Shown piece by piece: positions 1 through 64,000 of a stretch of 64,000 bases of DNA; the stretch's first letter is position 1; the number at the start of each line of letters is the position of its first letter. The translations under genes and the position numbers were made by a program. The notes under the pieces are model-generated. The model was given only the letters and a program-made list of their open reading frames with translations. It had not been told where the DNA came from and searched no databases. This DNA comes from Bacillus sp. 491mf (GTDB lineage: Bacteria; Bacillota; Bacilli; Bacillales; Bacillaceae_G): positions 22,876-86,875 of the forward strand of contig NZ_FOLV01000016.1 of NCBI RefSeq assembly GCF_900112415.1, read 5' to 3'.

Positions 1-786
1 ACCGAATACTCTTAATACATCTGGATTGCTTTCTTGTAATTGTAGCAAATCCTCTTGCAATGCTTTATTTTTCCCACAAACTACAGCTATCTGCAGATTA
101 GGAACTGATAGAAAGGACTGACATAACTCTTTTACACTTCCTAACACCCCATGTGCCCCTGCCACTATAAGTAAAGTCTTTTTGTCGCGTGACAAATTAT
201 ACTTATCATACAAGGATTCCACATTAACAGATGCTTCAAAGCTTTTCCGAATTGGAATTCCAGTCTCTACAATTTGCTCAGCAGGTACTCCTACTTCTAT
301 CATAATGTTCTTCACATAATCTGTTGCAACAAAATAACGATCCACTTCTCGGTGAATCCATATTTTATGCAAGCAAAAATCAGTAAGTACATTATAAACA
401 GGAATAGAAATATCTGTTTGTTTTTTTAACTCCGGCACCGCAATGATTGGAAATGTATTAATAACAATATCGGGTTTTTCAGCTTGTAATATCGCTTTTA
501 GACGTTTTCGTCCAAAATTGGCATACCATGATGCGATTTTTTTATCGTAAATCTTCTCAACACCATAATAAAATAAGCGGTATAGCTCTTTCCCAATTGT
601 ATAGCTTTTTAAATATAAATATTTTGTAATGTCTGTTATGACAGGATGTGATTCACTAAAAAGATCGCATACAATTACATCCTTAAGTCCTCTTTGACGA
701 AATGTTTGTTCTAATGTTTTTGCCACTTGGACATGACCGTTACCGTAATGTGCTGTTAATATTAAAACCTTGGGGTTTTTAATCAA
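1..786 (-). CDS. ugtP: Processive diacylglycerol beta-glucosyltransferase, C-terminus cut by window edge
   Basis: Membrane-associated GT28-family enzyme that transfers glucose from UDP-glucose to diacylglycerol, giving the glycolipid anchor of lipoteichoic acid. 262 residues are visible, about two thirds of the usual 380-390; the rest lies beyond position 1. The N-terminus contains the family segment [14 protein letters not shown], followed by regions that match UgtP/MGDG synthase along the whole visible length (for example [12 protein letters not shown]-like and DFCLHKIW-like segments). The best start is TTG at 786, with AGGAG nine bases upstream; no ATG fits. A 25-base inverted repeat lies upstream at 872-896. 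The call is firm from family likeness. Confidence 0.9.
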
Positions 787-871
787 ACAAATCCACTCCT
801 AGCTTTTTCGGTCCTTTATATTGCATCTGTCACAATATAAAAAACAATTTCCTTATAATTTTGCAAGTTTG

Positions 872-896
872 TATCCCAACGGTTTACCGCTGGATA
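872..896 (-). promoter_or_regulatory. Hairpin in the 5' region of ugtP
   Basis: The 412-base gap 787-1198 holds no gene. Within it, 872-896 forms a stem in the ugtP sense: TATCC plus AGCGGT pair with ACCGTT plus GGATA around a short A/T loop, about 75 bases upstream of the TTG start. There is no U-run, so it does not look like a terminator. It could be a leader structure or a protein site. I recognise no riboswitch class. The remainder of the gap shows only A/T-rich sequence and the pflA terminator. Confidence 0.35.
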
Positions 897-1173
897 TGTA
901 CCTGTCGTGGATATACAAAGCATATGTTATTGACCCCTTAATCCCATCTGCTCATATCTTAACATTATACTTTCCCATAACTGCTTTCGCAATAACTTGA
1001 CGTGTCTCTATACTTCATGATACGCACTACACTATTTCTTAATTCTTTCTATTGTTTCGTTTTCCCTTTACATTTTCGTAAATTTATCCATATCATTTCT
1101 TTACAAAAATAGTCATTATATAATATAAGTATACTCTTTTCCTTATCTTTGCTCTACTATTTATCGAAAGAAA

Positions 1174-1204
1174 GAAAAAAGCCTAATCCACAATTGGATT
1201 AGAC
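1174..1204 (-). terminator. Rho-independent terminator of pflB-pflA
   Basis: In the minus-strand RNA CTAATCC and GGATTAG pair around a six-base loop and are followed by CTTTTTT. The stem overlaps the pflA stop codon at 1199-1201. Confidence 0.85.
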
Positions 1205-1930
1205 TGCTCCTAAAATATTCTTTGCTTTTTGAACGCTTTCTTCCGTTGGAGGCTCTACTCCTTCAAGAGGATACTTGTGACCTAGTGCCTCCCATTTATA
1301 AACCCCTAACTTATGGTATGGCAATACTTCTACCTTTTCCACATTACCAAGAGTTTGAATAAAGGCCGCCAATTTCTCTAGGTCTTCTGTACTATCAGTA
1401 ACTCCAGGTACAAGTACATGACGCACCCAAATTGGTTTCTTTTTATCTGATAAATAACGAGCAAATTGTAAAATATGTTCGTTCGGTTTGCCCGTTAATT
1501 TGCGATGTCTTTTTGAATCAATATGTTTTAAGTCAAGTAATACCAAATCTGTATATTCCATCAAAATATCTAGTTTTCTTTGGAATTCTTCATCTTCAGA
1601 ATAACATCCTCCGGAAGAATCAATTGTCGTATGAATGCCGACCTCTTTACATTTCTTAAACAGTTCAATCAAAAAGTCTAACTGTAATAGCGGCTCACCG
1701 CCACTTACAGTAATACCACCGCCGGAAGCTTCCATAAAAGGAGTGTAACATGTAACATCCTGCATCACTTCTTCGACTGTTATTTCTTTCCCTTTACCAA
1801 TTTCCCACGTATCCGCATTATGACAATATTGACAACGTAGTAAACACCCTTGCGTAAAGATGATATAACGAATCCCTGGGCCATCAACAGTACCACAAGA
1901 CTCAACAGAATGAATTCTTCCTTTTACCAT
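1199..1930 (-). CDS. pflA: Pyruvate formate-lyase activating enzyme
   Basis: Radical SAM enzyme that makes the glycyl radical on PflB under anoxic conditions. It is 243 residues, normal for the family. The [4Fe-4S]-binding CxxxCxxC motif is C29-C33-C36 in [16 protein letters not shown], and the glycine-rich SAM motif [14 protein letters not shown] follows near residue 70. ATG 1930 has a strong GGAGG site. It lies 67 bases downstream of pflB in the same direction, the usual order, and ends in a terminator at its stop codon, so the two form an operon. Confidence 0.96.
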
Positions 1931-1954
1931 GTTACTTCCTCCTCTATTAAAACA

Positions 1955-1986
1955 GCTCCCCTCTGCCCTGATGAAAAACAGAGGGA
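1955..1986 (-). terminator. Weak intercistronic hairpin between pflB and pflA
   Basis: CCCTCTG and CAGAGGG pair in the 67-base spacer and are followed by GGAGCTGTTTTAAT. The imperfect U-tract suggests partial termination or 3'-end stabilisation of pflB mRNA rather than a full stop, which would give more PflB than activase. Inference from sequence only. Confidence 0.45.
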
Positions 1987-1997
1987 AACTTTTTTAC

Positions 1998-4247
1998 TTA
2001 CATGCTTTCGTGCATTGTACGGTTAATAACGTCAATTTGTTGTTCACGAGTTAACTTAATGAAGTTAACAGCGTAACCAGATACACGAATTGTTAATTGT
2101 GGATATTTTTCAGGATGTTCCATTGCATCCATTAATGTTTCACGGTTAAATACGTTAATATTTAAGTGATGTCCTTCTTTTATAGCATACCCATCTAACA
2201 TAGATACTAAGTTGCGAATCTGTACATCTTCTTCTTTTCCAAGCGCTTTTGGAATAATAGAGAATGTGTTAGAAATACCATCTCTTGCCTCTTCATATGG
2301 TAATTTCGCAACAGATAATAATGATGCTAGTGCACCTTTTGTATCACGGCCATGCATTGGGTTTGCACCTGGTGCAAACGGTTCGCCGGCACGACGGCCA
2401 TCTGGTGTGTTACCAGTTTTCTTACCGTATACAACGTTAGATGTGATTGTTAAGATTGACATTGTATGAACAGAGTTACGATATGTTTTATGTTTACGAA
2501 GCTTGTTCATAAATGTTTTTACAAGGTTTACTGCCATTTCATCTACACGGTCATCGTTGTTACCGTATTTAGGGAAATCTCCTTCAATTTCAAAATCAAC
2601 AGCAAGACCATTTTCATCACGAATTGGTTTTACTTTCGCATATTTAATTGCACTTAAAGAGTCAGCTACTACAGATAATCCTGCGATACCTGTTGCCATT
2701 GTACGAATAATCTCTGTATCATGAAGTGCCATTTCGATACGCTCATAGCTATATTTATCATGCATGTAATGAATTACATTTAATGTATTTAAGTAAAGAC
2801 CTGCTAACCATTCCATTGTCACATCGAATTTACGCATAACTTCTTCATAATCTAATACTTCAGAAGTAATTGGTGCATATTCAGGTGCAACTTGTGCTTT
2901 TGATTTTTCGTCTTTACCACCGTTGATCGCATATAATAATGCTTTCGCTAAGTTTGCACGTGCTCCGAAGAATTGCATTTGTTTACCAATTCTCATTGCA
3001 GATACACAGCAAGCAATACCGTAGTCATCACCGTATTCTGGGCGCATAATGTCATCATTTTCATATTGAATTGCAGATGTTTTGATAGACATTTTCGCAC
3101 AGTAGTTTTTAAAGCCCTCTGGTAATTGTTTAGACCAAAGAACTGTTAAGTTTGGTTCTGGAGCTGGTCCTAAGTTATCTAATGTATGCAAGAAACGGAA
3201 TGAGTTTTTCGTTACTAATGGACGACCATCAAGTGAAATACCACCGATAGATTCTGTTACCCAAGTTGGGTCACCAGAGAATAATTCATTATAATCAGGT
3301 GTTCTTGCGAATTTCACAAGACGTAATTTCATAATGAAGTGGTCAACAATTTCTTGTGCTGCTTCTTCTGTTAATGTACCGTTTGCTAAATCTCTTTCAA
3401 CATAGATATCTAAGAAAGTAGATGTACGGCCAAGGCTCATTGCTGCACCATTTTGCTCTTTAATTGCTGCAAGATAACCAAAATATAACCATTGGAATGC
3501 TTCTTGTGCATTTGTTGCTGGTTTAGAAATATCAAAACCATGAGAAGCTGCCATTTGTTTTAATTCTTGAAGGGCACGCATTTGCTCAGATAACTCTTCG
3601 CGTAAACGAATTGTCTCTTCGCTCATTACACTGCTCGTTAAGTTTAAATCTGCTTTTTTCATTTCGATTAAACGATCAATACCGTATAATGCAACGCGGC
3701 GATAGTCACCAATAATACGACCACGGCCATATGCATCTGGAAGACCTGTAATAACGCCTGATTTACGAGCTGCTCTCATTTCTGGAGTATAAGCATCGAA
3801 TACACCTTGGTTATGCGTTTTACGATAGTCTCTGAAAATACGGCTTAGTTCTTTGTCCATTTCGTATCCGTAAGCTTCACAAGATAGCTCTGCCATACGA
3901 ACACCACCGAATGGTTGTAATGAACGTTTGAATGGTTTGTCAGTTTGGAAACCAACTACTTTTTCAATATCTTTATTTAAATATCCTGGACCATGTGATG
4001 TAATAGTAGAAACAATTTCTGTATCCATGTCAAGGACGCCGCCATTGTCACGTTCTTGTGTTGTTAAATCCATTACTTGATCCCAAAGTTGTTTCGTCGC
4101 TTCTGTTGCTTCAGCTAAGAAGGTATCATCACCTTCATAAACGTTTATGTTATTTAAAATGAAGTCGCGAACATCAATCTCTGCTCTCCACTTTTCACCT
4201 TTAAAGTTTTCCCATGCGTTTTTTACATTTTCTAATACTTCAGTCAT
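1998..4247 (-). CDS. pflB: Formate C-acetyltransferase (pyruvate formate-lyase)
   Basis: Converts pyruvate and CoA to acetyl-CoA and formate in mixed-acid fermentation. The 749 residues match the family length. The catalytic cysteine pair is in IACCVSAM, and the glycyl-radical site RVSGYAV is near the C-terminus (Gly about 724). A longer reading frame starts at 4262, but that ATG is part of the ribosome binding site GGAGGAG used by ATG 4247, which begins MTEVLENVK, so 4247 is preferred. First gene of the pflBA operon. The 495-base region upstream, shared with the divergent pyruvate kinase, contains the direct repeat TTGTGA/TTGTGAA at about 4350-4369, but I cannot assign it to a regulator. Confidence 0.97.
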
Positions 4248-4742
4248 CCTAATCTCCTCCATTTTATGATTAGTACAGGACTAAGAATTTTTATATAACA
4301 GCTTACGTATTTAGGATACTACTTTTTTGAAAACATGAACGTTTAAGTTGTGACATGTTTGTGAATAATTGAGCATATCACTGCAATCGTAGTGGAAACT
4401 CTGTTGAAAACTTTGGTAAATCAACCTCTCTTTTCATAATTTCATCTTTTTGGCATCTTAATCAGGAAATGTTTTCCTGTAACATAAAAGTCGTACCTAT
4501 CACAAACTGTAATACTAATTCCTTATATTCTGTTATAGTTTTTTTGGAACAGAATTAAAAAAGTTATACCTGTTTCGATACAACTTCTCCATTATGAAAA
4601 CCACGTTCTTCTATATACATAGGACTATATCCAAAAACAACACTTTTAACAGTAAATAATACAAATTACATACGTATACATGAAGTACACCTACAAGTGC
4701 AACATATTAAAATGAAGCTTCTATAAATAGGAGGAATTTGAT

Positions 4743-6158
4743 ATGCGAAAAACAAAAATTGTCTGCACAATTGGACCTGCATGTGAACAATACGAAACAC
4801 TGCTCTCTTTACTAAAGTCTGGAATGAATGTGGCTCGGTTAAATTTCTCTCATGGAACGCACGAAGAACATCAAGTTCGGATCAACACAATTCGAAAAGC
4901 TGCCACAGCCTCTCAAAATAACATTGCGCTCTTACAAGATATTAAAGGACCTAAAATTCGCACAGATGAATTTGAAGGTGGCCAAGCAGAATTACGGGAA
5001 GGAGAAACGGTTATTGTTTCCATGAAAAAAGTGCTCGGAACATCTCAACGTTTTTCTGTCACTTATGAAGGTCTATATGATGATGTAGAAATAGGATCGC
5101 ATCTATTACTCGATGATGGATTATTAGAGCTAGAGGTAACAAAGAAAGATAATGGCGAATTACAAACGAAAGTTATACATGGTGGAATCATTAAAGATCA
5201 TAAAGGTGTAAACGTACCAAATGTAAAAATCCGCCTGCCAGGTATTACTGAAAAAGATAAACAAGATATTCTTTTTGGCATAGGGCAACAGGTTGATTAC
5301 ATCGCAGTCTCTTTTGTACGTAAAGCTACCGACATTTTAGAAGTACGCGATATATTAGCAGCGTATAACGCCTCGCATATTCGTATCATCGCAAAAATTG
5401 AAAACCAAGAGGGAATTGAGAATATAAAAGAAATTGTCGAAGTTACAGATGGGATTATGGTTGCACGCGGTGATATGGGGATCGAAATTCCGGCAGAATA
5501 TGTACCAATCATTCAAAAACAATTGATTCATACTTGCAATACGCTAGGAAAACCAGTCATTACAGCAACACAAATGCTCGATTCTATGCAAAGAAATCCA
5601 AGACCAACAAGAGCGGAAGCATCCGATGTAGCAAACGCCATCTTTGACGGAACAGATGCGATTATGCTTTCTGGAGAGACAGCTGCCGGTGAATATCCAG
5701 TAGAAGCTGTACAAATGATGGATAAAATTGCTCTGCAAGTAGAAGAATCTTCTTTATTTCAAAACCAAAAGCAGTCTCTTCACAATGACCATAAACAAAT
5801 AACAGAAACAATTGGAGCTGCTGCTGTCCAAGCAGCTTATTCTTTACAAGCAAAGGCAATTTTAACACCAACAAAAAGCGGTTATACAGCACAAATGATT
5901 TCAAAATACCGTCCGAATACACCAATTATCGCAACAACATCTGAACAATCTGTTATGCAGCAACTCGCACTCGTCTGGGGCATATATCCACTTTTCACTC
6001 CCCAAAAACAAACGACAGATGAAGTAATTGAACAAGCAATAAGTAAAGCTAAAGAACGACAGCTTGTCTCTATGCAAGATATCATTATCGTAACAGCAGG
6101 TGTCCCTGTTAACGAACGTGGCACAACAAATCTACTGAAAATTGAGGTTGTGAAGTAA
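4743..6158 (+). CDS. pyk: Pyruvate kinase, short form
   Basis: Transfers phosphate from phosphoenolpyruvate to ADP in the last step of glycolysis. 471 residues. It starts with RKTKIVCTIGPA and carries the family signature around IAKIENQEGIENI, the metal and substrate segment GIMVARGDMGIEIP, and MLSGETAAG. It ends after the normal C domain and lacks the extra PEP-utiliser-like C-terminal domain that makes the main Bacillus pyruvate kinase about 585 residues, so this is probably a second isozyme. AGGAGG lies just upstream of ATG 4743. It is divergent from pflB, so control in common with anaerobic pyruvate metabolism is possible but not shown. Confidence 0.93.
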   Translation: MRKTKIVCTIGPACEQYETLLSLLKSGMNVARLNFSHGTHEEHQVRINTIRKAATASQNNIALLQDIKGPKIRTDEFEGGQAELREGETVIVSMKKVLGTSQRFSVTYEGLYDDVEIGSHLLLDDGLLELEVTKKDNGELQTKVIHGGIIKDHKGVNVPNVKIRLPGITEKDKQDILFGIGQQVDYIAVSFVRKATDILEVRDILAAYNASHIRIIAKIENQEGIENIKEIVEVTDGIMVARGDMGIEIPAEYVPIIQKQLIHTCNTLGKPVITATQMLDSMQRNPRPTRAEASDVANAIFDGTDAIMLSGETAAGEYPVEAVQMMDKIALQVEESSLFQNQKQSLHNDHKQITETIGAAAVQAAYSLQAKAILTPTKSGYTAQMISKYRPNTPIIATTSEQSVMQQLALVWGIYPLFTPQKQTTDEVIEQAISKAKERQLVSMQDIIIVTAGVPVNERGTTNLLKIEVVK

Positions 6159-6201
6159 TAAAAAACGATAAATTCTTTTCTTTTTAAAGGGGCGAGAGAA
6201 G

Positions 6202-6261
6202 CAGACAGGACCTGTTCCCTGTTTTAAAACAAAGGTAGAAAACAAGAGCAGGTCTTGTTGC
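6202..6261 (+). terminator. Hairpin downstream of pyk
   Basis: 6205-6217 and 6246-6258 are complementary over 13 positions with three G-U pairs, and the loop itself contains a smaller CCTnTTTT/AAAACnnAGG fold. There is no strong U-run directly after it. A terminator-like or stabilising 3' structure of pyk. Confidence 0.45.
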
Positions 6262-6360
6262 ATTTTGCATAACCGCAATTTCTATGGTGAAAAACTTAAA
6301 TGGATTCATATATAAGATATTTCCCTACCCGCTAGTAAAGTAAAAAAGAGGATGTCCCAA

Positions 6361-6479
6361 AAGTTTCACCTTTCGGTACGATTCAGCTCAGTGAATCGAC
6401 TGTTTATATGTCGAATATAGTCGAGAAGTCTTTAAATCGTGTCGAAGCGCCGATATATTGCAAAGAAAGGTCGATAACG
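6361..6479 (-). repeat. Interspersed repeat, element B copy 1 (uninterrupted)
   Basis: Read on the minus strand, this copy contains the element B blocks in order: CGTTATCGACC, TTTGCAATATATCGGCGC, TTCGACACGATTTAAAG, then ACTTCTCGAC and ATATTCGACATATAA. Other copies are at 8956-9190, 50622-50820 and 62313-62383. In this copy the TAAAG and the following AC are contiguous, so it is an empty-site version without element C. It resembles the dispersed bcr repeats known from the B. cereus group; I cannot name the class from memory. Confidence 0.75.
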
Positions 6480-6484
6480 TGAAA

Positions 6485-6526
6485 AAGGAATGACCCAAAA
6501 AGTGCTTATATGTTTTTTGGGTCAGC
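6485..6526 (-). terminator. Terminator-like hairpin after the 6540-7358 gene
   Basis: TGACCCAAAAA at 6491-6501 pairs with TTTTTGGGTCA at 6514-6524. In the minus RNA it lies just after the stop codon at 6540. It joins the edge of element B copy 1, and a similar GTCCCAAAAG hairpin ends element B copy 3. Confidence 0.55.
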
Positions 6527-6539
6527 TCCTCCACCATAT

Positions 6540-7358
6540 CTAATTATTTTTCAACGTTAATATTGCGGCTACCGCATAATATAAAGCTTTCTCATACTTC
6601 GCATGTTCCACAACTGATAAATTAACAAGCGAGCCACCACTAGCCGAAAAATACTCAATTGCTTCTACTGGAATCGCATCTTCTTTTACTTCAATAGCAC
6701 TACCATCATTCCATTGTCCCTTTTGGATATTCGCATACAAATCTCCAGTAATCTCACCAATTTCTTCATCATGCTCAGACAGTAAGAACCACTTCAACTT
6801 TTTTAAGCTCAACATTTGTTTCAACCCAGCGATCTTATTCCCTGCCAAGTCATAAAACGTATATGAAAAAGACATGCCTGCTTTTTGTTTTACAATCAGC
6901 ATCGCCTCGCCCAATTCGTTATACAAAACAAAACGTTTTTCAATCAATGCGCTCAAAAAAAACGATACGAAAATCTTCCATAGCCTTTGCAGTTTTGTTT
7001 CATATTCTTCTCTTAAAATCCCCATTGTATTTCCATCCATCGAAAAGTATGTAACTGTAGTCACGTAAGATACTTCTCTTCGCACAACGAATCGCTGGTG
7101 TTGTAGCATCGACGCGGCCCCTTCGATCCGAATTGTTGCGCCAATTTTCTTCGCTCTCCCTCTTTCTACAAAACTATAAATCATAAACAGGCAGGCTGTT
7201 ACTATCATGCTAACAAAGGGCATTGTATCTTTGTTCCACTGGAAATGCGGCGTTCGAACATACTCAAGGATAAACGCTATAATAGCAAGTAAAAATATAA
7301 AAATAGAAAAAAGAAAAAACCGTTTTCCATTCCTGGCATGATGCTCATGGATCCCCAT
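6540..7358 (-). CDS. Hypothetical two-helix membrane protein
   Basis: I do not recognise a characterised family. The 272 residues start with a short basic segment, then two membrane helices (about residues 13-33 and 45-63), then a soluble part rich in beta-strand patterns. A stretch near residues 140-180 (FVLYNELGEAMLIVKQKAG, FYDLAGNKIAGL) resembles the repeating strands of tubby/LURP-like domains, but only weakly. A longer frame reaches 7409; ATG 7358 is chosen because AAGGAG precedes it by six bases. The gene stands alone, with element A copy 1 upstream and a hairpin downstream. Confidence 0.7.
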   Translation of the reverse strand: MGIHEHHARNGKRFFLFSIFIFLLAIIAFILEYVRTPHFQWNKDTMPFVSMIVTACLFMIYSFVERGRAKKIGATIRIEGAASMLQHQRFVVRREVSYVTTVTYFSMDGNTMGILREEYETKLQRLWKIFVSFFLSALIEKRFVLYNELGEAMLIVKQKAGMSFSYTFYDLAGNKIAGLKQMLSLKKLKWFLLSEHDEEIGEITGDLYANIQKGQWNDGSAIEVKEDAIPVEAIEYFSASGGSLVNLSVVEHAKYEKALYYAVAAILTLKNN

Positions 7359-7435
7359 ATTTATCTCCTTATTTTTTACATTTTTTATCATTATCTCATG
7401 CTTTTCCAAAGATTTAAATTTATTTTAATTTCCCA

Positions 7436-7545
7436 ACATAGAAGTCGAGGCTATGCAGACCTGTTCTCGCTTCCTCCCTTTGTTTCAAACCTCGCACGTG
7501 GCAGAAACAGGCACTGACCGCTTCTATACATGGCCAGGCATAGAA
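7436..7545 (+). repeat. Interspersed repeat, element A copy 1
   Basis: Shares the core CCTCGCACGTGGCAG, ACAGGCACTGACCGCTTC and GCCAGGC with copies at 10918, 12965, 37168 and 53074. CATAGAAG near the left end is complementary to CTTCTATA near the right end, so the unit can fold on itself. It fills much of the gap between the 6540-7358 and 7621-8799 genes. Confidence 0.75.
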
Positions 7546-7592
7546 AAGTTTTTTAGGTTTTGTTTTTCACAAAAATCCCCATATAAAACTAC

Positions 7593-7620
7593 AAAAAAAG
7601 CTATCTCGTAAGATAGCTTT
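7593..7620 (-). terminator. Rho-independent terminator of the serine hydrolase gene
   Basis: AAGCTATCT and AGATAGCTT pair around a four-base loop, with a U-run in the minus RNA, immediately after the stop codon at 7621. Confidence 0.85.
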
Positions 7621-8799
7621 CTAACCTTCCTCATGCCGTACCATCGTATAAATATCATTACTTACAACGCCAAACGACTTAATATTATTTTGAATATTTG
7701 ATAATAACACAACATATGTATTTCCATCTTTACTAAAACTATTTAAACAATTCCATCCTGGCATAACACCATGATTTGAATAACTGCCAGGGTTCACATA
7801 CCAACCAAAACCATACTCCTTTTTAACTGCGGTAAACATTTGTTGATAACTATCGCTTGAAATCAGCTTTCCTGTAAACAAAGCTTGATCAAATAAATAT
7901 AAATCATATGCAGTCGTGTATATATCACCGCAGCCAAATAATTGCGACATACTCGGTACAGCTGGTGTTGTCATTTTATTGTCTACTATTTTATAACCAG
8001 TAGATGGATATTTTCCTTGTTGAAACTGATCACCAAATCCGGAATGTTTCATACCGACAACTTCAAAGATATTCTTTTGAATATAATCTTGAAGGGATTG
8101 TCCACTCACTTTCTCGGCAATATACGCAAGCACGGAATAGTTAGAATCGGAGTATTTCCATTGTGATCCGGGCGGGAATGCCAACTTTTGCTTTCCTATT
8201 CTTCTAATTAATTCCTCATGGGTGATGCTCTCTGATCCCTCGCTGTACTCCGGGATCCCTGATGTATGTGTAAGAAGATGCACTAATTTAATCTCTCCAC
8301 CTCTTGGAAAATCAGGAATATATTTCGCGACCGTATCTTGTATGTTTAATTTATTTTGTTCTTTCAATTGCATAATTGAAGTTGCGACAAAAGCTTTTGT
8401 AATAGAACCAATATAGTAGGATGTCTCTGAATTATTAGCAACTTTTTTTTCTTGATTGGCAAGTCCATACCCTTTGTTTAAAAGAACCTCTCCATTTTTC
8501 ACAACAACCGCTGTGCCGCTAAAGTTTTTACTCTTCATATACTCATCTAATTGAGCATGATTATTAATTTCTTGCGGAGGTTGCTCAGCTACCACTTCTT
8601 CTTTCTTTACTTCTTCTTTCTTTACTTCTTCTTTCTTTACTTCTTTTTTCACTTCTTTTTCTTCTTCTTTCATCGCTTGCAAAGTTGCCTTTTCTTTATC
8701 ATGGGAAGTAATTTTCGCATACCCCCAATATACCAAGGCAAACAACAGACTAAGAATAATCGTTCGTTTTACATATACAATTGGTTCGCGAGTTTTCAT
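7621..8799 (-). CDS. Membrane-anchored serine hydrolase of the beta-lactamase / class C PBP family
   Basis: A penicillin-binding-protein-like hydrolase or transpeptidase with an N-terminal membrane anchor (about residues 10-28), a charged linker of repeated KKEEV units at about residues 50-70, and a beta-lactamase fold. The active-site SxxK is SITK (GSITKAFVA), the second motif is YSDSNYS, and HGVMPGW lies where the third motif falls. This is typical of secreted AmpH/D-aminopeptidase-like proteins; the substrate cannot be read from sequence. The frame extends to 8904, but MKTREPIVYVKR at 8799 gives the expected anchor; MSNYVKR at 8835 is an alternative and both ribosome sites are weak. It stands alone with its own terminator. 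Confidence 0.85.
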   Translation of the reverse strand: MKTREPIVYVKRTIILSLLFALVYWGYAKITSHDKEKATLQAMKEEEKEVKKEVKKEEVKKEEVKKEEVVAEQPPQEINNHAQLDEYMKSKNFSGTAVVVKNGEVLLNKGYGLANQEKKVANNSETSYYIGSITKAFVATSIMQLKEQNKLNIQDTVAKYIPDFPRGGEIKLVHLLTHTSGIPEYSEGSESITHEELIRRIGKQKLAFPPGSQWKYSDSNYSVLAYIAEKVSGQSLQDYIQKNIFEVVGMKHSGFGDQFQQGKYPSTGYKIVDNKMTTPAVPSMSQLFGCGDIYTTAYDLYLFDQALFTGKLISSDSYQQMFTAVKKEYGFGWYVNPGSYSNHGVMPGWNCLNSFSKDGNTYVVLLSNIQNNIKSFGVVSNDIYTMVRHEEG

Positions 8800-8955
8800 A
8801 ACAATAAAAACCTGCCTTTTCACATAGTTGCTCATTTCACATCTTACTTTATCACGCAACCAATGTTTTACCAATGCTATGTACAAAAAAATAAAAATGA
8901 GCACCCAAAATGCAAGATAGCCGTTACATTTGTAATGAAAAAACGAAGCTGACTT

Positions 8956-9190
8956 CTGTTATCGACCGTTCTTTGCAATATATCGGCGCTTCGACACAAT
9001 ATAAAGTGAAACTTCCATCAGTGACGCCTTTCTTACTGATGGAAAGCTCTCACCAATCGGGCTTTTACGGGCAGTTTTCTTCCTTGCCCTTCCCCACCTT
9101 TTACTGCCCGTTAATGCGGGATAAAGACCATTCGATGATATTCGACATACAAGTAGTCGCCCCCGCTGTGCTGAATCATACCAAAAAGTG
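8956..9190 (+). repeat. Interspersed repeat, element B copy 2, split by element C
   Basis: Carries TTATCGACCGTTCTTTGCAA, TATCGGCGCTTCGACAC and TAAAG (9002-9006), then 120 bases of element C, then TAAAG again (9122-9126) and the right half of element B (TTCGATGATATTCGACATAC). The two uninterrupted copies show that these halves are normally joined at a single TAAAG. Confidence 0.75.
9007..9126 (+). repeat. Element C inserted within element B copy 2
   Basis: A 120-base block starting TGAAACTTCCATCAGTGA, with the hairpin TTCCATCAGT/ACTGATGGAA, then AAAGCTCTCACCAATCGGGC and a second hairpin ACGGGCAGT/ACTGCCCGT. It ends in GCGGGATAAAG, so TAAAG occurs at both borders like a 5-base target duplication. 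Standalone relatives lie at 37284, 60781 and 61450. Confidence 0.7.
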
Positions 9191-9232
9191 AAAGGCTCTG
9201 ACTAATAAGTGGACTTTTTAGTCAGAGCCTTC
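9185..9232 (-). terminator. Terminator of nagE
   Basis: AAGGCTCTGACT at 9192-9203 and AGTCAGAGCCTT at 9220-9231 form a 12-base-pair stem directly after the nagE stop. The sequence beyond it in minus RNA is U-rich (CACTTTTT). Confidence 0.8.
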
Positions 9233-9239
9233 ATATTCC

Positions 9240-10736
9240 TTATACGTGCTTCTTCATATCATCAGCAACAGACTCAACGTTTGTTCCAACGATAACTTGT
9301 ACACTTGTATCACTTAATTTCATAACACCTTTTGCGCCGGCACGTTTTAATGCTTGTTCATTTATTAAACTTGCATCTTTCACTTGTAGACGAAGACGAG
9401 TAGCACAGTTGTCAATAACAGCTAAATTGTCTTTTCCGCCTAACGCTGCGACATAAGCTTCACCGATAGAACCAGATTCACCTACTGCAATTGTTCCCTC
9501 TTCTAATAACTCATCATCTTCACGACCAGGCGTTTTTAAGTTTAACTTCTTAATTAAGAAATAGAATACAAAGAAGTAAATTGCGGCATAAACTAAGCCT
9601 ACACCTGCTAATAATACTGGCTTTGTTGCAATACCGAAGTTAATACCGTAGTCAATTGCACCTGCACTAAATGAAAAACCATCGTGAATGCCAAGCTTTG
9701 TTGTTATAAATAAAGAAAGACCTGTTAATATAGCATGAATCCCATATAATACTGGAGATAAGAACATAAATGAGAATTCAATTGGTTCTGTAATACCAGT
9801 TAAAAATGAAGTTAACGCAAGACCAATTAACATACCTGTAACTGCTTTACGCTTTTCTGGCTTTGCTGCTGCGATCATCGCAAAACATGCTGCTGGTAAA
9901 CCAAACATCATGATTGGGAAGAAACCTGTCATAAACATACCTGCACTTGGATCTCCTGCAAAGAAACGAGCAATATCGCCATTTACAACCGCTCCTGCTG
10001 TGTTTGTAAATTCACCAAATACAAACCAGAAGTACGTATTCATTACATGGTGTAAACCAATCGGGATCAATAAACGGTTTAATAAACCGAAAAGCCCTGC
10101 ACCAATTGCTCCTAAGTTAACGATACCATGTGCTACCGCATCGATACCGCTTTGAATTGTTGGCCAAATTTCTCCAAATACTAAACCTAACAGAAGCATC
10201 ACTACAGATGTAATAATTGGAACGAAACGTTTACCAGCAAAGAATCCTAACCATTCTGGTAATTTAATTTTATAGAATTTGTTATATAGTAATCCCGCAA
10301 CAATACCAGCGATGATACCACCTAAAATGGCCATATTAATTTTTGGTGCTAACGTCGCCGCTTTAGAAATCTTTCCTAACGTATCTGCTACTTTAGATGG
10401 ATCTACAGAACCCACTAAATCTTGAACACTTTTCAACTTATCGTTTAACTCTGCCGCTGAATACCCTTTACTTAAAGTATCAGTCGTATTTTTCAAAATA
10501 AGATAACCAATCGCACCGGCCAAACCTGCGGCACCGCTGCCATCAACAGACAAACCAACTGCAACACCAATTGCAAAAATAAGTGCTAAGTTATCAAAAA
10601 TTGCTGCACCGGCTTGTGCCATAACAGGAATATTAAATACGTCAGGTTGCCCTAAACGAAGCAATAGACCGGCTGCTGGTAGTACCGCAATTGGGAGCAT
10701 TAACGCTTTACCAATACGTTGTAAAAACTGCAACAT
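9240..10736 (-). CDS. nagE: PTS N-acetylglucosamine-type transporter, EIICB
   Basis: Takes up and phosphorylates an amino sugar or glucose. 498 residues: a multi-helix EIIC domain (about 1-395) with GLHHVMNTYFWF and the conserved TGITEPIEF, then an EIIB domain (about 425-498) whose phosphorylated cysteine is in NCATRLR. No EIIA domain is fused, so a separate or shared EIIA must supply phosphate. The N-terminus MLQFLQRIGKALMLPIAV resembles NagP/NagE more than PtsG. A cre-like site lies 53 bases upstream of the start. The substrate assignment is by family likeness. Confidence 0.88.
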   Translation of the reverse strand: MLQFLQRIGKALMLPIAVLPAAGLLLRLGQPDVFNIPVMAQAGAAIFDNLALIFAIGVAVGLSVDGSGAAGLAGAIGYLILKNTTDTLSKGYSAAELNDKLKSVQDLVGSVDPSKVADTLGKISKAATLAPKINMAILGGIIAGIVAGLLYNKFYKIKLPEWLGFFAGKRFVPIITSVVMLLLGLVFGEIWPTIQSGIDAVAHGIVNLGAIGAGLFGLLNRLLIPIGLHHVMNTYFWFVFGEFTNTAGAVVNGDIARFFAGDPSAGMFMTGFFPIMMFGLPAACFAMIAAAKPEKRKAVTGMLIGLALTSFLTGITEPIEFSFMFLSPVLYGIHAILTGLSLFITTKLGIHDGFSFSAGAIDYGINFGIATKPVLLAGVGLVYAAIYFFVFYFLIKKLNLKTPGREDDELLEEGTIAVGESGSIGEAYVAALGGKDNLAVIDNCATRLRLQVKDASLINEQALKRAGAKGVMKLSDTSVQVIVGTNVESVADDMKKHV

Positions 10737-10789
10737 CTGAATTCCCCCTATCCTAATTATGAAATCGTTACCAAATACAAATATGTTTT

Positions 10790-10803
10790 AGAAAACGCTT
10801 TCT
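10790..10803 (-). promoter_or_regulatory. cre-like catabolite operator upstream of nagE
   Basis: AGAAAGCGTTTTCT on the minus strand agrees with 12 of 14 positions of the near-palindromic cre consensus TGAAAGCGNTTTCA, differing only at the outermost bases. It lies about 55 bases before the nagE start, which fits CcpA control of a sugar transporter. Confidence 0.6.
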
Positions 10804-10917
10804 ATTACAGGAACATAATAACATATAGTTGTATAGATGTGTAGTTATTATGATTGGTTTTTTTATAAATTTATGCTCGTTTATTTAATTCTATGTATAT
10901 TCATTTAAATTTTCCGA

Positions 10918-11045
10918 CACATAAGCCGCTGCTATACAGAAAAAAAGATGACCTGCACTGGATTTAAAACCTCGCACGTGGCACAAACAGGCACTGACCG
11001 CTCCTATGCACAGCCAGACACTCTCGACCACCCTAAAAGAAAAAG
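10918..11045 (+). repeat. Interspersed repeat, element A copy 2
   Basis: Shares AACCTCGCACGTGGCA, ACAGGCACTGACCGCTCC and TATGCACAGCCAGACACTCT with the other element A copies. Its left part is degenerate. It occupies the 453-base gap between nagE and glsA. The rest of that gap holds the cre-like site and A/T-rich promoter sequence. Confidence 0.75.
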
Positions 11046-11189
11046 GTTTTTTTGGCATTTTTTCATTTTACATACCCAAGAAGTAAATAGAAGTTGCATT
11101 TCATCATTCCTCGATTTCATGTTATTATTTACTTCCACACTTGCCTCGCAAGTTAAGCTTAATCACTAATACAACTAGGGGTGTTTATT

Positions 11190-12119
11190 ATGCAGTGTAT
11201 CGAGACGAACAACTTACAACAATTATTAGATCGAGTTCAGCCCTATACGAAACAAGGTAAGCTTGCAACGTATATTCCTGAGTTAGGAAATGCAGATCCT
11301 AATGATTTAGGAATTGCGATTTTTCATAAAGACGACCATTACGTTCATGCTGGAAAATCCCAGACACTCTTTACACTTCAAAGTATTTCGAAGGTAATTA
11401 CACTTGCACTCGCACTTTTAGATTGCGGTGAGGAGTACGTATTTTCGAAAGTTGGCATGGAACCAACTGGTGATCCTTTTAATTCTATTATTAAGCTAGA
11501 GACAACAAGCCCATCTAAACCATTAAATCCAATGATTAATGCCGGGGCATTAGCGATTACGAGTATGATTGCCGGAAATTCTAATGAAGAGAAAATGGAG
11601 CGTATCCTTCACTTTGTGCGTGAAATTACAGCTAATCCTTCCATTAACTATTCTTCTAAAGTGGCCATCTCTGAATTAGAAACAGCTTATTTAAATCGTT
11701 CTCTTTGCTACTATATGAAGCAAAACAACATCATTGATGGGGATATCGAAGAGTTAATGGACCTATACACACGTCAATGCGCAATCGAAGTAAACTGCAT
11801 CGACTTAGCTCGTATTGGACTTATCTTTGCAATGGATGGTTATGATCCATATTATAAAAAGCAAATTATCCCAAAACACATTACGAAAATTTGTAAAACC
11901 TTTATGGTCACATGTGGTATGTACAACGAATCTGGAGAATTTGCAATTCGCGTTGGGATTCCAGCGAAAAGTGGTGTAGCTGGCGGAATTTTAGGATGTG
12001 TAAAAGGTGAAATGGGTATTGGTATTTTTGGTCCTGCACTAGATGAAAACGGAAATAGCATTGCTGGATTTAAAATATTAGAATTACTTTCTGAACAAGA
12101 AGGTTGGAGCATTTTCTAA
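11190..12119 (+). CDS. glsA: Glutaminase
   Basis: Hydrolyses glutamine to glutamate and ammonia. 309 residues, normal for the serine-dependent beta-lactamase-like glutaminase family. The catalytic S-x-x-K is S65-I-S-K68 in [21 protein letters not shown] and the C-terminal [12 protein letters not shown] are family motifs. The frame is open from a GTG at 11181, but AGGGGTG lies six bases before ATG 11190, so that start is used. B. cereus-group genomes usually carry more than one glutaminase. Followed directly by a terminator. Confidence 0.94.
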
Positions 12120-12144
12120 AAAGCGTCTGAAACGACGCTTTTTT
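12117..12144 (+). terminator. Terminator of glsA
   Basis: AAGCGTC and GACGCTT pair around a six-base loop and are followed by TTTTTT, immediately after the stop codon. Confidence 0.88.
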
Positions 12145-12307
12145 CAATATAATTGTGCATATTCACCATGTACCCTTGAATAGTATAGTACAAGTACAGC
12201 CTAGGTTTTATAAAAGGAAACTTCAGTTTAGAGAATACATTTCGCTCTAAATGGTTAACTAATCAACTCTTACAGACGGTAAGCCGTTGAGGAAGATGGA
12301 GGTGCTC

Positions 12308-12649
12308 ATGAAACTCATCCTTCAAACAGAAGATCAGGCAGTTCTTGAGAAGACGATCCTTCTTTTTGTATTAAGTATCGTTGAAAGTTTAAAATTAAAA
12401 GTTGTTTCCCTTGATGAAGCCTATCGATACATATTTAATCTAGATGTTCTGGAATTGTTAATGGATCGAAGTATTGATGACAAAGTATTAGAAATCGTCC
12501 ATTTTGGCATCGAATTAGAAGACATTCAAAATCTAATCCCTGAAGACTTAGAACAAAATATCGAAGAGCTAAAATGGCGCTGTATTCAAGTACTAAGCGA
12601 CTATGAAATGTATGAAGAAACGGAACAATTATTTGAAGACATTCGGTAA
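12308..12649 (+). CDS. Hypothetical acidic helical protein
   Basis: 113 residues, acidic and predicted largely helical, without membrane segments or known motifs. I do not recognise the family. An in-frame opening begins at 12287, but GGAGG five bases before ATG 12308 fixes the start at MKLILQTEDQ. A short ACGG/CCGT hairpin lies just upstream at about 12275-12286. It is a single-gene unit between the glsA terminator and the shared terminator at 12673. Confidence 0.75.
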   Translation: MKLILQTEDQAVLEKTILLFVLSIVESLKLKVVSLDEAYRYIFNLDVLELLMDRSIDDKVLEIVHFGIELEDIQNLIPEDLEQNIEELKWRCIQVLSDYEMYEETEQLFEDIR

Positions 12650-12672
12650 AGTGAAACGTCCATTACATGTAG

Positions 12673-12698
12673 AAAAAGCACCTCTTTAGGTGCTTTTT
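12673..12698. terminator. Bidirectional terminator between convergent small genes
   Basis: AAAAAGCACCT and AGGTGCTTTTT make an 11-base-pair stem with a four-base loop and a T-run on either strand. It serves the plus gene ending at 12649 and overlaps the stop codon of the minus gene at 12697. Confidence 0.88.
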
Positions 12699-12855
12699 AA
12701 TGTTTTTTCAAACTATTTTTATACGTTTCAATATTTACTGGTAATTCTTCCTCTTCTAACGTATGTTCATTTACATCTTTATGAATATACGCACCTTTTG
12801 GAGGTTGATGATCATGACCTTTTTTCTTATGATCAAAGGATTTACCGCGTCCCAT
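12697..12855 (-). CDS. Small histidine- and lysine-rich hypothetical protein
   Basis: 52 residues. It begins MGRGKSFDHKKKGHDHQPP, rich in His and Lys, followed by an acidic LEEEELP segment and a basic KNSLKKH end. AAGGAAGGTG precedes ATG 12855 at good spacing, and the gene ends in a terminator, so it looks genuine despite its length. There is no membrane segment. The composition suggests a metal- or nucleic-acid-binding small protein or a spore-type small protein, but no function can be assigned. Confidence 0.7.
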   Translation of the reverse strand: MGRGKSFDHKKKGHDHQPPKGAYIHKDVNEHTLEEEELPVNIETYKNSLKKH

Positions 12856-12964
12856 ACTAACACCTTCCTTTACCTAAATTCTATGTTAGTATAAATAAAA
12901 TGTCGTCGACATATGCAATGGTTTGTTGTATTTCCGAGGAAATGCTAGAAATTTGTTTTTCTCT

Positions 12965-13090
12965 ATACTTACTGCTACGCAGAATACATCATGACCGCTA
13001 CTTGCTTTCTCCTTTTGTTTTCATTCTCGCACGTGGCAGGAATAGGCCCTGGTCGCCTCTATGCACAGCCAGACGCTCTCGCCCTCTCTA
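12965..13090 (+). repeat. Interspersed repeat, element A copy 3
   Basis: Contains TCTCGCACGTGGCAGGAATA, CCTGGTCGCCTCTATGCACA and GCCAGACGCTCTCG, matching the other element A copies. It lies between the 52-residue gene and the 3' end of ytaF. Confidence 0.75.
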
Positions 13091-13102
13091 ATTTTATATC
13101 TT

Positions 13103-13711
13103 TCACAAAACTTGATTAACTGCAATGATAATAAGCAAAGCTCCAGCAATGATCGTTGCCCATTTCCCTAAATACAGCGCTAAGTATTTTTTACCGATAT
13201 AAGAACAGAACCTCACACATAAGAAGCTAAAGCAGCCCGAAATAATAGCGGTCATCCACAAATTCAAATTTGTCACACCTGCATCAAAACCACCCGCAAT
13301 GTTATTAATGGATAATGCAACGCCAAGCACAATTGCTTCTGAAAAGCCAATTGTTTTAGACTCATCAAAATCGGCGGCTTCTGGATTACGTAAAATACGC
13401 ATCAATACATTACCTTGCTTTCTCTCATCTACCGCTTTACTAAGCATCGGCTGGCATAATACCAATACGCCAATACTCCCCAATACGATAGCACCAATCA
13501 CATTAGCTGTAACATCTGAAATAAACAAAGAAATCCAATTCCCGAAAAATCCTGCCAACAGTGTAAAGAAAAAGCCGAAGAAAGCTATGATAAAATTATT
13601 GGACCATGAGATATGGATCTTCCGAATTCCATAAGCAATACCTACACCTGCATTATCTAAATTTGAAGCTACCCCAATAAAAAGAATGGAAAGAAAACTT
13701 GTTATATACAT
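13103..13711 (-). CDS. ytaF: YtaF-like sporulation membrane protein (MntP-related)
   Basis: Integral membrane protein of 202 residues with six hydrophobic helices in two related halves, each holding a polar Asn-Asp signature in its first helix (ASNLDNAGVGIAYG; SINNIAGGFDAG). This arrangement belongs to YtaF, a relative of the MntP manganese exporter group that is expressed in sporulation in Bacillus. The transported ion is unknown. ATG 13711 has GGGAGTG seven bases upstream; a TTG three bases earlier is less likely. It is divergent from the XRE regulator at 13839. Confidence 0.85.
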   Translation of the reverse strand: MYITSFLSILFIGVASNLDNAGVGIAYGIRKIHISWSNNFIIAFFGFFFTLLAGFFGNWISLFISDVTANVIGAIVLGSIGVLVLCQPMLSKAVDERKQGNVLMRILRNPEAADFDESKTIGFSEAIVLGVALSINNIAGGFDAGVTNLNLWMTAIISGCFSFLCVRFCSYIGKKYLALYLGKWATIIAGALLIIIAVNQVL

Positions 13712-13838
13712 CAATAAGCACTCCCTTATTGCTTTTTTTATTGCATCGTATGCAAATATTGAGCAATTGTGCCTGTCTGTTTCATATACTTTTAATAAAA
13801 TATCAACATTTCAGAAACAAAAAGGAGCGCCTAAACCT

Positions 13839-14507
13839 ATGTCTATTCAGAATATAAATCATCAACTCGGTACGGTATTAAAGGAATTGTTACAAGAGCG
13901 TTCACTATCGATGCGACAATTTGGAACGCTAACCAATATTGACCCTTCCACCATTTCACGAATTATTAATGGAAAGCAACAAGCGAAGAAAAAGCACCTT
14001 CAAAAATTTGCAGAATGTCTCCAAATTCCTATACAGTTCTTATATGATGCAACGTACGCCAAACAGCCTCACCAAACTACTGAACCCCAGACTGAAATAT
14101 ATACATCAATTGATGCCATTCAAAACATATTACAATCCTCTAACGTATTTGATTACAAGTACACAACAACTCGTGTAAAACAAGAGCTTGAAAATTACGA
14201 ACGCTATGCGAAAACAACAGAAGGCACACGCCTTATTCATGAAGGATTCCTAGCAAAATTGCAACAGCTTGATAGTACAGGTCCTTTCATTGATCAACTC
14301 ACAGATATGTATCATCAATTTTGCAACGAAACGATTACATCGCAAGAACGAGCAATTATCGGAAGTGCCTTGCTTTATTTCGTTTTATCAACAGATATTA
14401 TTCCAGATTACATATTTCCCATTGGATACTTAGATGATGCAATTGCGGTAGAATTAGTAAAGGAAAAATTAATTGCGATGAAAAACAAATCAGCGAAAGA
14501 AGAATAG
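13839..14507 (+). CDS. XRE-type regulator fused to a DUF1232 domain
   Basis: 222 residues. Residues 5-65 form a Cro/C1-type helix-turn-helix (SMRQFGTLTNIDPSTISRII, then QQAKKKHLQKFAECL). The C-terminal third (about 150-210) holds the DUF1232 pattern LYFVLSTDIIPDYIFPIGYLDDA, which in other proteins is a short membrane-associated hairpin. AAGGAG lies ten bases before ATG 13839; the open frame further upstream to 13686 lacks a site. A DNA-binding domain joined to DUF1232 could tie transcription to the membrane, but this is inference. Confidence 0.8.
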   Translation: MSIQNINHQLGTVLKELLQERSLSMRQFGTLTNIDPSTISRIINGKQQAKKKHLQKFAECLQIPIQFLYDATYAKQPHQTTEPQTEIYTSIDAIQNILQSSNVFDYKYTTTRVKQELENYERYAKTTEGTRLIHEGFLAKLQQLDSTGPFIDQLTDMYHQFCNETITSQERAIIGSALLYFVLSTDIIPDYIFPIGYLDDAIAVELVKEKLIAMKNKSAKEE

Positions 14508-14521
14508 CGCATTCCACATAA

Positions 14522-14566
14522 AAAACAAAGAAAATCGGCGCAGCATGCACCGATTTTCCTTGTTTT
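14522..14566. terminator. Bidirectional terminator between convergent genes
   Basis: GAAAATCGG and CCGATTTTC form the core stem, extended by AAACAA/TTGTTT, around an 11-base loop with T-rich flanks on both strands. It serves the XRE gene and the amino acid permease. Confidence 0.85.
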
Positions 14567-14568
14567 CA

Positions 14569-15984
14569 TTATAAGCTATGTACTTCTTTTGCATTTGTTT
14601 CTTCAGTCTGTTTCATTTTTTTATTCTTAGAAAAATGATAAAACAGTAAGCAAGCAAGCAGAAACGGAATACCACAATACAATGCCATACGTTGATCTGG
14701 AATAAAAGCCATGCTCACAATTACAGCCATATTCAATCCGAAACAAAGGAGTGGCACAACGGGATACAACGGCGTTTTAAATTTCAGATCCTTAATATCC
14801 CCGCCTTGCTTTATGTACGTTCTTCTACTAAGAAGATTGGATAAACCAATCGATGCCCAGACTAGTATTCCACCGAATCCTGCAATAGAAAGAAGCCATA
14901 AATAAACTGTATCCTCTGCATATATACCAGATAATAAAGAAAGACAACCAAAAATCATACTTGTAATTAATGCATAAATAGGAACACCCTTTTTAGATAA
15001 CTTCCCAAAAATTGGACTAATCATCCCTTGATTCGACATAGACCAAAGCATACGAGAAGTTGCATATAAGCCCGAATTTGCTACTGATAACACCGCTGTA
15101 ATAATAACAAAGTTCATAATATCTGCAGCATATGGAATCCCAATTTTATCAAATACAACTACGAATGGACTTTCTACTAATCCCGCTTTTTCCCACGGGA
15201 ATAACCCAGCGAGTATGAACATAGAAAGTATAAAGAAAACCAATATACGCCAAGCTGTATTTTTAATTGCTTGCGGAATGGCTTTCTCCGGATTTTCACT
15301 CTCACCGGCCGCAATCCCAACAATTTCGGTCCCCTGAAAGGAGAAATTAACGGCAATCATTGTAATTAGAACCGCTGTCAGTCCATTCGGGAACAGTCCC
15401 CCGTGATCAGTAAAGTTTGAAAGTATCGGTGCTGCTTCATTTCCTTTCATATGTAAAAATCCGAACATCGCTGCCCCGCCTAAAATAATAAATGCAATAA
15501 TCGTAATGACTTTAATGCCCGCAACCCAAAACTCAACTTCCGCAAAACTCCGTGATGATAATGCATTAATCGAAAAAAGAAGGACTGCAAACACGACGCA
15601 CCATATCCAAGATGGTACATGAGGAAACCAGCGCTTCATTAAAATGCTTACTGCAATCAACTCAATCCCTATCGTAGCAGCCCAGTTTAACCATGACATC
15701 CAACCAACTACATAACCTACCGCAGGCGAAATATTCTTTGCAGCATACATTTGATAAGATCCTGCATTCGGCATAGCAACTGCTAATTCGCCAAGGCAGA
15801 GCATCGTTAAATACATAACAAAGCCCCCAACAAGATACGCAACAAGTGCACCGCCTGGTCCGGCTTCATGAATTGTATAGCCAGATCCTAAGAAAAGCCC
15901 TGTACCGATAACCCCTCCAAGTGCAATCATAAATATGTGCCGACTTTTTAGCTCTCGCTTTAACTCCTGGTTTTGCTTTTCCAT
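14569..15984 (-). CDS. Amino acid permease, APC superfamily
   Basis: Proton-coupled amino acid importer of 471 residues with 12 membrane segments. The first helix carries the APC signature FMIALGGVIGTGLFLGSG, and GTEIVGIAAGES is in the sixth. It is nearest the AAP/GabP/RocE-type permeases; the substrate is not evident. AGGGGGATTC sits before ATG 15984, and the frame's extension to 16053 has no site. It lies 234 bases downstream of the lipoyl-like gene in the same direction, with a hairpin between them, so it may be read from the sigma-54 promoter at 16555 as well as from a promoter of its own. Confidence 0.88.
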   Translation of the reverse strand: MEKQNQELKRELKSRHIFMIALGGVIGTGLFLGSGYTIHEAGPGGALVAYLVGGFVMYLTMLCLGELAVAMPNAGSYQMYAAKNISPAVGYVVGWMSWLNWAATIGIELIAVSILMKRWFPHVPSWIWCVVFAVLLFSINALSSRSFAEVEFWVAGIKVITIIAFIILGGAAMFGFLHMKGNEAAPILSNFTDHGGLFPNGLTAVLITMIAVNFSFQGTEIVGIAAGESENPEKAIPQAIKNTAWRILVFFILSMFILAGLFPWEKAGLVESPFVVVFDKIGIPYAADIMNFVIITAVLSVANSGLYATSRMLWSMSNQGMISPIFGKLSKKGVPIYALITSMIFGCLSLLSGIYAEDTVYLWLLSIAGFGGILVWASIGLSNLLSRRTYIKQGGDIKDLKFKTPLYPVVPLLCFGLNMAVIVSMAFIPDQRMALYCGIPFLLACLLFYHFSKNKKMKQTEETNAKEVHSL

Positions 15985-16077
15985 ATGAATCCCCCTTGCC
16001 CAAAGATGTAAACGCCTTAAAAATAATGTAAAAAAATAAAAGTGCATTCTCATTATTACTATAAATTTGTAACAGGA

Positions 16078-16104
16078 GGGAGATGTTTCAAAAGAAACTC
16101 TCCC
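16078..16104. promoter_or_regulatory. Hairpin between the lipoyl-like gene and the amino acid permease
   Basis: GGGAGA-GTTTC pairs with GAAAC-TCTCCC around AAAA. Neither strand has a proper T-run after it, so it may be a processing or attenuation structure between the two genes rather than a terminator. Confidence 0.5.
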
Positions 16105-16218
16105 AATCCAAGGAAATACCGATAACCCGATAGATAGTTGCTACGAAAATTTCTTTATCATTTACTACAATTGTTTAAAAGACTCTTAGAAAACGGTACA
16201 TTATCTAGAAAGACTGTA

Positions 16219-16473
16219 TTAATCACTTCCTGTGATCAATAAATCATCTCTAACTGATATTAATAATGTTTCATTCGTGATAGCTTGTCCTTCTTCTACT
16301 TCTAGCAATTCCACATAGCCGCTAATTCCCACTTTTACTTCTACTTTCCGCTCATCCATCGTTTCAATTAAAGCTAATTTCTCCCACTCATAAACATAGG
16401 AGCTTTCGTTAATAAATAATTTCGCAACTTTGCCATAACAAGGACTGTACACGTTTTCTATCACTGTTTTCAT
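16219..16473 (-). CDS. Small single-domain lipoyl/biotinyl-like protein
   Basis: 84 residues that read as one biotinyl/lipoyl-attachment fold: VYSPCYGKVAKLFI, EKLALIETMDERK and VKVGISGYVELLEV follow the strand order and the glycine turns of the family. The usual modified lysine in an EAMKM-type hairpin is replaced by ETMDERK, so modification is uncertain. AGAGAGAGG lies upstream of ATG 16473. It is the first gene after the -24/-12 promoter at 16555, facing its presumed activator. Confidence 0.7.
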   Translation of the reverse strand: MKTVIENVYSPCYGKVAKLFINESSYVYEWEKLALIETMDERKVEVKVGISGYVELLEVEEGQAITNETLLISVRDDLLITGSD

Positions 16474-16554
16474 CTTTTAAACCTCTCTCTCTTATGAATT
16501 GCGCATGTAACCCCTTTAACCCACCTCCAAATTGCTAGAATTCAACTATTATTT

Positions 16555-16573
16555 ATGCAAGATGTATACCAAC
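16555..16573 (-). promoter_or_regulatory. Sigma-54 (-24/-12) promoter
   Basis: The minus strand reads TTGGTATACATCTTGCATAA: the invariant GG and GC doublets are separated by exactly ten bases, as in TTGGCACN5TTGCA promoters. It lies about 82 bases before the 84-residue gene and faces away from a gene for a sigma-54 activator. The geometry and context make this a confident call. Confidence 0.85.
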
Positions 16574-16669
16574 CTAATTTTTTTACTTGGATTTAAGAGT
16601 TCGTACTGAAAACATCTGCATTTTACACAAACTCTTTCTTCTCTTTGACAAATTTTTAAGGTTAAAAAC

Positions 16670-16694
16670 GCAAATTTTTTTTGCATACTTGCAA
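16670..16694. promoter_or_regulatory. Candidate upstream activating sequences for the sigma-54 activator
   Basis: Two overlapping inverted repeats, GCAAATTTTTTTTGC (16670-16684) and TTGCATACTTGCAA (16681-16694), share TTGC half-sites. They lie about 100 bases upstream of the -24/-12 promoter, a usual enhancer distance, and resemble the TTTGCAAA-type sites bound by RocR-like regulators. Confidence 0.6.
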
Positions 16695-16755
16695 AAATTT
16701 TATTAAAATTAAGAAAAATCAGTCTTCATAGAGTATAACGAGGAGAAGATGAAAC

Positions 16756-18156
16756 ATGCATACAGAAGAAATCAATTTCAAAAAATTAGTTGAAATGAAT
16801 TCGTTATATGAAACTTTACTGAATGAAATTGATATTGGGATTCACATGATTAACGAAGAAGGCAAAACGATCATCTATAATCGTAAAATGATGGAAATTG
16901 AATCGATGGATCATAAAGATGTACTCTATAAAAATCTTTTAGAAGTATTTGCATTTGAAGAAAATCAAAACAGTACTCTTATCGAGGCGTTAACACTTGG
17001 AAAAGCAAAGAAAAATATCAAACAAACGTATTTTAATAATAAAGGACAAGAGATTACAACGATTAATGATACCTTTCCGATCGTGAAGAACGGAAAAATC
17101 AAGGGCGCTGTTGAAATCGTAAAAGAGTTTCCTCCATTAAAACAAATGAGTAAAGGAAACGCCATGCGAGTGCATCATACGAAATTTACCTTCGATCATA
17201 TAATAGGGAATTCTAGCGCTATTCAATCGGTTATTACAGAAGCGAAAAGAGTAACACGGACCTCTTCCTCTGTACTGATCGTCGGAGAAACAGGAACCGG
17301 AAAAGAATTATTTGCACAAAGTATTCATCATGAAAGCCAGCGTGCCGGAAAGCCTTTTATCTCGCAAAATTGTGCAGCCATTCCTGAAACTTTAATGGAA
17401 AGCTTATTATTCGGTACAAACAAAGGAGCTTTTACAGGAGCAATCGATAAACCTGGTTTATTTGAGGAAGCGCATGGAGGAACTTTATTATTAGATGAAA
17501 TTAACTCATTAAGTCCAGCACTGCAAGCTAAATTATTGCGTGCCATCCAAGATAAAACAATCCGAAGAATCGGCGGAACACAAGAAAAAGAAGTAGACGT
17601 TCGCATCATAGCTACAATTAATGAAGATCCAATTGAAGCTATCACGCACAATCGCTTACGAAAAGATTTATATTACAGATTAAGCGTCGTTACTTTATTT
17701 CTCCCATCTTTACGGCAGCGTAAAGATGACATTTTACCGCTTCTTCATCGTTTTATTGAAAAATATAATATGCAGTTTGGCTTACAAGTACAAGGTGTGG
17801 ATGACAACGTAATCGACTTTTTCTATCAACACGATTGGCCCGGAAATATTCGCGAGTTAGAGCACATCATTGAAGGTTCTATGAACTTAATTGAAGATGA
17901 GGAAATGATTACAACATCCCATATCCCAACCCGTCTTTATGAGCTAACAAAAAATGAATGCTCTATTCAACCTCCCCTGGCTAGATGGGAAAGCAATCAA
18001 TCGAAAACTTTAAAGAACACAATGAAAGACATGGAAAAAGAATATATCATTGAAATTCTTAGCGAGCATAATGGAAATATCTCGCAAGCCGCGAAGTATT
18101 TAGGATTAAGTAGGCAAAACTTGCAATATCGGTTGAAAAAGTATGGGTTGAACTAG
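16756..18156 (+). CDS. Sigma-54-dependent transcriptional activator (RocR/NtrC type)
   Basis: 466 residues in three parts. An N-terminal PAS-like sensor (about 10-130) includes IGIHMINEEGKTIIYNRKMM. The central AAA+ domain (about 155-390) has Walker A GETGTGKE, the sigma-54-contacting GAFTGA loop and GGTLLLDEINSL. The C-terminal Fis-type helix-turn-helix (about 435-465) is GNISQAAKYLGLSRQNLQYR. It should bind the repeats at 16670-16694 and open the promoter at 16555. The signal is unknown; an amino acid is likely by analogy with RocR and the permease in the target unit. GAGGAG precedes ATG 16756. Confidence 0.93.
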   Translation: MHTEEINFKKLVEMNSLYETLLNEIDIGIHMINEEGKTIIYNRKMMEIESMDHKDVLYKNLLEVFAFEENQNSTLIEALTLGKAKKNIKQTYFNNKGQEITTINDTFPIVKNGKIKGAVEIVKEFPPLKQMSKGNAMRVHHTKFTFDHIIGNSSAIQSVITEAKRVTRTSSSVLIVGETGTGKELFAQSIHHESQRAGKPFISQNCAAIPETLMESLLFGTNKGAFTGAIDKPGLFEEAHGGTLLLDEINSLSPALQAKLLRAIQDKTIRRIGGTQEKEVDVRIIATINEDPIEAITHNRLRKDLYYRLSVVTLFLPSLRQRKDDILPLLHRFIEKYNMQFGLQVQGVDDNVIDFFYQHDWPGNIRELEHIIEGSMNLIEDEEMITTSHIPTRLYELTKNECSIQPPLARWESNQSKTLKNTMKDMEKEYIIEILSEHNGNISQAAKYLGLSRQNLQYRLKKYGLN

Positions 18157-18220
18157 TAGCCTTATATGTATTCTAGAGACCTTTGCTTATATTCGATGTT
18201 TATAGATAGGTGGTTTGCAA

Positions 18221-19099
18221 ATGGATAAGCTGGAACAAGTCATAGAAAAATTCAAACTACACGTATTAATAATTGAAGATGTTCCTCAATCTTTTAGTTC
18301 AACAGTTTATAAAATCAAGTTAATCAATCAACGTACAGTTTATGTTAAGATTCCTTCTTCTAAAGTAAAACTTGAACGTGAATATACCATACTTGATCGA
18401 TTACCCCATGAGTTATCCGTACCACAAGTATTAGATTATTGGGGAGGAAATGAGGAATGTAGCGGTGCATTGTTATTATCCGCAATCAACGGTGTACCGG
18501 CTACAGAGAAGGTAGATGCCAAATTAGCTTATGATATCGGAGTGCAACACGCTACGTTGCATGCAATTATTCCGAATGAGCAAGACTTCAAAAGTTCCAT
18601 TCCCAATGTGTATAATCAATGGTCTGCGTTTATTCAGCAATTTTTTTATTCCTTTACAAAATATGCAAAAGAAGTAATCGACCCACATTTATACGAACAA
18701 AGCTTGCAATATTTTGAACATCATTTGAAATTACTTCCGTCTCCAGACGGACCTAGTTTTATACATATGGATTTTCGCCCTGGTAATATTTTAGTTTATG
18801 AAAATCAAGTAGCGGGTATCATTGACTTTGAAGGTACCCGCATCGGAGCAACCGAAATAGATTTCACAAAAATCAATCGTGATATCTTTATAAAATATCC
18901 CGGCACAATGGAAGCTTATCAACAAGGCTACGAGTCCGTTCGCCCTCTTATTAATTTACAGGAAGTTTTACCATTTTATCGCTTTATGGATGCATTTAAC
19001 TCAATTGGTTGGTGTAAAAAAAGAGGCATTGAAAAACATCAAACCTTTTTACAGGAGAATTTAGCAATTCTAAACACGTTTTTTTCAAACGTGCGATAA
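18221..19099 (+). CDS. Aminoglycoside/choline-kinase-like phosphotransferase
   Basis: Protein-kinase-fold phosphotransferase of 292 residues. The catalytic loop is FIHMDFRPGNIL (the HxDxxxxN pattern) and the metal-binding Asp is in AGIIDFEGTRIGATEIDF. The nucleotide-binding lysine appears to be in VYVKIPSS near residue 45. Families of this type act on aminoglycosides, homoserine, methylthioribose or choline, and the sequence does not distinguish between them. AGGTGG lies before ATG 18221; a TTG six bases earlier is possible. It sits 64 bases after the activator in the same direction and ends at a strong terminator. Confidence 0.82.
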   Translation: MDKLEQVIEKFKLHVLIIEDVPQSFSSTVYKIKLINQRTVYVKIPSSKVKLEREYTILDRLPHELSVPQVLDYWGGNEECSGALLLSAINGVPATEKVDAKLAYDIGVQHATLHAIIPNEQDFKSSIPNVYNQWSAFIQQFFYSFTKYAKEVIDPHLYEQSLQYFEHHLKLLPSPDGPSFIHMDFRPGNILVYENQVAGIIDFEGTRIGATEIDFTKINRDIFIKYPGTMEAYQQGYESVRPLINLQEVLPFYRFMDAFNSIGWCKKRGIEKHQTFLQENLAILNTFFSNVR

Positions 19100-19103
19100 A
19101 TTT

Positions 19104-19145
19104 GCCCCCAATTCAAAGCTAATGTGTTTTGAAACGGGGGCTTGT
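19104..19145. terminator. Bidirectional terminator between convergent genes
   Basis: GCCCCC and GGGGGC enclose a second pairing of TTCAAA with TTTGAA. It serves the phosphotransferase gene and truA. Confidence 0.8.
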
Positions 19146-19150
19146 TTAAA

Positions 19151-19888
19151 TTAAAAATCAACTTTCTCCAAATACAATCCACTTGCCTCCGCAAGACAAT
19201 TGATTTGATTTCGTTGTTTTCCCTCTAAAATTTGTGGTATTGCTTCAGCGTCTAACTGGCCTAATCCGACTTCTATTAACGCTCCAACAATTTTTCTCAC
19301 CATATTGTGAAGAAATCCGTTTCCGCTTACTCTAACTTGAACGAAGCCATCCTGTTCCATTACATCTAATGAATAGATTTCACGAACCATTGATTTTTTC
19401 TTCGACTTCGCATTAGAGAAAGCTGTAAAATCATGCGAACCGATAAAATATTGAGCTGCTTTTCTCATGCTTTCAATATTCAACTTTTTTCCAACATGCA
19501 TGCTATACTTTCGCATAAACGGATTCGTATGTTCTTCATTCCAAATCTTATATAAATACGTTTTCGCTTTCGAATTGTAGCGAGCATGGAAACGCTCCGA
19601 AACTAATTCCACATCAGTAATACTAATATCATTTGGTAAGTATTGATTTAAACTTTTTTTCACTTTATGCTCCGTCAAATTCTCATCAATCTTAAAGTTA
19701 GCTACTTGATTCAAAGCATGCACACCCGCATCTGTTCTGCTGCAGCCGATAATTTCAATTTCTTTTCCGAACATTTCAGATAATACATTTTCTATTTTTC
19801 CTTGAATGGTATTCTCGCTATTACCAAGACGCTGCCAGCCTTTATAGCGGCCGCCGTCATATTGAATTGTTAGTTTGTAGTTGTTCAT
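19151..19888 (-). CDS. truA: tRNA pseudouridine(38-40) synthase, TruA
   Basis: Isomerises uridine at positions 38-40 of the tRNA anticodon arm. 245 residues, normal for TruA. The catalytic aspartate is in GCSRTDAGVHA, and YDGGRYKGWQRL, RFHARYNSKAKTYLY and GNGFLHNMVRKIVG are family motifs. It lies outside the ribosomal-protein cluster where the main Bacillus truA sits, so it is probably a second copy, as often found in this group. ATG 19888 has only a weak ribosome site. Three tandem hairpins lie upstream, the last ending in a U-run 86 bases before the start. Confidence 0.93.
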   Translation of the reverse strand: MNNYKLTIQYDGGRYKGWQRLGNSENTIQGKIENVLSEMFGKEIEIIGCSRTDAGVHALNQVANFKIDENLTEHKVKKSLNQYLPNDISITDVELVSERFHARYNSKAKTYLYKIWNEEHTNPFMRKYSMHVGKKLNIESMRKAAQYFIGSHDFTAFSNAKSKKKSMVREIYSLDVMEQDGFVQVRVSGNGFLHNMVRKIVGALIEVGLGQLDAEAIPQILEGKQRNQINCLAEASGLYLEKVDF

Positions 19889-19973
19889 TATTTTCTGCTA
19901 CTAAAGTTATTCTGTTTTAGTAACAGACTCACCGCCTTTCTTTTACCTGTACCTAAATATACACCTTCATATG

Positions 19974-20074
19974 AAAAAATACCACGCTACAGGGTACCGT
20001 GGTAGATTATGAATACAAAATCGGTCTCTTGTATTCGGTATTATAGGAGTAATCACAGGGTCTTGTTGTAGACC
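19974..20074 (-). promoter_or_regulatory. Three tandem hairpins, the last a terminator, between the DinB gene and truA
   Basis: In minus RNA order: GGTCT/AGACC (20074-20059), GAATACAA/TTGTATTC (20036-20011), and TACCACG/CGTGGTA (20004-19980) followed by TTTTTT. The last is a good intrinsic terminator. It may simply end the DinB transcript, or the set may be an attenuating leader of truA. I see no conserved T-box sequence in the sense strand. Confidence 0.55.
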
Positions 20075-20144
20075 GCAAAGTAATTATTCATATCTAAAAA
20101 TATAGAAGTCAATTCACAGGAAAGGGTTCAACCAATAACCTTGT

Positions 20145-20642
20145 TTAGACCGGATATCCACCTGTTGGCGGTGGCCAAGCACTAAATAATCTGCGAATCA
20201 GTACAATTTCTCCTAAATGGTAGGAGTTGTGAGATGCAATATTGCGTAGCACACCGCCTCGGGTTTCACCAGGCCAGCTCTCCAATGGTTCGTCCAATTG
20301 AGCAGTTTGGGCAATCATGCATGCCTGCTCAATCCCCTGAAGAAAATACTGAATCGTCTGTTTCCACTCTTCCTCACTGCCAGGACATTCTCCTTCAGGC
20401 CAGCTCTCTCTTACATGAGCAGGCAGTGCAGGTTTTTCCCCCTGAGCAGCTAATAAGAGAAAGTCTTGCCAGTAGGTCATGTGTTTCACTAATTGATAAA
20501 TAGAATAAGGTAGTTCCTCTCTGCGTTTTCCCGCAAGAGCCACGTCTATATCCGACAAAGCATTCTTGATGGGAAGATGTCCTCGTTCTCCCCTTAACGA
20601 TTTTACTAATGCCTCGCTAAACGCTTTATTTGATTGCTCCAT
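20145..20642 (-). CDS. DinB-family protein
   Basis: 165-residue four-helix-bundle protein of the DinB/YfiT superfamily, whose members bind a metal through three histidines and in some cases act as thiol-dependent transferases. Candidate ligands are in LVKHMTYWQ and SHNSYHLGEI. The C-terminal end WPPPTGGYP is common in Bacillus members. The substrate is unknown. ATG 20642 has GGATGTGAG upstream. It is transcribed alone, and the hairpins at 19974-20074 lie downstream. Confidence 0.82.
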   Translation of the reverse strand: MEQSNKAFSEALVKSLRGERGHLPIKNALSDIDVALAGKRREELPYSIYQLVKHMTYWQDFLLLAAQGEKPALPAHVRESWPEGECPGSEEEWKQTIQYFLQGIEQACMIAQTAQLDEPLESWPGETRGGVLRNIASHNSYHLGEIVLIRRLFSAWPPPTGGYPV

Positions 20643-20835
20643 AATAATCGACTCACATCCTGTTTTATTTTCTAATTTGCTAATTTTATTGTTCTGTTTC
20701 TTTTATGAACATTACAAGAAACAAAATATCAAGAATCATCGACTTTTTAACGTACAGGAAATCGGTGATTTTTATTTAAATGGTACCTTAACATACAATT
20801 TTCTTGTTTTGTTCGTATCAGAACTATATTTCAAA

Positions 20836-21681
20836 TTATTCTACTGTTTGGAATGGCTTTGTTTGAGTTACTTTCATCATTTTCATACGAGCAAATCGCT
20901 CATCTAAATTATTTTCAAGTACCCATTCATGATGTGTTTCCGCAACCATCGGTTTATCATCAACAGAAATACCTTCCCATTCAAAATCTACGGAAACATT
21001 TATCGTGTTATCCGCATTTTCTGTAACTGAGAAATTTTTCGGATAATGTCCGCTTTGTTTCACTTGATTTGAAATGGTTGCCAACCATTCGTTAAATCCT
21101 TTTAATGTATCGATTTTAGAACCTGTACTTAAATTCAATTCAAATTGTTCCGCTAGTAGTTCTTTGAATTTATCACCGTCCACAGATACCGTTTCCATTA
21201 AATATAACCAGTAATGCATAAATGATTTTGCTCTATTGTCTGCATAGGCCGATGTAAATTGCGGATTTTCTACATTACCGATTGGTTTTAAATGAACCTT
21301 TGTAAAAAGAGGCAAGTCATTCTCTCTAAGTGTCAAAATTGTTGAATAATGAATTTTGTAGCTGTATCTACTATTATCTGGGCGTATATTTTGATAAAGA
21401 ATATCTGCTTCTAATGAAAGTTCCTCATCGTTCAACTGTTTGATTGATGTGTTTTCAACATGATGTGCATTTTGCCATCCTTCAAACATTTTTAATTTAT
21501 CTTCTATACCCATTTTCCCTTTCGTTGTTCCAATTTGCGATGAAATGTCGATTTCTTCCGCTAAAATATCTAACTGATTGTCAATACGTGCTTTGTTAAA
21601 TGGAGCTTCATATACTTGATACCAACGATGATATTGTGTTAATACTAAATGATTATTTTGAATGTCTTTAAATTTGTTCAT
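20836..21681 (-). CDS. Hypothetical protein with two NTF2/SnoaL-like halves
   Basis: 281 residues, soluble, with no signal peptide. Residues 1-125 and 130-281 each show the pattern of a small helix bundle followed by strands, as in the SnoaL/NTF2 fold (for example MHYWLYLMETVSVDGDKFKELL in the second half), suggesting an internal duplication. I do not recognise a characterised relative. AAAGGAG precedes ATG 21681. It follows the aldo/keto reductase by 142 bases on the same strand and could be co-transcribed with it. Confidence 0.65.
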   Translation of the reverse strand: MNKFKDIQNNHLVLTQYHRWYQVYEAPFNKARIDNQLDILAEEIDISSQIGTTKGKMGIEDKLKMFEGWQNAHHVENTSIKQLNDEELSLEADILYQNIRPDNSRYSYKIHYSTILTLRENDLPLFTKVHLKPIGNVENPQFTSAYADNRAKSFMHYWLYLMETVSVDGDKFKELLAEQFELNLSTGSKIDTLKGFNEWLATISNQVKQSGHYPKNFSVTENADNTINVSVDFEWEGISVDDKPMVAETHHEWVLENNLDERFARMKMMKVTQTKPFQTVE

Positions 21682-21823
21682 GTTTTTTTGCTCCTTTATG
21701 ATCTAACATTTCAAATTGGGTACACAAAATCATTTTATTATTTATATTTATATATAGATAAAACATATTTATTAATTCGAAGTCATACGTTTCTCTATTT
21801 GATTTTTCATATGATTATCAATC

Positions 21824-22792
21824 TTAATATCGATTACCAATCGTACCGCCAATTGGCGCAATCGTGTTTAAATATGCTAGTTCTTCTTCTGTTAAAGTTA
21901 CTTCAAGAGCTGCTACATTTTGTTCTAAATACTTCACTCGCTTTGTACCCGGAATTGGCACGATTCCTTCGCCTTGGGCAACAACCCAAGCAAGTGCTAA
22001 TTGTGCAGGCGTGCATTCTTTCTTTAGCGCAAGCTGCTTAATTCCTTCGACAATTTTCATATTCGAAGCAAACGCTTCTTCTGAAAAACGTGGATTATAA
22101 TATCTCCAATCATCAGGTGTTAATTGATCACGACTTGTTAAATTTCCTGTTAAAAATCCGCGGCCAAGTGGACTATACGGAACGAATCCAACGCCTAATT
22201 CACGGCAAACTGGTAAAATATCTTTCTCTGGATCGCGTGACCAAAGAGAATATTCTGTTTGAACAGCTGAAATTGGATGAATTGCATGAGCTGTTTTTAA
22301 TTGCTCACCTGTTACTTCAGACAGTCCAATATAACGTACTTTTCCTTCTTGCACTAACTTTGCCATTGCCCCTACAGTTTCTTCAATTGGTGTATTTGGA
22401 TCAACTCGATGTAAATAATATAAGTCAATGTAGTCTGTTCCTAATCTTCTTAAACTTGCTTCACATGCTTCCTTCACATATTGAGGAGAACCGTTATATC
22501 CTAGTGATTTTGTTTCATTTCGCAACGCTCCGAACTTCGTTGCAATTTTCACATCATACCGAACCTTTTGTAACGCTTTCCCTACTAGTTTTTCATTTGT
22601 TCCCATTCCCTCTTCATCATATCCATAAATATCCGCTGTATCGAACATTGTAATTCCAAGTTCAAAAGCACGATGAATTGTTTTTGTCGCCTCTATCTCA
22701 TCTGTTTGACCATAAAATTCAGACATCCCCATACAACCTAATCCGATTTCCGCTACTTCTAAACCTTGTGAACCTAGTTTCTTCTTTTTCAT
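21824..22792 (-). CDS. Aldo/keto reductase
   Basis: NADPH-dependent carbonyl reductase with a TIM-barrel fold, 322 residues. Family motifs are present: GLGCMGMSEFYG, FDTADIYG with the catalytic Asp and Tyr, YYLHRVDPNTP, and the C-terminal cofactor segment IVPIPGTKRVKYLEQN. It belongs to the AKR group of plant and bacterial pyridoxal/auxin-type reductases and Bacillus YhdN-like proteins. The physiological substrate is unknown. AAGGGGAAC precedes ATG 22792; the longer frame to 22837 has no site. It is divergent from a TetR regulator that probably controls it. Confidence 0.9.
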   Translation of the reverse strand: MKKKKLGSQGLEVAEIGLGCMGMSEFYGQTDEIEATKTIHRAFELGITMFDTADIYGYDEEGMGTNEKLVGKALQKVRYDVKIATKFGALRNETKSLGYNGSPQYVKEACEASLRRLGTDYIDLYYLHRVDPNTPIEETVGAMAKLVQEGKVRYIGLSEVTGEQLKTAHAIHPISAVQTEYSLWSRDPEKDILPVCRELGVGFVPYSPLGRGFLTGNLTSRDQLTPDDWRYYNPRFSEEAFASNMKIVEGIKQLALKKECTPAQLALAWVVAQGEGIVPIPGTKRVKYLEQNVAALEVTLTEEELAYLNTIAPIGGTIGNRY

Positions 22793-22835
22793 AAGTTCCC
22801 CTTCTTTCGAAAAGATAATGTAAAAAGAGAATAAC

Positions 22836-22868
22836 ACACAAAAAATAACAAGTAAACTGTTTTTGTGT
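22836..22868. promoter_or_regulatory. Inverted repeat between the reductase and tetR, possible operator
   Basis: ACACAAAAA at 22836-22844 and TTTTTGTGT at 22860-22868 are exact complements separated by 15 bases, in the gap between the divergent reductase and regulator. It is positioned for a TetR operator over the reductase promoter, but could also be a leader hairpin of the reductase mRNA. Confidence 0.45.
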
Positions 22869-22889
22869 TTTTAGTTCAATTAGTTTAAT

Positions 22890-22918
22890 TTGTATAAATC
22901 CATAAACTAGCCTATAAT
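22890..22918 (+). promoter_or_regulatory. Sigma-A promoter of the tetR gene
   Basis: TTGTAT at 22890-22895 and TATAAT at 22913-22918 are spaced by 17 bases, 24 bases before the ATG. Confidence 0.65.
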
Positions 22919-22942
22919 AAAATGAATGCAAGGAGGGTTGTT

Positions 22943-23608
22943 ATGTTAAATAACAATATCGATAATCAAGCAGAAATGAGAAAAAAGCTCATTTTTAAAT
23001 TATTACCGATTGTAAAAAAACAAGGTATAAGCCCATTACGAACAGATGATATTGCTCGTTATATGGATATTAGCAAAGCAACTATGTACAAGTATTTCTC
23101 ATCAAAAGATGAGATTATCCAATACATCGTCAAGATTTATGCCGAATATATTACTAGTATCGATCAAACCATTTTTGAAGAAACAGTCCCGTTCGGAGAG
23201 CGTTTTCAAAAAACATTTGAGCAGTCATTACTCATTGCTTTTTATATATCTGATACTTTTATATTAGATTTAAAGCATAGTGCTCCTGTACTATACGAGC
23301 AAATCGTACAAGCTCAAAACGAACGAAATAATAAATTAAAAAAATTCTATGAAAAACATATAAAAACAGAAGTGTTCAACACGATAAACCCTGCACTCAT
23401 CCTTATCCAAGACGATATACTACTGCGGAAGCTCTTTGAACCTACAATCTTAATTCAAAACAATATGACTTTATATCAAGCACTTTTTGATTATTACATT
23501 CTTAAAAAGCAACAAGTCATTCATCATAAATATAAGGACGAGATAGATGATTCGAAAATGGAATCCACAATACAGTATATTGTTCAAAAAGTATCGAATT
23601 ATATATAG
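22943..23608 (+). CDS. TetR-family transcriptional regulator
   Basis: 221 residues. The N-terminal helix-turn-helix is DIARYMDISKATMYKYFSSK at about residues 32-55, followed by a helical ligand-binding domain of unknown specificity. AAGGAGGG five bases before ATG 22943 sets the start; the frame upstream to 22922 has no site. It is divergent from the aldo/keto reductase, with a candidate operator between them, and is likely a local repressor responding to a reactive or xenobiotic compound (inference). Confidence 0.87.
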   Translation: MLNNNIDNQAEMRKKLIFKLLPIVKKQGISPLRTDDIARYMDISKATMYKYFSSKDEIIQYIVKIYAEYITSIDQTIFEETVPFGERFQKTFEQSLLIAFYISDTFILDLKHSAPVLYEQIVQAQNERNNKLKKFYEKHIKTEVFNTINPALILIQDDILLRKLFEPTILIQNNMTLYQALFDYYILKKQQVIHHKYKDEIDDSKMESTIQYIVQKVSNYI

Positions 23609-23714
23609 ACAGGTTACCAACTAACACTTGTTTCACATTTATTTCTTTCAACATTTAAAGACCTTATAGGGGGCACGATATTTCCATCAAGCTAATCCCC
23701 CTAAAATGAACAAT

Positions 23715-23758
23715 ACGCTATCCTTTCCATAGAATCATAAGAAAGGATAGTGTTTTTG
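23715..23758 (+). terminator. Terminator of the tetR gene
   Basis: ACGCTATCCTTTC and GAAAGGATAGTGT form a 13-base-pair stem around a 13-base loop and are followed by TTTTT. A weaker GGGGG/CCCCC pairing lies just before it at about 23669-23702. Confidence 0.8.
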
Positions 23759-23864
23759 TATGTCAATTTCTATATCTGATGAATTACAATTATTTGCTCA
23801 AAAGACTTAAAGCTTTTCATCTCTAAATACTTACAAAACTTAGGAGAGATATAGACCGTTAAAG

Positions 23865-25793
23865 TTAATCTCCAAAACTTAACCACAATTCCATCGCCGA
23901 ATCTAGTTCATGATTTAATTCAAGTTTCCTACCATATAGCTGATTGAGTTCCTCATACTCGATAGGATCAGCAGCCATAGCTATATCTAGCTGTCTTATT
24001 TCCTCTTCAAGCCTTTCAATCTTCACTAGTGCCTTAGTCTTTACTGCTTCCCCCTTTATATCGTCCGCATCATTTCTTTGTTTCTTCACCTTCACGCTCT
24101 TTTTAACCGGTTCCTTCACATTCTTCAGGCTTAACTCCTCTTTTACGCTTTTATAATAATCGTAATTTCCAAGATAGCTTTTACAGGAGTGATCCTCAAT
24201 ATCAATTACTCTTTCACCGATTTTATTAATAAAATATCTGTCGTGAGAGATAAAAAATATAGTTCCCTTAAAATCCTCTAAAGCTTCCTCAAGAGTCTCT
24301 ATCGAATCAATATCCAGATGATTGGTCGGCTCATCCAGTATTAATAAATTTACATCTTGATATAACAACATACCAAGTTTGAGTCTAATTCTTTCCCCAC
24401 CTGATAAATGCTTTACTTTTTTGAAGACGCTATTTTTATAAAACATAAACTTTGATAAATATTCCCGTGCTTTTCCCTCCAGTATCGAGATATCCTCTCT
24501 AAAGCATTCCAGTACCGTAAGTTCTTCACTTTTAAAAGTAATTTTCTGCGGTAAATATGCCGCCATTACATTAGCACCTAATTCCACTACACCTTGATCC
24601 GGCTGCTCTTCCCCTAAAAGCATCTTTAAAAACGTGGTTTTCCCGCTGCCATTAGAGCCGATTAGCCCCACTCTTTCCCCGTAATGAACCATTACATCAG
24701 CATCCTTAAAAATTACTTTATCTCCATAGCTTTTAGAAAGTCCTACTGCTTTAATGGTTTCATTTCCGGATCTTTGCGCAGCCTTTACATGTAGCTTCAT
24801 ATTTTGTCTCTCAAACACCGGCTTTTCAATCCGCTCCATTTTATCGAGCTTTTTTTGTATACTAGCAGCTCTTCTAAAGAACTTGTTATTATCGGCTCTC
24901 ATAGCCCAATCTCTCAAATCCGTTACGGTCTTTTCCATGGAATTAATCTTTTTTTGCTGCTCTCTAAAATGCTCATACTGAATGCGTAAATTCTCTTCCT
25001 TTTGATTCACATAAGATGAATAGTTCCCCTTGTAGGTGATAGACTCCATATCCTCTATTTCTACAATTTTTGTGACTACATTGTCTAAAAAATATCGATC
25101 ATGGGATACGATAATGACAACTCCCTTATAGCTCTTCAAATAGCCCTCGAGCCATTCAACGGAATCCATATCTAAATGATTGGTCGGCTCATCAAGCAAC
25201 AATATGTCTGGATCATGAATCAGTAGTTTCCCAAGTACAACGGTCGTTTTTTCACCGCCGCTCAATAAATCAAAATCCTTGTTTAAAAAGCTCTCATCAA
25301 ATTTCAGCCCTGTGCAAACCTTGCCTAATTTTTCTTCTATATCATATCCGCCCTTCGCTTCATATAATTGAACTAAATCACTATACTTTTGCAGGGCTTT
25401 TTCTAACGCGGCATCTTCTAACGTCTTCATTTGCCCTTCTAATACACGCATTTCTTTCTCTATACAATGAACTTCCTCAAAAGCCATGTTTAAAACATCA
25501 ATCACCTTTAAACCTTGTGGATACGAAGGCGTTTGCTCGAGATATGCACAAGTTGCCCCTCTCGGAAAGTGAATAAGACCTTCATCATATCCAGAGCTTG
25601 AGGTTTGTGGATAACCTGGATAATAATGCATAGGCTCTATCCCCGCAATTAACTTTAGGATCGTGCTCTTTCCGCTGCCATTTGCGCCAACAACCCCAAC
25701 CTTCTCTCCTGCATAAACCTCAAAACTTATATTTTTAAGAACAAGTGTAGCATCCATATATTTCTTAATACCATTTAACGTTAATTCAAACAT
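23865..25793 (-). CDS. ABC-F family ATPase (ribosome protection type)
   Basis: 642 residues with two ABC ATPase domains and no membrane part. The Walker A motifs are GANGSGKST (about 38) and GSNGSGKTT (about 375). Both signatures (LSGGEKTT, LSGGERIR) and both LLDEPTNHLD Walker B motifs are intact. The linker between the domains (about 255-330) is the basic helical hairpin that enters the ribosomal E site, and a coiled-coil C-terminal extension follows. Family members either tune translation or protect ribosomes from antibiotics such as lincosamides and pleuromutilins. A leader terminator at 25874-25917 supports antibiotic-inducible expression. ATG 25793 is preferred over 25811 because of AAGGGAAT placement. 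Confidence 0.88.
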   Translation of the reverse strand: MFELTLNGIKKYMDATLVLKNISFEVYAGEKVGVVGANGSGKSTILKLIAGIEPMHYYPGYPQTSSSGYDEGLIHFPRGATCAYLEQTPSYPQGLKVIDVLNMAFEEVHCIEKEMRVLEGQMKTLEDAALEKALQKYSDLVQLYEAKGGYDIEEKLGKVCTGLKFDESFLNKDFDLLSGGEKTTVVLGKLLIHDPDILLLDEPTNHLDMDSVEWLEGYLKSYKGVVIIVSHDRYFLDNVVTKIVEIEDMESITYKGNYSSYVNQKEENLRIQYEHFREQQKKINSMEKTVTDLRDWAMRADNNKFFRRAASIQKKLDKMERIEKPVFERQNMKLHVKAAQRSGNETIKAVGLSKSYGDKVIFKDADVMVHYGERVGLIGSNGSGKTTFLKMLLGEEQPDQGVVELGANVMAAYLPQKITFKSEELTVLECFREDISILEGKAREYLSKFMFYKNSVFKKVKHLSGGERIRLKLGMLLYQDVNLLILDEPTNHLDIDSIETLEEALEDFKGTIFFISHDRYFINKIGERVIDIEDHSCKSYLGNYDYYKSVKEELSLKNVKEPVKKSVKVKKQRNDADDIKGEAVKTKALVKIERLEEEIRQLDIAMAADPIEYEELNQLYGRKLELNHELDSAMELWLSFGD

Positions 25794-25873
25794 GCAATTC
25801 CCTTCTTTCATCCATAATACAAGTTACGCATTTTATGGACAGGACAAAGAAGACCTTCATTACTATTTTATTG

Positions 25874-25917
25874 TTAAAAATAAAAAGACCATAAGAAGAT
25901 GATCTCTTCTTACAGTC
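25874..25917 (-). promoter_or_regulatory. Leader terminator (attenuator) upstream of the ABC-F gene
   Basis: In minus RNA TAAGAAGA and TCTTCTTA, flanked by GAC and GTC, form a stem followed by TTTTTATTTTT, 81 bases before the ABC-F start, with no other gene between it and its presumed promoter. This is the layout of attenuated ABC-F genes such as vmlR. A nine-codon open frame (25786-25815, MDERRELHV) overlaps the ABC-F start. The rest of the gap to 26255 is A/T-rich and shows no gene I can support. Confidence 0.65.
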
Positions 25918-26255
25918 TAAATAATCTGTGTAATATAATTTATGAAACTGTATACAAGCAGAAAATGTGTACGTCAAAAACACATTGTTATGCCTATACA
26001 CTTCGCCTACTAAACAGAGGCGAACAATTTCAAAACAACTTTTGAAATATGTTATAAATTATAATCTCGATTTTAGTAAAGTAAGTTACCTTCTACATTG
26101 CCTTGATTCCATAAAGAGCATAACCAAATAAACCTAGTAAAATTAGGAAAATTAATACTCATTATAAAATCCCTATTAATTTTAATTTAAAATCAATATT
26201 AGCAATTAGTTGGTGTCATAACTTACTTTCCCCCTTCGGAATTTTCTTTATTATC

Positions 26256-27140
26256 TCACTTTTCGATATTTTTGTAAATACAATTAATGGAATTTCCAGT
26301 TCGCGGATGCCAACCATGTTCCTGCAAGAACTTCTGCAATTCTTCTTCAGACGGTACATTTTTCTCCCACTCTTCGCACTCCTTTAGAAACTCCTCAGTC
26401 TCATGAACGACAGAAGGTTCCTTCTTCCGAAACCGTACTGCTGCTTCCTCTACTTCACTAAGCTTCGTATATCCTCTCTCATGCCAGTCCCGTAAAATGC
26501 CTTTCACATAAGCAAGCGTATGCTTGTTATTTTCATGGGCAATCTGGAGTGCTTTCCATACAAGTTCATCTGACAAATCATTCATCCACGTATTCAGTTC
26601 CTCCTTCGTATACGGTGACAAGCTGCCAAAGTTTTGTTCATAAAACGTGAATACATCGCTATCTGGAGTCATTCCTTCATCTGCTTCACAGCTTTCAGCA
26701 TCGGCTTGAGAATCCTTAACTGGTACGCCAAAATGCTCTAATAATAATGGAATATTCATCTCTTCCTCCAAACATTTTTCCAAAAACATGTGTACAAACT
26801 TTTTGCTTTTCACAGTCTTTAACTCACGCAACACACATTTTTCGATGTTCGTATTCGTAACCGGGTTATAGCGTAACCAATTTTTGATGTATAACTCCTT
26901 CGTTTCTGCATCATATACTATTTTTCCATAGTCGATGAACCGCTGCAGCAGCTTCTCAACAGTCTCTCGGTTATAACCTGTTTCCATCTCCGCTAAACGC
27001 TTCGGCAAGGAATAAATGCCGCATTGCGTCGTTTTAGAACATGTCAGCAAGTATATGTAAAAGTATCGTTCCTCTGGCGTTAACTCCAATACAAAATCAT
27101 CCTGCCAAAAATCCACCTGTACATTTCGGTATACCGCCAT
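26256..27140 (-). CDS. DnaD-domain protein
   Basis: 294 residues. The N-terminal half (about 1-110) reads as a winged-helix replication-initiation domain (FVLELTPEERYFYIYLLT, QCGIYSLPKRLAEMETGYNR). Residues 165-230 hold the DnaD/DnaB-like C-terminal domain with YVKGILRDWHERGYT, the family signature that binds DNA. Such proteins act in primosome loading or are prophage relatives, but no phage genes surround this one. GGGAGGAATT precedes ATG 27140; the frame to 27167 has no site. The C-terminal tail is acidic. Confidence 0.85.
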   Translation of the reverse strand: MAVYRNVQVDFWQDDFVLELTPEERYFYIYLLTCSKTTQCGIYSLPKRLAEMETGYNRETVEKLLQRFIDYGKIVYDAETKELYIKNWLRYNPVTNTNIEKCVLRELKTVKSKKFVHMFLEKCLEEEMNIPLLLEHFGVPVKDSQADAESCEADEGMTPDSDVFTFYEQNFGSLSPYTKEELNTWMNDLSDELVWKALQIAHENNKHTLAYVKGILRDWHERGYTKLSEVEEAAVRFRKKEPSVVHETEEFLKECEEWEKNVPSEEELQKFLQEHGWHPRTGNSINCIYKNIEK

Positions 27141-27233
27141 ATTAATTCCTCCCATCTTTGATGACACATATGAGATTTCCGTCTCCTTAATAGATATAAG
27201 GACAAAAGAGGAGATTTGGTAATTTGATTTTCA

Positions 27234-27296
27234 AAAAAATGACTACTACGGTTTTAGTTCTTTCGGGGGTGATTCTTGTAGTAGTAGTTTTTTATT
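27234..27296. terminator. Bidirectional terminator-like hairpin between divergent genes
   Basis: ACTACTAC at 27242-27249 pairs with GTAGTAGT at 27278-27285. The plus strand continues into TTTTTTATTTT and the minus strand into TTTTTTT. It lies between two divergently transcribed genes, where no transcript is expected to end, so it may be a leader attenuator of either gene or mark a short RNA. Confidence 0.55.
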
Positions 27297-27323
27297 TTGT
27301 TTTTTTAATGATTTATTACTTAT

Positions 27324-27367
27324 AAGGGGCTTTTAAGGGGCTTTTAAGGGGCTTGCAAGGGGGTTAT
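27324..27367 (+). repeat. Four tandem 11-base repeats
   Basis: AAGGGGCTTTT occurs twice exactly (27324-27345), followed by AAGGGGCTTGC and AAGGGGGTTAT, giving an 11-base period over 44 bases. It lies about 165 bases upstream of the L,D-transpeptidase. A one-turn period suggests a protein-binding array or replication slippage. Confidence 0.7.
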
Positions 27368-27530
27368 AATGGGCTATTCAGTGTCATTCTATTTAAAAAA
27401 ATCCAAATTTGTCCAATTTAGAACAATAAAATCTAGTCAAAAGTAATGAAAATTTAAGAAGAATAAGGTACACTAATCAATGGTTTTAGTTTAAAATCGA
27501 TTGACGTTGATATATACGGAGGAATAGTTT

Positions 27531-28979
27531 ATGAACAACAACACAATAAATGAATCAGTTGAAGAAGTTGATAAAAAACGGTCAAGATCAAGCAAACGCT
27601 CTACAAATTGGAAACTTATCACAGCGGGCGGCGTTGGTATTATCGCGCTTCTTATTGGGGGAGTGAGTTATTATCAGACAACCCACTTCAATTCACAGAT
27701 TACGATTAATGACACAAAAGTCGGTGGTATGACTGCTGATCAGGCAATCCAGAAATTAAAAGTATCTGGATTAGAAAACAAGGTCTATGTCGGAGAGAAA
27801 CAAATTTTAGATGAAAAAAATACACAAACGGAACTTACAGAAAAAGATTTGCCTAAAGTTAAGGAACTATTAAAAAGCCAGTGGACATTTTTCCCTTCTT
27901 CAAAGGGAAAAAATTATTCACTGCTACCGAAAAATGCGGATCAGTATCGAAGCGAAACGCTGAAAAAACTTGTAGAAGAAAAGCTCATCTCTATGAATGA
28001 AGATTTAAAAGCGCCTCAAGATGCTATGGCGAAACTCGAACAAGGTAAAGTTGTTATTTCAAAAAGCGTTGACGGAAAACAGTATGACGTTGCTAGTCTA
28101 TTAAAAGATTACGACAAGCAGAAGTATAAAAGTGAAATTCATTTGAAAACTGTATACATAAAGCCTATTAAAGAAAACGATTCGATTGTTAAAAAAGAAG
28201 AACAAGCACTACAGAATCTTCTTCAACAAACCATTGATTATAAGGTACAAAATAAAGTGCACTCTTTAAAAGCTAAAGATTTAATTAAAAACGCCTCTAT
28301 GTCAAAAGATATGAAGGTTACAATCGACGCAAGTGACATTAAGAACAAGATTGCTGAAATTAATAATTCTCAATCAACATTAACTAAAAACTTCACATTT
28401 AAAACCCATTCTGGTTCGGTCATATCAGTAAGAGGACAAGGCTATGGCTGGGCAATAGATATTGAAAAAGAAGCAAAACGCGTCAAAGAAGCCTTCGAAA
28501 AAGGGGAAAAATCGCTTTCTGCTTCTCATATTTACGGAAATGGCTGGAATAATGAAGGCATCGGTTATGAAACAACAGCGAATAACGGCATTGGAGACAC
28601 GTATGCGGAAGTGTCAATTGCTGAACAGCAAATTTGGATTTACAAAGATGGACAATTGGTAGTCACAACGAATGTAGTAACTGGTAAACATAGCACGAGT
28701 GAAGATACATCACCAGGTGTATGGTATATCCTTTATAAACGAACACCGTACACACTAAAAGGCAGTGCAGTAGGTAAACCCGATTATTCCGTTAATGTGG
28801 ATTACTGGGCTCCATTTACAAACGGCGGACAAGGATTCCACGATGCCGGCTGGCGAACAAACTGGGCAAATAATGCCTATTTAACTGGAGGTTCGGGCGG
28901 ATGTGTTAACCTCCCTCCTAGTATTGCGAAAACTGTGTATGATAATCTTAGTACTAATGAACCGGTTGTTGTGTACTAA
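27531..28979 (+). CDS. L,D-transpeptidase with peptidoglycan-binding domains
   Basis: Cross-links peptidoglycan through 3-3 bonds or attaches proteins to it. 482 residues: a basic cytoplasmic start, one membrane anchor (about 29-47), two PG_binding_4-type domains (about 55-310), then the YkuD catalytic domain. The catalytic pattern is intact: His437 in GFHDAG and Cys458 in GGSGGCVNLPPS. Two in-frame segments between domains resemble YoaR/VanW-linked proteins. GGAGGAATAG precedes ATG 27531. It is a single gene with its own terminator; the upstream region has a hairpin and 11-base repeats. Confidence 0.92.
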   Translation: MNNNTINESVEEVDKKRSRSSKRSTNWKLITAGGVGIIALLIGGVSYYQTTHFNSQITINDTKVGGMTADQAIQKLKVSGLENKVYVGEKQILDEKNTQTELTEKDLPKVKELLKSQWTFFPSSKGKNYSLLPKNADQYRSETLKKLVEEKLISMNEDLKAPQDAMAKLEQGKVVISKSVDGKQYDVASLLKDYDKQKYKSEIHLKTVYIKPIKENDSIVKKEEQALQNLLQQTIDYKVQNKVHSLKAKDLIKNASMSKDMKVTIDASDIKNKIAEINNSQSTLTKNFTFKTHSGSVISVRGQGYGWAIDIEKEAKRVKEAFEKGEKSLSASHIYGNGWNNEGIGYETTANNGIGDTYAEVSIAEQQIWIYKDGQLVVTTNVVTGKHSTSEDTSPGVWYILYKRTPYTLKGSAVGKPDYSVNVDYWAPFTNGGQGFHDAGWRTNWANNAYLTGGSGGCVNLPPSIAKTVYDNLSTNEPVVVY

Positions 28980-28998
28980 CAATATTTTCTTTATAAAA

Positions 28999-29046
28999 AC
29001 AAAGAAGCAGGAAATCTTAAGTGATTGTCTGCTTCTTTGTTTTTTA
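28999..29046 (+). terminator. Terminator of the L,D-transpeptidase gene
   Basis: ACAAAGAAGCAG and CTGCTTCTTTGT form a 12-base-pair stem followed by TTTTTT. Confidence 0.9.
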
Positions 29047-29089
29047 TTATTTATGCCATGTACTTATGGTACGGTTCAGCGTAATTCAT

Positions 29090-30475
29090 TTACTTTTCTT
29101 TTCTAACAAGCCTAACAACATTCTCCACATGCGCCGTATGCGGGAACATATCAACTGGCTGTACATACTCCACGTCATAACTCTTCATTAACGTTTTCAC
29201 ATCACGCGCTAATGATGACGGGTTACAAGATACGTACACAACCGTTTCCGGTTTTACTTTTAAAATCGTTTCAAGTAGTTTATCATCACAACCAGTGCGC
29301 GGCGGATCCACAACGATGACATCTGGACGCCAGCCTTCTTTTACCCATTTTGGCAGCCATTGTTCCGCTTTTCCAGCCTCGTACTTTGTATTTGTGAAAC
29401 CGTGACGCTTTGCATTTTTCTTCGCATCTTCAATCGCTTCTGGAATAACATCCATACCGCGCACTTCTGCTGCATCTTTTGCAAGCCACAGTCCGATTGT
29501 TCCAACGCCGCAATAAGCATCTACAACTTTTTCAGTTCCTGTTAAAGCAGCTGCTTTTTTCGCCTCGTTATATAACACAACGGTTTGCTCAGGATTTAAC
29601 TGGAAGAATGCGCGTGCAGATAATTCAAATGATAAATCCCCGAGTGTTTCTTGAATTACTTCTTTTCCAGCTAAGCGGAATGTTTTATCGCCGAAGATGA
29701 CTGATGTTTTACGCCAGTTCACATTTTGCATAATCGATTTTACAGACGGCATTTGTTTTTGCACTTCTGCAATAAACTGTTCTTTATTTGGCAATTCTTC
29801 TTTTGTCGTAATTAATGTAACTTGCACTTCCCCTGTTTGCACTGCAGCACGCGTTACAATTGTACGTACAAGACCTTTTTGTTTTCTTTCATTGTAAATA
29901 GAAATGTTCAGTTTTTCTAATATACGTCTTACAACTTTTGTTGCTTCGTTCGTTGCTTTATGTTGAATCATACAATGCGAGATATCAATTAAGCGATGTG
30001 AGTTTTGTTCGTATAATCCTGTGATGACCTTTTCATCTTTACGTCCGACTTGCAGTTGGCTTTTGTTACGATAATGCCATGGGTCTTCCATACCAAGCGT
30101 CTGACGAATCTTATCTTCCATACTGCCGTTCATATACTTCTCAAATGCTTGTACAACGATGTCACGTTTTTGATTTAATTGTTCTTGATAATCTAAATGC
30201 TGAAGCTGACAACCGCCGCATTTCTCATAAACAGCACATGGCGGCTTCAAGCGATGCGGGGAAGCTTTACGAATTTTTTTCACTTTTGCTTCTGCAAAGC
30301 CACGCTGAATTTTCGTTGTTTCTGCAACAACTTCTTCTCCTGGTAGTGCTCCTGGAATGAAGACAACCTGGCGCTTAAAGTAACCTACGCCCTCTCCGTT
30401 AATCCCAAGACGCTTAATTGTCACAGGAAATGTTTGACCAACTTCTAACTTACTCTCATGTTGTTTTTGTATCAT
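29090..30475 (-). CDS. rlmCD: 23S rRNA (uracil-5-)-methyltransferase, RlmCD type
   Basis: Methylates C5 of uridines in 23S rRNA. 461 residues: a TRAM domain (about 10-70), an iron-sulphur site with cysteines in [16 protein letters not shown] and DISHC, then a SAM-dependent Rossmann domain with [15 protein letters not shown] and the nucleophilic cysteine in [18 protein letters not shown] lies five bases before ATG 30475. It follows alkA by ten bases and is surely co-transcribed with it. The alkA/rlm/pdaA grouping matches the B. subtilis yfjO-yfjP-yfjS neighbourhood. Confidence 0.93.
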
Positions 30476-30485
30476 TGTTACACCT

Positions 30486-31349
30486 CTACTCTATACTTTT
30501 CCATAAATATAATGATGCATAACTGCAATATGGTTCACACTCTTGTTTCATTCGTTCTAAAAATACGTCATCTGGCTTTTGTTCTAATTGAAATAGCTGT
30601 TGAAGTGCACGTTGAATCCCAATATCAGCTTTTGGAAACATATTTTGACGTCCAAGAGCAAATAGTAAGAAATTTTGTACAGTCCATGCCCCAATACCTC
30701 GCACTGGTAATAGCACCGCTGCAACTTCTTCGTCTGTTTTCTCCTCTAACTCTTCTAAGTTTAGCTTTCCGTCCACAATATGTTGTGCAAGTCCAATGAT
30801 ATACTCTGCTTTACGCTGACTAAATTTTTGATTTCTTAATTCTTCTACTGTAATATTTGCTACTTGTTCAGGCGTCGGAAAAAAGAAAACGCCTTTTCTT
30901 TCTGTTCCATATGTTTTTACAAATTGTTCTGTCAGTGCTGTCGCAAATTTCAGGTGAACTTGTTGATGAATAATACAGCGAAGAAGACAAGCAAAATAAT
31001 CGAACTCTAAAATAATTGGAGTATATGCAAATGTTTCAAAAAGCGGCCGTAACGATGTGTTTAAAAAATGATGCTGAATCTCATGAAAAGGTTGATTCCA
31101 TTGAAAAATAGAAGAAATACGCTTCATAATTTCATCTTGTTTATCGCTTTGGCTAGAAATCCAAAATTGCGGTGCTCCAGTTGTCCCCTTCCCTTGTACA
31201 CGGACAATAACTTGCTTTCCATCTAGGGTAAGTGGGACATGAATGGTTTTATCTTCTAAATGAATGATATTTAACGGGTCAAAAGATAAACGTTTTAATA
31301 CTTCTTCAAAACGATACGGATAATCTAACGTAATTTGTTCACTCCACAT
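30486..31349 (-). CDS. alkA: DNA-3-methyladenine glycosylase II
   Basis: Removes alkylated bases from DNA. 287 residues with an N-terminal AlkA-type domain and an HhH-GPD core: the helix-hairpin-helix is [18 protein letters not shown], and the catalytic aspartate is in [15 protein letters not shown] 31349 ([10 protein letters not shown]) has GAGGA five bases upstream; the frame's extension to 31397 has none. Second gene of a likely pdaA-alkA-rlmCD unit, though a hairpin separates it from pdaA. Related to B. subtilis YfjP. Confidence 0.92.
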
Positions 31350-31385
31350 GCATTCCTCATCCTTTTTACACATCATTATAGCATG

Positions 31386-31415
31386 AGAAAACCGCAAGCA
31401 TACATGCTTACGGTT
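31386..31415 (-). terminator. Hairpin after pdaA
   Basis: AACCG plus AAGCAT pair with ATGCTT plus CGGTT, overlapping the pdaA stop codon, with a short U-rich tail in minus RNA (TTTTC). It is probably a partial terminator between pdaA and alkA. Confidence 0.55.
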
Positions 31416-32190
31416 GATTGCCTTTTACTAAATCATCTAAGCTTTTAAAATGATACCCCTTCTCGCGTAAATCATCAATGATTTTCGCAAGTGCTTCTGT
31501 GTTATCTTTCGAAATAGCGTGCAGCAAAATAACTGCTCCAGGGTGAATCATATTCATTACATTATTATGAGCATATTGCCATCCTCTTTGCTCGTCTACT
31601 TTCCAATCGAGAAAAGCAAGTGACCAAAAGACATTATAGTAGCCCATATCTTTTGCAAGCGCTAATGTACGTTCACTAAAAATACCGCGCGGTGGCCTTA
31701 CATATCGTACTTCTTTTTGTCCTGTCACCTTTTTAATTTCGTCTGTTACAATTTGCAATTCCACGCGAAGCTTTGCATCATGTACCGTTGTAAAATCGGG
31801 ATGACTCTGTGAGTGATTTCCAACAATATGTCCTTCATTCACCATTCGTTTTAATAAATCTGGTTGCGTTTTAATATAGTGTCCTGTCACAAAAAACGTT
31901 GCTGGGACTTTCTTTTCTTTTAACACATCAAGAATTTTTCCGGTAAAGCCATTTTCATATCCATTATCAAACGTTAAATAAATATCTTTTTTCTTTGTAT
32001 CCCCTAAATAAAATCCTCCGTTTTTCTGCAGCAGCTCTGTAAATTTTTGACCAGCATCCGGGGGAGTTTCATTTTTCGCGCGTGGAATTCCCCAATGATT
32101 TGGTGTATTCACATAAGCAAGCACAGAAGTCGGAACAAGTACCATCATAATTGAAAAGATAATACCAATGTATAACCAATTACGCTTCAT
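31408..32190 (-). CDS. pdaA: Polysaccharide deacetylase PdaA (delta-lactam synthesis)
   Basis: De-N-acetylates muramic acid in spore cortex peptidoglycan, a step towards muramic delta-lactam needed for germination. 260 residues with an N-terminal signal peptide or anchor (about 5-25) and a NodB domain. The motif-1 variant TFDNGYENGFT (Asn for the usual Asp pair) is typical of PdaA. Metal ligands are in HSQSHPDF, and RPPRGIFSERT and HPGAVILLHAIS follow. AAGGAG lies before ATG 32190. The usual regulator in Bacillus is forespore sigma-G; I did not see a clear promoter. Confidence 0.92.
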   Translation of the reverse strand: MKRNWLYIGIIFSIMMVLVPTSVLAYVNTPNHWGIPRAKNETPPDAGQKFTELLQKNGGFYLGDTKKKDIYLTFDNGYENGFTGKILDVLKEKKVPATFFVTGHYIKTQPDLLKRMVNEGHIVGNHSQSHPDFTTVHDAKLRVELQIVTDEIKKVTGQKEVRYVRPPRGIFSERTLALAKDMGYYNVFWSLAFLDWKVDEQRGWQYAHNNVMNMIHPGAVILLHAISKDNTEALAKIIDDLREKGYHFKSLDDLVKGNQP

Positions 32191-32297
32191 TGTATAAGCT
32201 CCTTTTCCTATATAATCGTACTTGTAGTTTCTGTGTCTATAATTTTTTCATGCCGAACACGTTTTTCCATTTATACCAATACAAAGAAACCAATATA

Positions 32298-32346
32298 TCG
32301 GCTCTTTTTTTACGTTCGACGCACCGAACGCAAAAAAAAGAGCCGA
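32298..32346. repeat. Long near-perfect inverted repeat downstream of fumA
   Basis: TCGGCTCTTTTTTT followed by ACGTTCG pairs with CGAACG followed by an A-run and GAGCCGA, a stem of over 20 base pairs around ACGCAC. One arm overlaps the fumA terminator. On either strand the stem contains its own homopolymer run, so it can act as more than one nested terminator. Confidence 0.75.
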
Positions 32347-32359
32347 CAAACGTCAGCTC
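32331..32359 (-). terminator. Terminator of fumA
   Basis: In minus RNA GAGC-GAC pairs with GTC-GCTC around GTTT and is followed by eight Ts, starting eight bases after the fumA stop. Confidence 0.85.
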
Positions 32360-32366
32360 CTCATTC

Positions 32367-33893
32367 TTATTTAAAAACTGGTTCTTTAAACGATGCTAAC
32401 TTCTCTAAAGATGATTTATCTACATCAGCATGTAAGCTATTACCGTGAGAATCCATCGTTACAACCGCTTTAAATCCTTCTATACGTAAATGCCACATTG
32501 CTTCTGGAATACCAAATTGTAAGAAATCAACGTCTTTTACTTCTTTAATGCACTCTGCGTAGTACTGTGCTGCACCGCCGATTGCATTTAAGTATACGCC
32601 GCCATGTTCATTTAATGCCGCCAATGTTTTCGCACCCATACCACCTTTACCGATAACAGCGCGAATACCAAATTTCTTCATAATATCGCCTTGGTACGGT
32701 TCTTCACGAATACTTGTTGTCGGTCCTGCCGCTTTAATTTTCCAATTGTCGTTTTCATCTTTTACAACAACTGGTCCGCAGTGATAAATAACTTGTCCAT
32801 TTAAATCAACTGGGCAATCGTTATCCATTAAATGTTTATGAATTGCATCGCGGCCTGTATACATCATACCGTTGATCGTTACAACGTCACCAACGCGAAG
32901 TTCGCGAATTTGTTCCTCAGTAATTGGCGCCTGTAAGACGATTTCACGTTGTGTATTTGCTTCTTCGTTTGCTTCCTCGTGTTTTAACGTGTCTTCACCT
33001 TCTTGGTATAACCAGTCAATAATTTCACCTGATTCTGGGTGAATCGTTACACCTAGGCGGCGATATGCCCAACAGTTATACGCAACAGAAACATAGAAGC
33101 TAGCTGGAAGACGGTTGTATACACCGATTTTGCAGCCAAGTAATGTTGTTTCGCCGCCAAATCCCATCGTTCCAATACCAAGCTTATTGGCATTTTCCAT
33201 AATATAATCTTCAAGTTGCTTCAATTCTGGAATTGAATTTTCATCATCTAATGAACGGAACAATTGGTTTTTCGCAAGTTCATAACCTGACGTGCGATCT
33301 CCTCCGATACCAACGCCAATTACGCCGGCGCTGCATCCTTGCCCTTGTGCTTGATATACCGCATGAAGAAGGCATTTACGAATTCCTTCTAAATCACGGC
33401 CAGCTCGGCCTAGTCCTTCAATTTCACAAGGTAAGCTGTATTGAATATTTTTATTTTCACAGCCACCGCCTTTTAAAATAAGGCGTGCATCAATATAATC
33501 TTTTTCCCATTGCTCAAACTTAATGACAGGTGTTCCTGGTCCTAAGTTATTTCCGCTGTTATCACCAAACAGAGAATCTACAGAGTTCGGGCGAAGCTTC
33601 CCGTCTTTCGTTGCTTGTTCGATTGCTTTGTAAATTGCTTCTTTAATTTGCAGTTGGTTTACACCAACTGGTGTGTACACTTTAAAAGTTGGCATCCCTG
33701 TATCTTGGCAAATTGGCGAAATATTATCATCAGCCATTTTAATGTTATTTGTAATTGTGCCAAGTGCCATCGCAGAACGAGTTCCTGCATTTTCTCGTTC
33801 CTTCGCTTGTTGAATTACACGCCTTACATCTTTCGGTAAATTCGTTGACGTTTCAACAATTAGTTGATACATGCTTTCTTGAAGCTTTTTCAT
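32367..33893 (-). CDS. fumA: Fumarate hydratase, class I (iron-sulphur)
   Basis: Interconverts fumarate and malate in the TCA cycle with an oxygen-sensitive [4Fe-4S] cluster. 508 residues, normal for class I, with the alpha part (about 1-290: SPICQDTGMPTF, GGGCENKN, GVGIGGDRTSGYE) and beta part (about 330-508: VGDVVTINGMMYTGRDA, GPTTSIREEPYQ, GKGGMGAKT) fused in one chain. Cluster cysteines are candidates in ICQDTG, GGGCEN and LLGCKIG. GGGGGAAG precedes ATG 33893; the open frame to 33938 has no site. A single gene with a terminator. Confidence 0.94.
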   Translation of the reverse strand: MKKLQESMYQLIVETSTNLPKDVRRVIQQAKERENAGTRSAMALGTITNNIKMADDNISPICQDTGMPTFKVYTPVGVNQLQIKEAIYKAIEQATKDGKLRPNSVDSLFGDNSGNNLGPGTPVIKFEQWEKDYIDARLILKGGGCENKNIQYSLPCEIEGLGRAGRDLEGIRKCLLHAVYQAQGQGCSAGVIGVGIGGDRTSGYELAKNQLFRSLDDENSIPELKQLEDYIMENANKLGIGTMGFGGETTLLGCKIGVYNRLPASFYVSVAYNCWAYRRLGVTIHPESGEIIDWLYQEGEDTLKHEEANEEANTQREIVLQAPITEEQIRELRVGDVVTINGMMYTGRDAIHKHLMDNDCPVDLNGQVIYHCGPVVVKDENDNWKIKAAGPTTSIREEPYQGDIMKKFGIRAVIGKGGMGAKTLAALNEHGGVYLNAIGGAAQYYAECIKEVKDVDFLQFGIPEAMWHLRIEGFKAVVTMDSHGNSLHADVDKSSLEKLASFKEPVFK

Positions 33894-34004
33894 AATTACT
33901 TCCCCCTCAATTGTGAACGCTACCAAAACGCATTTCAAAATTTCACAATATGATTATACTCTTTTTTTTCCATTCCTTCTATTTTCAATAGCGTCTTAAT
34001 GAGA

Positions 34005-35261
34005 TTATATTTTTTTGTATCTTTTTAAATATGCTTGTACATCATCATATGCACCGCTTTCATTTGCATATTTAATATAATTTTTAATTGTACGGAACCA
34101 CTCTAACGTAGATGGCTTTGTTTCTACTATGGCATCGGTTAAATCCTTCATTGTAATCATTCGCTCTATGCCCGTTGTCATAATTTCTTCTAAAACATTT
34201 TCTAAAGCTAGCTCCACTACATTCTCAATATCAGCACCAGAATAGAGTTCTGTTTCTTTCGCTAGCAAATCGTAATCTATTGTTGAAATCGGTTTGCCTG
34301 CCAACTTAATTTTAAAAATACTGCTCCGTGCTTCTAAATCGGGCGGTGAAACAAAAATCATTTTGTCAAAGCGACCTGGTCTTTTAAATGCAGGATCAAT
34401 ATCCCACGGCATATTTGTCGCACCAATTAACAATAGTTTATCTGTATTCGTATCAATACCTTCGATTTCTGTTAACAATTGATCTATAACTGTTCTTAGT
34501 GTCGGATGCCCTGATGCTTTACTCCGGTTAAATCCAAGCGCATCCATTTCATCTAGAAATAAAATACATGGTTTTTTGGAACGAGCATATTGGAAAATTT
34601 CTCGTATGTTTTGTTCACTTACGCCAACATACGGATCAAGAATATCAGTAATACTCATTGTCGTAAAATGCGCTCCACATTCTCCCGCAGTTGCTTTTGC
34701 AATATATGTTTTACCGCAACCAGGAGGGCCATATAATAAAATACCGCCACCAACTTTTTTCTTAAACCGTTCAAATAACCCGGGTGAAGTAAAGGGTTTT
34801 ATAATTTTCATTTGGATCGCTTTTTTCACATCATGCAAACCGCCGACATCCTGAAATGTAATCTGATCTTGTTCATATTTTTGTTTGCTTCTCCCGCCTT
34901 GAAGCACATTCATCGGAATCACATTTTCTTCCGCGTTTTCATTTACATAAGCTGTATGTAACTGTTTTTCTTTTTCAGGAGATGGCTCTACTACGTAATG
35001 CTCGTTTTTTTCAAAATGGCTCTCTTCTTCAGTTACATGTGGTGCTTCTTTCGGATTTGTAAGCGCCTGTGATAAAGCTGCGAGTTCAGCAGCAATTTTA
35101 TCCTTCCATTCTTGATCACCATACTGAAGGGCTTTCGATAAAGCTTGCAGCGCATTTGCTATCTCTCCCTGCTCTTTATACTCTACCCCAATCAAATACC
35201 AAATCAATCCATTTTCTTCATCTTGTGCTATTACTTGTTTTAACACATCTATTTTATTCAC
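34005..35261 (-). CDS. AAA+ ATPase with an N-terminal TPR-like region
   Basis: About 418 residues. The first 60 are helical and TPR-like (IWYLIGVEYKEQGEIANALQ), a charged linker follows, and residues 130-400 form one classical AAA+ domain: DVGGLHDVKKAI, Walker A GPPGCGKT, Walker B CILFLDEMDA, a second region of homology with GATNMPWDIDPAFKRPGRFD, and sensor-2 GADIENVVELALE. It is close to p97/Vps4/FtsH-type AAA modules without a protease domain. The GTG at 35261 has GGGAGA at good spacing; an ATG at 35279 overlapping the upstream stop (ATGA) is the alternative. Third gene of a tight operon. Role unknown; remodelling of membrane or TPR-bound proteins is inference. Confidence 0.82.
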   Translation of the reverse strand: MNKIDVLKQVIAQDEENGLIWYLIGVEYKEQGEIANALQALSKALQYGDQEWKDKIAAELAALSQALTNPKEAPHVTEEESHFEKNEHYVVEPSPEKEKQLHTAYVNENAEENVIPMNVLQGGRSKQKYEQDQITFQDVGGLHDVKKAIQMKIIKPFTSPGLFERFKKKVGGGILLYGPPGCGKTYIAKATAGECGAHFTTMSITDILDPYVGVSEQNIREIFQYARSKKPCILFLDEMDALGFNRSKASGHPTLRTVIDQLLTEIEGIDTNTDKLLLIGATNMPWDIDPAFKRPGRFDKMIFVSPPDLEARSSIFKIKLAGKPISTIDYDLLAKETELYSGADIENVVELALENVLEEIMTTGIERMITMKDLTDAIVETKPSTLEWFRTIKNYIKYANESGAYDDVQAYLKRYKKI

Positions 35262-35275
35262 CCTGCGCTCTCCCA

Positions 35276-36157
35276 TCATGATCTTTTTATTTTTTTATAT
35301 AACTTGTACATCGGTGTAGATAACCAACTCCATATACAAATGATAATATAAAATAAAAGTCCAGCTCTCAGTATAACGTCCGAATGTAACGTAGCTAATA
35401 AGCCCATCGTTCCGACACCTATTGCCCAAAAGATAAGCGGACCACCTATTTTATCGATGAGAACATTCGGAAAGAAAATAGGATGAATCAGCTCTTCTGC
35501 TTCTTCTAAAATTTCAAGTAAATCTTTATTATTAGGCGCCAACAAGAACGCTTGTCGATAATATTTGTATGCTTCTCTATACCTTTTCTTTGATGATGCA
35601 TGGAGTCCTAACTTCACTAAAAAATTTACCTCATTATCTGATACATAATAATTATCTTTTAAAGATTCCTCTATTTCTTGTTTCGTTCCTATTGCGAGTA
35701 ATAAAATAAATTGATAATGAAGAACGGTAGGATGGTTCGGATTAACTTCTACCGCCTCTTTTATGAGTTGCTTAGCTTTTTCAATATGACCTGTTTTTAA
35801 TAAAATATATGCATATTTCGCCATCGCTTGCGCATTGGAAGGGTCTGAATACAGCACATTCAAAAAACTTTGCTCCGCTTTTTCAAGTTCATTCGTATAT
35901 GTATATATATGTCCAAGTGTATAGTACACTTCTTCTGGGTCATAACCATGTTGCAAAGCTGATAAGCAAATCTCTTTTGCTTCATCATATTGTTCTAAAT
36001 CTGCATAACAGCATCCCAAAAAGTACAATGCTCCCGCATGCTGCGGATTATGAGAAAGCAACGTTTCCAATTTCCGCTGTGCTATTTCAATATGACCAAT
36101 CTCGTAATAATGCAACGCTTCTTGCCACAACATCGTTTCACTGTGTGAAGTTGACAT
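35276..36157 (-). CDS. TPR-repeat membrane protein
   Basis: 293 residues. At least five tetratricopeptide repeats span about residues 8-225 (for example AGALYFLGCCYADLEQYDEA, EEVYYTLGHIYTYTNELEKA), then two membrane helices (about 235-280) and a basic end KKIKRS. The TPR domain is therefore cytoplasmic and tethered to the membrane by its C-terminus. ATG 36157 has GGAGGGGAG upstream and lies within the 3' end of the preceding gene; its stop is next to the AAA+ gene start. The close coupling suggests the TPR part presents clients to the ATPase. Confidence 0.8.
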   Translation of the reverse strand: MSTSHSETMLWQEALHYYEIGHIEIAQRKLETLLSHNPQHAGALYFLGCCYADLEQYDEAKEICLSALQHGYDPEEVYYTLGHIYTYTNELEKAEQSFLNVLYSDPSNAQAMAKYAYILLKTGHIEKAKQLIKEAVEVNPNHPTVLHYQFILLLAIGTKQEIEESLKDNYYVSDNEVNFLVKLGLHASSKKRYREAYKYYRQAFLLAPNNKDLLEILEEAEELIHPIFFPNVLIDKIGGPLIFWAIGVGTMGLLATLHSDVILRAGLLFYIIICIWSWLSTPMYKLYKKIKRS

Positions 36158-36590
36158 GGAGCATCTCCCCTCCTGCTATCAATGCCGCTTGGGCCATGAT
36201 ACCAACTATTCCAACGATTAAACCGATCCGATGTAATGACTCTACATTTTCATTTACTAAATTATGAATTCGAAACCGTTCCCGCAGCGCATATACATAC
36301 ACACCTGTTACAACTACAGCAGCTATTCGAGAAGCAATCTTTAGCACATATATATCACCAATTAGAGCGGCAAAGATGAACATTGCTAATAAAGTCATTA
36401 TTCCTATCATAAGAAGTATATATATTTTCTTTTTGGACTCTTTTAACCAAATCGCATTGCAAGTTCCTAAAATCATAATCGGAATAATCCCAAAAATAAG
36501 TCCAATAACAAAAAAATTATAAATATTATACGTTTTTGTTTCTCTCGCTTGTTTCCCTTGTAATACAGGTTCCATTAAGTTGCGTGACAT
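36138..36590 (-). CDS. Four-helix membrane protein, first gene of the AAA+/TPR operon
   Basis: 150 residues with four predicted membrane helices (about 25-47, 55-78, 85-103 and 120-143) and short loops. I do not recognise the family. AAGGAGG precedes ATG 36590. Its 3' end overlaps the TPR gene by 20 bases, so the three genes are translationally coupled. The helix number and lack of catalytic motifs suggest a membrane partner of the TPR-AAA+ pair. Confidence 0.75.
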   Translation of the reverse strand: MSRNLMEPVLQGKQARETKTYNIYNFFVIGLIFGIIPIMILGTCNAIWLKESKKKIYILLMIGIMTLLAMFIFAALIGDIYVLKIASRIAAVVVTGVYVYALRERFRIHNLVNENVESLHRIGLIVGIVGIMAQAALIAGGEMLHVNFTQ

Positions 36591-36650
36591 ATACTTCCTC
36601 CTTTTCCATATTTACATTATAAAGTATATTTTCATCCTATTTACAGCGAA

Positions 36651-36683
36651 AATAAAAAAGTCGACAACATTTGTTGTCGACTT
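36651..36683 (-). terminator. Terminator of the 60-residue gene
   Basis: AAGTCGACAAC and GTTGTCGACTT form an 11-base-pair stem around ATTT and are followed by TTTTTTA in minus RNA. Confidence 0.88.
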
Positions 36684-36687
36684 CTGA

Positions 36688-36870
36688 TTACTCACTCTTT
36701 TTAAATTGCTCACATTTAAACTCAATATCATCTAACATTTCAAGAAGGCGATCTACATCTTCTAGTTCCACGTCTTCTGGTTCAATTGTATCAATAACCT
36801 CTATAAACATATTTAAACGTTCTTTCAAATATACTAATTGTGAATCTTTATCATAAGTAGCATTTCCCAT
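36688..36870 (-). CDS. Small acidic protein, SE1561-like
   Basis: 60 residues, acidic and helical, with no membrane segment. The centre ERLNMFIEVIDTIEPEDVEL and DVDRLLEMLDDIEFKC matches what I recall of the uncharacterised SE1561 family of Firmicutes. AAGGAGAG precedes ATG 36870, and a strong terminator follows, so it is a monocistronic gene. Function unknown. Confidence 0.72.
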   Translation of the reverse strand: MGNATYDKDSQLVYLKERLNMFIEVIDTIEPEDVELEDVDRLLEMLDDIEFKCEQFKKSE

Positions 36871-37167
36871 AGGTGCTCTCTCCTTTTTGTGCGAGTTATC
36901 TTGATTATTTCTTAAAAGATATAAGTATTCCTACATATTTGCAAAAAATAATACACTTATATAACCCGATTGCTTCGACTCATACTAAGCATACTCATTC
37001 GTTTGCTTGTTGAATCTTTATTTTATTATACAGTAAAAATGATTACCACGGACATGAATTTTTGCATTAATTTGAGTAAAATGATATGTTCCGCTATTCC
37101 TCCACCTCAAAATTCAAGGAAAATCGCAGAAGGTTCAACTAGATGAATCCATTTTAATTTTTCAATA

Positions 37168-37270
37168 TGTAAATTGCTGCAATGCAGAAAAAGGATCCTT
37201 CTCTCGCTTTATTTAAACTTCGCATGTGGCAGAACTTCTATGTATGACCAGATGCTCTCGCCCATCTAAA
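37168..37270 (+). repeat. Interspersed repeat, element A copy 4 (deleted version)
   Basis: Has TTTAAACTTCGCATGTGGCA and TTCTATGTATGACCAGATGC but lacks the middle ACAGGCACTGACC part. The remainder of the 580-base gap 36871-37450 upstream of this repeat is A/T-rich without a gene I can support. Confidence 0.6.
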
Positions 37271-37283
37271 AAGAATGGTTTTT

Positions 37284-37377
37284 CTTCAGTGGGGATAACT
37301 GTCCGTAAAAGCCCGATTGGGTGGGCTAACCATCAGTAGGGATGAAAAAACTCCCCACTGATGGAAGTTTCACTTTA
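37284..37377 (-). repeat. Element C, standalone copy
   Basis: On the minus strand: TAAAGTGAAACTTCCATCAG, a hairpin with GGGGAG/CTACTGATGG, then AGCCCACCCAATCGGGCTTT and TTACGGACAGT. Same order as the element C blocks inside element B at 9007 and 50672. It lies 74 bases upstream of yfkAB. Confidence 0.7.
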
Positions 37378-37450
37378 TTAAAAAGCAATCTTCTTCTATC
37401 ATAGAGGATGGACAAATTGTTATTTCAATAGTCAAAGGAGTATTTCATAA

Positions 37451-38578
37451 ATGAATACATCACAAAAAATGAAGCCGATTACTCCTTCTTATGATCCATG
37501 GGAAGCTTATATGGATTTTGAAGAGTATGGCAAATTATTATTAACAAACGTTGAGTTTACAACGACAACATTATGCAATATGCGCTGTGAACATTGTGCT
37601 GTTGGTTATACACTGCAGCCAAAAGATCCAAATCCACTTCCGCTTGATTTACTATTACAACGATTAGATGAAGTTCCACATCTACGTTCTTTAAGCATTA
37701 CAGGCGGTGAGCCGATGCTTTCTAAGAAGTCTGTTGATAACTATGTAACACCGCTCTTAAAATATGCTCACGAACGAGGCGTTCGCACCCAGATCAACTC
37801 TAACCTAACTATAGATTTAGCTCGTTATGAACAAATTATTCCTTATCTCGATGTTTTACACATTTCTCATAACTGGGGAACGATTGATGATTTCGTCCAG
37901 GGCGGATTTGCGATGATGGAACGCAAGCCGTCATATGAACAACGTGCTAAATTATTTGAACGAATGATTTCAAATAGTAAAGCATTATCAGAGGCAGGCG
38001 TTCTTGTTTCTGCTGAAACAATGCTCAATAAGCGTACACTTCCGCATATTGAACATATTCACCGTCAAATTGTTGAAGAGATGGGCTGTAAACGTCATGA
38101 AGTACATCCAATGTATCCAAGTGATTTTGCGAGCAATCTTGAAATTTTAACGAAAGATGAAATCCGCAGTGCCATTTCACGCCTTCTTGATATTCGAGAT
38201 GAAAATGTGTGGATGCTATTTGGAACATTGCCATTCTATGCATGCAGCGATGATGAACGTGATTTAGAAATATTCAAGAAACTGCATGCAAGTAAAAATG
38301 TCACAGTACGTAATGACCCAGACGGTCGTTCTCGTTTAAATGTAAATATTTTTGACGGCAGTATTATTGTTACAGATTTCGGTGACATTCCAATGCTCGG
38401 AAATGTCCAAACGAATACATTACAAGAAGCCTATGACAAGTGGAGTGCCTCAAAAACAGCAAAAGAATTAAGCTGTCATTGTCCAGCTGTAAAATGTCTT
38501 GGGCCAAACATTCTTGTAAAAAATAGTTATTATCCCACAGAAAATTTCTTAACAAAACAAGCAAACATCACATTATAA
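37451..38578 (+). CDS. yfkAB: Radical SAM protein YfkAB
   Basis: Radical SAM enzyme of unknown reaction, 375 residues. The cluster-binding motif is CNMRCEHC in TTTLCNMRCEHCAVGY (about residues 42-49), and SITGGEPM is the SAM-binding glycine motif. The C-terminal part has clustered cysteines in LSCHCPAVKCLGPN, matching the YfkB-type extension; the single chain corresponds to the YfkA and YfkB parts of the Bacillus family. AAGGAG lies upstream of ATG 37451. In B. subtilis the gene also lies near pdaA, yfkD and chaA, as here. Confidence 0.9.
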   Translation: MNTSQKMKPITPSYDPWEAYMDFEEYGKLLLTNVEFTTTTLCNMRCEHCAVGYTLQPKDPNPLPLDLLLQRLDEVPHLRSLSITGGEPMLSKKSVDNYVTPLLKYAHERGVRTQINSNLTIDLARYEQIIPYLDVLHISHNWGTIDDFVQGGFAMMERKPSYEQRAKLFERMISNSKALSEAGVLVSAETMLNKRTLPHIEHIHRQIVEEMGCKRHEVHPMYPSDFASNLEILTKDEIRSAISRLLDIRDENVWMLFGTLPFYACSDDERDLEIFKKLHASKNVTVRNDPDGRSRLNVNIFDGSIIVTDFGDIPMLGNVQTNTLQEAYDKWSASKTAKELSCHCPAVKCLGPNILVKNSYYPTENFLTKQANITL

Positions 38579-38617
38579 GAAAAAACGTCAGCGTACTATC
38601 ATGCTGACGTTTTTTGT
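38579..38617. terminator. Bidirectional terminator between yfkAB and yfkD
   Basis: ACGTCAGC and GCTGACGT pair around a ten-base loop with A and T runs on both sides; convergent genes flank it. Confidence 0.87.
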
Positions 38618-38625
38618 ATGAACAT

Positions 38626-39423
38626 TTACTTTGGATCAGAAGACGGAATAAACTTAAAAGAGATATGATCTTGAATTGGTATGGATGCTCCAATTCCTTG
38701 TGATGTAATATTTTTAATCATCAATTTTCGCTGATTCCCTTTTAAAACAAGATATACCTCACCAAATGTTACTTTTCCTTTTTCGTTAACGGCTGGCGTA
38801 TACGCATATAAATATCCAAGTTGTTTCGGACTAATATTATATACTCGTTCATGCTGGGTTCCATAACCAATGATTGTTTTAAACGAAAGAGGTAAACGTA
38901 CTTTTTCCATCGCTTTTAGCAGCATCATCTTCTTCACATCTTCTGCATCCTTAATGTAAGAAGTAAGCCCACCTTCTACTAGTTTTTGTGCCTCTTGTCT
39001 ATAGCGAAGTGGATAATATCCCTGTCCACCGCGATTATCATGAACATTCCGATTGACTTGCCTGTATTCCCAGTTCATTGTTGTTTCAGTCGATTCATAA
39101 TTTAAAGGCCATTGTCCTAAATAAATTTTCGCACGGTATCCAACTGCAAGTGGTGCATTAGAAATGGATGTTTCATTAAACATCCGAATTAAATCCGGAT
39201 TTTCAATCTTTATTGGCGATGTCTCAAGCAACGCTTTTGCTAATTCGCTCGGTTGTAAGCGCGGCAAGTCCTGCGTTGGATTTGGATACGTATTTTCTTT
39301 TGAAATGTTTAAAACAGATGGTGGAACCTTTACATTCAATTCTGTCTTCGCAAAGCTACTACAAGGAAATAAAAAGATAAACGAGAACATAATGGTGATA
39401 TAAATATTGCACACTCGTTTCAT
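38626..39423 (-). CDS. yfkD: YfkD-like secreted protein
   Basis: 265 residues with an N-terminal signal peptide (about 1-25, cleavage near SSFAKT), so exported or surface-held. The mature part contains LAVGYRAKIYLGQWPLNYES and FKTIIGYGTQHERVYNISPK, matching the YfkD family, whose function is not known. AGGAAGGAGC precedes ATG 39423. It lies next to chaA in the same direction with a 72-base gap, as in the B. subtilis yfkD-yfkE arrangement, and may be co-transcribed. Confidence 0.85.
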   Translation of the reverse strand: MKRVCNIYITIMFSFIFLFPCSSFAKTELNVKVPPSVLNISKENTYPNPTQDLPRLQPSELAKALLETSPIKIENPDLIRMFNETSISNAPLAVGYRAKIYLGQWPLNYESTETTMNWEYRQVNRNVHDNRGGQGYYPLRYRQEAQKLVEGGLTSYIKDAEDVKKMMLLKAMEKVRLPLSFKTIIGYGTQHERVYNISPKQLGYLYAYTPAVNEKGKVTFGEVYLVLKGNQRKLMIKNITSQGIGASIPIQDHISFKFIPSSDPK

Positions 39424-39495
39424 CCGTAAAGCTCCTTCCTAATGGGACTATACGGTTATATTCTTTTCCCTGCTCTCTATTGTTATCCAAACTTT

Positions 39496-40551
39496 TTATA
39501 ATAAATAAAAACCGATTCCCATAATGAGATATGCGGCAAGTAATGTTAAACCTTCAAACCAGTTCGTATCGCCATCATTTGCTATAGCAATTGTCAAAAA
39601 TACAGCTGTAATCATTGCGACTAATTCTGGAATCGTAAATACAAGAGGCATATTTACCGCGGAGAACATCGAAATAATGACAAGTACAGGCGCAACAAAC
39701 ATGGCAATTTGTAATGTTGAACCAACTGCAATTTCAACAGCGATATTCACTTTATTTTTATAGGCCATAACTATAGCCGATGCATGCTCTGCTGCGTTTC
39801 CAACAATCGCCACAATAATAATCCCGATAAATAATTCACTCCAGCCAAATGTTTTAGCGACAGTTTCAATCGTATGTACAAGTGCCTCTGATACATAAGC
39901 AACCGCTATTGTTGCAATTGCCAAAACAAGCAATGCTTTTCCTTTTGACCATTCCGGTTCTTCATCATGCTCTACTACTTCGTCTTTATGCTGGTATACA
40001 CCGCGATGCGTGACAAGTTTGAAAAACAATGCCGCTAAATATAAAACAATCATAATAATAGAAATGCCGACGCTAAGTTGGAATGTTTTTCCTACGTTCA
40101 TGCTTTTTGAAAATATTTCAGGAATGACAAAAGCAACGACAACCGCAAAAATTAATAAAGCTGAATTATGGCGCGCGTCATATACATTGAAGCTTTGACG
40201 TTTATACTTTAGACCCCCTACAAAGAATGAGAGTCCACCCACTAGTAATAGGTTCCCAAGAACAGAACCTGTTAACGAAGCGAGTACGACTTCTGTTAAC
40301 CCAGCTTGCAATGCAAAAATTGAAATAATAAGCTCAACTGCATTACCAAATGTTGCGTTTAACAAGCCTCCTATACGAGGTCCTGATACAACCGCCAAAC
40401 TTTCCGTTGCTCTCCCCATAAAACCGGCCAGTGCGATAATTGTAACGCAATAGACAGCAAACATAATTGTTTGTGGCCAATGCATTACGTTACCAAGAAC
40501 AGAAAGCGGTACACCAATGACTGCAACAAATAAAAAAATCTTATTAAACAT
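39496..40551 (-). CDS. chaA: Ca2+/H+ antiporter, CaCA superfamily (YfkE/ChaA)
   Basis: Exports Ca2+ in exchange for protons. 351 residues, exactly the length of the characterised Bacillus protein, with about 11 membrane helices. Both inverted alpha-repeat motifs are present: LLNATFGNAVELIIS and IVGNAAEHASAIVMAYKNK, whose acidic residues bind Ca2+. The start is set at ATG 40551 (MFNKIFLF) because GGAAGG is nine bases upstream; ATG 40560 would leave no spacing. Conserved neighbour of yfkD. Confidence 0.93.
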   Translation of the reverse strand: MFNKIFLFVAVIGVPLSVLGNVMHWPQTIMFAVYCVTIIALAGFMGRATESLAVVSGPRIGGLLNATFGNAVELIISIFALQAGLTEVVLASLTGSVLGNLLLVGGLSFFVGGLKYKRQSFNVYDARHNSALLIFAVVVAFVIPEIFSKSMNVGKTFQLSVGISIIMIVLYLAALFFKLVTHRGVYQHKDEVVEHDEEPEWSKGKALLVLAIATIAVAYVSEALVHTIETVAKTFGWSELFIGIIIVAIVGNAAEHASAIVMAYKNKVNIAVEIAVGSTLQIAMFVAPVLVIISMFSAVNMPLVFTIPELVAMITAVFLTIAIANDGDTNWFEGLTLLAAYLIMGIGFYLL

Positions 40552-40725
40552 CCTTTTCATCCTTCCATTTCTTTCTCAATCACTCTTTATATTACCATTA
40601 TTATTCTTCTAATTTACCCAATTTTTATCATAATTACGTTTAAAAAAGAGCATTGTAGAAAAAAGTAAGAGCGAGTAAAAAAATATGAATGTTAAGTATG
40701 AGATACTCGAAAGGAGCAGAAACAA

Positions 40726-41142
40726 ATGCATCTAAAAGAAAAAATAGAAAATATTATTCAAAGCAAACGCATTGGTGTCCTAGCAACAATGCGTGACAAC
40801 AAACCGTATAGCTGTTTTATGATATTTTTTCACGAAGATTTCGTATTGTACGCTGCAACAGATCAGCAATCCAAAAAAATAGCAGATATCAAACAAAATG
40901 CGAATGTTCATGTTTTACTTGGTCGCGAGGGAAAAAAATGGGACGAAGAATATCTTGAAATAGAAGGTATTGCTTCTATTGAAGAAGACAGCACGCTAAA
41001 AAATAAATTTTGGACAAATAGTTTAAAACGCTGGTTACTTGGTCCTGAAGATCCAAATTACGTGTTAATAAAAATCAATCCTGACACCATTTATTACATT
41101 GATCATACTGGTACAGCACAACCAGAATTTTTACGCCTATAA
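40726..41142 (+). CDS. Pyridoxamine 5'-phosphate oxidase-like flavin-binding protein
   Basis: 138-residue split-barrel protein. The pattern IGVLATMRDNKPYSCFMIFF, then LYAATDQQSKKIADIKQNANVHVLL, is that of PNPOx-like stress proteins (General stress protein 26 group), which bind FMN or F420-like cofactors. True pyridoxamine phosphate oxidase activity is unlikely from its short length. AAAGGAGC precedes ATG 40726, and a terminator follows. Confidence 0.85.
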   Translation: MHLKEKIENIIQSKRIGVLATMRDNKPYSCFMIFFHEDFVLYAATDQQSKKIADIKQNANVHVLLGREGKKWDEEYLEIEGIASIEEDSTLKNKFWTNSLKRWLLGPEDPNYVLIKINPDTIYYIDHTGTAQPEFLRL

Positions 41143-41151
41143 CAAATTAAG

Positions 41152-41184
41152 ACGAGACCTCACAAAAGATGAGGTCTCGTTTTG
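41152..41184 (+). terminator. Terminator of the PNPOx-like gene
   Basis: ACGAGACCTC and GAGGTCTCGT form a ten-base-pair stem followed by TTTGT. Confidence 0.82.
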
Positions 41185-41297
41185 TCGAAAAGTTCTTTTC
41201 CAAAAAATATTGAAAAAGCTGGAACTTTCTAAAGATTCTGTTATATAATAGTACTAACTTAAATAAACTGTATTAAAACAGATTGGGAGGAGAAATA

Positions 41298-41450
41298 ATG
41301 ATGATCAAAAGAGAAGAACGGAAAAACATGATTGAATTTATTGAAAAGAAGAAAGGAATCGAACGTGAAGAACTGATGTATATGACGGACGACGAAGTAG
41401 AACATATTTACAATGTGACGTACTTCTTATATGAGGAAATTGCAGAGTAA
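41298..41450 (+). CDS. Small BH0509-family protein
   Basis: 50 residues starting MMIKREERKNMIEFIEKKKG and including the segment YMTDDEVEHIYN, as I recall for the uncharacterised BH0509 family of Bacillaceae. Highly charged and helical. GGGAGGAG lies five bases before ATG 41298 (a second ATG follows directly), and the terminator begins four bases after the stop. Function unknown. Confidence 0.78.
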   Translation: MMIKREERKNMIEFIEKKKGIEREELMYMTDDEVEHIYNVTYFLYEEIAE

Positions 41451-41453
41451 TAT

Positions 41454-41485
41454 AAAAAAACCGCTATCTACATTAGCGGTTTTTC
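41454..41485. terminator. Bidirectional terminator between the BH0509-like gene and dedA
   Basis: AACCGCTA and TAGCGGTT pair around a seven-base loop with A and T runs on either side. It overlaps the stop of the dedA-type gene. Confidence 0.87.
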
Positions 41486-42081
41486 TTAGCGTTTTGTATT
41501 CTTACATATGTATAAACAATCAAAGCGATGGCGATTGAAATGATAAAAATCCAAAATCCATATCGATGTAAATTGTACTCTACTTCTCGCCACTTTTCTC
41601 CTAATTTCCACCCAAGCCCAATAAAAACGCTCACCCAAACGAGCGCACCACCATACGCATATAAACAAAATTTTCCCCATTTTAAGTCGGACATTCCTGC
41701 AAAATAAGCAGTTAAATGTCTAACACCAGGTATAAAATAGCCAATCGCTAATAAAAAAGGGCCATACTTCTCAAATAAAATATGAGTCTTCTCAATTTGG
41801 GCTTCTTTAATCCCTACTTTAGAACCATATTTTTTCAATACAGGAAGTCCTAGTTTTAAACCAAGCAGATAACTTAATGTAATCCCAAGTATAGCCCCGG
41901 CCATGCCGCTCATAAACGCTTCTGTTCCTGACATATATCCCCTTGAAATATTATATCCGACAAATGTAAGTAGAAATTCATCTGGTATTGGTAATCCAAC
42001 AATTCCTCCAGCAAGCGCAATAATAATTCCATAATAACCGTAGTGTGCGATTAATTCCCCAATATGTTGTTCCATTCGCAC
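41473..42081 (-). CDS. DedA-family membrane protein
   Basis: 202 residues, about six helices. Family motifs include GGIVGLPIPDEFLLTFVGY (early re-entrant region), GLPVLKKYGSKVG and IGYFIPGVRHLTAYFAGMS with the conserved Pro-Gly-Arg. DedA proteins support membrane homeostasis; several act as phospholipid or undecaprenyl-phosphate flippases, so that is a reasonable guess here. GTG 42081 has AGGA at six bases; ATG 42075 is an alternative two codons in. Confidence 0.88.
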   Translation of the reverse strand: MRMEQHIGELIAHYGYYGIIIALAGGIVGLPIPDEFLLTFVGYNISRGYMSGTEAFMSGMAGAILGITLSYLLGLKLGLPVLKKYGSKVGIKEAQIEKTHILFEKYGPFLLAIGYFIPGVRHLTAYFAGMSDLKWGKFCLYAYGGALVWVSVFIGLGWKLGEKWREVEYNLHRYGFWIFIISIAIALIVYTYVRIQNAKKNR

Positions 42082-42257
42082 GACACATCCTATACGTTAT
42101 CGTTATTCCACATTGTACCCTCTTCATCAATAAAGCAAACATGGTATACATATTCACTATACATTGTTTTTATGACGAACTCTACATCCAATGTTACAAC
42201 TTCAGGTAGAATATTATATCCATATTATGTTATTAAGAAGAATCAATGTTGTTTCAG

Positions 42258-42337
42258 AAATGAAAGGAAATTGAAAAAAAACTGAAACTTTATCCATGAA
42301 AGTTCAATCCTACTCTAAAAATGAAAGGAAAATGAAA
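42258..42337 (+). repeat. Two near-identical 19-base direct repeats upstream of the GTPase gene
   Basis: AAATGAAAGGAAATTGAAA at 42258-42276 and AAATGAAAGGAAAATGAAA at 42319-42337 differ at one base and start 61 bases apart, close to six helical turns. They lie 100-180 bases upstream of the ATG at 42439. The rest of the 357-base gap 42082-42438 is A/T-rich promoter-like sequence. Confidence 0.6.
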
Positions 42338-42438
42338 TTTTTCAAAAGAAAATCTTTGCTAGAATAAAAAGCATCACTTCACGAAGGTGTTGACATATAA
42401 CGAAAGATGCATTTTTCAAGATATAGTGGGGGGAAATC

Positions 42439-45231
42439 ATGACACTAGAAAAACAATTAATAAAAAAGATATATTTTGAAACATTTTTAATGGAAAATGA
42501 AACACATCCGCCTCTTCAAGTACTTGGAGAAGCATATTTAGCTGAGCAAAAAAATGAATTTTCGAATGGATCTTATATTCGTTTTGCACAAGGTGAGTTT
42601 TATTATCATCATCAAGATTTTGAATCGGCTATTTTTAAATGGGAGAAAGTCAACAATGAATTAGAACCATGGGCACAAAAGAATATTGCAGATGCTTACT
42701 TCGAACTGAATCAATTATCGGCTGCCGAAACTGTTTATACGTCCATTACTACCGATAATAAAATACTTATGACCGAAATTTCATTACAATTACTCTCTCT
42801 TTACATAGAACAAAACAAACTTGATTTAGCTTTCAAGGTTATTAAAGAGGCTGTTTCTGTGAATCCCGATTATCCAAACGTTACAACCATTGCTCGTTCC
42901 TTTTATGAAGAACAGCAAGATTGGGACAGTGCGGTAGAACTTGCTGTAAATGAAATCATTCGAACAGAGTCCTTCCAATGGTTTGAGATTCTAAAAGAAT
43001 ATATAGATAAAGGATTTACGAAAACCATTTCACCAGATTATTTTTACAAAGTACTCGCTACGTTACATCATGTAGACCTCGTCCAATTTACACAAATTGT
43101 TTCATCACTTTGGCACAGTTATAAAGATGAACAAACTTATTTGTTGTGGCTGAAAACAATAAATGACTTTTTCTCGCATATCGAAGTACATTCAGCTGAT
43201 GATTGGAACGACATTTCTTCTCTTTATGAAGAAACATATTTTGAATTAATTCAAAGCCAGTATATGCTGAAACAATTGCATGATATTGTTCCGAATATTT
43301 TGATGAATTGGTTTAAAATGGTCAATCCTTCTCATGCTGTGTTTCCATCTGCAGCAATATTGGCATGGGACGAGATTTTCCCTGCTAAAATAGATACACC
43401 AGACGTGAAACATGCAGAAAAATTATTATTACATTCTACCAATTACACTGATGGCTTAGACTATAGTTTACACCTTTTTGATTCTATTACACAGTGGGCA
43501 CAAAACAATGATTTAGAAATGGGACATCGTTTTAGATGGTTAGTCTATGAGCTTGCAGATTTAAGAACAAATCGTCTTTTAGTAACAGGAACTTCTGGAA
43601 ACGGAAAATCTTCCTTTATTAACTCTATACTAGGAGAAAATATATTAGAAAGCGCAAGTTCAAGTACAGTTATCTTTAAAGATGACGCTCACACAGAAAT
43701 TAATGCCTTAACAGATGCGACAATTGTAACGACTCAGAATTTCTCTGATTTCCATAATATGATGTCTATGCACCGCCAAACATTTAGAGAAAAAACATGT
43801 ATTGAATTTAAATTACCTTGCAAGTTTTTAAGCAAAAACAAACTAGCATTCGCTGTTACACCTAGCTTTACTAGAAACAGCGAGTTGAAAAATGAAACAT
43901 TCGGCTATTTAGACTCAGTAGACAGTTTGTTATTTGTGTTGAATGCAGATTCACCGTTTACTGACAAAGAACGCGACGTTTTATTAAATATTCAAGAGCA
44001 TGCACCAAATTTACAAATTCATTTCTTGTTAAATAAAATTGATAACATTTACAGCGAAACAGAAGTAAAACGAGTAATGCACGATACACAAACAAGAATA
44101 AAAGCATATTTTCCACATGCGAGAGTTTTACCTTATTCATCGTTATATACAAACAGTCAACAGCTAAACGAGTTAACTGATTTTATTCATTTTAACTTTG
44201 AGTATAAAAACCTTGAGCAAGAACGTACGAAAAAAATGTTACTTTTCATTCGAAAAGCAATTCAATACCTGTTAGATAAACGAGTTGAGATGGAAAATAA
44301 CTTAGTAGATTCAATTAGTTGGAATGAAGATATTTTAATGAGACTAAATGGCTTCATTAATAATCTGAGTGCTTTTGAAAAGGAAAAAATTCATTTCATT
44401 ACAGATTCCTATCGTACAATGAAACATAAAATTACGAATGACCTTACAGAGCATATTCCAAAGCTACTGCAAAGCTCTTCTGATCTAATTAGTGAAGACA
44501 GCGATTTTAGACACATTGATACGGAATTAAATGCAGCAATGAATGAGAGAATTCGAAACTATTTAGAACAAACCGTATTACCTAGCTTCGCTTCATCCAT
44601 GCAAAGTTGGATTGAAACTTCTAAAAATGAGTTCCTGCAAAGTCAAACATACTTAGAAGAAATAAGTGAAGGGCTTAACTCTTTATGCGGTGAAAATCGA
44701 ATCCAGTTACAATGCGACTTTAGAGTGCTTGATGATTGGCAACGAGATACGGATCGAATGACGAGCCGAATCCAGATGGAAGAAATAAATATCTTCCGCC
44801 GTTTTACGCCCGCACAATTTTTACTAAAAAGCGCAGGGAAATTATTCGGTGCTCTTCCTAAAAATAAGACAATGCTGTATAACAAATACAAACAGTATTT
44901 AGAAAATGAAGATTTTACCGATGTAACTACTTCTATTATAAATAAATTTTTCTTACAGTTTGAGCTATTTGAAACTGCACTAGAACGGGATATTACTATG
45001 TTCTTTAGAGATTCATTTAGTTCATTGAAACAAGCTGTAGAACACACGCATTTAGAAATACAAGAACATCAAAATACATTGCATAAAATGAAATCAAATC
45101 CTGAAGTTTATCGTGATCCTGTCAAACTATTTGAACTCAGATTGCGTCAATATGAAGTCGTCTTAAGTATAGATGAACAAAATATTGATGCAGAGTCACT
45201 GTTAGAAACAAACATGGAGCAGACTTTTTAA
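42439..45231 (+). CDS. TPR-dynamin-like GTPase
   Basis: 930 residues. Residues 1-340 are helical with TPR-like repeats (YIRFAQGEFYYHHQDFESAI and following). A dynamin-like G domain follows: G1 is GTSGNGKSS at 384-392, and G4 is NKID at 532-535. The G3 position reads AVTPSFTRN rather than the standard DxxG, so catalysis may be altered. Residues 590-930 are long helices resembling the stalk of bacterial dynamin-like proteins; no clear membrane segment is seen. GGGGGG precedes ATG 42439. Members of this superfamily remodel membranes under stress or phage attack. The assignment to the superfamily is firm; the function is not known. Confidence 0.8.
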   Translation: MTLEKQLIKKIYFETFLMENETHPPLQVLGEAYLAEQKNEFSNGSYIRFAQGEFYYHHQDFESAIFKWEKVNNELEPWAQKNIADAYFELNQLSAAETVYTSITTDNKILMTEISLQLLSLYIEQNKLDLAFKVIKEAVSVNPDYPNVTTIARSFYEEQQDWDSAVELAVNEIIRTESFQWFEILKEYIDKGFTKTISPDYFYKVLATLHHVDLVQFTQIVSSLWHSYKDEQTYLLWLKTINDFFSHIEVHSADDWNDISSLYEETYFELIQSQYMLKQLHDIVPNILMNWFKMVNPSHAVFPSAAILAWDEIFPAKIDTPDVKHAEKLLLHSTNYTDGLDYSLHLFDSITQWAQNNDLEMGHRFRWLVYELADLRTNRLLVTGTSGNGKSSFINSILGENILESASSSTVIFKDDAHTEINALTDATIVTTQNFSDFHNMMSMHRQTFREKTCIEFKLPCKFLSKNKLAFAVTPSFTRNSELKNETFGYLDSVDSLLFVLNADSPFTDKERDVLLNIQEHAPNLQIHFLLNKIDNIYSETEVKRVMHDTQTRIKAYFPHARVLPYSSLYTNSQQLNELTDFIHFNFEYKNLEQERTKKMLLFIRKAIQYLLDKRVEMENNLVDSISWNEDILMRLNGFINNLSAFEKEKIHFITDSYRTMKHKITNDLTEHIPKLLQSSSDLISEDSDFRHIDTELNAAMNERIRNYLEQTVLPSFASSMQSWIETSKNEFLQSQTYLEEISEGLNSLCGENRIQLQCDFRVLDDWQRDTDRMTSRIQMEEINIFRRFTPAQFLLKSAGKLFGALPKNKTMLYNKYKQYLENEDFTDVTTSIINKFFLQFELFETALERDITMFFRDSFSSLKQAVEHTHLEIQEHQNTLHKMKSNPEVYRDPVKLFELRLRQYEVVLSIDEQNIDAESLLETNMEQTF

Positions 45232-45240
45232 GATCAAACC

Positions 45241-45272
45241 AACAAAGCAGCCTATATCGGCTGCTTTGTTAC
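45241..45272. terminator. Bidirectional terminator after the GTPase gene
   Basis: AACAAAGCAGCC and GGCTGCTTTGTT form a 12-base-pair stem with a six-base loop, between convergent genes. Confidence 0.82.
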
Positions 45273-45700
45273 TAACTTCTTATATCCCAAATCACATCAT
45301 CAACCTTGGCTTCAACACGGATTCGTTCAATAAATTGCTTACGTTCCTTTTCATGACGAAGCAGTTTCTGTACATACCGCCGCTTACTCAACAAATGTAA
45401 ATAACGCTTATCTGTATGAATGACGTCTCGGCATTTTACATTTTCATATATACCCTTAAACCAATCATGCCCCTTTAACTTTTCCACGTTACGCACAAAT
45501 CTTCTTTGTCTTCGCTGTTCTCGTCCTTCTAAACTTTCTAGCACTAACTCGACAGTTTCTTCTGCTACAGCTTCTAATGCAACTCTTACAACTCCGACTG
45601 TTCCTCGAACGATCACTTTAGTGGCATCTGCCGCTACTTCCGCTAGTGCAACCGCTCCTCGGACGATTCTAGCTAAAATATGGCCGACAATCTCCTCCAT
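45272..45700 (-). CDS. Hypothetical Ala/Val-rich then basic protein
   Basis: 142 residues in two parts. The first 60 are rich in Ala, Val and Glu (VGHILARIVRGAVALAEVAA, then VEETVELVLESLEG-like), forming an amphipathic helix. The second part is strongly basic (REQRRQRRFVRNVEKLKG, RRYVQKLLRHEKERKQF). I do not recognise a family. The start is ATG 45700, preceded by GGGGGCAAGG; the frame to 45757 overlaps the signal peptidase gene and lacks a site. It follows lepB by 13 bases, so it is co-transcribed. Confidence 0.7.
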   Translation of the reverse strand: MEEIVGHILARIVRGAVALAEVAADATKVIVRGTVGVVRVALEAVAEETVELVLESLEGREQRRQRRFVRNVEKLKGHDWFKGIYENVKCRDVIHTDKRYLHLLSKRRYVQKLLRHEKERKQFIERIRVEAKVDDVIWDIRS

Positions 45701-45713
45701 ACCTTGCCCCCTT

Positions 45714-46247
45714 CTATTCGATAATCTGAACCCGGTTAAAAGGGTAATAGATTGCAACTAAACTTCCTAATACATCATCTTTATCAATGAATCCTAATCC
45801 ATTACGACTATCACGACTAACTAATCGATTATCTCCCATGACAAAAATTTTATTTTTCGGGATTTTCATCGGACCAAAATCTTCTGTAAAATTCACCATA
45901 ATATGCTTTGCATGCTTCTTATTTTTTTCTAAATAAGGTTCCTTTTGCAATTGACTGTTGATATACAATTGATCATTTTTCATTTCGATCGTATCTCCAG
46001 GTAAACCGATAATGCGCTTCACATAATAATTATCCGTTTTTACTACAATGACATCGCCATGATCATAATTATCAATTTGCTTTACTACCTTATTTACAAT
46101 GACCTTATCCCCATTATAAAGAGTAGGCTGCATAGAAGCTCCTTCCACAGTTGTTGGAAAAAAGACAAATACTTTCATGACAAAAGCAAGTACACATGCA
46201 ATCACAAATACTTCGATACATTCCCGCAAACGACTTTTCTTCTTCAT
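45714..46247 (-). CDS. lepB: Signal peptidase I
   Basis: Cleaves Sec-type signal peptides at the outer face of the membrane. 177 residues, the usual short Bacillus form with one N-terminal membrane anchor (about 10-30). The catalytic serine is Ser38 in GASMQPTL, and the lysine is Lys77 in YYVKRIIGLPGD; box E is VMGDNRLVSRDSRNGLG. GGGAGAGG precedes ATG 46247. B. cereus-group genomes have several such genes. It shares its operon with the hypothetical gene at 45272. Confidence 0.94.
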   Translation of the reverse strand: MKKKSRLRECIEVFVIACVLAFVMKVFVFFPTTVEGASMQPTLYNGDKVIVNKVVKQIDNYDHGDVIVVKTDNYYVKRIIGLPGDTIEMKNDQLYINSQLQKEPYLEKNKKHAKHIMVNFTEDFGPMKIPKNKIFVMGDNRLVSRDSRNGLGFIDKDDVLGSLVAIYYPFNRVQIIE

Positions 46248-46382
46248 ACGCCTCTCCCTTATCCCTCTATTATCTATTATTATAAAATATGATTGTAAAT
46301 AAATTCTATATTATCAGGAAATTACCTAGACAATTCCCAAAATAAAATCTAACATTTTCTACACAAATTTATATTGTTTAAC

Positions 46383-46414
46383 AACAAAAAAAGAACTGCC
46401 CTCAAGCAGTTCTT
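46383..46414 (-). terminator. Terminator of the YhhN-type gene
   Basis: AAGAACTGC and GCAGTTCTT pair around a six-base loop and are followed by TTTTTT in minus RNA. Confidence 0.87.
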
Positions 46415-46424
46415 CTTTCATATT

Positions 46425-47105
46425 CTATATCCCCACATAAACGATACACATTTGTGCTCCCACATATGTTCCCCAAACTAAAAGAGGATCATATTTTACA
46501 TTCCGTCCACCGATATCAGTAATTCCAATAATAAAGTCAGAAATGACAAATAAGAAACCACCTAACGCTGGAACCCACCACATTCCTTGATTCAAATAAG
46601 CGAGCGCAAACGCAAAGCACGCCATTCCGCCAACCCAAAGTCCGTATACAAGTACTCCGATTGTAAATAATCGATCTTGCTTATGATTTCGAATAAAAAA
46701 GAACCAACCAATAATTAAAAACAAACCGTATCCCGCTAAACCAATATATAAGCCATTCCACGAAATACCCGTTTCTAAAAAGGCAGTAACATACAAGCAA
46801 TGTGCAATTGCAAATGTCACCATTCCACCAATGAGCCGCTGCCCAAATGGAATTAAACCGGCCATAAATAAATCACCAATTGTTGATAAAATCATCCCAA
46901 TTGCAACCCATTGACGATAAGGCGTTACCGGGTCCTGTACCCACATCCATATCGCCGCTCCCGTTAATGAAAATGTGAGGAGTAACCGAATGAATAAGGG
47001 TAATGGTTCATTTTTCTTTGTGTGTTCTGATTGTCTCATTGCATAAATAGTCCCGAACAAAAATAAAACTATTTGTCCAATTAACAGTACGTACATTTCA
47101 TTCAT
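46425..47105 (-). CDS. YhhN/TMEM86-family membrane protein (lysoplasmalogenase-like)
   Basis: 226 residues with about eight membrane helices. Family motifs with paired polar residues are GMILSTIGDLFMAGL and GGFLFVISDFIIGI; animal relatives hydrolyse lysoplasmalogen. Whether this bacterial member does so is unknown, as most Bacillus do not make plasmalogens. AAGGAG precedes ATG 47105, and a terminator follows. Confidence 0.83.
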   Translation of the reverse strand: MNEMYVLLIGQIVLFLFGTIYAMRQSEHTKKNEPLPLFIRLLLTFSLTGAAIWMWVQDPVTPYRQWVAIGMILSTIGDLFMAGLIPFGQRLIGGMVTFAIAHCLYVTAFLETGISWNGLYIGLAGYGLFLIIGWFFFIRNHKQDRLFTIGVLVYGLWVGGMACFAFALAYLNQGMWWVPALGGFLFVISDFIIGITDIGGRNVKYDPLLVWGTYVGAQMCIVYVGI

Positions 47106-47222
47106 ATTTTTCTCCTTGATGAATTAATATCTGTATTATTCGATATAAAATCATCATTTTCCTTTCTATTATCGATAATTTCCATCAAAAAATTGCTCCA
47201 AACTTTATCGTCCTTTCCATAT

Positions 47223-47250
47223 GAAAAAGAGGCTCTCCATGAACCTCTTC
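47223..47250 (-). terminator. Terminator of the EamA transporter gene
   Basis: AAGAGG and CCTCTT pair around an 11-base loop and are followed by TTTTTC in minus RNA. Confidence 0.72.
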
Positions 47251-47253
47251 ACA

Positions 47254-48198
47254 CTACGCTACTTTTGTATTCGTTTTGTTTCTTTCGTTACGTGTACGAT
47301 TCACAATAATAATTCCGGTCGCTACACATGCTAAACCAAACAATACGAAAGAATGAATTGCTTCTCCTAAAATCAAGCTCGATAAAATTACACCAAATAC
47401 CGGAATGAAAAACATATACATCGATACTTTTCCAACTTTGTTATATTTCATCACAGTATTCCAAATGCAAAATCCCGCTGCTGATAAGAATGATAAGTAT
47501 AGTAACATAAGCAGCGTTTGCATATCGAATATAAATGGCATAAATCCAACTTGTACAACCCCGATGAGCAATAAGCCTAGAGAACCGATAATCATCTGAT
47601 ATGCGGTCATATACCCTACATCCATCGTTTTACTTCCTTCTTTCGCCAAAATGTTACCGTATGAGTACAGCATTGCCGCAGCTAACAATAACAATTCACC
47701 AATACCAAAGTGAAAATTCATATCTCCTTTTGGTATGTTTACAAGAATAACACCGCAAAAACCGATTGATACGCCAATGATTTTTCTCATATTTAAAGAA
47801 TCATCTTTATATAGAAAATGGGCGAATACAATTTGAAAAAATGACGATGTTCCCGAAATAACTGCTCCTTCAATCCCAGTACTATAGCTCAAACCGATAT
47901 AAAAACAAACATATTGTAAAAACGTTTGAAACAGACCAATTTGAACAAGTTGCTTCATTGTTCCTTTTTGAAAAGATAAATTTCTCCCTAACAATTTAAA
48001 GAAGAATAAAAGCATCATTCCAGCTAAGAAAAAGCGATAACCCGCAAACAAAATTTGTTCGCCTACTTCATGAGGCTGAATATCTAACTGTATATAACTT
48101 AATTTAATAAATGGAAACGCACTGCCCCATAGAAAAGTTGCACTTAACGCTGCAACAAATACACCGATTGGATGTGTAAAAAATCTTTCTGTCTTCAC
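47254..48198 (-). CDS. EamA-family drug/metabolite transporter
   Basis: 314 residues with ten membrane helices in two five-helix EamA repeats, the first beginning FVAALSATFLWGSAFPFIKL. The conserved GIEGAVISGTSSFFQIVFAH falls at the end of the first repeat. The substrate is not predictable. GTG 48198 is the start, with AAAGGAAGAC upstream. It is a single gene with its own terminator. Confidence 0.87.
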   Translation of the reverse strand: MKTERFFTHPIGVFVAALSATFLWGSAFPFIKLSYIQLDIQPHEVGEQILFAGYRFFLAGMMLLFFFKLLGRNLSFQKGTMKQLVQIGLFQTFLQYVCFYIGLSYSTGIEGAVISGTSSFFQIVFAHFLYKDDSLNMRKIIGVSIGFCGVILVNIPKGDMNFHFGIGELLLLAAAMLYSYGNILAKEGSKTMDVGYMTAYQMIIGSLGLLLIGVVQVGFMPFIFDMQTLLMLLYLSFLSAAGFCIWNTVMKYNKVGKVSMYMFFIPVFGVILSSLILGEAIHSFVLFGLACVATGIIIVNRTRNERNKTNTKVA

Positions 48199-48356
48199 TA
48201 GATGTCTTCCTTTCCGTACTTTTTATGACCAATATTCATATATAACAAAGCGGAGTCAAAAAGACAAGTATTTTCACTTCTATCTTGCTTCTGTACTTCC
48301 ACCACGAATAGCGGAATTAGTAAAATCTTTTCCTAAAAGGAAACATATGTTACAAT

Positions 48357-48371
48357 CTAGAATAGTAATAA
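48357..48371 (+). promoter_or_regulatory. Possible PerR-type operator upstream of the metal ATPase
   Basis: CTAGAATAGTAATAA agrees with 10 of 14 fixed positions of the PerR box TTATAATNATTATAA. It lies upstream of the duplicated leader. The B. subtilis homologue of the ATPase (PfeT/ZosA) is PerR-regulated, which supports the idea; the match alone is weak. Confidence 0.35.
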
Positions 48372-48399
48372 TAAAGTAAATAACTACACAGAGTGTGTT

Positions 48400-48689
48400 T
48401 TCTAAGAAATGCTGCTATCCGTATGGATGGCAGCTTTCGTCGTTTTATAAGGGTTTCGATGATGATTCTTTTTCTCAAATAGAGAGGAGTGAAACGAGAT
48501 GAACTCACCAGTAAAAATGTTCGCAATGCAAAAGAACGTTTCAACTTAGAAGAATGCTGCTATCTAGATAGATGGCAGCTTTCGCCATTTTATAAGACTA
48601 CCGATGATGATTCTTTTTCTCAATCGAAAGGAGCAAAAAAGCTATGAATTCTGAAGCAAAAACATTATCAAAGCAACAAGGAACGCCAA
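48400..48689 (+). repeat. 145-base tandem duplication covering the leader and first codons of the metal ATPase gene
   Basis: Unit 1 (about 48400-48544) and unit 2 (from about 48545) share GCTGCTATC...GATGGCAGCTTTCG, TTTTATAAG, CGATGATGATTCTTTTTCTC, a ribosome site and an ATG-AA(C/T)-TC start. ATGCTGC occurs at 48409 and 48554, and the start codons at 48499 and 48644, each exactly 145 bases apart. Each unit can form the hairpin GCTGC(C/T)ATC/GATGGCAGC upstream of its ribosome site. Confidence 0.85.
48499..48549 (+). CDS. Upstream small open frame, duplicated N-terminus of the ATPase
   Basis: 16 codons reading MNSPVKMFAMQKNVST and then stop, with AGAGAGGAG in front. The first residues match the start of the downstream ATPase (MNSEAKTLSK), and both frames sit at the same place in the 145-base repeat, so this is a duplicated and now truncated gene start. 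It may be a leader peptide that couples translation to the downstream leader hairpin, or simply a relic. Confidence 0.5.
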   Translation: MNSPVKMFAMQKNVST

Positions 48690-50572
48690 ATTCTTCATCT
48701 TGGCTTGCAACATTTCAAAAGCATTATGAACTCATTTTCGCGCTTACATCCGGCGTGTTAATTTTAATCGGTTGGTTATTAACAAAGAATGACATGACAA
48801 CAACCGCAACGACATTTTACGTATTCGCTTATATCATTGGAGGTTATGCAAAAGCAAAAGAAGGTATTGAAGACACAATCGCAGAAAAAGAGCTGAACGT
48901 CGAAATGCTCATGCTGTTTGCAGCAATCGGTTCAGCCATTATTGGCTACTGGACAGAGGGTGCTATCTTAATTTTCATCTTCGCTTTAAGCGGCGCGATG
49001 GAAGCTTACACAATGAACAAAAGTCAAAAGGAAATTTCAGCACTGCTCGACTTACAACCAGAAGAAGCACTGCGCATCTCACGCGGAATGGAAGAGCGCA
49101 TTGCAGTTGAACGACTAGAAATCGGTGACATCATTTTAATTAAACCAGGTGAACGCGTTCCTGCAGATGGCATGATTCGCACAGGTGAAACGAATATCGA
49201 TGAGGCTGCTATTTCAGGTGAGCCGATTCCAAATGAGAAAAAACCTGGTGACGAAGTATTCGCAGGAACTGTTAACTTACGCGGTGCCATTGAAGTAGAA
49301 ATTACAAAACATAGCGATCAAACATTGTTCCAAAAAATTATTCGTCTCGTACAAAATGCCCAAAGTGAAAAATCACCGTCACAGCTTTTCATTGAAAAAT
49401 TCGAAGGGACGTATGTAAAAGGAGTCCTTCTCGTTGTATCACTTATGATGTTCGTTCCTCATTATGCGCTTGGCTGGAGCTGGAACGAAACATTTTACCG
49501 TGCAATGATTCTACTCGTTGTTGCTTCTCCTTGTGCGCTTGTTGCAGCGATTACGCCAGCTACATTATCGGCGATTTCAAACGGTGCACGCCATGGCATT
49601 TTATTTAAAGGCGGTGTTCATTTAGAAAGATTAGCTTCATTAAAAGCAATTGCCTTTGATAAAACAGGGACATTAACACAAGGAAAGCCAACAGTAACAG
49701 ATGTATATACGCGTGATGGTATAACTGAAAAAGAGCTACTATACATTACAGCATCCATTGAAAGTCATTCTACACATCCTCTAGCGGAATCTATTGTGAA
49801 CTATGCAAAGCAAGCATATGATATTACGTTAACAAAACCAGAAAACGTAGAAGATGTAACAGGATTTGGCTTAAAGGGGACACTACAAAATAAAGCATAT
49901 AAAATTGGGAAAGCTGATTTTATCGGAGAAGAAACAAAAACGTTTCATAGCAGCATTTCCATACATTTAGAACAAGAAGGAAAAACAGTTGTATATGTAA
50001 GTGATGAAAACGGCATTCTCGGTCTGATCGCCTTAAAAGATACATTGCGCCAAGAAACAATTGCAGCAATTCGCGAACTCCAAAGCCTTGGCATTGAAGC
50101 AATTATGATTACAGGTGATAATGAACAAACAGCAAAAGCCATCGCTGCTGAAAGTAATATTAAAGAATATTACGCATCATGCTTACCAGAAACAAAAGTA
50201 GAAACGATAAAACAATTGAAAGAGAAGTACGGTACAGTAGCAATGGTTGGTGACGGAATTAATGATGCTCCTGCCTTAGCCACAGCAAGTATTGGCGTTG
50301 CAATGGGAGAAGGAACTGATGTTGCGTTAGAAACAGCTGACGTTGTCTTAATGAAAAGTGAACTTTCCCGCTTAGCACAAGCCATTCGCTTATCTAAACG
50401 AATGAATCGCATTGTAAAGCAAAATGTGATCTTTTCATTAACTGTCATCATGCTGCTCATTTGTTCAAACTTCCTGCAATTTTTAGCCCTTCCATTAGGT
50501 GTCATCGGTCATGAAGGAAGTACGATTCTCGTTATTTTAAATGGATTACGGTTATTAAAAGCAAATAATTAA
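48644..50572 (+). CDS. P1B-4-type heavy-metal exporting ATPase (PfeT/ZosA-like)
   Basis: Pumps a divalent transition metal across the membrane with ATP. 642 residues without N-terminal metal-binding domains. Diagnostic residues: SPC at 295-297 in the transport helix (not CPC), the phosphorylated Asp339 in DKTGTLT, TGDN and GDGIND in the ATP domain, and H623 in the HEGST motif of the last helix region. SPC plus HEGS(T) defines the P1B-4 group, which exports Fe(II), Co(II) or zinc in different bacteria; B. subtilis PfeT is the nearest known case. AAAGGAGC precedes ATG 48644 within repeat unit 2. A terminator follows. Confidence 0.92.
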   Translation: MNSEAKTLSKQQGTPNSSSWLATFQKHYELIFALTSGVLILIGWLLTKNDMTTTATTFYVFAYIIGGYAKAKEGIEDTIAEKELNVEMLMLFAAIGSAIIGYWTEGAILIFIFALSGAMEAYTMNKSQKEISALLDLQPEEALRISRGMEERIAVERLEIGDIILIKPGERVPADGMIRTGETNIDEAAISGEPIPNEKKPGDEVFAGTVNLRGAIEVEITKHSDQTLFQKIIRLVQNAQSEKSPSQLFIEKFEGTYVKGVLLVVSLMMFVPHYALGWSWNETFYRAMILLVVASPCALVAAITPATLSAISNGARHGILFKGGVHLERLASLKAIAFDKTGTLTQGKPTVTDVYTRDGITEKELLYITASIESHSTHPLAESIVNYAKQAYDITLTKPENVEDVTGFGLKGTLQNKAYKIGKADFIGEETKTFHSSISIHLEQEGKTVVYVSDENGILGLIALKDTLRQETIAAIRELQSLGIEAIMITGDNEQTAKAIAAESNIKEYYASCLPETKVETIKQLKEKYGTVAMVGDGINDAPALATASIGVAMGEGTDVALETADVVLMKSELSRLAQAIRLSKRMNRIVKQNVIFSLTVIMLLICSNFLQFLALPLGVIGHEGSTILVILNGLRLLKANN

Positions 50573-50573
50573 G

Positions 50574-50621
50574 AAGCTGATTCAAAAGGCACATAAGTGC
50601 CTTTTGAAGTCAGCTTTTTTC
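50574..50621 (+). terminator. Terminator of the P1B-4 ATPase gene
   Basis: AAGCTGA pairs with TCAGCTT and CAAAAGGCAC with GTGCCTTTTG in one long stem, followed by TTTTTT. Confidence 0.87.
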
Positions 50622-50820
50622 CGTTATCGATCGTTCTTTGCAATATATAGGCGCTTCGACACGATTTAAAGTGAAACTTCCATCAGTGACGCCTTTCTCA
50701 CTGATGGAAAGCTCTCACCAATCGGGCTTTTACTGCCCGTTAATGCGGGATAAAGATCCCTCGACGATATCCGACACACAAGTAGTCGATTCGCTGAAAC
50801 TGACTCATATCGAAAAGCGA
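50622..50820 (+). repeat. Interspersed repeat, element B copy 3, split by element C
   Basis: CGTTATCGATCGTTCTTTGC, GGCGCTTCGACACGATT and TAAAG (50667-50671), then element C up to a second TAAAG (50751-50755), then the element B right half CTCGACGATATCCGACACAC and AAGTAGTCGATTCGCTGA. Confidence 0.75.
50672..50755 (+). repeat. Element C inserted within element B copy 3
   Basis: An 84-base block, TGAAACTTCCATCAGTGACG to GCGGGATAAAG. It is the same as the block at 9007-9126 but without the extra 36-base stretch that gives that copy its second ACGGGCAGT arm. TAAAG borders both ends. Confidence 0.7.
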
Positions 50821-50862
50821 AGAGCTGTCCCAAAAGTAAAACTTTTGGGACAGCTCTTTTTT
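50820..50862. terminator. Hairpin next to element B copy 3 and a small gene
   Basis: AGAGCTGTCCCAAAAG and CTTTTGGGACAGCTCT form a 16-base-pair perfect stem with a five-base loop and TTTTTT on the plus strand. It overlaps the stop codon of the minus small gene at 50861. Confidence 0.7.
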
Positions 50863-50980
50863 AATGATAACTATTATGTCCGTTTGCACTGCTGCTCGTT
50901 TTATGTTTTGGCTGCGAGCTGCTGCGTTGTTTACGCTGATTTTTGTCATTTTTGCTATTACCAGTCTTATTTTGACCCAT
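50861..50980 (-). CDS. Small basic hypothetical protein
   Basis: 39 residues, rich in Lys, Asn, Gln and Ser, beginning MGQNKTGNSKNDKNQRKQRS and ending NGHNSYH. No hydrophobic core, so probably unfolded. AGGGGGGATT precedes ATG 50980 by a suitable distance, and a strong hairpin lies at the stop, which supports a real gene. The composition is like small spore-associated proteins, but I cannot name one. It stands upstream of nothing on its strand; the YfkH-type gene begins its own unit. Confidence 0.6.
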   Translation of the reverse strand: MGQNKTGNSKNDKNQRKQRSSSQPKHKTSSSANGHNSYH

Positions 50981-51020
50981 GAATAATCCCCCCTATTCCC
51001 TTTTAGTATGGGACAGAAGA

Positions 51021-51890
51021 TTATTTTTGATTACGGGAATTATTGTCACTCGTTCGATAACAATTCAAAAGTGCATTAATTTCTCCGCCAAGTAAAATTA
51101 CCCAGCCAGTTAAATAAAACCATAATATTAAAATAATAATACCACCGAGACTACCGTATGTAGTAGCATAATTCCCAAAGTTATCAACATAGTAAGCAAA
51201 TGAATACGATACCACAATCCATCCAATTGTAGCAAATATTGCTCCTGTCACCACTTCTCTTCTCTTCACATGACGATTTGGCGCAAATTTATACAAAAAG
51301 CAAAATAAACCGAACAATACAAGAAAACTTAGTAGTAATCGAACAATACTCCACACAAACGTAAATTCTTCAGATAAACCTAAAATTTTAAAAATTGCTG
51401 CTCCAATTAATTGGCCAAATACAGGTAAAATTAAAGCGAAGACAATCATAAAAATCACTGCTAATGTTAATACAATGGATAATGCCCTTGTTGTAATAAA
51501 AGAACGGGTTTCATTAATATCATAGGCGCGATTAAATGCCTTCATCACCGCATTAACACCGTTAGATGCAAACCATAACATGGCAAGTAAACCAAACGAT
51601 AATAATCCACCATTTTGCTTATTTACTATTGCATGTACATTTCCTTCAATTAAACTCATTGCATCTTCAGGAGCATAATCCTTTAAAAAGGCTAATACAT
51701 CTTCTGTCTGAATTGGAATATATCCAAGAAGTGTAATTAAAAAGACGAGCGCTGGAAAAAGAGAAAGCAAGAAGAAATAAGCGAGCTGTGCTGCTAAGCC
51801 CGCCACGTCATCTCGCATTGTTCGATCATACAGGTCTTTTCCAAATGTGAAAACATGATGAGTTCTTGCTTTTTGTAAAAATGCTTTCAT
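51021..51890 (-). CDS. yfkH: YihY/BrkB-family membrane protein (YfkH)
   Basis: 289 residues with six membrane helices. Family motifs include DDVAGLAAQLAYFFLLSLFP near residue 28, WFASNGVNAVMKAFNRAYD, and the C-terminal YGSLGGIIILILWFYLTGWVILLGGEIN. Annotated in the past as ribonuclease BN-like, but the family is an uncharacterised membrane group. It starts five bases after the YtxH-like gene ends, so they form an operon, as in the B. subtilis yfkJ-yfkI-yfkH block. Confidence 0.88.
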   Translation of the reverse strand: MKAFLQKARTHHVFTFGKDLYDRTMRDDVAGLAAQLAYFFLLSLFPALVFLITLLGYIPIQTEDVLAFLKDYAPEDAMSLIEGNVHAIVNKQNGGLLSFGLLAMLWFASNGVNAVMKAFNRAYDINETRSFITTRALSIVLTLAVIFMIVFALILPVFGQLIGAAIFKILGLSEEFTFVWSIVRLLLSFLVLFGLFCFLYKFAPNRHVKRREVVTGAIFATIGWIVVSYSFAYYVDNFGNYATTYGSLGGIIILILWFYLTGWVILLGGEINALLNCYRTSDNNSRNQK

Positions 51891-51895
51891 CTTTT

Positions 51896-52372
51896 TTAAA
51901 CGCTTTTCTTTTCTTCATTATTTTGTTTTAGTTCGATATACGCTTCTGATTGCTTCTCTTCTGCAATAGGTTCTTCTTCCGCTGCAATTAATTCTTCTTC
52001 TACCTTTAATTCTTCTGTTGGGACAACCGCTTGAATCTCAATTGTTTCCGGTTGTTCTTTTACAGTGTTCTTCTTCTTACTAAAAATATCTTTCGTTTCT
52101 TTTAAAGTTTCAACAACAGCTGGCGTTAACTTTTTAATTTCCGCTACTTTTGCTTTTACAACATTAAGATCTGCGAATTCGCGCCCTTTATCTGTAACTG
52201 TTTGTACTTTTTCTTTCAGCTTTGCATTTTCACCAATTTCAATCATTTTTGTTTTTGCTTTTCCTGCTGTATACTTCACCTTTTCACGATTTTCCTTCTT
52301 TAACATAGAAACCGCCACACCTGCTGCCACACCAATTGCAATATTTCGTACAAGGTTTCCCTTCTTTGCCAT
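51896..52372 (-). CDS. YtxH-like protein (YfkI position)
   Basis: 158 residues. The first 25 (KKGNLVRNIAIGVAAGVAVS) form a short glycine/alanine-rich membrane segment as in YtxH-type stress proteins; the middle is a basic coiled coil, and the end is very acidic (EELIAAEEEPIAEEKQ). Function unknown. AGGGTGAAGG precedes ATG 52372. It lies between the phosphatase and YfkH genes, the place of yfkI in B. subtilis. Confidence 0.78.
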   Translation of the reverse strand: MAKKGNLVRNIAIGVAAGVAVSMLKKENREKVKYTAGKAKTKMIEIGENAKLKEKVQTVTDKGREFADLNVVKAKVAEIKKLTPAVVETLKETKDIFSKKKNTVKEQPETIEIQAVVPTEELKVEEELIAAEEEPIAEEKQSEAYIELKQNNEEKKSV

Positions 52373-52469
52373 ATTCCTTCACCCTTTCATCTATTTTGTT
52401 AGAAATTTATCTCACTCTAATGAACAAGAAAATCTCAAAGGAAAAACTTTGAAATCAACCTCCCCATAA

Positions 52470-52524
52470 GAGTTTGATGCGCTCAACTCATCATTAACGG
52501 GGACACCCATCAATGGAAGCTTTA
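52470..52524 (-). repeat. Degenerate relative of element C
   Basis: The minus strand reads TAAAGCTTCCATTGATGGGT and then CCCCGTTAATGATGAGTTGAG. Only the left arm and the order of blocks agree with element C, so this is a decayed copy or a chance likeness. Confidence 0.35.
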
Positions 52525-52549
52525 CATTTTACTTTCTGAACTAACATTC

Positions 52550-53014
52550 TTATATTCCTTGCTCATTTCGAATGAACGCTAACAATTTTGCACATCCTTC
52601 TGTTACAAGGTCATATACTTCTTGAAAGTTCCCTGTAAAGTATGGATCCGGAACATCTGTCCAACCACCGTTTGGAACAAAATCGGATAGTCTGCCAATA
52701 TAGCCGCCAGCTTTGCCTAAAACCTTTAAATCATCTAAATTTTTATTGTCCATTGCAATAATATAATCAAACTTTGTTAAGTCTTCTTTTTCTACTTGAC
52801 GGGCTTTAATTCCTTCAAAGGACACTTCATTTTCCGTTAAAATTTTTTGCGTACCATGATGAGGTGGATGGCCGATATGCCAATCTCCGGTTCCAGCCGA
52901 ATCAACAGTAATGACCGTTTCTAATTTTTCTTTTTTGACCTGCTCACGAAAAATCGCCTCTGCCATCGGAGAACGACAAATGTTTCCAAGACAAACAAAT
53001 AAAACCTGAACCAT
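52550..53014 (-). CDS. yfkJ: Low-molecular-weight protein tyrosine phosphatase (YfkJ)
   Basis: Removes phosphate from protein tyrosines. 154 residues. The catalytic loop is C8-LGNIC-R14-S15 in VCLGNICRSPMAEA, and the general-acid aspartate is in VPDPYFTG. It matches the Bacillus YfkJ group. The start is ATG 53014 (MVQVLFVC), with GGGAAG upstream; the open frame to 53032 has no site. It heads the yfkJ-I-H block, although 177 bases separate it from the next gene. Confidence 0.92.
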   Translation of the reverse strand: MVQVLFVCLGNICRSPMAEAIFREQVKKEKLETVITVDSAGTGDWHIGHPPHHGTQKILTENEVSFEGIKARQVEKEDLTKFDYIIAMDNKNLDDLKVLGKAGGYIGRLSDFVPNGGWTDVPDPYFTGNFQEVYDLVTEGCAKLLAFIRNEQGI

Positions 53015-53073
53015 ATTGTTTCTTCCCTTCATCTTGCATCTGTTTATATTTATATACCCAGTTTAATCTTTCG

Positions 53074-53195
53074 ACATAGAAGTCGTTACTATGTAAACTA
53101 CTTGCCTTCTCCTTTTGCTTTAAACTTTGCATGTGGTAGGAAAAGGTCCTAACCGCTTCTATGCGCGGTCAGATGCTCTAGTCTCCCCCAAAATA
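53074..53195 (+). repeat. Interspersed repeat, element A copy 5
   Basis: ACATAGAAGTCG and CTATGTAAACTACTTGCCTT, then TTTGCATGTGGTAGGAAAAG and CCGCTTCTATGCGCGGTCAG. CATAGAAG and CTTCTATG at the ends are complementary. It lies between yfkJ and yfkK. Confidence 0.72.
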
Positions 53196-53360
53196 GAAAG
53201 GGGTTTATGTCGTTTTTTAACTTGTATATTTAGTATAAACAATCAACAATTACTTATAAAGGAAATAGATACTAATTTAATACGATTGCAAACTTCCGTT
53301 AACGAAAATGATAAAAAAATGTTAAGATAAGTCTATGTTATTTTAAAGGGGGACACTTCC

Positions 53361-53585
53361 GTGGATTTATCCGTAAAAACACAAGAGAACGTTGAATATA
53401 TGGTAGAAGCAATTAAAGAAAAGTTACGTATGGTAAACGCTGGTGCAATGAGAGCTGAAAACTTCAATGAAAACATGTACGAAGACTTACGTGAAATTTA
53501 TGAGCATGTTATGAAACGCGACACATTTAGCATCAGCGAAATGGAAGCTATTACAGAAGAATTAGGCACACTAATCAAGAAATAA
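53361..53585 (+). CDS. yfkK: YfkK, DUF1128 protein
   Basis: 74-residue soluble helical protein of the DUF1128 family ([40 protein letters not shown]). Function not known. It starts with GTG 53361, eight bases after GGGGGA. In B. subtilis it neighbours yfkJ; here it is divergent from it, with element A copy 5 in between. Confidence 0.87.
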
Positions 53586-53602
53586 GAAAAAGTGGCTATG
53601 AC

Positions 53603-53655
53603 AGCGGATTCCAAAAGTTTGATACATGTCAATCTTTTGAAATCCGTTTCTTTTT
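53603..53655 (+). terminator. Terminator of yfkK
   Basis: GCGGATT-CAAAAG pairs with CTTTTG-AATCCGT around a long loop and is followed by TTTCTTTTT. Confidence 0.75.
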
Positions 53656-53807
53656 ATTTCCAACAAATTTATGACAAATCTCCACATTTATTCGCACACC
53701 TTCAAAATATTGTAAAATAATAATAACCCACTCATCAGAGACTTCACATCAAATCGAAATTTTCCACACTACAATTGATAACTGTTTTTTACTGGAGGTG
53801 CTTTCAT

Positions 53808-56474
53808 ATGAGCAATTGGTACAGTAAGACAACAACTCAGACATTGCATGAACTAGAAACAAATGAACAGCAAGGTTTAACCGAAGAAATAGCGGTAGCT
53901 CGATTAAACAAATACGGGAAAAACGAGCTCGAAATGAAGAAAAAAAGAACTTTGGGTCAACGTATTTTTGCCCAGATCAATGATATTCTCGTCTATGTTC
54001 TTTTAATTGCAGCTCTTATTTCTGCCTTTGTCGGCGAATGGGCTGATGCTAGTATTATTGCTGTTGTAGTCGTTTTAAATGCTGTAATTGGTATCATTCA
54101 AGAATCAAAAGCAGAGCAAGCTCTAGAAGCTTTAAAAAAGATGGCGACTCCAAAAGCAATTGTAAAACGAGGTAGTGAATTAAAAGAAATTCCATCCGAA
54201 AATGTCGTTCCTGGAGACATTGTTCTGCTTGATGCAGGTCGCTATATTCCTTGTGACTTACGGCTCATCGAAACAGCCAATTTAAAAATTGAAGAATCTG
54301 CTTTAACGGGCGAATCCGTTCCTGTAGATAAAGATGCAACGTATACTCCTTCAGGGCAACATCAGAAGAAAGTACCATTAGGTGATCAAAAGAATATGGC
54401 CTTTATGTCTACACTTGTTACATATGGTCGCGGTGTTGGCGTAGCTACCCAAACAGGAATGCATTCACAAATAGGGAAAATCGCCACTCTCTTGCATCAA
54501 GCTGATGATGATACAACACCTCTTCAAAAAAGCCTAGCGCAAGTTGGAAAATATTTAGGCTTTGTCTCTGTAGGAATATGTATCATCATGTTCTTAATCG
54601 GTTTTTTCCAAGGTCGTGATACGTTAGAAATGTTTATGACCGCGATAAGTTTAGCGGTTGCCGCGATTCCAGAAGGCTTACCAGCTATCGTTTCTATCGT
54701 TCTCGCAATCGGTGTACAGCGTATGATTAAACAAAATGTCATCATCCGGAAACTACCAGCTGTTGAAGCACTTGGCTCTGTTACGATTATTTGTTCAGAT
54801 AAGACTGGGACATTAACGCAAAATAAAATGACAGTTACTCACTTTTATAGTGATGGTACATACGATGCATTAGAAAATGTAAACGTAAATAATGATGTTC
54901 AGCGTCTACTATTAGAAAATATGGTTTTATGTAACGACGCCTCTTACAATGCTGAATCACAAACTGGAGATCCGACAGAAATTGCTCTTCTTGTTGCGGG
55001 ATCTACCTTTGATCTTCAAAAAGATATGCTAGAAAAGAAACATAAACGCCTAAATGAGTTTCCTTTTGACTCTGATCGTAAAATGATGTCAACGCTGCAT
55101 GAATACGAAGACAACTACTTTAGTATGACAAAAGGGGCAATCGATAAACTCTTACCTAGGTGCAAACATATTCTTAAAAATGGCACTGTGCAGCCATTAA
55201 CTGAAAGTGATCAAAACGAAATAATAGCAGCGGCACAAGCGATGTCACAAAAAGCGTTACGCGTACTTTCATTCGCTTTCAAACAATACAGTGCCGAGCA
55301 TATTAACATGCAAGAAGCAGAAGAAAATCTTATATTCATTGGTCTTGTAGGGATGATTGACCCGCCTCGCCAAGAAGTGAAAGCAGCTATTAAAGAATGT
55401 AAGAAAGCTGGCATTCGCACCGTTATGATTACAGGAGATCATAAAGATACCGCCTTTGCCATTGCAAAAGAACTTGGAATTGCTGCAGAAGAATCCGAAG
55501 TAATAATGGGAACACAATTAGACAATCTTTCAGATGAACAACTCGCAAACGAAGTGAATCATTTAAACGTCTTTGCTCGTGTTTCTCCTGAACATAAAGT
55601 GAAAATTGTAAAAGCACTACGTGCAAATGGAAATATTGTTTCCATGACTGGAGATGGGGTCAATGATGCACCATCTTTAAAACAAGCAGATGTTGGTGTT
55701 GCAATGGGGATTACCGGAACGGATGTCGCAAAAGGTGCTGCTGATATGGTGTTAACAGACGATAATTTCTCGTCTATTGTTAAAGCCGTCGAAGAAGGGA
55801 GAAGCATTTATCATAACATTAGAAAGTCTATTCTTTTCTTACTTTCTTGTAACTTCGGAGAAATCATTACACTCTTCTTAGCTATTTTACTCGGCTGGGC
55901 TACACCACTTCGTCCCATTCATATTTTGTGGGTGAATTTAATTACAGATACACTTCCAGCATTATCACTTGGCGTAGATCCAGAAGATCCGGACGTTATG
56001 AAAGAAAAGCCGCGCCGTGCGACAGACAGCTTATTTAGCGGCAGTGTACCATTTTTAATACTAAACGGGATTGTCATTGGGCTCATCACGTTAATCGCCT
56101 TTATTGTTGGCGCAAAATTATATACAGGGGATACGAACCTTTTTCCTCTCTTTCCATCTCAAATTGAAGCAGATGCTTTATTACATGCCCAAACAATGGC
56201 CTTTGTCACACTCAGTTTTTCACAGCTCGTTCATTCTTTTAATTTACGATCACGTACAAAATCAATCTTCTCGATTGGGATATTGACAAATAAATACTTA
56301 GTTTTCTCTCTTCTGATCGGTGTATGTATACAAGTATGTATTATTTCGATTCCGCCTCTTGCCAGCATATTTGGTGTACATGCTTTAACAGTAAACGATT
56401 GGGGATTTGTTTTATTACTTAGTATCATTCCGTTACTAGTAAATGAAATAATAAAGGTATTGAAAAGGCAGTAA
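53808..56474 (+). CDS. Calcium-transporting type P-ATPase (P2A)
   Basis: 888 residues. Extrudes Ca2+ (possibly Mn2+) using ATP. It has the SERCA/PMR1-like layout: an N-terminal cation-ATPase domain, PEGLPAI at 288 in helix 4, the phosphorylated Asp331 in CSDKTGTLTQNKMT, TGDHKDTA and MTGDGVNDAPSLKQADVGVAMG, and a six-helix C-terminal domain with NLITDTLPALSLG. GGAGGTG is seven bases before ATG 53808. Together with ChaA it gives the window two calcium exporters. B. subtilis YloB is the nearest characterised protein. Confidence 0.92.
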   Translation: MSNWYSKTTTQTLHELETNEQQGLTEEIAVARLNKYGKNELEMKKKRTLGQRIFAQINDILVYVLLIAALISAFVGEWADASIIAVVVVLNAVIGIIQESKAEQALEALKKMATPKAIVKRGSELKEIPSENVVPGDIVLLDAGRYIPCDLRLIETANLKIEESALTGESVPVDKDATYTPSGQHQKKVPLGDQKNMAFMSTLVTYGRGVGVATQTGMHSQIGKIATLLHQADDDTTPLQKSLAQVGKYLGFVSVGICIIMFLIGFFQGRDTLEMFMTAISLAVAAIPEGLPAIVSIVLAIGVQRMIKQNVIIRKLPAVEALGSVTIICSDKTGTLTQNKMTVTHFYSDGTYDALENVNVNNDVQRLLLENMVLCNDASYNAESQTGDPTEIALLVAGSTFDLQKDMLEKKHKRLNEFPFDSDRKMMSTLHEYEDNYFSMTKGAIDKLLPRCKHILKNGTVQPLTESDQNEIIAAAQAMSQKALRVLSFAFKQYSAEHINMQEAEENLIFIGLVGMIDPPRQEVKAAIKECKKAGIRTVMITGDHKDTAFAIAKELGIAAEESEVIMGTQLDNLSDEQLANEVNHLNVFARVSPEHKVKIVKALRANGNIVSMTGDGVNDAPSLKQADVGVAMGITGTDVAKGAADMVLTDDNFSSIVKAVEEGRSIYHNIRKSILFLLSCNFGEIITLFLAILLGWATPLRPIHILWVNLITDTLPALSLGVDPEDPDVMKEKPRRATDSLFSGSVPFLILNGIVIGLITLIAFIVGAKLYTGDTNLFPLFPSQIEADALLHAQTMAFVTLSFSQLVHSFNLRSRTKSIFSIGILTNKYLVFSLLIGVCIQVCIISIPPLASIFGVHALTVNDWGFVLLLSIIPLLVNEIIKVLKRQ

Positions 56475-56496
56475 GGAAATTCCTCACTGCCTTTTC
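56461..56496. terminator. Bidirectional terminator between the Ca-ATPase gene and telA
   Basis: AAAAGGCAGT and ACTGCCTTTT pair, with an inner AGGAA/TTCCT pairing. It overlaps the ATPase stop codon. Confidence 0.85.
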
Positions 56497-56501
56497 TATC
56501 A

Positions 56502-57581
56502 TTATCCTTGCATTTCCTTCTTAATTCGATCCGTTAATTCTGCCATACGCTTACGGCTTTCTTCACGCTCACGTTTGTTTTGTTCTTCAATTTGTTTTGT
56601 TTCTTGAACACCTTTCGAAATAATGTTCCAAGTCTCTTCAAGCGTTTCCATCTTAATACTTGAAGAACCAGTTAGTTTTGCTACTTCGACACTTTGCGTT
56701 GCGATATTTTGAGCATTTCTCTTCAACAACTCGTTTGTGCGGCGGTCAAGTTCTGCCATTGAATCGGCAACAAGCTTTTGACGTTTTGCATTCACAGCCT
56801 GAATAATACCATTTTTAAAAATAGGAATTGTCGTAATAAACGCTGAATTAATTTTCCCGATTAACTTGTTGTTACCACGTTGAATCATACGAATTTGCGG
56901 TGCTGTTAATAGGGCAACCATACGCGCTTTTTCTAAATCGTCAATGCGTTGTTCTAAAATCTCTACAGAGTTCTTTAATGATTCTAGCTCGATTCCTGCA
57001 AGTTGATCATTGTTTTGAACGCGCTCTTCATACATTGGAACTAATTCTGTTTGCAGACGCTCAAGTAGCATTTCACCCGCAACAACGTATTTCTCTAAAT
57101 CTAAATAGTATTTTAAGTTTTGATCATACAAACCATCTAACGTACCGATTGAACGCTTCATTTCATCTTGATATTTCGTGATTTCCACGTACACTTTATC
57201 CATTTCGCGGCCCATCGTTTGATACTTATTAAAGATTTGTTCAATCATTTGATTTCCTTTTTTAAATAAACGAGAGAAAAAACCGCTTTTTTCTTCAACG
57301 AAATCTTTACTGTCAAACTTGTCCATAATTTTCCCAAGCTGTTTTAATAGCTCACCAGAGTCTTCTACTTTCGATAATGTCATCGTATGTAAAATTTGAT
57401 CTGCAAACCTTGAAATCTCTAAAGATGGCTCTTTACCTAGCTCAATTAGTTCCAATTGATCTTTAATGTCTACACCATTATATATGCGCTGCACCTCAGA
57501 GTCTTGTCTTAACTGCAGGCGAATATCTTTCGACGTTTGTTCATTCAATTCTGTTGTTGGATCTAATACGATCGGATTCAT
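56502..57581 (-). CDS. telA: TelA-family toxic anion resistance protein (YceH)
   Basis: 359 residues, mostly long helices with coiled-coil character (LKNSVEILEQRIDDLEKARM, ELLKRNAQNIATQSVEVAKL). This is the TelA family, found with TerC and TerD genes and linked to tellurite and cell-envelope stress resistance; its biochemical action is unknown. Last gene of the yceCDEFGH-like operon, 18 bases after the YceG-like gene. ATG 57581 with AAGGAAG upstream. Ends at a shared terminator. Confidence 0.9.
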   Translation of the reverse strand: MNPIVLDPTTELNEQTSKDIRLQLRQDSEVQRIYNGVDIKDQLELIELGKEPSLEISRFADQILHTMTLSKVEDSGELLKQLGKIMDKFDSKDFVEEKSGFFSRLFKKGNQMIEQIFNKYQTMGREMDKVYVEITKYQDEMKRSIGTLDGLYDQNLKYYLDLEKYVVAGEMLLERLQTELVPMYEERVQNNDQLAGIELESLKNSVEILEQRIDDLEKARMVALLTAPQIRMIQRGNNKLIGKINSAFITTIPIFKNGIIQAVNAKRQKLVADSMAELDRRTNELLKRNAQNIATQSVEVAKLTGSSSIKMETLEETWNIISKGVQETKQIEEQNKREREESRKRMAELTDRIKKEMQG

Positions 57582-57599
57582 ATATGTATCTTCCTTTCT

Positions 57600-59231
57600 T
57601 TATAAAAATGGCCGAAATAACCCCTTTAAAGTGTTTGATAAATTTTTATGAGACGAAGCGCCGTGAAAGGCTACATCAAAGCTCACTTCTTCTAGCCAGT
57701 GGGAATCAAATGCGCCCGCTTCAATATACTGCTCGATGTCATTACGTCCTGTCGGATTAAAATGTAACACATCGACACCAATTTGATTTAAAAAGAGCAT
57801 TACTACCGCATCAGAACGTGTCAGCTCTCCACTTTTCTCATTGTTAAATATAACTACTTTCGGCACTTCTTGCGAATAATCAAATTTCTCAAGCTGCTCA
57901 AGTATGTTCGGTGGGATTTGTGAAAGCTGAGCAAACACATATAAAGCAGTGTCTTGCTCTGTTTCAGATCCCACTCTTTTGCAGAGCCCACTTTCACATG
58001 TATGAATGATAGCCTCTGCAATGCCATATTGCAGCCCTTCTGGTAAGCGCTTATGCGGCCACCAATGACTTTGAATGATATTCTGTGCATCAAGTTTTCC
58101 TGAACGGTTTAACGCATCACGATAATGGAATTGAAAATTCGCTTTCTGTTCCTTCGTAAAAGGAAATTGATTGATTAGCAGACTATTTTCATATGATGTT
58201 AACGTTTTTAATCTTTGAAAATACTCTTTCTCATTTTTAGAAACACCAGACACTTTTGCAAATAATGATGGAATATAAATATGCCCTTTTTCTACAAAGA
58301 ATGTTGGTCTTATAAATGCTTTTTCTTTCGTAATGATAAACAGTTCATCATACGTCGTCTTTAACGTCCGGGCAACTGGTGTATACGCTCTAAATTGCCA
58401 TGGTTTATACAAGAGTGAATTATCATGATGAAGCACTTGCTCAATCTCTTTTGAGGCTTGATACGCAACAGTTGCAACGCGCTCTCTCTTTTTATCCGGA
58501 AATGGTTCTAATGCAATTCGACTCGAATGCGAAATCACAAATGTTCGATTTTCTTCATCGATTGTTTCAAAACCATCTTTTCCTTCTGGATGATAATACA
58601 ATACATCACATCCGAGCATAATAAGGAAGTGTAAAAAGTAAATTCGACTTTCCGACGCATCACCATACCATATAATTTGCGGCATTTGTGCTTTATAATC
58701 CTTTTGTGAAAACCATTTCGAAACGTAATTTTCACTTAACTTAATCATATCAATTAAAAACCGGCGAAAACCTTCTGTTTTTAACGATTGATTATGCTGT
58801 TTTTCGTACAGCTTTAAAATTGAAATAAAAGTTGCATGTATGTAGTGTTGTATATCGGGATGATCAACTTCGGGCAATAAACGTTTTCCCGATAAATGGG
58901 CAACGAGACGATTGACAGTTAAACCGTTTGCTGCCTGTTGATGCAGTGAAAAAACTTCTTGAATATCACGAAGCTTCTCTGAAGGAATGACTTTATTTAA
59001 ATTTTGTTCGTGAAGTACAGTGATCTTCTCATTTTGACTATACGCAAATAACTGGTTAAAGTATTCATCCGTATCATTAGGCACGCCAAGAATGCGACAG
59101 CCTATATAGCTAAAATGTAGATCATTCTCTGTTACTTCATAATGCGGCCGCTTTGCTAAACCGGTTTCAAACTGTTTTAATACTTCTTCCCCGCCTAGTA
59201 ACTGTGGGTGAAATGTAAAACGTGAAAACAC
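57600..59231 (-). CDS. yceG: YceG-like protein of the ter operon
   Basis: 543 residues, soluble, function unknown. It corresponds by position and length to YceG of the B. subtilis yceCDEFGH operon; the C-terminal 180 residues contain a distinct repeated domain (KVVIFNNEKSGELTRSDAVV, VLHFNPTGRNDIEQYI). Comparative work has placed such proteins in Ter-linked stress systems. GTG 59231 has GGAGGTG seven bases upstream and begins MFSRFTFHPQ. It follows terC by 79 bases. Confidence 0.82.
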   Translation of the reverse strand: MFSRFTFHPQLLGGEEVLKQFETGLAKRPHYEVTENDLHFSYIGCRILGVPNDTDEYFNQLFAYSQNEKITVLHEQNLNKVIPSEKLRDIQEVFSLHQQAANGLTVNRLVAHLSGKRLLPEVDHPDIQHYIHATFISILKLYEKQHNQSLKTEGFRRFLIDMIKLSENYVSKWFSQKDYKAQMPQIIWYGDASESRIYFLHFLIMLGCDVLYYHPEGKDGFETIDEENRTFVISHSSRIALEPFPDKKRERVATVAYQASKEIEQVLHHDNSLLYKPWQFRAYTPVARTLKTTYDELFIITKEKAFIRPTFFVEKGHIYIPSLFAKVSGVSKNEKEYFQRLKTLTSYENSLLINQFPFTKEQKANFQFHYRDALNRSGKLDAQNIIQSHWWPHKRLPEGLQYGIAEAIIHTCESGLCKRVGSETEQDTALYVFAQLSQIPPNILEQLEKFDYSQEVPKVVIFNNEKSGELTRSDAVVMLFLNQIGVDVLHFNPTGRNDIEQYIEAGAFDSHWLEEVSFDVAFHGASSHKNLSNTLKGLFRPFL

Positions 59232-59310
59232 ACTCGTTCACCTCCAAACGAAACGTTTATAAAAAATGGGCGCCCATATGATGAGCAAACCCATTTAATC
59301 TATTAACCTA

Positions 59311-60099
59311 TTAATCTTCTTTCTTAGAAGCTGCCACCTCTTCACGAGTTTGGCGAGATGTTTTCATATAATGTAAAATAAATGTCGCACCAAATGCAAT
59401 AACTAAAATGATGAAGAATAACCAGTGCGGCATTTCAATATGAAATACAGAAAGCAACATTTTCGCAGCAATAATTCCAATTAATATATATGCTGTCGTT
59501 TCTAGTTCTGGAATACGTTCTAGTAATCGTAAAAATACGCCGGCAATACCACGCATCATTAAAATACCAAGCATTCCGCCAAGAAGTAAAATCCATACTT
59601 CATTTGAAACACCAAATGCCGCAAGAACGCTATCCACAGAGAACGCAATGTCCATTAACTCAACCATTACAACCGTTCCCCAGAACATGCCAAACATTCT
59701 AAAGAGAATGCTATCTTGCTTCATACCATGAGCTTCTTCGTCATCTTCATTTCCTTTAGATTTATCAATGAAGTGTTTTGCGGAAAGCCATGCAAGGTAA
59801 AGGGCACCAAGTACTTTTACCCATGCTAATTTAATTAAGTACATACCAATTCCGATGGCAATAAAACGAAATGCATACGCACCAATAAGCCCGTAAAATA
59901 AAGCTTTTTTACGCTTTTCTTCTGGAAGATGCTTTACCATAACAGCTAATACAAGCGCGTTATCAGCAGATAGCAATCCTTCCAAAATAACAAGCGTTCC
60001 AATTAATCCCCAAGATACTGGATCTGTTAATACCTTTACCCACATATCTAAATTAAAAAATTGGGCATACGTATCAAGAATTCCGTGTAAGATCTCCAT
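59311..60099 (-). CDS. terC: TerC-family membrane protein (YceF)
   Basis: 262 residues, about eight helices. The diagnostic metal-binding segments are EGLLSADNALVLAVMVKHLP and MDIAFSVDSVLAAFG, with acidic residues inside the membrane. Recent studies assign manganese export, for metalation of secreted proteins, to several Bacillus TerC proteins. AGGAGT precedes ATG 60099. Fourth gene of the operon. Confidence 0.92.
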   Translation of the reverse strand: MEILHGILDTYAQFFNLDMWVKVLTDPVSWGLIGTLVILEGLLSADNALVLAVMVKHLPEEKRKKALFYGLIGAYAFRFIAIGIGMYLIKLAWVKVLGALYLAWLSAKHFIDKSKGNEDDEEAHGMKQDSILFRMFGMFWGTVVMVELMDIAFSVDSVLAAFGVSNEVWILLLGGMLGILMMRGIAGVFLRLLERIPELETTAYILIGIIAAKMLLSVFHIEMPHWLFFIILVIAFGATFILHYMKTSRQTREEVAASKKED

Positions 60100-60172
60100 A
60101 CAGCTATTGACTCCTATTCTATTTTTAAATTTCTAGAAAGCGGAAAAGAAGGAAACGAAAGTCGCTTCCTTC

Positions 60173-60751
60173 TTATGCATCCAAGCCGTACGCTCTTACA
60201 AGCGCACCTAGTCCACCTTGGAAGCCACTTCCGACAGCATTAAACTTCCACTGTCCATTATGACGATATAATTCACAAAAGACAACCGCTGTTTCAATGG
60301 AGAAATCTTCCCCTAAATCATAGCGAAGTACTTCTTCATTTGTTTCTTCATTCGTTAAACGAGCAAATGCATTGGCAACTTGTCCAAAGTTTTGACGGCG
60401 GCCCTCTGCATCATAAATAGTAACTGTAATCGCAATACGGTGTACATCAGCTGGGACTTTGCTTAGATCAACAACTAATTGTTCATCATCACCATCACCT
60501 TCTCCAGTTCGGTTATCACCTGTATGTGCCACAGAACCACAAGGAGATTGTAAATTGTTATAAAAGATAAAGTCTGTTTCTTTCGTACATTTACCTTCTT
60601 GATTTAATAAGAAAGCAGATGCGTCTAAATCATAATCAGATCCGCCGTCATATTGTTTAATATCCCAGCCAAGACCAATAACTGCTCTCGTAAGGCCTGG
60701 GCTTGTCTTACCTAAATCAATTTTTTGTCCTTTTTGTAACTGAATAACCAT
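60173..60751 (-). CDS. terD: TerD-family Ca2+-binding protein (YceE position)
   Basis: 192-residue beta-sandwich. The two acidic Ca2+-binding segments are DYDLDASAF (about 39-47) and [14 protein letters not shown] (about 78-91), and [18 protein letters not shown] is conserved. The nearly identical layout of the three TerD genes points to duplication within the operon. GAGGTGAAG precedes ATG 60751. Confidence 0.93.
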   Translation of the reverse strand: MVIQLQKGQKIDLGKTSPGLTRAVIGLGWDIKQYDGGSDYDLDASAFLLNQEGKCTKETDFIFYNNLQSPCGSVAHTGDNRTGEGDGDDEQLVVDLSKVPADVHRIAITVTIYDAEGRRQNFGQVANAFARLTNEETNEEVLRYDLGEDFSIETAVVFCELYRHNGQWKFNAVGSGFQGGLGALVRAYGLDA

Positions 60752-60780
60752 CGCGCTTCACCTCTATTTACATAGATTAT

Positions 60781-60848
60781 TTACCCCGATTGGGCTGGCT
60801 TTCCATAAGTGGGGATGAATCCTCCCCACTTATGGAAGAGTCACTTTA
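60781..60848 (-). repeat. Element C copy at the end of the second terD gene
   Basis: Minus strand: TAAAGTGACTCTTCCATAAG, then GGGGAGGATTCATCCCC hairpin, CTTATGGAAAGCCAGCC and CAATCGGGG. The first three bases (TAA) are the stop codon of the terD gene at 60846. Confidence 0.65.
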
Positions 60849-61430
60849 CTCTACATCTAAACCAAAGTTTTTACATAAAGATGCTAACCCACCTTGGAAT
60901 CCGCTTCCAATCGCATTAAACTTCCAATCATTGTTATGGCGATATAATTCACCGACTACAACTGCTGTTTCAATTGAGAAGTCCTCGCCTAAGTCATAGC
61001 GAATTAGCTCTGTTTTCTTCTCTTCATCTATAATGCGCACAAAGGAGTTAGATACTTGTCCAAAGTTTTGACGGCGACCTTCTCCATCATAAATTGTAAT
61101 CGTAAAGCAAATGCGTTCAATATGCGCAGGAACATTTTTCATATCAACTTTGATTGTTTCATCGTCCCCGTCGCCTTCTCCTGTACGATTATCACCTAAA
61201 TGCTGTACAGAACCATTTGCCCCGGTCGGATTATTGTAGAAAACGAAGTCTTCGCCTCCGCCAACCTTACCATTTGCTCCAACTAAGAAAATACTTACGT
61301 CTAAATCAAAATCAGCCTGTCCATCATATTTATTTGTATCCCAACCAAGACCAACAATTACTTTTGAAAGACCTGGATTTGTTTTCGTTAAATCTACTTT
61401 TTGTCCTTTTTGCAATGAAATAACTGCCAT
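60846..61430 (-). CDS. terD: TerD-family Ca2+-binding protein (YceD position)
   Basis: 194 residues. Ca2+-binding segments DFDLDVSIF and [14 protein letters not shown] are intact, with [20 protein letters not shown]. Its 3' half is very similar to the gene at 60173 ([14 protein letters not shown] is identical in both). AAGGAGG precedes ATG 61430. Its stop codon coincides with the border of element C. Confidence 0.93.
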
Positions 61431-61449
61431 ATATAACGCCTCCTTAAAA

Positions 61450-61565
61450 ATTATCCGGCTCTACCGGGCAGTACTCAAAGTGTAGTACTGCCCGTAAGAA
61501 TCCGGTTGATGAGAGCTTTCCATCAGTGGGAGACGAAGCCCCAAACTGATGGAAGTTTCACTTTA
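61450..61565 (-). repeat. Element C copy at the end of the first terD gene
   Basis: Minus strand: TAAAGTGAAACTTCCATCAG, loop, CCCACTGATGGAAAGCTCTC, CCGGATTCTTACGGGCAGTA and TACTGCCCG, like the longer element C at 9007. Here too TAA of TAAAG is the stop codon of the upstream gene (61563-61565). Confidence 0.7.
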
Positions 61566-62159
61566 TTGATAACTCGTGACGATTTCACTTAAATTTTTAG
61601 CTTGCGTTCCTTCTCCAATTGCCGAGAACTTCCATTCATTATCATGACGGTAAATTTCACCAGCAATTAAAGTCATCTTTCCACCGTAGTTATCCGTTAA
61701 GTTATAACGTGCTAACTCTTCACCTGTTTGCGGATTTTGAATACGAATATACGCATTACGAATCATCCCAAAGTCTTGACGACGGTTCACGCAATCATAA
61801 ATATTTACAACAAAGATGAGGCGGTTTATTCTAGATGGAACTTTTGGTAATTCGACAAAAATAGTCTCATCGTCCCCTGCACCTTCACCTGTTAAATTAT
61901 CACCCGAATGAGTAACACTTCCGCAAGAAGATAATTTATTTCCAAAATAAATGAGATCATGTTTATGTAAAAATCGATCATTCTCAAGCATGATCACAGA
62001 TGCATCACAATCAATATTTGGCTTACTTCCAAACAATGAAGATAAAAACCCACCTGCTTTTTCCATCGGATCCCATCCTAGGCCAACTTGTAGCTTCGTT
62101 AACCCTGGTTTCCCTTTCGTTAAGTCGATCTTCTGTCCTTTTTCTAAAATGATAGGCAT
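61563..62159 (-). CDS. terD: TerD-family protein with an insertion (YceC position), first gene of the ter operon
   Basis: 198 residues. It differs from its two neighbours: a GGFLSSLFGSKPN loop is inserted near residue 36, and the Ca2+ segments read DCDASVIM and GDNLTGEGAGDDET, so one acidic position is changed. AAGGAAGAG precedes ATG 62159. Upstream, TACAAT at about 62219-62224 on the minus strand may be the -10 box. Confidence 0.91.
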   Translation of the reverse strand: MPIILEKGQKIDLTKGKPGLTKLQVGLGWDPMEKAGGFLSSLFGSKPNIDCDASVIMLENDRFLHKHDLIYFGNKLSSCGSVTHSGDNLTGEGAGDDETIFVELPKVPSRINRLIFVVNIYDCVNRRQDFGMIRNAYIRIQNPQTGEELARYNLTDNYGGKMTLIAGEIYRHDNEWKFSAIGEGTQAKNLSEIVTSYQ

Positions 62160-62312
62160 GAAGTCTCTTCCTTTCTACAAATCCTTTTCCACCTAGGAAA
62201 AAATTGTATTCTTTCTTTAATATTGTAGCATTTTTCATAGATTGAAAAAAAGAATATTTTTTCGATTATATGAAAACATCTATTTGATTTCCCTGCACCG
62301 ATGTCAGAAGTG

Positions 62313-62383
62313 AACGACCGCAATATAATATATCGGCGCTTCGACACGATTTAAAGACCCTTCAACAATATCCGACATATAAC
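62313..62383 (+). repeat. Interspersed repeat, element B copy 4 (uninterrupted)
   Basis: AACGACCGCAATATAATATA, TCGGCGCTTCGACACGATTT and AAAGACCCTTCAACAATATC, CGACATATAAC. TTTAAAG runs straight into the right half, without element C. It lies between the ter operon start and the glucosaminidase 3' end. Confidence 0.7.
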
Positions 62384-62426
62384 TAACTTCTATACTTAAC
62401 ATCAACATTATGAATCTAGCTATTTA

Positions 62427-64000
62427 TCAATATGAAGATATAAGTTTTACAGAGCTTGCTTTCACATATACACTATTATACGCTGTGTTGTCAGAAACTA
62501 GCTCATAGTATGTTTCACTTGAAGTTTGAATCATAGTCTTAATTGCAACCGTAATATCACGAGGTGCTGCATTTACTTGCGCTCCATCTATCTCTTTAAA
62601 TAACACAGATCCAGCTTTCAGCATACCTAATCGATATTTATTCAAATCTTTTCCACCGTTCATAGCATCAAGTTTATTCATAAGAGAAGCAATTTGTTGG
62701 CCCCAATTTTCATCACTTGCATACATGACGTTCATACCTTGTGATTTATCTCCCAAATTCCCGCCGTTATATGTCCAGCCATTTGGATTTAAATAGTTTT
62801 GATCGATATACGAAGCGCAGAAGTTAATGCCTTCTTCCCACGTTTGAAATGACGTTGCACCATTATATGGGTCAGAATCCACCGCTCTAAAACCAAATAA
62901 ATTTTTCTTATCTCGTGCGATACGACTTTTTCCCCAACCAGATTCCAAAACGGCATGAGATAGTAAGTAACCTGCATTTAAATTATATTTTTGTGCTGCA
63001 TTCACAAAATATTTTCCAGTTCCAATCAACGGACTATCTGCACTATTTTTTCTTAAGAAATCATCAATATCTTTCGCCGTATAAGTAGATGTAACGCGAA
63101 TCGGCACATACTCAAAATATTGATAACTATCTTTCCCACCGATCTGCGTTTTATCAAATGCCTCATAACGCTGACCTTCTTGTAAATGAGTCGGTGCATT
63201 ACCAATTTGATATGCCGCATACGCGCTCGTAGAATTATCATATACATAGTGATAAAGCTTTCCGTTTTTCAATGAATAATATGACGTTGATTCATGAACC
63301 ATATTAGGATATAAAGTAACATCGTCTATATTGACATATCCTGTTGTACCATCAATTTTCACATGTACACGGTCGCCAGCCACTTTTAGGAACTTTAAAT
63401 CAGCTCCTCCTCGTACATATGTTAACTTTTTACCAGTTGCAATATCATAAATATTAATCAACTTATTTGCTCGTACAAAGCCTTGTTTCATATTCACAAC
63501 TTTACCATCACTAACGATATAGCCATCTTCTGGTCTTGTTTGCAGTTCCTTTTCTGCTTCCATTCCATTCGATTTTTGAACTTTTCCTGCTTCTGTGATC
63601 ACTTCATAAGAAGATGATTGTTTTAACTTTAAGAACTGTAAAGAAACATAAGCTTCCACACCGTTTACTCGAACTTTCGCCCAACCATTTTCCTTGCCTA
63701 GTATTACAACTGACTCACCACTTTTCAAGCGTGCTACAATTGCAGTACTTGTTGAAGGACCTTGGCGCACATTTAATAAAGATGTATTTACAATTCCTAT
63801 TTCTTCTACTTGTCCATTATTTCCATTACTAGCATTCGAACCCGTACTAATTTGTACAAACCGTAACGAAACGTAGCCTTCTTTTCCTTTGTACGAAATC
63901 TTCGCCCAGCCATTTGCTTTTCCTAGTACTGTTATTTTCTCGCCTTGCTTTAAGTATCCGAGAATCGTACTATTTGTGTTCGCTGCGCTTCTTATTCGCA
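62427..64000 (-). CDS. SH3-domain glucosaminidase (GH73), N-terminus cut by window edge
   Basis: Cell-wall hydrolase that cleaves N-acetylglucosaminyl bonds in peptidoglycan. 524 codons are visible and the frame is open to position 64000, so the real start lies outside; internal GTG or ATG codons such as 63770 are not starts. Order: at least two bacterial SH3 repeats at the visible N-terminus (VLGKANGWAKISYKGKEGYV, VILGKENGWAKVRVNGVEAY), a middle region, and a C-terminal GH73 domain (about the last 190 residues). There the catalytic Glu is in LLSHAVLESGWGKS, followed by KKNLFGFRAVDSDPYNGA. No terminator is evident at the 3' end. Confidence 0.88.
   Translation of the reverse strand, partial: RIRSAANTNSTILGYLKQGEKITVLGKANGWAKISYKGKEGYVSLRFVQISTGSNASNGNNGQVEEIGIVNTSLLNVRQGPSTSTAIVARLKSGESVVILGKENGWAKVRVNGVEAYVSLQFLKLKQSSSYEVITEAGKVQKSNGMEAEKELQTRPEDGYIVSDGKVVNMKQGFVRANKLINIYDIATGKKLTYVRGGADLKFLKVAGDRVHVKIDGTTGYVNIDDVTLYPNMVHESTSYYSLKNGKLYHYVYDNSTSAYAAYQIGNAPTHLQEGQRYEAFDKTQIGGKDSYQYFEYVPIRVTSTYTAKDIDDFLRKNSADSPLIGTGKYFVNAAQKYNLNAGYLLSHAVLESGWGKSRIARDKKNLFGFRAVDSDPYNGATSFQTWEEGINFCASYIDQNYLNPNGWTYNGGNLGDKSQGMNVMYASDENWGQQIASLMNKLDAMNGGKDLNKYRLGMLKAGSVLFKEIDGAQVNAAPRDITVAIKTMIQTSSETYYELVSDNTAYNSVYVKASSVKLISSY

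Follow-up and report, generated by a model that had tools for sequence, protein, structure and literature searches.

A conserved hairpin and Fur-operator-like box in the leaders of metal-exporter genes, doubled upstream of a PfeT-type ATPase gene in Bacillus sp. 491mf

An RNA hairpin followed by a box that resembles an operator of the Fur family makes up a conserved element, of which we have found no description, in the leaders of metal-exporter genes, and in Bacillus sp. 491mf this module is doubled, in tandem, ahead of the gene for a metal ATPase of the PfeT type. The DNA analyzed, a stretch of 64,000 nucleotides from that genome, is referred to below as the window. Sequence comparison gives good support to a working leader element associated with metal export, and we lean slightly toward reading it as a control element that depends on iron, is linked to Fur, and lies in the transcribed leaders of genes for metal (mainly iron) exporters.

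The two units follow each other directly, their starts exactly 145 nt apart (Table 1). The original prediction was of an exact tandem duplication of the leader and start codons of the ATPase gene; the spacing is indeed exact, but the units themselves are only 66% identical. Within 48200-49000, the best ungapped 71-nt self-match reaches 61/71 compared with a maximum of 41/71 over 100 dinucleotide shuffles, and the duplication is therefore real. Its divergence is uneven. The 5' modules (48408-48478 and 48553-48623) agree at 61/71 positions and the remainder of the unit, with the ribosome site and first codons, at only 35/74 (Fisher p = 7e-7); preservation despite divergence, which had been claimed for hairpin and ribosome site alike, applies to the hairpin module and not to the part with the ribosome site and first codons. 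The 21-mer CGATGATGATTCTTTTTCTCA is identical in both units (48457-48477 and 48602-48622), and each unit has an ATG (48499 and 48644). Both hairpins share the arms GCTGCTATC and GATGGCAGC, a C/T variant once noted in the 5' arm being absent, and their tenth stem pair differs in a compensatory manner, C-G in copy 1 and U-A in copy 2. An extended -10 element is predicted upstream, and a ACATATGNTAYAAT block lies at the same place in three other leaders (L001, L003, and L091; by eye). A simple promoter and terminator scan of the window listed neither this element nor the hairpin sites.

Table 1. Features of the doubled leader and the gene that follows it (positions within the window)
Feature	Position	Strand	Remarks
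Predicted extended -10 of leader promoter	48346-48356	+	TATGTTACAAT; by eye
Tandem unit 1	48408-48552	+	145 bp; 96/145 identical to unit 2
Leader module copy 1	48410-48480	+	Covariance model R1, 81.1 bits; in R1 training set (A1)
Hairpin 1	48411-48434	+	10-bp stem, loop GTAT; fold -18 kcal/mol, z -4.55
Fur-operator-like box 1	48457-48477	+	7-1-7 match 11/15, reached by 3.5% of shuffles; matrix score 26.8
16-codon ORF	48499-48549	+	Probably left by copied start region of unit 1; no sign of selection
Tandem unit 2	48553-48697	+	145 bp; extends into first codons of pfeT
Leader module copy 2	48555-48625	+	Covariance model R1, 77.4 bits; in R1 training set (A1)
Hairpin 2	48556-48579	+	10-bp stem, loop AGAT; fold -15.6 kcal/mol, z -4.27
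Fur-operator-like box 2	48602-48622	+	7-1-7 match 11/15, reached by 9.5% of shuffles; matrix score 30.3
Metal P-type ATPase, PfeT/P1B-4 type	48644-50572	+	642 aa; SPC, DKTGT, HEGST motifs

In the window, the module spans ~70 nt and consists of a 10-bp RNA hairpin, a T-run with AGGG, and then TGANNNTGATTNTNNTTCTCA. The general order is a hairpin of 9-11 bp, TTTCGT, a T-run, AGGG, and TGANNNTGATTNTTTTTCTCA, and one copy is present in the leaders of each of the three nearest relatives. Two alignments were made. The first, A1, holds 57 modules that all differ in sequence, the two window copies among them, which were picked by a pattern that allowed a spacing of ~22-29 nt; the second, A2, holds 34 rows chosen for diversity, both window copies included, which were found through the gap-tolerant model R1. 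Compensatory changes, which it had been suggested should be sought in the leaders of relatives, are present in both, and the stem covaries strongly. The A1 stem is paired in 512/513 cells, with four pairs changed on both sides; the 40 cells changed in this way compare with a shuffled mean of 13.1, a number reached by none of 500 shuffles and by no slid version of the alignment. In A2, 99.3% of cells are paired, and seven pairs, amounting to 54 cells, are changed on both sides, compared with a shuffled mean of 10.4 (0/500). Covariation of this kind is most readily explained if the hairpin forms in the RNA. It is the only helix of the module that has such support, and its loops vary in length and sequence. 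Between hairpin and box, the stretch TTTCGT..TTTTATAAGGG is highly conserved (48435-48456 and 48580-48601 in the window) and occupies the same place in relatives; the conserved T-run/AGGG is left unexplained by the reading that we favor.

The distribution of the module was followed with R1 in draws of genomes at several taxonomic levels, which overlap and whose strict filters may lose weak copies. Within the order, matches occur in 98/150 genomes at E ≤ 0.01 and in 215/397 at E ≤ 1e-6, 212 of the latter having one and three having two (copy numbers in the 397-genome draw were taken from per-genome rows). At class level, 33/299 genomes have a match and at phylum level 2/299 (E ≤ 1e-5), both of which had already been found. 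All 79 strong matches among the 150 genomes (E ≤ 1e-6) lie upstream of exporter-type genes, 77 of pfeT type and two of the VIT1 family; 76 of the 79 precede a pfeT match at a variable distance of -6 to 459 nt, and one (in G121) precedes a pfeT that is split over two frames. In the class draw, 33/33 matches stand before metal-transporter genes: 23 before PfeT, eight before a second clade of P-type ATPases, one before a VIT1 gene that belongs to a second VIT1 clade, and one before a CDF gene together with a VIT1 gene. Among the genomes found only in the 397-genome draw, context was checked in G216 and G398, where all four modules precede VIT1 genes. No uptake gene was found behind any of the strong matches that were checked for context. 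None of six pattern matches in viral contigs is a relative, and a search of plasmids gave two chance matches at E = 1 with the leader and none with window positions 42000-64000.

Several of these loci deserve mention in their own right. Modules precede genes of the VIT1 family (PF01988) in four genomes, G112, G140, G216, and G398 (L137, L150, and L197-L200); in L137 the module, at 7886-7955, is followed by the VIT1-family gene at 7985-8674, and G216 and G398 each have modules before two different VIT1 genes. At L216:1908-1976 (minus strand), the module is followed by a CDF-family gene and then a VIT1 gene, which together may form an operon for iron/manganese efflux. The second clade of metal P-type ATPases (L208, L210, L211, L212, L215, L217, L225, and L230), two of whose eight proteins were covered by the ATPase family scan, is ~32-33% identical to PfeT and is a candidate further family of iron exporters. 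The substrates of this clade and of the VIT1 and CDF proteins are assumed.

The ATPase of the window itself exceeds the cut-offs of two NCBIfam families (TIGR01525, 621 bits and cut-off 346; TIGR01512, 545 bits and cut-off 313.5) and also passes Pfam E1-E2_ATPase. Its SPC and HEG motifs mark what we take to be the P1B-4 class, that of Bacillus subtilis PfeT, and by family and motifs it would fit an exporter of the iron type. Its nearest relatives, in two Ectobacillus genomes and Bacillus sp. 165, are 77-79% identical (protein against genome contigs, 80 loci), 79% being the best identity among 19 searched genomes from the family to which the nearest relative belongs. One pfeT match elsewhere (G051:C1:555617-557329) has three internal stop codons and is perhaps a decaying gene or a match that has been fused with adjoining sequence. 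Some 3 kb downstream of pfeT in the window is a second P-type ATPase frame (53775-56474; 899 aa), calcium-type by its look. According to the accessible part of PMC9993123, the B. subtilis PfeT is an iron exporter that is induced by iron through Fur; derepression of its gene by peroxide through PerR is likewise described in the available portions of PMC9993123 and PMC6212828.

The case for a Fur-family operator comes from the collection of boxes rather than from any one of them, and the two window boxes, taken alone, are borderline compared with the Fur consensus TGATAATNATTATCA. Across the 57 tails of A1, the mean best 7-1-7 match to the consensus is 11.9/15 compared with 9.07 for shuffled sequence, and across the 34 rows of A2 it is 11.6 compared with 8.95, single boxes reaching 13/15 (L189) and 14/15 (L192). 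When 33 regions upstream of pfeT that are not part of the alignment were scanned with a matrix built from the box, 24 held a site, with 30 sites in all and 0.15 expected; without the sequence duplicates L049, L077, and L079, 21 of 30 loci have a matrix site. Three of the 56 leaders counted in the matrix scan, L039, L042, and L058, appear without a site for the reason that their box extends into the first codon used. A further box matching at 13-14/15 lies within 70 nt upstream of the hairpin in eight of 17 class-level rows (L208, L211, L213, L215, L217, L218, L221, and L227), those of L218 and L221 being rather PerR-like; at the second-clade ATPase loci among them (L208, L211, L215, and L217), this is a near-canonical Fur box just upstream of the hairpin. 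Candidate binding proteins are at hand, with three or four members of the FUR family in each of six relatives. From these sequence matches, the conserved CGATGATGATTCTTTTTCTC block is quite probably a DNA operator of the Fur family.

The distance between the two parts of the module is narrowly set. From the stem end to TGATT it is 27-29 nt in the 57 A1 rows, a narrowness that is partly built in since the selecting pattern itself allowed only ~22-29 nt; in A2, the hairpin-box spacing is 26-29 nt in 31 of 34 rows and 20-23 nt in the other three. In the mechanism that we propose, the transcribed 5' leader of pfeT would contain the hairpin and, usually 27-29 nt further on, the operator, and in iron excess Fe(II)-Fur would occupy the operator just ahead of a polymerase that has transcribed the hairpin. 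Judging from the spacing, a polymerase halted at Fur would have its active site ~9-12 nt past the stem. The hairpin would then adjoin the rear of the RNA-DNA hybrid, and its folding there would prevent backtracking or release of the stalled complex. Hairpins hinder backtracking, and blocked forward movement can hinder intrinsic termination. Fur would thus act within the leader as well as at the promoter, with iron-induced expression of the exporter as the outcome, and the doubling, with two operators and two hairpins in series, would alter the strength or the threshold of the response. The comparisons show the module itself, its covarying stem, its association with exporter genes, its narrow spacing, and the retention of both copies in the window; that Fur is what binds, in which direction the response goes, that elongation is affected, and what the doubling does are elements that we infer. 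Induction by iron as the net effect is probable, its direction resting on the gene association and on the example of B. subtilis PfeT. A role for the hairpin that is coupled to elongation, to which geometry and conservation point, is offered tentatively. The fullest version, in which Fe-Fur and the nascent hairpin would form an elongation iron switch that has spread to unrelated exporter families in Bacilli and become doubled in the lineage of the window, is more doubtful.

The main rival, which we consider rather unlikely, is activation at the level of the promoter by Fur bound to the downstream boxes, with antagonism by PerR, as for pfeT of B. subtilis, the hairpin merely protecting the 5' part of the mRNA or insulating it. 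Fur-like boxes are also found in pfeT leaders of other genomes that have no hairpin, so that control of pfeT by Fur does not require one. Pinochet-Barros and Helmann reportedly found in 2020 that regions both upstream and downstream of the B. subtilis pfeT promoter matter, as such a mode of activation would have it. Activation of pfeT by Fur in B. subtilis is itself described in the accessible parts of PMC9993123 and PMC6212828. Against a passive hairpin stands the covarying stem, held at a narrow distance from the box across many genomes and gene families. In four leaders without the module (L023, L052, L059, and L069), TTCTCAATTAG half-sites were seen by eye near -35, the matrix confirming only that of L059.

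No second leader with two modules was found in the 85 loci scanned with R1, which yielded 63 strong matches (at least 35.8 bits), one per locus, and in the three two-copy genomes among the 397 the copies are at separate genes. On these grounds, the double module of the window is unusual in this sample. As to whether relatives would have single or double units, the module recurs, never more than once in any other leader examined, and the working unit is thus the single module: what had been proposed as a working tandem leader linked to metals stands as a working leader tied to metal export, with its covarying stem and exporter genes, whereas the doubling is not the rule. Six leaders (L020, L030, L037, L045, L046, and L051) repeat the 3' box only, with two copies by matrix and three by eye. 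Their boxes stand in a row behind one hairpin, ~40-130 nt before pfeT; here the box alone has been repeated, much as the whole module has in the window.

That every other leader manages with one module could mean that the first unit is a functionless relic. This is unlikely, given that its module has been kept so much better than the remainder of the unit, that the stem has undergone a compensatory change, and that its R1 score equals those of single-copy relatives. Orthologues with one copy score 83.0 (L001, Ectobacillus panaciterrae), 81.4 (L003), and 78.5 bits (L002), and the two window copies, both of which are in the training set, score alike. Together with the compensatory tenth pair, these scores speak for function in both window units.

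A third explanation would reverse the sign of the response. Fur in the leader would be a repressing roadblock, stopping the polymerase when iron is present, and the hairpin would cause its release, so that the exporter stays off until PerR or Fur is disabled. The location of the operator in a transcribed region would suit such an arrangement, and in B. subtilis the repression of catDE by Fur is associated with a Fur box downstream of the start (PMC6212828, in the part available). Iron would hardly be expected to switch off its own exporter, and PfeT of B. subtilis is iron-induced, as stated in the accessible part of PMC9993123; moreover, the strong matches checked precede exporter-type genes and none precedes an uptake gene. 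We therefore regard the roadblock as quite improbable.

It is highly improbable that the module is a metal-sensing riboswitch with the conserved single-stranded part as its sensor. Conservation of the stretch between hairpin and box would be in keeping with this, as would the gene mix, metal riboswitches being associated with a similar one of P-type ATPases, VIT1, and CDF. A single supported helix, variable loops, and a 3' part that on its own behaves as a Fur-like DNA site make it less likely, and no Rfam family was above threshold in the window, the best weak matches being due to chance.

The 16-codon ORF of unit 1 raises the question of attenuation by a leader peptide, in which ribosomes on this frame would mask the foot of hairpin 2. 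The frame has retained an ATG and a ribosome site (GAGGAG), and its stop, 6 nt ahead of the hairpin, would allow coupling between ribosome and hairpin. Ribosome site and ATG were copied by the duplication and belong to the portion of the unit that is down to the 35/74 identity given above, and single-module leaders lack such an ORF by construction. The frame is present as had been predicted, with no evidence for its translation or selection; it is probably a by-product of the duplicated start, and attenuation is less probable again than a riboswitch. Least probable of all is that the AGGG stretch is the target of a C-rich small RNA, FsrA or RoxS: RoxS expression lowers zosA (pfeT) mRNA to 0.70 in B. 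subtilis (PMC10433868, accessible portion), and the FsrA family RF02273 matches 0/15 genomes with the module, a B. subtilis control being positive.

Other candidates were rejected outright. The hairpin is not an intrinsic terminator: its tract is interrupted (TTTCGTCGTTTT, TTTCGCCATTTT), it is absent from the scan list, and the tract is lost in distant modules. TTNTTT, presumably a NusG-type motif, is not a general feature, occurring in 24/57 modules and in neither window copy. A SigB-like -10 (GGGTAT) within the module has no -35 at a usable distance (by eye). The third R1 match in the window (7574-7620, minus strand; 22.2 bits) is a hairpin with a T run, an ordinary terminator. Among weak R1 matches elsewhere (E 1e-4 to 1e-2), several are terminators or chance by eye (for example, L148, L151, L152, L153, L155, L157, and L165), and L154, L156, and L160 are, again by eye, Fur-like sites without a hairpin. 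The L156 site lies before an aminotransferase-like gene and that of L160 before a binding-protein-like gene.

Fur is normally an iron-dependent repressor. The means by which activation by Fur or DtxR is achieved is called unclear in the accessible part of PMC11275975, and a conserved hairpin that stands close to a probable Fur site in the leader, recurring before genes for PfeT, a second ATPase clade, VIT1, and CDF proteins, makes this question testable. The module also provides a tag by which candidate iron exporters can be sought in sequence data, and the window offers a natural two-dose variant of it. We found no description of it in the topic literature, which is weak evidence of novelty as most subscription papers were out of reach.

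Several known systems bear comparison. The yybP-ykoY and NiCo metal riboswitches are, like the module, leader elements common to unrelated families of metal exporters; the module differs in having one helix, no Rfam match, and a 3' part that resembles a DNA operator. The B. subtilis pfeT (zosA) promoter, activated by Fur and repressed by PerR, belongs to the same gene family and is under the kind of control by Fur and iron that is considered here; in the available portions of PMC9993123 and PMC6212828, a hairpin coupled to a Fur site in the leader is not described, and the module of the window is, in addition, doubled. FrvA of Listeria monocytogenes, a PfeT orthologue, is a P1B-4 ATPase that exports iron and is controlled by Fur and/or PerR (PMC7762939, accessible part). 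In the regulation of mneP and mneS by MntR, a metal sensor that represses uptake activates efflux through several operators, as described in the available part of PMC11275975. Those operators are located in the promoter region, whereas the boxes of the window lie in the transcribed leader, each beside its hairpin.
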